Source of the DNA: a virus
Length of the DNA stretch: 22,718 bases
Strand: one strand, 5' to 3'
IMG/VR virus record: IMGVR_UViG_3300028025_000993
Span: 1-22,718 of that record
Program-made: the position numbers and the translations under genes
The notes under the pieces: model-generated
What the model saw: only the letters and a program-made list of their open reading frames with translations
What the model was told of the DNA's origin: nothing
Database searches by the model: none
Part shown: positions 1 to 22,718 of the stretch, one piece after another
How the letters are laid out: every line of letters starts with the position of its first letter
Numbering within the stretch: the first letter of the stretch is position 1

Positions 1-65
1 CCGCTTACTACTTGTTGCGCTGCATCAGTAATTCTGCTTATTGATGATTTAACTGCTCCGCCCAT
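1..65 (-). CDS. Small virion-type protein, N-terminal fragment (runs off left edge)
   Basis: Only the first 21 codons are visible, starting MGGAVKSSISRITDAAQQ; the rest lies beyond the left edge. The ATG at 65-63 is preceded by a strong ribosome binding site (AGGGGG, about 6 bases upstream), and the previous gene's stop at 70-68 is two bases away, so it belongs to the same leftward transcript as the terminase. The MGG opening resembles that of the 71-residue protein at 355-570. Its position after TerL suggests a small structural or assembly protein ahead of the portal gene, but the fragment is too short to name. Confidence 0.6.
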   Translation of the reverse strand, partial: MGGAVKSSISRITDAAQQVVS

Positions 66-67
66 GA

Positions 68-352
68 TTAACCCCCTAAAAGTGTTTTAGCTGTGGAAGA
101 ACCTGTGGCAGATTCTGCTGTAAGCATTGTAGATGCACGGCCTCGCTTGCGTCTTGCAGCCAGTTGTGCGGCTGATTCTTGCTGATTGCTCAATGCTTGC
201 AATTCTTTAATCTGGTCGCCTGTTGGGTCTTTGATTGTAGTAACAGGAGCAGGCGTTGCTGGAGAATCTTTATTCCATCCAATTGCTTTTTCTACGCTGC
301 GAAATGCTTTGCCTACTGGCTGACCGATTGTTTTTTGGTATGTTGCGCCCAT
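68..352 (-). CDS. Small phage protein with RGRAST motif (paralogue of next gene)
   Basis: A 94-residue protein with a basic, Ala/Gln-rich middle and a C-terminus carrying RRKRGRASTML about residues 67-77, then a Ser/Thr linker and KTLLGG at the end. The same RGRAST...KTL(L/V)G ending occurs in the 71-residue neighbour at 355-570, so the two look like tandem paralogues. Short proteins with this ending are commonly found near terminase and portal genes of podovirus- and siphovirus-like phages; their role is not established, though virion association is likely. The ATG has a GGGGAT ribosome binding site. No membrane segment or signal peptide is visible. Confidence 0.75.
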   Translation of the reverse strand: MGATYQKTIGQPVGKAFRSVEKAIGWNKDSPATPAPVTTIKDPTGDQIKELQALSNQQESAAQLAARRKRGRASTMLTAESATGSSTAKTLLGG

Positions 353-354
353 GT

Positions 355-570
355 TTACATCCCCACTAGAGTTTTAGTTGCTGTTGGAGCTGCTTCTGCA
401 AGCAATCCCTTAGAAAGTACAGTAGATGCACGGCCTTTTCGTCTGCGCATTGCATCTGCCTGCTCTTGGTCTGATAAGCGCTGAGCTTTAGCAATGTCTG
501 GTGCTATCTCTGGTGCAGGTGGTGGCGCTGGTGTAGCTGGCGCTGACTTCATTCCAAATAATCCGCCCAT
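355..570 (-). CDS. Small phage protein with RGRAST motif (paralogue of preceding gene)
   Basis: A 71-residue protein starting MGGLFGMKS, followed by a Pro/Ala-rich stretch (about residues 10-26), a charged helix, and the C-terminal motif RRRKGRASTVL...KTLVG. It shares this C-terminal half with the 94-residue protein downstream but lacks its N-terminal part. The start has an AGGA ribosome binding site, and only nine bases separate it from the TerL stop, so it is probably co-translated late with the packaging genes. Function unknown; a minor virion or head-assembly role is inferred from position only. Confidence 0.75.
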   Translation of the reverse strand: MGGLFGMKSAPATPAPPPAPEIAPDIAKAQRLSDQEQADAMRRRKGRASTVLSKGLLAEAAPTATKTLVGM

Positions 571-579
571 ATTTAATCC

Positions 580-1974
580 TTAAAGTATCTCGTATTCACT
601 AATGGCATAGGCCTGTCGTCTTCCGACTGACTCACGCCTAACCAAAGTCCTAGCCTCACCTGCTCCCACTAACAGATATTGAAGGCTCTCTGCCACATGG
701 GAATAAATGTTTTTATCAGGCATATCACGAAATTTCTCATCTCCTGATACCTGCACTCTTTTGTAATTGTATCCCCCACTCATACCTTTACGCAACAACT
801 TGCATTGTGGATGTACAATTAGGCCCGCTTCACCGTCAATTAGTCGGCTTAAACAAGCTGCCACGGACTCTCTTCTCTTAGTAAAGTCGTTTGTAGGAGC
901 TGGTACTGCTGGAATTCCTGCCTTGCGTAGTATCTGAAATGGTGTAGTTTCGTCTGTTTGCGCTCTTCCTTCGCCTGCTGGGTCGCCAGTAATGCTGGCA
1001 AATGTCATTTGCGGGTATCTTTCGTGCATTGCACCACGCAATAATTCTGCAAACCTGACTGCTCCCATGTCTTCAGTCCATAGCTCAGAATGTACACGCC
1101 ATTGTCCCATTGCTGTCTTTTGTGCAAAGCAGGCAGCTGGTGTTAGTCCAAAGTCAATACCAATGTACATAGGCATAGACGGAATAATATCGAATTCTTT
1201 GGTATGAATATGGTCACGGTATTCTGGATAGACTGGCTTTCCTTCCCTGACATAACCGTATTCACCATCAACATAGACTTTAATCCAGTCTTCATCCTTA
1301 CCTGCTATCTGTCTTTTATAGTAATCGACTGGTAAATTCTCGGTATTTTCTGCGGTATTTGCTCTTCCGCTAGGTTGCGCAAAGAATCTCCAGCCATCTG
1401 GATGTACTTCTTCCGCTAATTTGTACCACCAATGGTCTGAGTCTGGCGGGTTAGTATCCATAATAATGCCTGACCACTCACTTCCACCCATTAAAACAGA
1501 AGGATAGCGACCTACACGGCCAGTTAATCCATCCACAACGGCCTTTGGTACTTCTCTGGCTTCATTAATCCATGCTCCAGTTAGCTCCATTGATAATAAT
1601 TTAGCGATGTCGTCTGGCCTATCAAGCGCTAGAAAGATAATCTCTAGGTCCAAGTCGCCTTCTTGAATATGGTGCATTGGCGGACCTGTTTCTACCCATC
1701 TACCAATACTAGGACTAACCCATTGATGCCAAGACTTAATCGTTGTCGTTTTTAATTCTGGGTATGTATTGCGGATAATGGCCCATCTAGAATGTCTTTT
1801 GCCATCCGAACCAAGTCTTTGAGATTGCGCCCTGCGTAAGATTTCCATGATGCAGGCCGTTGACTTACCAGAACCAAAAGGACCACGAATACCTCTTACA
1901 AATGAGTCATCCCGCATAAATGCACGGGATATTGGGCCTGCTGGCTTGTACTTAATCTGAGTAGTATCAGTCAT
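580..1974 (-). CDS. terL: Terminase large subunit
   Basis: This is the ATPase-nuclease motor that packages phage DNA into the prohead and cuts the concatemer. The 464 residues carry a Walker A P-loop, GPFGSGKST at 31-39, a Walker B-type segment GAWINEARE at 133-141 with the likely catalytic Glu at 138, and a C-terminal RNase H-fold nuclease marked by YIGIDFGLTPA near 270-280 (Asp274), TGDPAGEG near 329-336 (Asp331) and an acidic/His region near 417-428. Length is normal for the family and no frame break is seen. It overlaps the TerS gene by 8 bases (TerS stop TGA inside the TerL start region), which fits translational coupling. Downstream come small virion-type genes. Confidence 0.96.
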   Translation of the reverse strand: MTDTTQIKYKPAGPISRAFMRDDSFVRGIRGPFGSGKSTACIMEILRRAQSQRLGSDGKRHSRWAIIRNTYPELKTTTIKSWHQWVSPSIGRWVETGPPMHHIQEGDLDLEIIFLALDRPDDIAKLLSMELTGAWINEAREVPKAVVDGLTGRVGRYPSVLMGGSEWSGIIMDTNPPDSDHWWYKLAEEVHPDGWRFFAQPSGRANTAENTENLPVDYYKRQIAGKDEDWIKVYVDGEYGYVREGKPVYPEYRDHIHTKEFDIIPSMPMYIGIDFGLTPAACFAQKTAMGQWRVHSELWTEDMGAVRFAELLRGAMHERYPQMTFASITGDPAGEGRAQTDETTPFQILRKAGIPAVPAPTNDFTKRRESVAACLSRLIDGEAGLIVHPQCKLLRKGMSGGYNYKRVQVSGDEKFRDMPDKNIYSHVAESLQYLLVGAGEARTLVRRESVGRRQAYAISEYEIL

Positions 1975-2329
1975 TCAAGTCAATATTGATAGCAAATGCG
2001 CTGCCACTAATCTCTGTTTCGGTTTTATCTTTCCAATTCATGTTCTTTAGAACGAATATAGCCCCTGTAGGGTTATTAGCGTGCATCCGCTTCTCGTAAG
2101 TATTCTCAACAATTAGCTTGGCTCTTTTTACGGAGTTGGAAAACCCGTCATATTCTAAGTAATTATCCATCTCACCACGACTATAGAATCCTAAATGTAA
2201 AGCCATTCCAGTCCAAGTAATAGGCTCTTCCTTCTCTACGCAGATAGCAATAAACTCATCTACCTTTGCATCAAACTCTTCTGGTGAGCTGTATTTTCTA
2301 GGTCTTCCACCTACATTCTTTTCAGTCAT
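1967..2329 (-). CDS. terS: Terminase small subunit (P22 gp3-like DNA-packaging protein)
   Basis: A 120-residue protein starting with a GGRPRKYSSPEEFDAKVDEF segment, then a helix-turn-helix-like part with WTGMALHLGF (about residues 40-49), and the typical VKRAKLIVENTYEKRM...GAIFVLKNM-W-DK block (about residues 68-102). This order matches the family of small terminase subunits related to phage P22 gp3, which bind the packaging site and form a ring that loads TerL. The gene starts inside the stop of the 50-residue gene upstream (ATGA) and ends within the TerL start, so three genes are coupled. Confidence 0.88.
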   Translation of the reverse strand: MTEKNVGGRPRKYSSPEEFDAKVDEFIAICVEKEEPITWTGMALHLGFYSRGEMDNYLEYDGFSNSVKRAKLIVENTYEKRMHANNPTGAIFVLKNMNWKDKTETEISGSAFAINIDLND

Positions 2330-2478
2330 TTGCCTTGTATCCTTTTTGTCCCCGCCATTTTTTGCTCTTTTTCCATCTTTTTAGCAACGGCTTGAGGAAT
2401 ATCTACCTTTTTGGCAAATTCTTTATTATGAGCAACTGCTCGCATAAGTTTGGCTTGGGCTGCGGATTTGTATGGCAT
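2326..2478 (-). CDS. 50-residue basic phage protein (MPYKSxAQ family)
   Basis: A short reading frame of 50 codons starting MPYKSAAQAKLMRAVAHN and rich in Lys and Ala. Many phages encode small proteins that begin MP(Y/F)KSKAQ near their packaging genes; the function is not known. The ATG at 2478 has a GGAG ribosome binding site, and the TGA at 2328-2326 overlaps the TerS ATG as ATGA, which strongly supports a real, coupled gene. It is one base from the stop of the upstream 115-residue gene. The basic character would suit nucleic-acid binding, but this is inference. Confidence 0.8.
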   Translation of the reverse strand: MPYKSAAQAKLMRAVAHNKEFAKKVDIPQAVAKKMEKEQKMAGTKRIQGK

Positions 2479-2479
2479 T

Positions 2480-2827
2480 TTATTCTCCAATTAACTTTTT
2501 AGTGCCATCTAACAATCCTTCAGACCTAGCTTTAGCTGCTTCTACTGCAGAGTCAACGCTGTCATAGAAGTTTTTAATAGGTTTCTTGGCTATTGGGTCA
2601 TAGTAATCATTTTTGCTATAAAACTCTGAAATGAAGTCTTCGTCATCTACTATCTTTCCACCTTCAAATACTGTTGGGACATTGACCCATTTTGTATCTT
2701 TTGCTGGACTTCCATCTGGATTGCGTTTTGTGGGAATGGTCATTGTCTTTTCAGAATACAATTCTCCATCATCAGATTGCCATAACGGTCTTCCTGACCT
2801 AGTGTATTTGCCAGTAAATTTAGCCAT
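2480..2827 (-). CDS. Conserved phage protein of unknown function
   Basis: A 115-residue protein with TGKYTRSGRPLWQSDDGELYSE in pieces at residues 5-26, followed by TMTIP and WVNVPTVFEGGKIV. The combination of a 'wvNvPtvf.gG' segment and an acidic C-terminal helix is familiar from phage proteins found alone or as part of larger structural proteins, without an assigned activity. The start has AGGAG about 11 bases upstream. It lies between the VRR-type nuclease and the MPYKS protein and is transcribed with the terminase genes. No signal peptide or membrane segment is seen. Confidence 0.7.
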   Translation of the reverse strand: MAKFTGKYTRSGRPLWQSDDGELYSEKTMTIPTKRNPDGSPAKDTKWVNVPTVFEGGKIVDDEDFISEFYSKNDYYDPIAKKPIKNFYDSVDSAVEAAKARSEGLLDGTKKLIGE

Positions 2828-2841
2828 TGCTTATTTTACTC

Positions 2842-3132
2842 CTATCGTATTGATTCATCAAGCTCGCTTAACAGAGCAGCTGCATCGTCTATTCCATCTA
2901 TTCGCTTTACTCTTGAACCTTTCCAATTTAATATGAATAGGTCTTGAGCAGGTGTGAATTTGGCTGTTCGGCTTGATTTTATCTCTACTAGGTGAGTCTT
3001 GCCATTTTTTCCAACAACTAAATCTGGGAATCCGCCTGCTACAGTCGATGTTACAAATACAGAGCAGCCCCCATTACGGAAAACTTTGACTATCTCTGAT
3101 TGGTTTACATCTACTCGTTTTGCATAAGCCAT
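2842..3132 (-). CDS. VRR-NUC / Holliday-resolvase-like nuclease
   Basis: A 96-residue single-domain protein of the PD-(D/E)XK fold. Visible active-site residues are Glu13, the GGFPDLVVG motif with Asp37, the HLVEIKSS motif with Glu50 and Lys52, and Gln63. This pattern is that of stand-alone VRR-NUC proteins, which cut branched or structured DNA. Placed as the first gene of the leftward packaging block, it may trim branched concatemers before packaging, a role inferred by analogy with T7 gp3 and T4 gp49. The ATG lacks a strong ribosome binding site. Confidence 0.87.
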   Translation of the reverse strand: MAYAKRVDVNQSEIVKVFRNGGCSVFVTSTVAGGFPDLVVGKNGKTHLVEIKSSRTAKFTPAQDLFILNWKGSRVKRIDGIDDAAALLSELDESIR

Positions 3133-3189
3133 TGTTTTTTCACATATTTATGGTTTAATCTTACGATAATTTACATCTAAAGGTCTGGA
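3133..3189. promoter_or_regulatory. Divergent intergenic region, likely holds back-to-back promoters
   Basis: These 57 bases separate the divergent VRR-nuclease (minus) and metallophosphoesterase (plus) genes, so promoters for both directions would have to lie here or in the flanking coding sequence. The stretch is A+T-rich. On the minus strand an A+T-rich TAAATA lies near 3150, and on the plus strand an AAAGG ribosome binding site precedes the ATG at 3190. No convincing paired -35/-10 boxes stand out, so promoter positions are not assigned. Confidence 0.3.
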
Positions 3190-4200
3190 ATGACAATCGC
3201 TAAGTGTTCTGAAGATGAGTTTATTCGTATTTGGCAGGAATTAAAGTCTGCTACTGCTGTTGCTCAGATGCTTGGAGTTGATGTCAGGAATGTATTTAAG
3301 CGCAGGAAAGCTATTGAGTTTAGAAGAGGCATTGAGCTGATTGCCGATTTAAAACCTTTTCCAAGGCCCGATATGGCTGAGTTAAAAGCAAAAGTAGAAG
3401 CCAGAGCGCAGGCTACCAGACATAATGCGCAGCGTGGCAGGGCCATTGAAACTGGCAGAGTTGTTGTTTTTTCTGATGCACATTTTTATCCTGATGATAC
3501 GACTACTGCATATAAAGCGCTTTTAGGATGTATTAAAGAATTTAAACCTACCGTCATTGTATGTAACGGTGATGCTTTTGATGGGACTACGGCCAGTCGT
3601 CATGCGAGAATTTCTTGGGCCGAAGCACCTACTATCAAAGAAGAGCTTGAGGCCTGCCAGCATTACATGGATGGAATAGAAAAAGTCGCTAGGGGAGCTG
3701 AGCTTATCTGGACTCTTGGAAACCATGACGCCAGATTTGAAACTTATTTATCTAATCAAATAGGTCAATATGAAGGTGTTAAAGGATTTTCTTTAAAAGA
3801 CCACTTTCCGATGTGGAAACCATGCTGGTCCTTTTGGATTAATGACGATACTGTAATTAAACATAGATGGAAAGGTGGTTGGACTGCTGGGCGTACCAAT
3901 GCTTTAAATGCTGGAGTCAATATCATTACAGGTCATACCCATGTATTAGCTGTACAGCCAGTAACAGATTATTCGCCTGCTTTTAAAGCCAATGGTGGTA
4001 CACGCTATGGAGTACAAACTGGTACTTTGGCCGACCCTAATGGCGACCAATTTACGGATTACACGGAATGTAACCCTAAAGACTGGCGCTCTGGATTTGC
4101 TTTATTGTCTTTTGAGCGAGGTAGATTGTTGCAGCCAGAACTTGTACAAGTCTGCGGAGAAGATGAAATTGAATTTAGGGGTAAGATTCATAGAGTATGA
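3190..4200 (+). CDS. HTH-metallophosphoesterase fusion protein
   Basis: A 336-residue protein with two parts. Residues about 8-45 form a helix-turn-helix-like region (ATAVAQMLGVDVRNVFKRR). From about residue 90 a calcineurin-type metallophosphoesterase follows, with FSDAH (Asp96, His98), NGD (Asp128), GNHD (177-180), a lone His near 225 and GHTH (248-251), that is, the full set of two-metal ligands. Such enzymes hydrolyse phosphodiesters or phosphomonoesters; the substrate here is unknown. The N-terminal DNA-binding-like part suggests action on or near DNA. It is transcribed opposite to the packaging block and shares an ATGA overlap with the SprT-like gene. Confidence 0.88.
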   Translation: MTIAKCSEDEFIRIWQELKSATAVAQMLGVDVRNVFKRRKAIEFRRGIELIADLKPFPRPDMAELKAKVEARAQATRHNAQRGRAIETGRVVVFSDAHFYPDDTTTAYKALLGCIKEFKPTVIVCNGDAFDGTTASRHARISWAEAPTIKEELEACQHYMDGIEKVARGAELIWTLGNHDARFETYLSNQIGQYEGVKGFSLKDHFPMWKPCWSFWINDDTVIKHRWKGGWTAGRTNALNAGVNIITGHTHVLAVQPVTDYSPAFKANGGTRYGVQTGTLADPNGDQFTDYTECNPKDWRSGFALLSFERGRLLQPELVQVCGEDEIEFRGKIHRV

Positions 4201-4550
4201 AACTGACTCCAGAGGTTGTTAGAAACCTATATTCATCTCTCTATTGCTGCTATCCATTTACCAAATGGAAGATGCCCCTGCCAGAAGAGATTGATTTTGT
4301 AGTCACAGCTGACCCAGAATTAATGGGTACATACCTATACGATACTGGTGAAGACTATGAGCATACAATTACAATATCTTCTGCCCGCTGCGGTCATTAC
4401 TATACCGTCATTACTACTTTGGCTCATGAGTGTGTACACATGAGTTTTTATCGGCAAAAAGGTGACAAATGGATGCAGCATGGAAAACCGTTTCGCATTA
4501 GATGCAAGATGGTAGCTGATGAACTAGGCCTTGACCCGCTAGAACTGTAG
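4197..4550 (+). CDS. SprT-like zinc metalloprotease-like protein
   Basis: A 117-residue protein with the zinc-binding motif HECVH at residues 77-81 and a likely third ligand at His95 (QHGKPFR). The placement of HExxH about two thirds along, followed by a H-G-x-x-F segment, is that of SprT-type proteins, the family of the DNA-protein crosslink protease Spartan. It lacks the C-terminal zinc ribbon seen in longer members. Its ATG overlaps the stop of the metallophosphoesterase gene, so the two are coupled and may act together on DNA. Its last 12 bases overlap the convergent membrane-protein gene. Confidence 0.82.
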   Translation: MKLTPEVVRNLYSSLYCCYPFTKWKMPLPEEIDFVVTADPELMGTYLYDTGEDYEHTITISSARCGHYYTVITTLAHECVHMSFYRQKGDKWMQHGKPFRIRCKMVADELGLDPLEL

Positions 4551-4775
4551 CCAAGGCATTAATTTATTGTTGATGTACAAGACAATCCCGCAAAAATAAA
4601 ACGCTACTGCCACAATTTCCACTACAAATAGCGGCATATCATCCTGCTGATACCCTGCGTAGGCCCATAATCCAGAGCCAATAAACCCAATTAAGATGTT
4701 TAAAGGATAGATATTGATGCTTGTAAGCAAGATTCCAAGCAAGCAAAGTGTTGTACCAGCCCATTTAATGCTCAT
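4539..4775 (-). CDS. Small membrane protein with three or four TM segments
   Basis: A 78-residue, strongly hydrophobic protein. Predicted membrane segments by eye are about 4-20, 22-43 and 49-69, with a short acidic QQDD turn at about 44-47. The GxxLWxYAGYxQDD pattern recurs in small phage and bacterial inner-membrane proteins of unknown role. A candidate promoter lies 40-65 bases upstream, flanked by an inverted repeat (4820-4852), so it may be separately regulated. There is no strong ribosome binding site. It converges on the SprT-like gene with a 12-base overlap. Confidence 0.72.
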   Translation of the reverse strand: MSIKWAGTTLCLLGILLTSINIYPLNILIGFIGSGLWAYAGYQQDDMPLFVVEIVAVAFYFCGIVLYINNKLMPWLQF

Positions 4776-4810
4776 AATTCATACTTATAAGTGTTGATTT
4801 GCTATACATA

Positions 4811-4839
4811 TTAATACTTATATGTACATTTATTGACAA
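4811..4839 (-). promoter_or_regulatory. Candidate promoter for the small membrane protein
   Basis: On the minus strand, TTGTCA (4839-4834, five of six matches to the -35 consensus) is separated by exactly 17 bases from TATTAA (4816-4811, four of six to the -10 consensus). It points at the gene ending at 4539, whose ATG is at 4775. The spacing is ideal; the -10 match is only moderate. Confidence 0.5.
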
Positions 4840-4852
4840 AAAGTGTACATAT
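4820..4852. repeat. Perfect 9-bp inverted repeat (operator candidate)
   Basis: ATATGTACA at 4820-4828 is the exact reverse complement of TGTACATAT at 4844-4852, with a 15-base spacer. Arm centres are 24 bases apart, a little over two helical turns. Each arm also contains the self-complementary core TGTACA. The arms flank the -35 box of the candidate promoter 4811-4839, the layout expected for binding of a dimeric repressor or activator. The region 4776-5026 holds no gene; it contains this repeat, the promoter and the direct repeats at 4873-4925. Confidence 0.55.
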
Positions 4853-4872
4853 CAGCAGAGTTGTTGACACTT

Positions 4873-4925
4873 TTGTAAAGTTTTAGCGGTTAATTGTAAA
4901 GTTGTTAACATGGAATTGTAAAGTT
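4873..4925. repeat. Three iteron-like direct repeats TTGTAAAGTT
   Basis: TTGTAAAGTT occurs exactly at 4873-4882, 4894-4903 and 4916-4925. Start-to-start distances are 21 and 22 bases, about two helical turns, so all copies face the same side of the helix. Each copy is followed within a few bases by similar A/T-rich text, and very A+T-rich sequence lies just downstream (about 4940-5050). Such arrays are typical of replication origins or of arrays bound cooperatively by a regulator; which applies is not shown by the sequence. Confidence 0.6.
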
Positions 4926-5026
4926 AATGACAGGTAACCTATTTTAAAAACGCTTGTAACTGCATGAAATTTCAATAAAAAGCCATGCAAAAATGTGACA
5001 TCTTGTCCGAAATTTGTATATTTTTT

Positions 5027-5131
5027 TCAGAAATTACGGTAATAGCGGTCTTTAGGGTTATTAAGCATTGATTTAATAAGCTCATCTATATTAAAGAACC
5101 ATTGAATAACTTTCATGCCGTTGTGCTGCAT
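5027..5131 (-). CDS. Possible 34-residue protein at the end of the leftward operon
   Basis: A short open frame of 34 codons starting MQHNGMKVIQWFF, with a second in-frame ATG at 5116. It starts 12 bases after the stop of the 69-residue gene and is read in the same direction. A weak ribosome binding site (AAGTGAG) lies about 10 bases before the ATG. The composition (charged C-terminal NNPKDRYYRN) looks protein-like rather than random, but there is no recognisable family, so it could still be chance. Confidence 0.4.
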   Translation of the reverse strand: MQHNGMKVIQWFFNIDELIKSMLNNPKDRYYRNF

Positions 5132-5142
5132 GATTGTAAAAC

Positions 5143-5352
5143 TCACTTCTCTTGTGCCTTTCTTAGTATTGCTCTAGCAAATTCGTATGTTGTTTCGCCC
5201 ATCCATCCTATTGCTTCAAAACCATGTGCTATTTCCTGTATTTCCTCATCTGTTAGTATTTTTGCTTTTTCTAATTGTTGGTAAGCCCATTGCTGTATTT
5301 CTACATCGGCTGTGCCATTTTTTAATGTTTGTAGTTTTCCGTGATAGCTCAT
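5143..5352 (-). CDS. Small phage protein, LTDEEI...AILRKAQE family (shortened copy)
   Basis: A 69-residue protein whose second half, LTDEEIQEIAHGFEA followed by FARAILRKAQEK, matches the C-terminus of the 86-residue protein at 7200-7460. The DNA coding for this end is identical over 29 bases in both genes (5147-5175 and 7207-7235). Members of this family usually start MNNEPVAW; here that start is found upstream at 5390 but in another frame (see 5349-5390). The ORF therefore seems to use a new internal start, coupled by an ATGA overlap to the 13-codon frame before it. Function unknown. Confidence 0.65.
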   Translation of the reverse strand: MSYHGKLQTLKNGTADVEIQQWAYQQLEKAKILTDEEIQEIAHGFEAIGWMGETTYEFARAILRKAQEK

Positions 5353-5390
5353 ACTTCCTCCGTGTTCATCGCTACTGGTTCATTGTTCAT
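5349..5390 (-). CDS. 13-codon minigene or frameshifted N-terminus (MNNEPVA)
   Basis: The frame reads MNNEPVAMNTEEV then stop. Its first 20 coding bases (5371-5390) are identical to the start of the 86-residue gene at 7441-7460. It begins in an ATGA overlap with the DUF3310 stop and ends in an ATGA overlap with the 69-residue gene, so both ends are translationally coupled. Together with 5143-5352 it looks like a duplicated family member whose frame was broken (248 bases against 261 in the intact copy). It may be a leader peptide, a relic, or a frameshift site. Confidence 0.5.
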   Translation of the reverse strand: MNNEPVAMNTEEV

Positions 5391-5590
5391 TTCAACCTCT
5401 TGGCTATTTCTCGTTCTATATACCATTTTGCTTTACGCAAATCTTCAATAGCGTCATGCTTTTCGTCTGCTCGCCAAATGTACTTCATAGCATTGCCAAG
5501 GCAAAATCCCATGTGTTCTGTAATCTGGATACATTCAATACCAGACGGGTGGTTTGTGTAGTGTTTTGGATGGTTTACTGGGTCATTCAT
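5387..5590 (-). CDS. DUF3310 family protein
   Basis: A 67-residue protein that matches the DUF3310 pattern almost throughout: DPVNHPKHYTNHPSGIECI near the start, ITEHMGFCLGNAMKYIWRAD in the middle and AIEDLRKAKWYIEREI at the end. The family is widespread in phages and is often annotated as a nucleotide-kinase-like or SaV-like protein, with no proven activity. The gene overlaps the Ref-like gene by 8 bases upstream and the minigene by 4 bases downstream, and sits in the leftward early operon, consistent with a role in DNA or nucleotide metabolism. Confidence 0.9.
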   Translation of the reverse strand: MNDPVNHPKHYTNHPSGIECIQITEHMGFCLGNAMKYIWRADEKHDAIEDLRKAKWYIEREIAKRLK

Positions 5591-5855
5591 TTAAAAGCTC
5601 CAATGTTTGCTCAAGAAGGGTGTCTTCAGATATGCCATATTCCCTTTCAAATCGCTTACGGCCAAGGAAGTGAACTCCGCCACCACCCGTGTGGTGATAG
5701 GGGCAGAGGCCAATGACAGGGCTATCTGCTCTGCGGCCACCTCTACGAATGTGGTGAATATGACACTCTGTTCCCTCGTTGCCTTGATGCCTACATAATG
5801 AGCATCCCAACTCAGCGATTTTTCTAAATTTTTCTTTTTCAATTTTAGTTGCCAT
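5583..5855 (-). CDS. Ref-like RecA-dependent HNH nuclease
   Basis: From the ATG at 5855 this is a 90-residue protein. It has a CSLCR knuckle (Cys18, Cys21), then HIHHIRRGGRRAD (residues 32-44), GLCPYHHTG with Cys51, His54 and His55, and GRKRFEREYG near 65-74. This is the signature of the phage P1 Ref family, HNH-type nucleases directed by RecA filaments that stimulate recombination. The frame stays open to 5930, but the shorter start removes a long overlap and leaves 11 bases shared with the PD-(D/E)XK gene. Known Ref proteins can be longer at the N-terminus; here only the catalytic domain is present. Confidence 0.85.
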   Translation of the reverse strand: MATKIEKEKFRKIAELGCSLCRHQGNEGTECHIHHIRRGGRRADSPVIGLCPYHHTGGGGVHFLGRKRFEREYGISEDTLLEQTLELLNE

Positions 5856-6213
5856 CTGCCAGCTCATACCATTGACGGTAGAATCCTTTAAACATTTCCA
5901 GCCCTTGTCCAGCCAGCATACAGCTGCCATCCTTTTGGACCAAAAAGTATTTATCTATCACCATTGAGTTATCCGTATTTCCATAAATAATTACGACCAT
6001 AAAATCATCTTTAGATGCCAATGCTTTTAATAGAATCTTTTGGCCTTCGCTAACTTTTTCGCTAGGCCGCTTCCATTCCATAATTAAAAATTTGCCTTTG
6101 CGCTCGCATATTCCATCTACATTGCTTGGTACAAATGCAGGATTAGTAGGGATTGCGCCTTTTAAATCGGCATAATCCGTATGCGTAGCAAACATATTTC
6201 GCATTAGTTTCAT
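5845..6213 (-). CDS. PD-(D/E)XK-type nuclease, phage
   Basis: A 122-residue protein from the ATG at 6213, which overlaps the previous stop as ATGA (an open frame continues to 6267 but is not needed). The active-site pattern is NVDGI (Asp near residue 33), a short strand, then LIMEWKRP (Glu and Lys near 49-51), followed by SEGQ, the usual Gln of resolvase-like nucleases. It probably cuts DNA during recombination or repair, next to the Ref-like nuclease. Assignment to the superfamily is by motif spacing; substrate is unknown. Confidence 0.65.
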   Translation of the reverse strand: MKLMRNMFATHTDYADLKGAIPTNPAFVPSNVDGICERKGKFLIMEWKRPSEKVSEGQKILLKALASKDDFMVVIIYGNTDNSMVIDKYFLVQKDGSCMLAGQGLEMFKGFYRQWYELADGN

Positions 6214-6365
6214 AGAGTTGCGACTACATCTTCCAGCTCTTGCACGGTATCTGTTAAGGTACAGCAAATTTCGTGCGCTTTATCTTTGTTGTTTTTTAGC
6301 AACGCATTTAATAATTCTCGCTCAAGCGTCTTCATTTTTAATAGTGATTCTGACCAGTCTTTCAT
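6210..6365 (-). CDS. 51-residue helical protein of unknown function
   Basis: A short frame starting MKDWSESLLKMKTLERELL and ending ELEDVVATL, almost entirely predicted helix with Leu at regular intervals. It begins with an ATGA overlap on the stop of the gene at 6362-6712 and ends with an ATGA overlap on the start of the PD-(D/E)XK gene, which is strong evidence that it is translated. Two adjacent Cys lie in the middle (residues 34-35). Similar tiny helical proteins are common in early operons; no function can be given. Confidence 0.72.
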   Translation of the reverse strand: MKDWSESLLKMKTLERELLNALLKNNKDKAHEICCTLTDTVQELEDVVATL

Positions 6366-6712
6366 ATATTTCCTTTTCTACGGTTAGCGGATAATGTTTG
6401 CCAAATTTCTGTTATGCGGATTTCATGGTTTCTTTGATTGTCCAAAGTTTTAAAATCTACAAACGCCTTTAATTGCTCATCTAGGGCCTTGTCGTATTCT
6501 GGGCTTATCAGGGCTTTGGCTTGGCGCTCTGCAATCGTTCCGTCTGCCTTTAGATAAGCATGGGCCTCTGCCTGCTTTAGCTTAGCATCACGGTATTTAA
6601 CTTCTCCAGCCAGAGCTGCGTGCGTTTCGTCTGTCTGGCTTAATTCTGCTAGGGCCATTGCCACCCTATTGTCTGTTAACGCATCAAGACTCAATCCATT
6701 GTCCGTGCTCAC
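6362..6712 (-). CDS. Conserved helical phage protein, GTG start
   Basis: A 116-residue, highly charged helical protein starting at a GTG (6712-6710) preceded by AAGGGGA at good distance, which supports this start over internal ones. Motifs such as AHAYLKADGTIAERQAKA in the middle and LDNQRNHEIRITEIWQTL at the end are typical of a phage early-region family of unknown function often found near replication genes. A coiled coil is likely over about residues 15-50 and 70-105. It overlaps the 61-residue gene by 29 bases and the 51-residue gene by 4. Confidence 0.7.
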   Translation of the reverse strand: MSTDNGLSLDALTDNRVAMALAELSQTDETHAALAGEVKYRDAKLKQAEAHAYLKADGTIAERQAKALISPEYDKALDEQLKAFVDFKTLDNQRNHEIRITEIWQTLSANRRKGNI

Positions 6713-6869
6713 CTGTATTCCCCTTTTTGTACTGCGTTACAAAGTCATCAATTACTTCTTGCGACCAGTTATGTTTACTTAAATATTCACGGAATTTCTT
6801 TAAACCCCATTCATTGCGCCATTTTATTAACTGTCTTACGCCACAGCGATGCCTAGCTTGTTCAAGCAT
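6684..6869 (-). CDS. Small phage protein, CxVRQ...KGNxG family
   Basis: A 61-residue protein with RCGVRQLIKWRNEWG near residues 8-22, a helical middle and a C-terminal VTQYKKGNTGEHGQW. The 'C-VRQ ... W.RGN.G...W' arrangement recurs in small phage proteins encoded beside replication genes (I recall it as a domain of unknown function). It overlaps both neighbours (34 and 29 bases). No clear ribosome binding site precedes the ATG, so the exact start is uncertain, though translation through coupling is possible. Confidence 0.6.
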   Translation of the reverse strand: MLEQARHRCGVRQLIKWRNEWGLKKFREYLSKHNWSQEVIDDFVTQYKKGNTGEHGQWIES

Positions 6870-7207
6870 TTAGCTTTAAGACTTTGGTAAGTGTCGTATC
6901 CAGTCCCCAAAACTCCCAATTCTTTTGCTTTATTTTCAATACCTTCATTTGTCATCATCCAAGTCTTATCAATTTTTTGCTTTTTCGGCTCAATTACTAG
7001 CTCATCTTCCCAGCGCTCTTGATTAATCCAAGTAGCTGGATGGGGGATAAATTCTAACTCAGTTTCTTTTGATGACCAATACTCAACATGGTTATGTACG
7101 GCCCGTGCAGCTGCCAATTGATTCTCTGGCGTTAACTTGGCCCATGCCTTGCGTGCTACCGCTTTGGCAATCTTGCGTGGATACAATGCCCAAAATTCAT
7201 CAAACAT
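6836..7207 (-). CDS. Replication-initiator/organiser-like protein (C-terminal-type domain)
   Basis: A 123-residue protein starting FDEFWALYPRKIAKAVARKAW and continuing with FIPHPATWINQERWEDE at about residues 53-69. This FWxxYPxK...hPxTWln..RW pattern is the module found at the C-terminus of many phage replisome-organiser or O-like replication proteins, where it is thought to contact the host helicase or its loader. Here it stands alone without an N-terminal winged helix. The rest, ending KCLNKLGIAVA, is helical. It overlaps the MNNEPVA-family gene by 8 bases. Confidence 0.65.
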   Translation of the reverse strand: MFDEFWALYPRKIAKAVARKAWAKLTPENQLAAARAVHNHVEYWSSKETELEFIPHPATWINQERWEDELVIEPKKQKIDKTWMMTNEGIENKAKELGVLGTGYDTYQSLKAKCLNKLGIAVA

Positions 7208-7460
7208 TCTCTTGTGCCTTTCTTAGTATTGCTCTTACAGTTGCAAGAAACTCATCTAACGGCATACCAATACCACCATCTTCAAATACAAACTGCGGAT
7301 AAATAAAATCTTTTATTTCCTCATCTGTTAGTGTCTTTGCTGGATGGGTGTAGAGTGGAGTTTTGTACATCCCCTCATACTTATCATGCTCATCAGGGTG
7401 TATAGCATCAAAAAAACCATCATCTTTTATATAAGCCCACGCTACTGGTTCATTGTTCAT
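7200..7460 (-). CDS. Small phage protein, MNNEPVAW...LTDEEI...AILRKAQE family
   Basis: An 86-residue protein starting MNNEPVAWAYIKDDG, with PLYTHPAKTLTDEEI in the centre and TVRAILRKAQENV at the end. This architecture is a common small phage family of unknown function. A partial, frame-broken second copy lies at 5143-5390; its DNA is identical over 20 bases at the start and 29 bases at the end. The gene starts in an ATGA overlap with the 54-residue gene. Acidic and Tyr/Pro-rich; no membrane segment. Confidence 0.78.
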   Translation of the reverse strand: MNNEPVAWAYIKDDGFFDAIHPDEHDKYEGMYKTPLYTHPAKTLTDEEIKDFIYPQFVFEDGGIGMPLDEFLATVRAILRKAQENV

Positions 7461-7621
7461 ATCAGCGCATCCTCAAATTGCGATAAGTCTAATTTTTGTA
7501 CGGGTTTGCGTACGCATTTAAAGGTCCAGCCAGCCCTGTTGCTTATCAGCTGTTTGGCCTCTTCTTGGCGGCTAACAATACGCATTGTTTCGCCATCCTC
7601 ATCTTTAACTATGTATGGCAT
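7457..7621 (-). CDS. 54-residue conserved-type phage protein
   Basis: A short frame starting MPYIVKDEDGETMRIVSRQE, with AKQLISNRAGWTFKCVRKP and KLDLSQFEDALI at the end. The stop overlaps the start of the MNNEPVA-family gene as ATGA. Proteins opening with 'MP.IVK..dG....IVSR.EEA' occur in phage early operons, always of unknown function. The gene overlaps the 70-residue gene upstream by 17 bases. One Cys; no TM segment. Confidence 0.72.
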   Translation of the reverse strand: MPYIVKDEDGETMRIVSRQEEAKQLISNRAGWTFKCVRKPVQKLDLSQFEDALI

Positions 7622-7817
7622 TAACTTGTCCCATTAGCGCTTTACATTCATCTTCTGCCATCTGCAGGTCTGATGACAACTGGCGAATAATTGCCTTTAA
7701 GTATTCATTCTGGCGCAGCAATATTCCATGCTCTTCCATTAATTGACGGTACATTTTTTCAGTTTCGGTAGGTATTATGCTTGCTCCACTATCGACTATT
7801 ACGGTTGGCTGGTGCAT
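7605..7817 (-). CDS. 70-residue coiled-coil protein of unknown function
   Basis: A 70-residue protein with a short extended N-terminus (MHQPTVIVDSGASI) followed by one long helix from about residue 17 to the end with heptad Leu/Ile spacing (RQLMEEHGILLRQNEYLKAI). A good ribosome binding site, AAAGGA, precedes the ATG inside the end of the upstream secreted-protein gene (29-base overlap). It is second in the leftward operon. No family recognised. Confidence 0.65.
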   Translation of the reverse strand: MHQPTVIVDSGASIIPTETEKMYRQLMEEHGILLRQNEYLKAIIRQLSSDLQMAEDECKALMGQVNAIHS

Positions 7818-8046
7818 TTGTGTCCTTTTGTACTTGCGCTACTGGTTGGCCCAATGTATTGGTAATGTACAGCGTGTTATTGACTTGCTGGACTTGTGAT
7901 ACTACAGCTCCCATGACATTGCTGACATAGGTAGTATTGCCAATTGTCTGAACCTGACCAATTGGTTGACCTAATGTATTAGTGATGTAATCGGTCTGGG
8001 CCGATACGGATGATGATGCAATAAGTAACACGGTTAAAAGTTTCAT
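7789..8046 (-). CDS. Secreted repeat protein, first gene of the leftward operon
   Basis: From the ATG at 8046 (AGGGGG ribosome binding site; the frame itself opens at 8100) this is an 85-residue protein. Residues 1-16 form a signal peptide with a likely cleavage after SVSA. The mature part is three tandem 20-residue repeats, each opening with T-x-Y-[IV]-[ST]-N and containing G-x-[PV]-[IV]-x-Q-V-Q; repeats 1 and 3 share YITNTLGQP. Such repeats probably form short beta strands. The protein would be exported to the periplasm or cell surface early in infection, where it could alter the envelope or block other phages; that role is inference. Confidence 0.75.
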   Translation of the reverse strand: MKLLTVLLIASSSVSAQTDYITNTLGQPIGQVQTIGNTTYVSNVMGAVVSQVQQVNNTLYITNTLGQPVAQVQKDTNAPANRNSR

Positions 8047-8068
8047 AGTTCCCCCTATAAGAACCTTC

Positions 8069-8097
8069 ATAGTAAAGCTGGCTTTAGTAGATGTCAA
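8069..8097 (-). promoter_or_regulatory. Leftward early promoter with internal operator
   Basis: On the minus strand TTGACA (8097-8092, perfect -35) is followed by 17 bases and TACTAT (8074-8069, -10). The palindrome AAAGCCAGCTTT (8085-8074) lies within the spacer and overlaps the -10 by one base. The expected transcript start is about 8062, 16 bases before the first ATG at 8046. It would drive the whole leftward operon to about 5027. The same design occurs at 8825-8853. Confidence 0.8.
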
Positions 8098-8158
8098 CAA
8101 CTTTATTCAATTATTTTTTATGTTTTTTAACTTAGTTATTTTTAACAATAGATTCCCA

Positions 8159-8390
8159 AGGGTGATAAGCATAGTCTTTCCTCTAGCTTAATCTACCTGA
8201 CCCAGACTATAAGTCCCAGTCCTACCTGAGTTAATGTTCGCTCGATGGAAAAGTTGTCTATCACCGTTGTCTTTTCCGTCTTATCTAGTCCCCATTTAAG
8301 GCTAGTAGGCTGGCAATCGGGTGAGGAATCCGCCTGTGTTTTCTTCCACGCAGCCCAGTCAGGCCCTTAATATCGTATGGAGTACGGCAA
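8159..8390. other. Gene-free region with complementary segments, possible structured RNA
   Basis: No convincing gene lies between 8098 and 8540. Complementary pairs include GGTGATA 8161-8167 with TATCACC 8259-8265, and GGAAAAG 8247-8253 with CTTTTCC 8271-8277; these two pairs interleave, as in a pseudoknot. Others are GGCTG 8308-8312 with CAGCC 8351-8355, GACT 8205-8208 with AGTC 8212-8215, and a direct repeat CTACCTGA at 8193-8200 and 8222-8229. The stretch is more G+C-rich than other gaps here. It could be a non-coding RNA read from either strand; no known RNA family is recognised. Confidence 0.35.
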
Positions 8391-8479
8391 TAAAAAACCC
8401 TTTAGAGGTATCCTTTGTTCGCCAGCTTTAGAAATAGCTCTCCCCTATTTCCAAAACCCAAAAGACACCCATAAAGGGT
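8391..8479 (-). terminator. Terminator-like structure after the repressor gene
   Basis: On the minus strand ACCCTTTA (8479-8472) can pair with TAAAGGGT (8404-8397), which runs directly into a T6 tract (8397-8392). The 67-base interior contains a second perfect hairpin, GAAATAG with CTATTTC (8431-8437 and 8445-8451, 7-base loop). The run of T after the stem fits an intrinsic terminator for the repressor transcript, but the long loop is unusual, and it may instead be part of a larger RNA fold. Confidence 0.4.
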
Positions 8480-8504
8480 CTGTGGTGGAGAGAGTTTACT
8501 TCTC

Positions 8505-8523
8505 ATGCAATGGCGAATTGCAT
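8505..8523. repeat. 7-bp hairpin just past the repressor gene
   Basis: ATGCAAT (8505-8511) and ATTGCAT (8517-8523) form a perfect inverted repeat with a 5-base loop, 18 bases beyond the repressor stop. There is no T tract on either side, so it is not a standard terminator. It could protect the 3' end of the mRNA or be a protein-binding site. Confidence 0.4.
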
Positions 8524-8540
8524 TGTTATTATACACAAAA

Positions 8541-8783
8541 TTATTTGTCTAGTAATTCTGGCCAAATCCACGCATACGCTACTGGAAACAAGTCTTTCCT
8601 AGAAATTAAACCGTGGCTTTCTTTTTCCAGCAAGGCTGCTAACAGCATTAACTTGTCAGCTGGAATGTCTTTTTCTTTCCATTGGCATACGGCTTGAATA
8701 CTAATAGAGCATAGTTTGGCGACCCGTTTTGCTCCGCCAAGTAGTTCAATAATCTGTTCTGAGTTGAGTTTTATTTTGTTCAT
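8541..8783 (-). CDS. Cro/YdaS-like helix-turn-helix repressor
   Basis: An 80-residue protein with a single helix-turn-helix: IIELLGGAKRVAKLCSISI then QAVCQWKEKDIPADKLMLLA, about residues 11-48. The G-G-x-x-x-[VL]-A ... S-x-x-x-[VI]-x-x-W order and the following IPxxxxxxL are typical of Cro- and YdaS/DicB-neighbour-type regulators of phages. It is the only clear stand-alone regulator in the window and is transcribed away from the rightward operon. Two early promoters with matching AAAG-N4-CTTT operators flank it (8069-8097 and 8825-8853), so it is the natural candidate to bind them. The start lacks a strong ribosome binding site. Confidence 0.85.
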   Translation of the reverse strand: MNKIKLNSEQIIELLGGAKRVAKLCSISIQAVCQWKEKDIPADKLMLLAALLEKESHGLISRKDLFPVAYAWIWPELLDK

Positions 8784-8824
8784 ACAGCCAAGTTTACCAG
8801 CAAAGTCTTATTTCTACAACATAC

Positions 8825-8853
8825 TTGCAATTTCTTAAAGTATGCTTTACTAT
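8825..8853 (+). promoter_or_regulatory. Rightward early promoter with internal operator
   Basis: TTGCAA (8825-8830) is followed by 17 bases and TACTAT (8848-8853). The palindrome AAAGTATGCTTT (8837-8848) starts six bases after the -35 and its last base is the first base of the -10, exactly as in the leftward promoter at 8097-8069. It would drive the rightward operon starting at 8892. The predicted start site (about 8860) falls on a second palindrome, GCTCAC-C-GTGAGC. Confidence 0.72.
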
Positions 8854-8859
8854 GTAATG

Positions 8860-8872
8860 GCTCACCGTGAGC
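8860..8872. promoter_or_regulatory. 13-bp palindrome at the rightward start site
   Basis: GCTCAC (8860-8865) and GTGAGC (8867-8872) form a perfect inverted repeat around a single central C. It sits about 7-19 bases after the -10 of the rightward promoter and about 20 bases before the first ATG. It may be a second operator or a 5' hairpin of the mRNA. Confidence 0.45.
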
Positions 8873-8891
8873 TTTAACTTTTGGGGGAAAT

Positions 8892-9101
8892 ATGATGGAT
8901 GAATTACACAAACTAATGCAAGAGCATGAAGAGTTTTTAGAAGAGTCCTTAGAGGCAATGGAGTGTGGCTGGCCTACGCAAGCGCAGGTTGACTGTATTC
9001 GTGCTGCCTGCGGTAAACCAAAACGCCAACGCAATAATGTAATGTCTGGTTTATTTAACGAATTCGGAAATATTTTTGGGGATAAAAATGCAACAATCTA
9101 A
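8892..9101 (+). CDS. Acidic small protein, first gene of rightward operon
   Basis: A 69-residue protein. The first 27 residues are strongly acidic and helical (MMDELHKLMQEHEEFLEESL), followed by GWPTQAQVDCIRAACGKP and a basic patch, then NNVMSGLFNEFGNIFG. A GGGGGAAAT ribosome binding site precedes two adjacent ATGs (8892 or 8895). It is the first gene after the rightward promoter and overlaps the ERF gene by 14 bases. No family recognised. Conserved-looking Cys at about 52 and 57 could bind a metal, but this is weak. Confidence 0.7.
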   Translation: MMDELHKLMQEHEEFLEESLEAMECGWPTQAQVDCIRAACGKPKRQRNNVMSGLFNEFGNIFGDKNATI

Positions 9102-9717
9102 TTCAATCAAAGAGTTGGCAACAGCTTTATCTAAAGTACAAGGCCAATTAACTTTTGCTAAAAAAGATAACGCCAATCCATTTTTTAAATCCAAATATGC
9201 TGACTTAGCATCTGTTTGGGATTCTTGCCGTACCCTGCTATCTGACAATGGTTTAGCCGTTATTCAGTTTCCAAGTGGATACGCTACAAATGTAGTAGAT
9301 GACAAAACCAAAGAGCATCTAATGTCTTTGACTACAATCTTGACCCATTCATCTGGCGAATGGATTAGCCAAGATATGACCGTACCAGTCACTAAAGCCG
9401 ATGCTCAAGGCGCAGGTTCTGCTTTGACTTACATGAGGCGTTATGCGCTTGCCGCTGTAGTTGGTGTTTATCAAGATGACGATGACGGTAATGCAGCGTC
9501 TAAGCCCGTTAAATTTGCCGAGAAACCTACATTGGTTGCTATTTCTATTCCAATGCACCCTGCGCAGCTAGGCCAGATTGAGAAACTGATTGCAGAAACC
9601 GAAACTGACGCATCAAAAATTTTGATTTATTACAAAAAAACAACACTTGACCAGCTCAATACTGAAGAGGCTGACCAAGTAATCTCTAGTCTTCAGAAAA
9701 AACTCATTAAGGAATAA
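9088..9717 (+). CDS. erf: ERF-family single-strand annealing protein
   Basis: A 209-residue recombinase that anneals complementary single strands, as phage P22 Erf does. The family pattern is clear: IKELATALSKVQGQL at the start, NPFFKSKYADLASVWD at about residues 30-45, and GAGSALTYMRRYALAAVVGV at about 111-130, then DDDDGNAAS. The C-terminal third is variable and probably binds partners. The ATG at 9088 has GGGG seven bases before it; an upstream in-frame TTG at 9076 lies within that signal and is not a likely start. The SSB gene follows three bases after the stop. Together with SSB and the exonuclease it forms a complete recombination set. Confidence 0.93.
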   Translation: MQQSNSIKELATALSKVQGQLTFAKKDNANPFFKSKYADLASVWDSCRTLLSDNGLAVIQFPSGYATNVVDDKTKEHLMSLTTILTHSSGEWISQDMTVPVTKADAQGAGSALTYMRRYALAAVVGVYQDDDDGNAASKPVKFAEKPTLVAISIPMHPAQLGQIEKLIAETETDASKILIYYKKTTLDQLNTEEADQVISSLQKKLIKE

Positions 9718-9720
9718 ACC

Positions 9721-10113
9721 ATGTCGGGAATCAATAAAGTCATTGTGCTAGGAAATGTAGGCAAAGAGCCAGAAGTAAGAACCTTTGATAGCGGAGATAC
9801 CGTTACTAATTTTTCTGTAGCTACAAGTGAGAAATGGAAAGACAAGACTAGCGGTGAATCTAAAGAATCTACTGAATGGCATAGGGTAAGTTGCTTTGGC
9901 AAATTATCTGAGATTGCCAGTAAGTATGTAAAAAAAGGCGACAAGATTTATGTTGAAGGGTCTTTGCGTACACGCAAGTGGACTGATGCAGCTGGAGTAG
10001 AGAAGTATTCTACCGAAATAAAAGCAGAAAAGATTGAGTTACTTGGCGGTAAACAGACAAATACCCCACAAGGGTCTATTGAAAATATGGCAGACGATGC
10101 CATTCCATTTTAG
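9721..10113 (+). CDS. ssb: Single-stranded DNA-binding protein
   Basis: A 130-residue OB-fold protein. It begins with INKVIVLGNVGKEPEVR, has FSVATSEKWKDK and EWHRVSCFGKLSEIASKYVKKGDKIYVEGSL in two parts of the core, and ends with ADDAIPF, the acidic tip that bacterial SSBs use to recruit partners. It coats single strands made during replication and recombination. It is preceded by AAGGAA and follows ERF by three bases, so the two are probably translated together. Shorter than the roughly 175 residues of E. coli SSB, as usual for phage forms. Confidence 0.95.
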   Translation: MSGINKVIVLGNVGKEPEVRTFDSGDTVTNFSVATSEKWKDKTSGESKESTEWHRVSCFGKLSEIASKYVKKGDKIYVEGSLRTRKWTDAAGVEKYSTEIKAEKIELLGGKQTNTPQGSIENMADDAIPF

Positions 10114-10122
10114 GAGAAGTGT

Positions 10123-10326
10123 ATGAACAGCGCAATTAAGGATTATGTAATTAATAAAGCCATTCAATACTGCGAGCCATGCGGAGTAGATGAAGAAAAG
10201 CAGCTGCTTGCATTTGAGCCAGCTGACCTTAAAAGTATTATTAATGATGTCATCCAAATTTGCGCTGACATGGTAATTGACCCAGCAAATAGGCTTGAAG
10301 TTTTAAAACTGGGTGACTTTAAATAA
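10123..10326 (+). CDS. 67-residue early protein of unknown function
   Basis: An acidic, mainly helical 67-residue protein (MNSAIKDYVINKAIQYCEPC..., with FEPADLKSIINDVIQICADM in the centre). It has a good GGAG ribosome binding site and lies nine bases after SSB and 19 bases before the exonuclease start, so it is part of the same operon. Three Cys residues (about 17, 20 and 47) include a CxxC pair. No family recognised; it may assist the recombination enzymes. Confidence 0.65.
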   Translation: MNSAIKDYVINKAIQYCEPCGVDEEKQLLAFEPADLKSIINDVIQICADMVIDPANRLEVLKLGDFK

Positions 10327-10345
10327 TGATGTCTTTGGGGGAAAT

Positions 10346-11092
10346 ATGTCACAACATTGGTATTGCGCCAAAACTGGCGAGCCACGCTATACAGTTATCG
10401 GCAAAAACGGCAAAGAACGAAACACCACGCTACGGGATGCAAGAAATGATGGCCTTGTACCTAGCGTATCAACAATTAACGGACTGCTATCAAAAGCAGG
10501 CCTTGATACATGGAAACAAACAGAAGTCCTATATGCCGCAGCTGAGTATCCACGACTAGATAATGAGGATGAAAAGTCTTGGATTGACAGATTGTTGTAT
10601 TTATCCAAACAAAAAAGCAGGGATGCAGCCGAACGGGGCAATTTAATTCATGGGGTTATTGAGTCCCATTACAACTTAGACTACCTTCCAGAATGGCCAG
10701 CTTATGTCTATGCTGTAGAAGAAGCTCTAAACAATCATTTTGGGCCACAATTATGGGCCGCTGAGCGCTCTTTTGCACATCCGTTAGGGTTTGGTGGCAG
10801 AGTTGATTTATCGTGCCGTAGCGATGCAATTAAAACCTTTGACGGAATAGTCGTAGATATTAAGAGTAAAGAAGGTCCTTTAGAAAGCATCGTTCCCTAC
10901 CATGAGAATATCATGCAATTGGCTGCCTATCGAGAAGGATTAAGAACGCCAGCTGCAAGGTGCGCTAACATCTATGTTAATGGCACGACCAATGAAGTGC
11001 GGATAGTAGAGCATGATGAGCAGGACCTGCGGGACTCTTTTGAGTGCTTTCAAAGTCTTTTGCGGTTTTATCAAATTAAAAATAAACTATAG
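10346..11092 (+). CDS. PD-(D/E)XK exonuclease (RecB-nuclease-like)
   Basis: From the ATG at 10346 (GGGGG ribosome binding site) this is a 248-residue nuclease. The core shows AAERGNLIHGVIE (His102), AAERSFAHP (Glu140), GGRVDLSC (Asp154), VVDIKSK (Asp171, Lys173) and MQLAAYREG (Gln191). This is the order of phage alkaline-exonuclease and RecB-type nuclease domains. It most likely resects double-strand ends to give the single strands used by ERF. The frame opens earlier at 10313, but that would overlap the upstream gene and ignore the ribosome binding site. It closes the rightward recombination operon. Confidence 0.88.
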   Translation: MSQHWYCAKTGEPRYTVIGKNGKERNTTLRDARNDGLVPSVSTINGLLSKAGLDTWKQTEVLYAAAEYPRLDNEDEKSWIDRLLYLSKQKSRDAAERGNLIHGVIESHYNLDYLPEWPAYVYAVEEALNNHFGPQLWAAERSFAHPLGFGGRVDLSCRSDAIKTFDGIVVDIKSKEGPLESIVPYHENIMQLAAYREGLRTPAARCANIYVNGTTNEVRIVEHDEQDLRDSFECFQSLLRFYQIKNKL

Positions 11093-11097
11093 AACTA

Positions 11098-11171
11098 TGG
11101 GGTGGTGGCTGGGCGTTTCCCCCAAGCGCTTTTCACGGAGTCATCACCCCACCTTATTAGGGAAATCCCCT
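11098..11171 (+). promoter_or_regulatory. Two hairpins downstream of the exonuclease gene
   Basis: TGGGGTGGTG (11098-11107) can pair with CATCACCCCA (11142-11151), ten pairs with one G-U, and a second small hairpin, TAGGG with CCCTA, follows at about 11157-11171. No T tract follows either, so a standard terminator is not supported; an mRNA 3' structure or a processing site is possible. The rest of the 158-base gap (to 11250) holds the candidate promoter at 11185-11212 and a GGAG ribosome binding site. Confidence 0.35.
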
Positions 11172-11184
11172 AGTAAAATAATTG

Positions 11185-11212
11185 TTGCAAGTAAAGCCAG
11201 CTTGAGTAATAC
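11185..11212 (+). promoter_or_regulatory. Candidate third promoter with operator-like palindrome
   Basis: TTGCAA (11185-11190), a 16-base spacer, then TAATAC (11207-11212). The spacer contains AAAGCCAGCTTG (11193-11204), identical to the leftward-promoter operator except for the last base. Here the palindrome starts only two bases after the -35 rather than six, and the -10 is weak, so this copy is less certain. It would drive the small-gene cluster beginning at 11251. Confidence 0.45.
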
Positions 11213-11250
11213 TGTGGTTTCTCCATGGGGGAGAATAAAAGGAGATTTAA

Positions 11251-11481
11251 ATGAAACGCACTAATTATGTTTTCTCAATGTACTACGGTGATACCTACCT
11301 TGATATATACGGATATGAAGATGCAGACGAGCCAAATGTAGGTCATGTAGGCGGTGTAGATATTGAAGATGTCTGTATATCAGATACTGAGGTTAGCGTA
11401 TTGGAAATGATACACGCCTTAAATTGGGATAAATTTGAGGCCCAAGTACATGAAAGCTATTGCTTAAAGGACCACGCATGA
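11251..11481 (+). CDS. Acidic 76-residue protein of unknown function
   Basis: A 76-residue, strongly acidic protein starting MKRTNYVFSMYYGDTYLDIYG and containing VGGVDIEDVCISDTEVSVLE. Alternating hydrophobic and polar residues in the first half suggest beta strands, with a C-terminal helix. It is the first gene after the third candidate promoter, has a GGAG ribosome binding site, and ends in an ATGA overlap with the next small gene. No family recognised. Small acidic early proteins are often inhibitors of host enzymes; that is only a possibility here. Confidence 0.68.
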   Translation: MKRTNYVFSMYYGDTYLDIYGYEDADEPNVGHVGGVDIEDVCISDTEVSVLEMIHALNWDKFEAQVHESYCLKDHA

Positions 11482-11570
11482 AAGACTTTATTTTAGGTGG
11501 CTTGATGGCCATATTTATTGTTGCTGTAGTATTTGGTACAAACTACTTGCGTACAGGCTATGTACTATGA
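11478..11570 (+). CDS. 30-residue single-span membrane peptide
   Basis: A 30-codon frame, MKDFILGGLMAIFIVAVVFG then TNYLRTGYVL. Residues about 4-20 form one membrane span with a positively charged tail. The gene is bounded by ATGA overlaps at both ends, which argues that it is translated. Function unknown. Confidence 0.65.
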   Translation: MKDFILGGLMAIFIVAVVFGTNYLRTGYVL

Positions 11571-11737
11571 CGAAATACAGGCATCGTAATCATATTACAT
11601 TCTTACTGCTAAAACGGGCTAAAACTGTTTCCAGCAAAAGAAGATTGATTGCCTTGGCAAGCGGCCCATTGTTTTACATCTTTGGGTACACGCTAAAACA
11701 TAAACCGTGGCTTACCTATGAGGAAAGATATGTTTAG
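11567..11737 (+). CDS. 56-residue basic protein
   Basis: A 56-codon frame starting MTKYRHRNHITFLLLKRAKT, very basic (many Arg, Lys and His), with a moderately hydrophobic stretch about 28-44 (LIALASGPLFYIFGYTL) that may touch or cross the membrane. It starts in an ATGA overlap with the 30-residue gene and ends by overlapping the next gene by 8 bases. Function unknown. Confidence 0.62.
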   Translation: MTKYRHRNHITFLLLKRAKTVSSKRRLIALASGPLFYIFGYTLKHKPWLTYEERYV

Positions 11738-11825
11738 TTTCTTGATTGGATTTTTGGCTTTAACTGGCTTGCTAGTTTGGATTGCAGCTGCCGTCATAAT
11801 CTTTTACATCTGGATGGACTTATGA
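11730..11825 (+). CDS. 31-residue single-span membrane peptide
   Basis: A 31-codon frame, MFSFLIGFLALTGLLVWIAA continuing AVIIFYIWMDL, essentially one long membrane span. A GAGGA ribosome binding site lies six to seven bases before the ATG, and the stop forms an ATGA overlap with the 67-residue gene. It could be a small toxin-like or holin-like peptide, but size and hydrophobicity alone do not decide this. Confidence 0.65.
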   Translation: MFSFLIGFLALTGLLVWIAAAVIIFYIWMDL

Positions 11826-12025
11826 ATATACTGTACAACAATGGCAAAATTAGCATTGGAAAATATTACCAAAAGCCAGCATATATTGAAGAAGATTACG
11901 ATATGCTGCTAATTCAAAAGCATTTAATAGGCGACCCAGCTCTTTTAAGAAAAGAATACTGGGCTAATGTTGTTTATCGCTTTACTTTAATTTTTGTACT
12001 ATTAGTCATTATTTTGAATTACTAA
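11822..12025 (+). CDS. 67-residue protein with C-terminal membrane anchor
   Basis: From the ATG at 11822 the protein has a soluble, Tyr-rich N-terminal part (KPAYIEEDYDMLLIQKHLIG) and a C-terminal span of about residues 48-66 (VYRFTLIFVLLVIILNY). It is the last gene of the early small-gene cluster and its last 24 bases overlap the end of the endolysin gene, which is read from the opposite strand. Function unknown. Confidence 0.66.
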   Translation: MNILYNNGKISIGKYYQKPAYIEEDYDMLLIQKHLIGDPALLRKEYWANVVYRFTLIFVLLVIILNY

Positions 12026-12598
12026 TAAAGCCTTGGCAATTTTTGCTTTGCGCTCAGCTAAACCAATTAAACCGCCATTAATGCGTTTGGTCATTTGCTC
12101 AATATCATTTAAGTCTGCCAACGCATTAAGGCCTTTTTTATTCCAAAACCATCCTGCTGATAGAGCTGCATATTTCATGGTCAATAATAAATCAGGATGC
12201 TCAATTAAATCTTCACCAATAGCTGAGCCACAATTAGTATAGTTTTCTTTGCCAGTTAGCTGTTTTAAACCCCTGCCTCTAAACTTGTATCCCTCACCGT
12301 CTTCAGTATTGCCCATACGACCAGCGTAAACCTTGTTGGCAATAAGTTCTGGCTTGCGCTCGCATCGAGCTGCTTCAGCTGCGTCAAAACGACTGGGCCA
12401 TGTAGCCATTAAACCTTTGGCGCTATAGTTTAAATTCTCTTCTAAAGTCTTAAAGTTATTGGATTCGTGCATACATTGCCCAATAAAGCAGGCCTGCCGT
12501 GCTGGTGTGCTAATGTCATATTTGGCAAATACTTGATTTAATGCTTGCTCCCATTCTGGGCTAATGCCTAATTGCACTAATACATTACTTAGATTCAT
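12002..12598 (-). CDS. GH19 (chitinase-class I-like) endolysin
   Basis: A 198-residue peptidoglycan hydrolase of glycoside hydrolase family 19. Recognisable parts are CMHESNNFKTLEENLNY (catalytic Glu45, second acid Glu53 or Glu54), LMATWPSRF, ANKVYAGRMGNT and YKFRGRGLKQLTGKENY (about 104-120), the usual GH19 lysozyme sequence in Gram-negative phages. No signal peptide is present, so export should rely on the holin. It follows the 3-TM holin gene with a 14-base overlap and an AAGGA ribosome binding site. The C-terminal codons overlap a convergent early gene. Confidence 0.93.
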   Translation of the reverse strand: MNLSNVLVQLGISPEWEQALNQVFAKYDISTPARQACFIGQCMHESNNFKTLEENLNYSAKGLMATWPSRFDAAEAARCERKPELIANKVYAGRMGNTEDGEGYKFRGRGLKQLTGKENYTNCGSAIGEDLIEHPDLLLTMKYAALSAGWFWNKKGLNALADLNDIEQMTKRINGGLIGLAERKAKIAKALLVIQNND

Positions 12599-12998
12599 TC
12601 TTATCCTTGGACCTCATATCCATTATCTTCTCCAGCGTGCGCCCGCCAAAATAAAAAGACATAATTAACATACCCCATTGACCTAGCAGCTGGACATATT
12701 CGCCTGTAACATCAATCTTTGCGGCAGATAAACCAGCAAAAATAAAGTATCCAGCCAAAATAGCAATTAAAGTCATTGGGCGAATGTTCTTAGATAACCA
12801 AGAATCACTATTCATATCGGCTTCTAAGCGAGAAGTCAATTCATGCTGCTCAGCTGCGTCTGCATTAATCTGGGCCAACTCACCAGTTTGCTGCATTTCT
12901 AACAGTTTAAGTTTTGCTTGCTCAGCTTGTGCTGGGTCAGGAAAGACTTTATCTAAAATCTTGCCACCAATATCTAATAATGCGGCTAATGGAAACAT
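12585..12998 (-). CDS. 3-TM holin (GTA-holin type)
   Basis: A 137-residue membrane protein. The N-terminal half is amphipathic and charged (LAALLDIGGKILDKVFPDPAQA, then Gln/Glu-rich), followed by DSWLSKNIRPMTLIAILAGYFIFAG and LLGQWGMLIMSFYFGGRTLEKIM. The sequence around NIRP and YFGGRT is the mark of the 3-TM holin family first defined in gene transfer agents. It would make the inner-membrane lesions that release the GH19 endolysin encoded immediately after it. A GGAGC ribosome binding site precedes the ATG. Confidence 0.87.
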   Translation of the reverse strand: MFPLAALLDIGGKILDKVFPDPAQAEQAKLKLLEMQQTGELAQINADAAEQHELTSRLEADMNSDSWLSKNIRPMTLIAILAGYFIFAGLSAAKIDVTGEYVQLLGQWGMLIMSFYFGGRTLEKIMDMRSKDKNESK

Positions 12999-13454
12999 TT
13001 AAAAAGCTCCTAAAACAAATTTAAGCCACAAAGTGACCATTAACGCAGCTACAAAACACCATACCTGCACCCGTCTAACTGCCTTTAAATCATGCTGGAA
13101 TTCTTCGTTGTCTTTGCGTTGCATATTTTCAATATCTAATTTAATTTTTAAGACTGCTTCCCATTCTTTTGCACCGTATTTCTTAACAAAGTCTATCTTT
13201 AATTTTGCTTCTTCATCGCTAATTTGCTTCTTTTTTTGCCATGAATCTAAAGCCTTAATTAATGCACGCTGTTTTTTTAATTCTGCTTCACGCCTTGCTC
13301 GGAGTCTTTCGTTTGCTTGTTTTTGTGCAACTTCCAATCCATCGTGCTGTATGTTTTCAATAGACTGAGATAAGCCCTTACTTGCAGCTCTGCTTGCTTC
13401 AAGGCTGTTTGTAAAGCCTTTAACGCTTTCTGATAATCCAAATTGGTCTGCCAC
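12999..13454 (-). CDS. Coiled-coil protein with C-terminal TM anchor, GTG start
   Basis: A 151-residue protein starting at GTG (13454-13452), supported by AAGGTGGG seven bases before it. Residues about 30-125 are one long, Lys/Glu/Arg-rich coiled coil; residues about 129-148 (VWCFVAALMVTLWLKFVLG) form a single membrane span with the C-terminus just outside. It lies between the 60-residue membrane protein and the holin, so it is probably part of the lysis cassette, possibly with a spanin-like or holin-accessory role. Classical spanins have an N-terminal anchor, so this orientation is different. Function unproven. Confidence 0.72.
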   Translation of the reverse strand: MADQFGLSESVKGFTNSLEASRAASKGLSQSIENIQHDGLEVAQKQANERLRARREAELKKQRALIKALDSWQKKKQISDEEAKLKIDFVKKYGAKEWEAVLKIKLDIENMQRKDNEEFQHDLKAVRRVQVWCFVAALMVTLWLKFVLGAF

Positions 13455-13457
13455 ATC

Positions 13458-13640
13458 TTAGCCCACCTTGATGTGGCCTACGCCAGCAAGATAAGTAACG
13501 ATGCCTATTGCGGCAACACCAATAAACCAAAAGAACTTAGTAACAACCGACCGACCGACAGAGGTATAGACATTCTCGATAACTCTTTCAGTTACCTTCT
13601 CAACAATATCCTCAATCTCTTTCTCTGTCAGGTTAGCCAT
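13458..13640 (-). CDS. 60-residue small membrane protein of the lysis region
   Basis: A 60-residue protein with an acidic amphipathic N-terminal helix (LTEKEIEDIVEKVTERVIENV) and one membrane span at about residues 35-53 (KFFWFIGVAAIGIVTYLAG). It sits just upstream of the coiled-coil anchor protein and the 3-TM holin. Size and position suggest a holin-like or accessory lysis protein, but no family-specific motif is seen. Confidence 0.7.
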   Translation of the reverse strand: MANLTEKEIEDIVEKVTERVIENVYTSVGRSVVTKFFWFIGVAAIGIVTYLAGVGHIKVG

Positions 13641-13642
13641 GA

Positions 13643-13801
13643 TTACGCTTTCTTTCTTACAGTTTTTTTAGCTACTACTTTCTTAGCCGCTGGTTTCTTT
13701 TTGGCAACAGTTGTAGTCGTTTCGGCAACAGGCGTTTCAGCAATCTCAACTTTAGGTTGAAAGCCAAACTTGTCTAGTATCCAGGTAAAGGTAAAGTTCA
13801 T
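13643..13801 (-). CDS. 52-residue protein with Lys/Ala-rich tail
   Basis: A short frame starting MNFTFTWILDKFGFQPKVEI and ending in a repetitive Lys/Ala/Val tail (KKKPAAKKVVAKKTVRKKA). The tail resembles histone H1-type basic tails and would bind DNA or acidic surfaces. The ATG at 13801 overlaps the previous stop as ATGA, which supports translation. Similar short proteins with a Trp-containing start and Lys-rich end occur in late regions of other phages; the role is unknown. Confidence 0.68.
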   Translation of the reverse strand: MNFTFTWILDKFGFQPKVEIAETPVAETTTTVAKKKPAAKKVVAKKTVRKKA

Positions 13802-14019
13802 AGCAAGGCCTTTATTTCATCTTGAGTTAAACCTAATGCGGCTAGTTTAGCTAGTGCAGAAGCCTTTGTATCAATGACTGCTTGTGCATCTGCTTCAGCT
13901 TGTGCAGTTACGGCTTGTAGGTCGTAAGCTACTTCATTGCCGTTAGCATCAGTAGCCACATCACCAGTCAAAGTAACCACTTGTGGATAAAGTTTAATAA
14001 GAGTTTGAAAATCAATCAT
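13798..14019 (-). CDS. Small phage tail-region protein
   Basis: A 73-residue protein: IDFQTLIKLYPQVVTLTGDV at the start, a short GNEVAYDL strand, then an Ala-rich helix ending ALAKLAALGLTQDEIKALL. This 'YPxVxTxxGD.A.D..GN.V.YD ... LAALGLT.DEIKAL' layout is widespread next to phage tail-fibre genes; its role is thought to be in tail or fibre assembly but is not proven. ATGA overlaps link it to both neighbours. The 55-residue protein at 16272-16439 has a similar opening (LYPEL). Confidence 0.75.
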   Translation of the reverse strand: MIDFQTLIKLYPQVVTLTGDVATDANGNEVAYDLQAVTAQAEADAQAVIDTKASALAKLAALGLTQDEIKALL

Positions 14020-14507
14020 CCTGCAATCTCCATAAGAATTATTGAAGATGATGTAGTTTCTCCACCACCATTTGATTTATTGACTGTTACATAAGCACTA
14101 CCTGATGCAGTTCTGCTGGCAAATTGTGTTTTGTATGTTGTAGCAGAAGTAGTTGCTGGAGAATCTAAATAACTAAACCCAACAGATGCTTGTATTAAAT
14201 TAACTGGTGTATATAACATCCCACTTTGTGTGTTTAATAAAGTTGCACCACGATACAAATATACATAAGCGTAGTTTAAATCATCTGACCTATATGCAGA
14301 TAAAGCATGGGTGTAAACAACCAATATTTTACTTGTAGAAAACTTCGGAGTAATAGAAGCCGTTAAACCTGTATCAACAGGCCCACCAGTAGTTGATGTA
14401 GCCGTACTATTTACAGCTTGAACTACTTGTAGGATTTGTCCAGCACTATTTTGTGTAGTAGCGTTGTTAAATGTTAGACCATTAGTCCCATCAATAATCA
14501 TTGTCAT
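14016..14507 (-). CDS. Tail-fibre-associated beta-rich protein
   Basis: A 163-residue, Ser/Thr/Ala-rich protein starting MTMIIDGTNGLTFNNATTQN, an opening common in phage fibre proteins, followed by beta-strand-like text (GLTASITPKFSTSKILVVYT, YAYVYLYRGATLL) and ending SSSIILMEIAG. The overall pattern is that of a jelly-roll-type fibre head. It probably forms part of, or decorates, the tail fibre and contacts the host surface. Coupled by ATGA overlaps to both neighbours in the late operon. Confidence 0.75.
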   Translation of the reverse strand: MTMIIDGTNGLTFNNATTQNSAGQILQVVQAVNSTATSTTGGPVDTGLTASITPKFSTSKILVVYTHALSAYRSDDLNYAYVYLYRGATLLNTQSGMLYTPVNLIQASVGFSYLDSPATTSATTYKTQFASRTASGSAYVTVNKSNGGGETTSSSIILMEIAG

Positions 14508-14674
14508 AATGTCACCTCATCTGCTGGAATTGCTTGGTTGCCTTCAGCTACCCATTTTAGGTAGGCTTGGTAGTCTGTGTTGTCTAGGTCGAATGGGATG
14601 CAAGCACCATCGTTAATACGAATTACGCTTGATACTTCAGGATATAAAGGGCTTGTTGCTGTTAGTCTATACAT
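14504..14674 (-). CDS. Small tail-fibre-region protein (DYQxYLxWVAEGN)
   Basis: From the ATG at 14674 this is a 56-residue protein with SVIRINDGACIPFDLDNTDY and QAYLKWVAEGNQAIPADEV. The 'IP.D..N.DYq.YL.WvaeGN.p.pAd' motif is familiar from small proteins encoded next to tail-fibre genes in many phages, often called tail assembly or fibre-associated proteins. GGAG lies nine bases before this ATG, which decides against the upstream start at 14698. It follows the carbohydrate-binding-like fibre protein by one base. Confidence 0.78.
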   Translation of the reverse strand: MYRLTATSPLYPEVSSVIRINDGACIPFDLDNTDYQAYLKWVAEGNQAIPADEVTL

Positions 14675-14675
14675 T

Positions 14676-15788
14676 TTATAACTCCGCAGTAGCATCAATA
14701 AAAGCAGTTGTAGAATTGTTGCCTTGTATTACTACGGCACGACCTAATACAAATGTTCCACCTGAAGCAACAAAAGCAACACCCATATTTTCATAAGTGC
14801 TGCTGTTATAACTTATGCTTGATACAGCAGTTGCAGTAGTTCCATCGGCTATTCTTATAGTTGAATAACTAATTGTTGGTACGGCTCTCATTGTTACTGG
14901 ATATTTTGCATAAGCAATTCCAATAGTTGAACCATCACAAGAACCAATAGCCATATTTCCGTAAGCCGCAACACTTGTATTTTTCCAATAATAGCGTTGT
15001 GCTAACTGCAATTCGGTAGTGTAATTACGATACTCATATCCAGTAGCACTACTTCCTACTTCTAGTTGAACACCAGTAATATAGAAGGTTGCTCCAGCAG
15101 TTGCCATTAAATTAGTTTGAGTTGTTGAAGCTAATGGAATGTTTGAAGTAGCAGTCCAAGAGCCAGCAGAAAGTTGGTAATCTGTTCCTGCACCTAAACC
15201 AAAATTAACAGTCACACCTTTACCATTAGTTGTAAGCCAAGTTCCGCTTGTATCGCCAGCAATAGTTACAGTTTTTTGTTCCCATGTATTAGCGGCAGAA
15301 ATTGTGTAATTTGCGGCATATCCTCTGTCTGCGGCAGAATTGTATAAAGTTACAGAATAACTGCCAGTAACGCTAGAACGAACCCAAAAAGAAATGGTGA
15401 TTGTTTTTGCACTTGCAGTTCCCCATTGTAAATCTGCAAAGTTGTAACCTTCAATTACTTGTGCAATGCGAGCATATTGCCCTGCGGCTAAACTAGCATC
15501 AGCAGTTCCTACTGTGTAAACAACGGAATTTACAAAACCACCGCCAGTTGGTACTGTTGAAGATTGTTGAGCAGTTGCAGTTCCGTCTGTTGCGTTTCTA
15601 AAAAGAAATCTATCTATTGGGTACACATTAGAATCTGCAACGGCAATAGAAGCACCAGCATTTCTTTGGTCAATACGCATGTCCCCGTTTATCAGGCGAT
15701 TTTTTATTATTGACGCATTACCAGCCCCAATATTTGACCCAGCAACGCTAGTGCCAATTACATCCGCATTAACTTGTCCGTAACTCAT
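14676..15788 (-). CDS. Tail-fibre protein with carbohydrate-binding-like module
   Basis: A 370-residue protein. The segment KNRLINGDMRIDQRNAG near residues 30-46 and YPIDRFLFRN near 57-66 mark a module found in many phage receptor-binding proteins; the region that follows (ISFWVRSSVTGSYSVTLYN, WEQKTVTIAGDTSG, FYITGVQLEVGSSATGYEYR) matches a carbohydrate-binding jelly roll. The part from about residue 255 (ELQLAQRYYWK) to the end is the usual C-terminal domain. It probably binds host surface sugars. It directly follows the HNH gene (ATGA overlap). Confidence 0.85.
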   Translation of the reverse strand: MSYGQVNADVIGTSVAGSNIGAGNASIIKNRLINGDMRIDQRNAGASIAVADSNVYPIDRFLFRNATDGTATAQQSSTVPTGGGFVNSVVYTVGTADASLAAGQYARIAQVIEGYNFADLQWGTASAKTITISFWVRSSVTGSYSVTLYNSAADRGYAANYTISAANTWEQKTVTIAGDTSGTWLTTNGKGVTVNFGLGAGTDYQLSAGSWTATSNIPLASTTQTNLMATAGATFYITGVQLEVGSSATGYEYRNYTTELQLAQRYYWKNTSVAAYGNMAIGSCDGSTIGIAYAKYPVTMRAVPTISYSTIRIADGTTATAVSSISYNSSTYENMGVAFVASGGTFVLGRAVVIQGNNSTTAFIDATAEL

Positions 15789-16282
15789 AATGTAGCTCCA
15801 TGATTAGCAAATTCGCCATGCAACTTGCTACGCATTTCGATGGCTACTAATTCAGCAAGTTCTAGGTCTTGCACATACCTTTGATAAGTCTTTTTATTGT
15901 AGTTCACTCTGACCGCCCATTTTTGTCTGTCATTGTTCCAAGATACACCTTTAATGCCTGATACATTATTTGACCGCAATACTTGATTGTGTGCGTTTTG
16001 GTTGTCATCTGCGGCTCGTAGATTCTCAATGCGGTTGTCTGTGCGGTTGCCGTTGATATGGTCAATGTTTTTAGGCAAATAGCCATATTGCATCAAGAAT
16101 ACCAAGCGGTGAATACGCCAGTTGCGACCATCAACATAAACAGTTTCGTAGCCGTTAATAGCTGGCGAACCTACTCTAGCACCAATTTTTACATGAGGTG
16201 CTTTGCGGACTTTCCAATACAAGCTACCATCCCTGTATTCAAACAAAGAGTGTGCGTATTCTTGGGTCATTTTAGATAGCAT
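15785..16282 (-). CDS. HNH homing endonuclease with AP2-like domain
   Basis: A 165-residue free-standing homing endonuclease. The HNH part shows WRIHRLVFLMQYGYLP, then NIDHINGNRTDNRIENLR (the DH...N...N core, about residues 72-89); the C-terminal part SGIKGVSWNNDRQKWAVRV...YQRYVQDLELA is an AP2-type DNA-binding repeat. Such genes copy themselves into intronless sites by cutting target DNA. It interrupts a run of tail-fibre genes, overlapping both neighbours slightly, so it does not break a reading frame. Start is either 16282 or 16270; neither has a strong ribosome binding site. Confidence 0.93.
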   Translation of the reverse strand: MLSKMTQEYAHSLFEYRDGSLYWKVRKAPHVKIGARVGSPAINGYETVYVDGRNWRIHRLVFLMQYGYLPKNIDHINGNRTDNRIENLRAADDNQNAHNQVLRSNNVSGIKGVSWNNDRQKWAVRVNYNKKTYQRYVQDLELAELVAIEMRSKLHGEFANHGATL

Positions 16283-16439
16283 CTAATTCAGCCTGTGTAG
16301 GTTTTGCAAGCGTTGGATGATTCCAATACTTTATGTAATCGCCTTTGCCATCTGAATCGTTTTGTAGTGTGATTACGCCACTTGCAAAATCAAAAGTTGC
16401 AAGTTCAGGGTAAAGAGATATAATTTTATTTATTAACAT
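16272..16439 (-). CDS. 55-residue tail-region protein (XkdW-like)
   Basis: A short frame starting MLINKIISLYPELATFDFAS, with GDYIKYWNHPTLAKPTQAEL near the end. This 'W....P.PT.aEL' ending is common in small phage tail proteins grouped with XkdW, found beside fibre genes. Its ATG overlaps the TAA of the C1q-like protein by one base (TAATG) and its end overlaps the HNH start by 11 bases. Before the HNH gene arrived it was probably adjacent to the fibre gene at 14676-15788. Confidence 0.75.
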   Translation of the reverse strand: MLINKIISLYPELATFDFASGVITLQNDSDGKGDYIKYWNHPTLAKPTQAELDAI

Positions 16440-16963
16440 TATGCAGACCTCACTAATGTTGCCTGAAAATATGTTCCAGCTTGACTAGCCGAAAAATACA
16501 AAGTCCCACTCCCAGTCATGTAACCATACAATTCAAGATAATCAGTTGTTCCATTCATATAAATAAGACACGAACCACCGTTTCTGTTTGGACTATTAAT
16601 GTCTGATAAAAATTTAGATGATGAACCATTTTTGTAAATCTGTACAAAACCTCTAGTAACTGAAGTAGTGGCATCCCAGCCAACACATCCATTTACCTGA
16701 TAATATCCAGCTACTGTTGGAGTAAAAGTGCTTGAAGAATAATTACTATTGGTATCAAAATCTTCTGTTCCACAAACAACTTTAGTCCATGTCGAACCGC
16801 TTACAGTTTGTGTTGATGAAGAATAAGCACTAAACGCTGGCATATTACCGCTAACCATTACTGTGCCAGTAGCGGCTGGAAGTGTTTGCGTAAAGTTGCT
16901 TGAGGTCGTAGGCTCTTGAATTGTGACTGACCCGCCGCCGCTTGATTGTAAGACTAAACTCAT
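16439..16963 (-). CDS. C1q-like fibre head protein
   Basis: From the ATG at 16963 (AGGAAA ribosome binding site; the frame is open to 17005) this is a 174-residue protein. After a short linker (SLVLQSSGGGSVTIQEPTTS) comes a C1q/TNF-like jelly roll: MPAFSAYSSSTQTV, VVCGTEDFDTNSNYSSSTFT, GYYQVNGCVGW, FVQIYKNGSS, and TLYFSASQAGTYFQATLV. Such domains form trimers at the tips of phage fibres and bind receptors. It follows the main tail fibre by ten bases and likely forms its tip or an accessory tip. Confidence 0.85.
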   Translation of the reverse strand: MSLVLQSSGGGSVTIQEPTTSSNFTQTLPAATGTVMVSGNMPAFSAYSSSTQTVSGSTWTKVVCGTEDFDTNSNYSSSTFTPTVAGYYQVNGCVGWDATTSVTRGFVQIYKNGSSSKFLSDINSPNRNGGSCLIYMNGTTDYLELYGYMTGSGTLYFSASQAGTYFQATLVRSA

Positions 16964-16973
16964 AATGTTTTCC

Positions 16974-18728
16974 TTATAGAACCAGCCAACGCTGACCAGA
17001 TGCAACTGTTACAGAGAATCCAGATGCGATTGTGATTGGCCCAACTGATAAACAGTTATTGCCAGATGTTGTTGTAATGTTTTCTGCAATGCTTGTAGAG
17101 TTGTAAGCAATTGCTTTGGTAGCGGCAGAACCAAAATACTGACCACCAGCTACGGCTGATGTTGTTACGCTTGTTGCTCTGCCGTATGTATCAAAAGTAA
17201 TTACTGGAATAGATGACGATGAGCCATAAGTATTTGCAGTAACGCCTGATGCTGGCAATCTAGCGGCTGGTAATGTACCGCTAGAGATATTGCTTGCGTT
17301 AGTTGTATCAGTTGTTGCAGATGTAACTAAACCAAGATTTGTACGAGCAGTTGATGTTGATGTCAGGTCAGATAAGTTATTAGCTTTAGCTAAGTAGTCT
17401 GTGCCTGATACATAAGCGGCCACCCAAGCAGAACCTGTATAAACCTTCATTGCTCCAGATACAGAGTTGAAGTACAAAGAGCCAGCCAGTAGAGCATTGC
17501 CATCATTGTCTAATGTAGGGTCTGATGTCTTGCTGCCTAAGTATCGGTCATCAAAGTTATCGTATGCAGTTAGCGTTGCATCACGGGCAGCTTCGGCAGC
17601 AGTCTGCGCATTGCTGGCATTAGTAGCAGAAGTTGATGCTGCACTTGCACTATTACTTGCCGATGTTGCAAAATTTCCTGCATTAGTAGCTGAAGTCGAT
17701 GCGGCTGATGCTGAATTACTAGCATTAGTTGCTTGAGTAGATGCTGTAGATGCAGAACCAGACGCAGATGTTGCCGAATTAGAAGCATTTGTTGCTGAAG
17801 TTGAAGCATTACTAGCTGATGTACTAGCTGAGCTGGCTGAGCCAGATGCCGCTGATGCTGAGCTTGCTGCTGCTGTAGCGCTGTTTCCTGCGTTTGTAGC
17901 TGCTGTACTGGCAGAAGATGCTGAGCTAGATGCTGCTGATGCGCTATTTGACGCATTAGTTGCGCTTGTTGATGCGTTTGATGCTGATGTACTAGCAGCA
18001 CTTGCTGAAGAGCTGGCTGCACTAGCAGAGCTTGCTGCCGCTGCTGCGGATGTTGCGGCTGCTGCTGCATCAACAATTAAAGCCCATTTTGCTACATCTG
18101 AATTGCTTGAAATTGGCTGTGAACCACTAGCTGTATGCGCTGTAATACAGATATAAATATTAGAGTTGCTAGTATCTTTAATAATATCTCTTACAGCATA
18201 AACTGTACCAGATGCCCAATTGCCCTTATATGTGCCTAATTCTTGAGCAACTGTTAATTCGCCAGACGCATCAAAAGAAAAGACTTTATTTGCTCTATCC
18301 GCTGCACCTACTGTAAATTCAGTAGATGTCATTGTGTTACTTAATGAGAGCTTAATAGAACGAGCAACGGCCTCATTAATTTGCTGAGTTTCCATAGTCA
18401 GCTTATCTAAAGCCTGCTCATGGGTTTCTGCTGGAAATGGGTCATTAGCGGTATAGTCTGTTAACTGGGTAATTGGTACATTGCGGGCAATTACCAAAGT
18501 TGTACCAGTTGCAGGAGCTGTCAACATTGTAACTGTGCCGCCAGATGGATTTCCTGCGCCAGTTACTGTGTAATCTGTAGTTAATGTTTTAACTGTTTCA
18601 GTACCGTTAGCTGCACGACTTACTACTTTTAAGTGTGAATCTGCCAAAAAATAGAAATTAACGGCAAAAGCTACTGTTGAGCTATTCCCTGAGTACGATA
18701 CTTTTGCGGTTGAACTAGATACGGTCAA
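16974..18728 (-). CDS. Tail fibre with T7-type N-terminal domain, TTG start
   Basis: A 584-residue fibre. Residues about 1-140 match the T7 gp17-type N-terminal domain that binds the tail (SSTAKVSYSGNSSTVAFAVN, YTVTGAGNPSGGTVTM, DPFPAETHEQALDKLTM). About residues 221-380 are an Ala/Ser/Asn/Thr heptad stretch; then comes LGSKTSDPTLDNDGNALLAG, a capsule-fibre-type motif, and a C-terminal trimerising part. It begins at TTG (18728-18726) with GGAG six bases before; no ATG lies nearby. It anchors receptor-binding tips to the tail. The giant internal protein gene ends 27 bases upstream. Confidence 0.9.
   Translation of the reverse strand: MTVSSSTAKVSYSGNSSTVAFAVNFYFLADSHLKVVSRAANGTETVKTLTTDYTVTGAGNPSGGTVTMLTAPATGTTLVIARNVPITQLTDYTANDPFPAETHEQALDKLTMETQQINEAVARSIKLSLSNTMTSTEFTVGAADRANKVFSFDASGELTVAQELGTYKGNWASGTVYAVRDIIKDTSNSNIYICITAHTASGSQPISSNSDVAKWALIVDAAAAATSAAAAASSASAASSSASAASTSASNASTSATNASNSASAASSSASSASTAATNAGNSATAAASSASAASGSASSASTSASNASTSATNASNSATSASGSASTASTQATNASNSASAASTSATNAGNFATSASNSASAASTSATNASNAQTAAEAARDATLTAYDNFDDRYLGSKTSDPTLDNDGNALLAGSLYFNSVSGAMKVYTGSAWVAAYVSGTDYLAKANNLSDLTSTSTARTNLGLVTSATTDTTNASNISSGTLPAARLPASGVTANTYGSSSSIPVITFDTYGRATSVTTSAVAGGQYFGSAATKAIAYNSTSIAENITTTSGNNCLSVGPITIASGFSVTVASGQRWLVL
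17589..18068 (-). repeat. Ala/Ser heptad repeat region of the tail fibre
   Basis: About 160 residues built almost only from Ala, Ser, Thr, Asn and Gly. Much of it falls into blocks that end in NASN or NAGN and have lengths of 21, 21, 35, 21, 14, 7 and 14 residues, all multiples of seven. The unit resembles SASAAST-SATNASN. This fits a long, thin trimeric shaft and is a site prone to length change by recombination. Confidence 0.8.
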
Positions 18729-18755
18729 GATTCTCTCCTTGATATTATTGCGATT

Positions 18756-21700
18756 TTACTGTTTTTCTGGCCTAAACAACAGTCCTTTTAATACATCTGA
18801 TGCGTTTTCTGGGCTGACATCTCCAGATAATAGGTTTTCTAAATATTCCCCTGTAATGCGGGGCTGTGCTGTAGGCAATCCAAGGACATATCCGCTTGTT
18901 TCAAATAAGTCCCAAGCCACATCATCAAATGGTTTATCTCCGTTATATAAATCAATTACTTTACTAGGTATAGAGATAACCTTCTTAATAGCGCCTACTA
19001 CTGGGCTAATATTGTAAGACGGCTCAAAATCCATTTTTCCATCACCAATTAGGCTAATCATCCATTTTTCAGTTAATCCAGATAAATCACGCACGACTGG
19101 GATTGTGGCCATTGGATACAAAGCTACCTTACGAGCTGCCCACCAGATGTCATCTTCATCATCATCTGGGCCACGGCCTGCTAGTAATTCACCAATAATT
19201 GCTGGGAAAATAACTAAAGCCATTAGACGAGCAGCTGCTCTTGGCAAGTCTTTCATGCTATTAGTGCTTTCACCAACATCACGCAAACGGGCATATAACG
19301 CAGAAAATGGCGTGTAATACATGGTTAACAATCTAGTTAATTCATTATTACGCTGTACGGCTGCCATATCTTTAGCGCCTGATGCGCCTTGTGAAAGACG
19401 GACTGCCCTATCGCCTGCACGGATTGCGTCTTGCTCGCTCATTCCGTCTGCCAAAGATTGCTTATATGCGCCCATCCATGTAGGCATAGATACAACCATA
19501 TCCATCATTCCAGTAGCATAAAACGCTGTACGCTTAATTGCTGACAATATGCCAGTTTCGCCACGCAATAGCATTAATCCGTCTTTTACATCACGGTCAA
19601 TGGTTTGCATACGATTTCGCATTTCGCCTGATTTTTCTGTTACAAATTCATAAGTCTGTTTAGGGCTTGTTATTAAAGATTGCATACCCTTATAAAAGTT
19701 TCTTGGGCTTACAAAATCCATAGCTGGGCCAACGCCTGCAATCTGCGCCAAGATTGTAGTGGCCTTAAATCCCATAGTAACAATTGCCATATTGGTTCGG
19801 GTCTTCATAAACACTTTGGCTAAACCTTGCGCCTGATGCAAAGAATCGGCCCTATCCAAAATTAAAGTTTTGGTCCAATCTTTTAAGAGCTTGGTATATT
19901 CAGAGCCAAGACGGGCCTCTAATTCCAAAGAAATTTCCTTATCACCAAGGATTTTATTTAAACCTAAAATAGCTTCTCTGTGAGATACATCCTTAATTAC
20001 ATTAGATAAATGATAAGAAAGAGTATCTGACCAGTCTAAATTTAATGGAGCTTCATAACTAGCTACACGGGCAATAGTATGGCCTTTAGCGGTAGTTGCA
20101 CGCCCATGCCCTTTATTTAAAAAGTCTTGTACGGTTTCCTGCGCCTCTGCCTGTTTTTTACCAGCGCCAGACATACGATGGTCATAAACAATCGGGAAAT
20201 ATCCGCCTTCAATAGTAAGGGTTTCCCCTTGCTTTGTAGTTACTTGAAATGGTCTTGCCTCTACTTTTGGCGGTGCTAAGCCAGTCATGCGCTCTTGTAA
20301 TGAGGAAATATCTGGCCACAATAAATTAACTGTATCCCAAACACCCTGTACAAATTGCCAGTCTTCTTTAGTTAAATTAGTAAGGGCTGCATCAATTTGC
20401 TCTTGAGTCCACGGAAATTGCTGGCCATCTTGCAATACACGGCCAGATTTTAAGCGGTCATAGTTTCCTTCGTTACCAGCATTTAAAGCAATACCAATTA
20501 ATTCATATTTATTGATATTGTCGGCAGCTGGCAAACTTGCTGAAGTTTTGTCATACAATGTCTTTTGCCATTTTGCAGGCATATTTTCTTGTAATTTACG
20601 CAATTCTGTTGTAATTAAGCGATGCAGGTCATATTCTTTTACTTGCGCTGCATCAGCTAAATCAAAGAAATACCTAGCCCAAGGGCCATTAATCTCACCG
20701 CCATCCATCCATTCAACTAATTGCTCTACTTTTAAGTGCGCTGCATCAAATTTACGCCATACCGATGCACCCTTTTCTTTAATAGAGCTAGATGTCTTTG
20801 TAAGTCTTTCTAATGCACCTGTAGGCTCTCTGCTATCTTTAATAGATGTCAATAGCTCAGTCTTTACTTCGGCCCATTCACGGGCTTTTTGGCGCACCAT
20901 GAGCTTGTCTTTAAATCTAGCAAGATGCTCAATATTTTTAATTGCATCACGCAGCGCTAAGAATTCATCATAGCTGGCCTGCTTATAGTTTGTAGTTTGG
21001 GCTTTATCAATTAAATCCTGCGGAATATCAACAAATTCACCCTCTGCTTCACGCTGGGCTACAAAATCCGTCAATTTCATTCTGCGGGCAATCTCTGTCA
21101 GCGGAATACGCTTTAATTCAAAACCTTCTAGCAGGGTATCAATCTGGTCTAAATACTCTTGACCTGCTTTACCTACTTTTTCACGGGTAGATTTCTTGTC
21201 AAAAGATGCCAGATATTCACGGGCCTTATCAATGTTTTGACGAGCAGTAACTGCCTCAAGATACATAAAATGATTAATTAGCTCTTTTTGCTTGTAATTG
21301 GCAGCTTCTTGATAATTGCCTTGTGCCATTGCTTTAAATGCAGCTTTATTGTTTTTACGCTCTGCTAATAAATAGTCATAAGGCGTAATATCCATAATGC
21401 GCTTAGAGCCAATAATGCCTTTAGCCATTGCACGGAAAGCGGCTAATGGTGGTACATTGGTAGCGTCTAAAGCCATTTTCTTAGCAGCTGTAGCTTTTGC
21501 ACGCTCTGCTTTAACAAATGGCAGGGCTTCTCTTTGCTTGCGCTTAATTGCTTTTAATTCAACTGCCAGCACGCTTGCACGAGAATCATTGTGCATTGCA
21601 AGGCGAGCTTCATCAGTTAATGAACCATCTGTCTGAATATCGCCATATTTCTCTTTCATGCGCTGGTCAGTTTCGGCCTCAATGTATTCTTTCTTTGGCT

Positions 21701-22718
21701 TCATTTGTGCAATTGCTTGTACAAGTTCATCACCAGTATTGAACCCTAAAATCTCAGCTGCGGAGTCTGCATCAATGCCGCCTTTTTTCGCATAGATATA
21801 AGGCCTTGGCAGATTGTTTACAAATGGCTTGCCGTATTTAGCAATCAGGTCTAAATAGCTAATCTTGATGCTTTCCTCACCTTTTAGCGTACTTAACGCC
21901 AAACGGTCAAAAGCAACATATACAGGCATCTCATTTACTTCTGCTGCTACCTCTTCACGCATTGCGATACGCTGCTCTTTCCACCATGCTTTTTGAGTAC
22001 GAGCAAATTCATTCATTAGCTTTTGCTGGAGTTTTTCTTTGGCAGTTTCAATTTCATCCTTAACTGCCGTGCTATACGCCTCAAATTCTGCGTCAGTCAT
22101 ATTGGCTGCATCTGCCGTAGTAAATAATGGGCTTATATCTCCTGCCTCACGCTCATTTGCAATTTCTTGCTCTGTTGCGTAGATACGGTCAAATACTTCA
22201 CGAACCTCATCATTTAGCTCAATGTCTAATTGTTGAATGGTTTTGTATATACGGGTTAACCATGCCTTAAATTTCTGGAATACAGAACGCAATTCTGCGC
22301 TAGGCGCTTTCCCTTCACGCAAATATGCTTCATTGGCTCTGGCCCACATCTCATGCTGGGCTGTACCAATCTGGCTGCGGTCAGTAACACCTAAAAATTT
22401 CAGTACAGTTGCATAATCGTTTTTGGTCAAAATGTCAGAATTTGGGTCTTCTGCCACATCTCCTAATAACTCAAGCCATACATGGCCTAATTCATGCACA
22501 AAAGTGGACATATCACGGTTTTCAAGTAGGGCAATCTCTACTGTTTTATTTTTGCCTTGACCAAACTTTACATATCCACGCTTTATTTCTGTATCTGGAA
22601 ATTCTTGAAAATAAGTCCGTACTATTCTTGCTGAAGTATCATCAAATAAAACATAATTATAATTGCCTTTTTTCTTTGACCTACTAGCTCCATCAAGATA
22701 TTGAATTCCTTTAATACC
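18756..22718 (-). CDS. Giant internal/ejection-type protein with zincin motif (5' end off window)
   Basis: The frame is open from its stop at 18756 to the right edge (1320 codons visible) with no stop, so the start lies outside the window; an ATG at 22511 is internal. The visible N-terminal part has GIKGIQYLDGASRS and YVLFDD, then FVHELGH, a metalloprotease-like zinc motif, at about residues 73-79. A long, charged helical middle follows. The C-terminal 350 residues (e.g. MYYTPFSALYARLRDVGE, AARLMALVIFPAIIGELLAG, WWAARKVALYPMATIPVV) resemble the ends of phage polyvalent or DNA-ejection proteins that enter the cell with the genome. Enzyme activity is not proven. Confidence 0.82.
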   Translation of the reverse strand, partial: GIKGIQYLDGASRSKKKGNYNYVLFDDTSARIVRTYFQEFPDTEIKRGYVKFGQGKNKTVEIALLENRDMSTFVHELGHVWLELLGDVAEDPNSDILTKNDYATVLKFLGVTDRSQIGTAQHEMWARANEAYLREGKAPSAELRSVFQKFKAWLTRIYKTIQQLDIELNDEVREVFDRIYATEQEIANEREAGDISPLFTTADAANMTDAEFEAYSTAVKDEIETAKEKLQQKLMNEFARTQKAWWKEQRIAMREEVAAEVNEMPVYVAFDRLALSTLKGEESIKISYLDLIAKYGKPFVNNLPRPYIYAKKGGIDADSAAEILGFNTGDELVQAIAQMKPKKEYIEAETDQRMKEKYGDIQTDGSLTDEARLAMHNDSRASVLAVELKAIKRKQREALPFVKAERAKATAAKKMALDATNVPPLAAFRAMAKGIIGSKRIMDITPYDYLLAERKNNKAAFKAMAQGNYQEAANYKQKELINHFMYLEAVTARQNIDKAREYLASFDKKSTREKVGKAGQEYLDQIDTLLEGFELKRIPLTEIARRMKLTDFVAQREAEGEFVDIPQDLIDKAQTTNYKQASYDEFLALRDAIKNIEHLARFKDKLMVRQKAREWAEVKTELLTSIKDSREPTGALERLTKTSSSIKEKGASVWRKFDAAHLKVEQLVEWMDGGEINGPWARYFFDLADAAQVKEYDLHRLITTELRKLQENMPAKWQKTLYDKTSASLPAADNINKYELIGIALNAGNEGNYDRLKSGRVLQDGQQFPWTQEQIDAALTNLTKEDWQFVQGVWDTVNLLWPDISSLQERMTGLAPPKVEARPFQVTTKQGETLTIEGGYFPIVYDHRMSGAGKKQAEAQETVQDFLNKGHGRATTAKGHTIARVASYEAPLNLDWSDTLSYHLSNVIKDVSHREAILGLNKILGDKEISLELEARLGSEYTKLLKDWTKTLILDRADSLHQAQGLAKVFMKTRTNMAIVTMGFKATTILAQIAGVGPAMDFVSPRNFYKGMQSLITSPKQTYEFVTEKSGEMRNRMQTIDRDVKDGLMLLRGETGILSAIKRTAFYATGMMDMVVSMPTWMGAYKQSLADGMSEQDAIRAGDRAVRLSQGASGAKDMAAVQRNNELTRLLTMYYTPFSALYARLRDVGESTNSMKDLPRAAARLMALVIFPAIIGELLAGRGPDDDEDDIWWAARKVALYPMATIPVVRDLSGLTEKWMISLIGDGKMDFEPSYNISPVVGAIKKVISIPSKVIDLYNGDKPFDDVAWDLFETSGYVLGLPTAQPRITGEYLENLLSGDVSPENASDVLKGLLFRPEKQ

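Follow-up and report, generated by a model that had tools for sequence, protein, structure and literature searches.

A putative Cro-only repressor circuit with operators in the spacers of early promoters in a P22-like virus record

The repressor gene and its setting

The window, by which the whole stretch of DNA analysed is meant, is a 22,718-base virus record, and its source appears to be a freshwater, P22-like virus infecting bacteria. Its TerL is 46-50% identical to those of podoviruses including Pelagibacter phage EXVC031P, BcepC6B and MEP301. The left early operon (4539..8046, − strand) comprises small ORFs, a replication initiation protein, an HNH/Ref-like nuclease and a nucleotide-kinase-related ORF, and the right early operon (8892..11092, + strand) encodes a small ORF, an Erf annealing protein, SSB and a PD-(D/E)XK exonuclease, with the lysis genes on the distal − strand. 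A complete podovirus relative, MW202674.1 (36.6 kb, circular), shares the gene order of the window and carries P22-like portal and coat genes. The repressor of this relative (4566-4781, + strand) has been left without annotation, and an annotated ORF on the opposite strand overlaps it.

The gene between the two operons (8541..8783, − strand) encodes an 80-residue Cro/YdaS-like helix-turn-helix repressor, identified through Pfam, PHROG and AlphaFold, with a recognition helix of about SIQAVCQWKE. It matches the Pfam families P22_Cro (PF14549) over residues 9-44, marginally at 30.3 bits against a cut-off of 30.2, and YdaS_toxin (PF15943) at 30.5 bits against a cut-off of 30, and belongs to a PHROG of transcriptional repressors (5e-11). 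The AlphaFold model, built from 16 relatives (pLDDT 88.8), has its best PDB matches in Cro Xfaso 1, YdaS of CP-933P, N15 Cro and P22 Cro, all at E 0.018 or worse, and is consistent with the Cro-like helical fold of the P22 Cro family. The protein lacks a C-terminal sensor domain, and its gene is divergent from the right early promoter rather than the first gene of the right operon. The toxin role of YdaS itself is disputed in the literature (PMC5917428).

Operators in the early promoters

The left early promoter PL (8069..8097, − strand; TTGACA, 17 bp, TACTAT) was identified by direct reading and by a sigma-70 scan, and reads TTGACA-TCTACT-AAAGCCAGCTTT-ACTATG from 8097 to 8068, which divides into TTGACA TCTACT AAAG CCAG CTTT ACTAT, then G. 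The right early promoter PR (8825..8853, + strand; TTGCAA, 17 bp, TACTAT) has homologues in relatives, with TTGAC or TTGC as −35 and TAATAT as −10, and reads TTGCAA-TTTCTT-AAAGTATGCTTT-ACTATG from 8825 to 8854, or TTGCAA TTTCTT AAAG TATG CTTT ACTAT, then G. Direct reading confirms the common design that the sequence-only reading had proposed for the two promoters (6 bases, AAAG-N4-CTTT, TACTAT, then G), and the sole clear repressor gene does sit between them. The palindrome is present at both promoters but is one base longer on each side than first described, TAAAGN4CTTTA, and forms the left operator within the PL spacer (TAAAGCCAGCTTTA, 8073..8086, − strand) and the right operator within the PR spacer (TAAAGTATGCTTTA, 8836..8849, + strand).

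A third operator, TAAAGCCAGCTTGA (11192..11205, + strand), had been overlooked. It carries one mismatch and lies in the spacer of a promoter predicted from sequence, P3 (11185..11213, + strand), with TTGCAA at 11185-11190, 17 bp, and AATACT at 11208-11213, ahead of an ORF at 11251-11481. Its homologue in relatives is their far operator, and a downstream CTCCAT-GGGG leader is common to the window and relatives. The exact TAAAGN4CTTTA palindrome occurs only at PL and PR in the whole 22.7-kb window, two copies against 0.08 expected, and six copies against 2.1 expected are found when up to one mismatch is allowed. The joint motif AAAGN4CTTTACTATG is found exactly twice in the window and in none of 100 shuffles. 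A generic sigma-70 scan lists PL and misses PR, giving 9 promoter-like matches against 9.5 expected; because such matches are no commoner than chance, it is the palindrome and its conservation, rather than the hexamers, that carry the case.

Conservation was assessed in 80 fetched viral loci with a related repressor, of which 42 distinct loci were counted; these counts accept both half-sites, TAAAG and TTAAG, with expectations from first-order Markov resampling. The search for the motif beside homologous repressors, proposed in the sequence-only reading, finds the exact AAAGN4CTTT almost absent near the gene, but the operator class itself in dozens of loci. The near-empty search at first seemed a refutation and is accounted for by the P22-type half-site TTAAG carried by most relatives, among which TTAAGN4CTTAA is the commonest operator. 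In 30 of the 42 distinct loci an exact operator occupies the equivalent position of the divergent right promoter (0.04 expected). The left promoter, 450-900 bp downstream of the repressor start, has one in 26 of 40 (0.13 expected), and a third promoter within the right operon, 1.5-3.5 kb upstream, in 22 of 29 (0.44 expected). Outside these three zones the 42 distinct relatives hold 6 exact operators against 1.75 expected. Recurrence of the protein family, the operator class and the promoters at both early operons supports the claim that one small Cro/YdaS-like protein acts on both.

When aligned by direction of transcription, all three operator classes sit in the spacer between −35 and −10. 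In the right promoter of relatives the operator follows the −35 by 6 bases and is overlapped by the −10 TAATAT; in the left and third promoters the gap before it is about 3 bases, and TAAACT or TATACT comes directly after. The exact 6-base register is common to both promoters of the window but is no rule in relatives, and since registers differ there between promoters, the equal register is a detail of the lineage. Two other records were placed on the same scale, relative to the repressor: MW202674.1 has sites at −2860 (9/10), −65 (9/10) and +880 (10/10) from its unannotated repressor ORF, and MW202520.1 has five 9/10 sites, at −2113, −89, −13, +1116 and +1537.

The closest relative (L001, 89% amino acid identity) keeps both promoters, but its right site (TAAACTATGCTTTA) and its left site (TCAAGCTGGCTTTA) each carry one mismatch. 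In the sister clade L002-L007 (62-65%) another palindrome, GTAAATTTAC, occupies the PR spacer at −64 from the repressor start, and there is no clear left site. The recognition helix of this clade is also altered, and the combined change of operator and helix is a possible natural switch of specificity. The operator is missing from other repressor lineages (L015, L029, L072). Lambda-like Cro relatives from Acinetobacter (40% amino acid identity) were tried as members and left uncounted because their palindrome differs (TGTTAGGAN2TCCTAACA region) and an S24 repressor is present.

The proposed promoter of the repressor gene is PRM-like (8791..8819, − strand; TTGTAG, 17 bp, TAAACT), recognised from sequence and ending 7 nt before the ATG. 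A degenerate operator, TAAACTTGGCTGTA (8783..8796, − strand), which scores 8/10 to the half-site of the window, lies over its −10 and the start codon. This fourth site is weaker than those of relatives: in 33 of the 42 related loci the 14 bases preceding or covering the repressor start reach exactly 9/10 against TTAAGN4CTTAA and never 10/10, through several different single mismatches (TTAAGATAGCTTAC, TTAAGATAGCTGAA, TTAAGATAAATTAA, TTAAGATAACTAAA and others), and the remaining nine score 5-7. In relatives the site includes the −10 (TAAGAT) of the repressor, mostly 5-9 nt before the ATG, and because of this short distance the repressor mRNA is probably leaderless. The imperfect fourth copy suggests weak autoregulation of this mRNA. 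Leaderless mRNA has been reported for lambda cI and PaaR2 (PMC8630535).

The operator-controlled transcripts each seem to start with a short hairpin, in the window at 8859-8873, 8045-8068 and 11214-11237 and also in relatives (e.g., TACGGTATGTGCCGTG and ACTCAATAACGAGTGA); these hairpins are short, and none is significant against shuffles when taken singly.

Structured RNAs between the repressor gene and the left promoter

In the interval from the repressor stop to PL, about 250 nt are near-identical in the window and its closest relative, against differences of about 13-25% in neighbouring regions; this conserved stretch is the second of two structured RNAs that occupy the interval. The first, sRNA1 (8393..8527, − strand), is about 135 nt long; a TATAAT of its own (8528-8533) immediately follows the repressor stop, and its terminator stem is U-tailed. 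Across 24 aligned relatives, covariation is best in a helix that joins the 5′ loop with the 3′ region as a pseudoknot, and other helices covary too; the window retains this pair as TTCGCCA with TGGCGAA. The variable 5′ part may also pair with the hairpin loop of sRNA1 over 8-10 bp in the window and its closest relative, a suggestive pairing that does not rise above shuffles in every locus.

The second, RNA-A (8155..8386, − strand), spans about 230 nt between sRNA1 and PL, is supported by covariation and was found in 78 viral stretches by a pattern search. Its alignment (n = 40) contains 49 pairs with 99.1% of cells paired and compensatory changes at 21 of the 49, and a covariation score of 0.278 compared with 0.03-0.06 when the partners are slid. 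It includes a pseudoknot in which a GGTGAT loop pairs with ATCACC. Short P7-like strings raised the idea of a group I intron, which found no Rfam match and no support. In testable loci fetched through the RNA sequence alone, not through the protein, RNA-A precedes the left operator in every case, with an exact operator within 200 nt (65 of 65; 23 of 23 distinct).

Comparison of RNA-A and sRNA1 with the 4227 families of Rfam 15 gave no match, with only chance-level matches on the spacer, and both are apparently undescribed as structured RNAs. The literature library searched held nothing of use on these phages or on Betaproteobacteria-1 RNA. In four relatives (L002, L006, L008, L012) the slot of RNA-A, at about +280 to +510 relative to the start of the repressor, holds the Betaproteobacteria-1 RNA (RF02932), a hint of a betaproteobacterial host and of exchange of RNA cassettes. 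At least two further sequence types are visible by eye in the slot, in L013, L047 and L076 and in L034 and L067 (e.g., GGCTGTAAATACCCCTAGAAACTACTAG). It is somewhat probable that a Cro-only circuit is here coupled to a slot for structured RNA, in which RNA-A and sRNA1 represent new non-coding RNA families of freshwater phages and RNA-A is exchangeable with Betaproteobacteria-1 RNA and other types. These RNAs may act in regulation, in structure or in countering host defences.

A proposed Cro-only circuit and its alternatives

The nearest known system is the immunity region of P22. The P22 record contains the sites TTAAGACTTCTTAA, assigned by its position to OL, and TTAAGTCATCTTAA, TAAAGATTCCTTTA and TTAAGTGTTCTTTA, likewise assigned to OR; because the record shows these sites, the half-site of the window is one of those of P22. 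The two systems share half-sites TTAAG/TAAAG with N4, palindromes with an AAG-N4-CTT core at the left and right early promoters, a Cro of common Pfam family, an Erf-type recombination gene and, in the complete relative, portal and coat genes of P22 type. In P22 the operators are clustered and C2 is a separate repressor, whereas the present phages have one strong operator per promoter, no C2 or CI that could be found, a Cro-like gene divergent from PR (in the seat of cI) and a third promoter carrying its own operator.

Lambda places OR1 and OL1 within the promoter spacer, where the operator blocks RNA polymerase, and it shares with the present system the leaderless repressor mRNA, which is probable here, and, in OR3, a weak site over the promoter of the repressor itself. 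The operator sequence is another here, the sites are single and one protein is proposed. Lambdoid cro heads the PR operon, and lambdoid operators are clustered and cooperative, in contrast to the divergent repressor and single strong sites of the window. Placement of the operator in the promoter spacer is already known from P22 and lambda and is not new; the mechanism is known in kind, from P22 operators and spacer occlusion, and the reduced arrangement is new.

YdaS of the CP-933P and Rac prophages shares the Pfam family YdaS_toxin and a similar fold (8co2), and the case has been made for it as a Cro analogue whose operators lie over two divergent promoters (PMC8630535, PMC5917428). YdaS works beside PaaR2/RacR and YdaT (PMC8630535, PMC5917428), partners that are not seen here, and its inverted repeats (consensus GTTTAGTAA) differ from the window operator. 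PY54 Cro is likewise a small Cro on a single palindrome in a repressor region with leaderless mRNAs, but it binds one site only and represses cI rather than its own or the early promoters (PMC4488713).

In the proposed circuit, the 80-residue P22 Cro-type protein would bind as a dimer to a 14-bp palindrome, TAAAGN4CTTTA in the window and TTAAGN4CTTAA in most relatives. Three promoters (right, left, and the third, inside the right operon) each carry one operator in the spacer, and because of this position a bound dimer would exclude RNA polymerase from PR, PL and P3. The promoter of the repressor itself points away from PR and would yield a leaderless mRNA; in relatives its −10 and the start codon are covered by an operator copy that is always imperfect. 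Accumulating repressor would shut the early promoters first and then limit itself, and the circuit would serve as a timer ending early-gene expression in lytic growth, possibly also providing superinfection immunity. Such a Cro-only repressor with three spacer operators, acting as a lytic early-gene timer and not as a lysogeny switch, is very likely.

The protein could instead stand in the place of cI as a one-protein maintenance repressor of lysogeny, in a temperate phage that integrates in some unrecognised way or persists as a plasmid. Its transcription divergent from PR and its probably leaderless mRNA, as in lambda cI, would fit this role, and P22, which uses the same operators, is itself temperate; yet the 80-residue protein has no sensor domain, and neither a resolvase (serine recombinase) nor an S24 domain (PF00717), as expected of a separate lambdoid-type CI or C2, was found in 19 records. 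Phage_integrase, sought as the tyrosine integrase, is absent from all 31 records searched, one of them complete, an absence that is no more than suggestive, because the window and its relatives are mostly fragments. No second strong helix-turn-helix gene was found, with at most one sub-threshold HTH_3 match per record among 20, that of MW202674.1 being its repressor itself. Across 84,980 species genomes only two relatives reach at least 60% identity, both at the ends of fragmentary MAG contigs, and the search there for prophage homologues yielded only weak or fragmentary matches. A lysogeny repressor is therefore unlikely, and the Cro-like timer is favoured because integrase, S24-type CI and a second strong helix-turn-helix gene are all missing.

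A host regulator or another phage protein could also bind the palindromes while the repressor acts elsewhere, as similar A+T-rich palindromes are often recognised by regulators and binding by the repressor is so far a prediction. This is quite improbable, as the operator class is that of P22 Cro and C2, with Cro being the Pfam family of the repressor itself, in relatives the sites surround the gene and overlap its start, and divergent repressor lineages have no site or another. Coincidence between two promoter-like sequences sharing one short palindrome might be argued from generic promoter matches, which are as frequent in shuffled sequence of the region, but the rarity of the exact pair, the absence of the joint promoter motif from shuffles and positional conservation in dozens of relatives leave it a negligible probability, already refuted by the conservation data.

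The early-gene timer favoured here would be a minimal and testable circuit, built from a single 80-residue protein, three strong operators and a weak fourth, conserved across dozens of uncultured freshwater phages. Clades that differ in both operator and recognition helix provide a natural data set for the specificity of repressor-operator recognition. A compact control region with several unrelated types of structured RNA in one place is relevant to the study of phage RNAs and of phage-host conflict.
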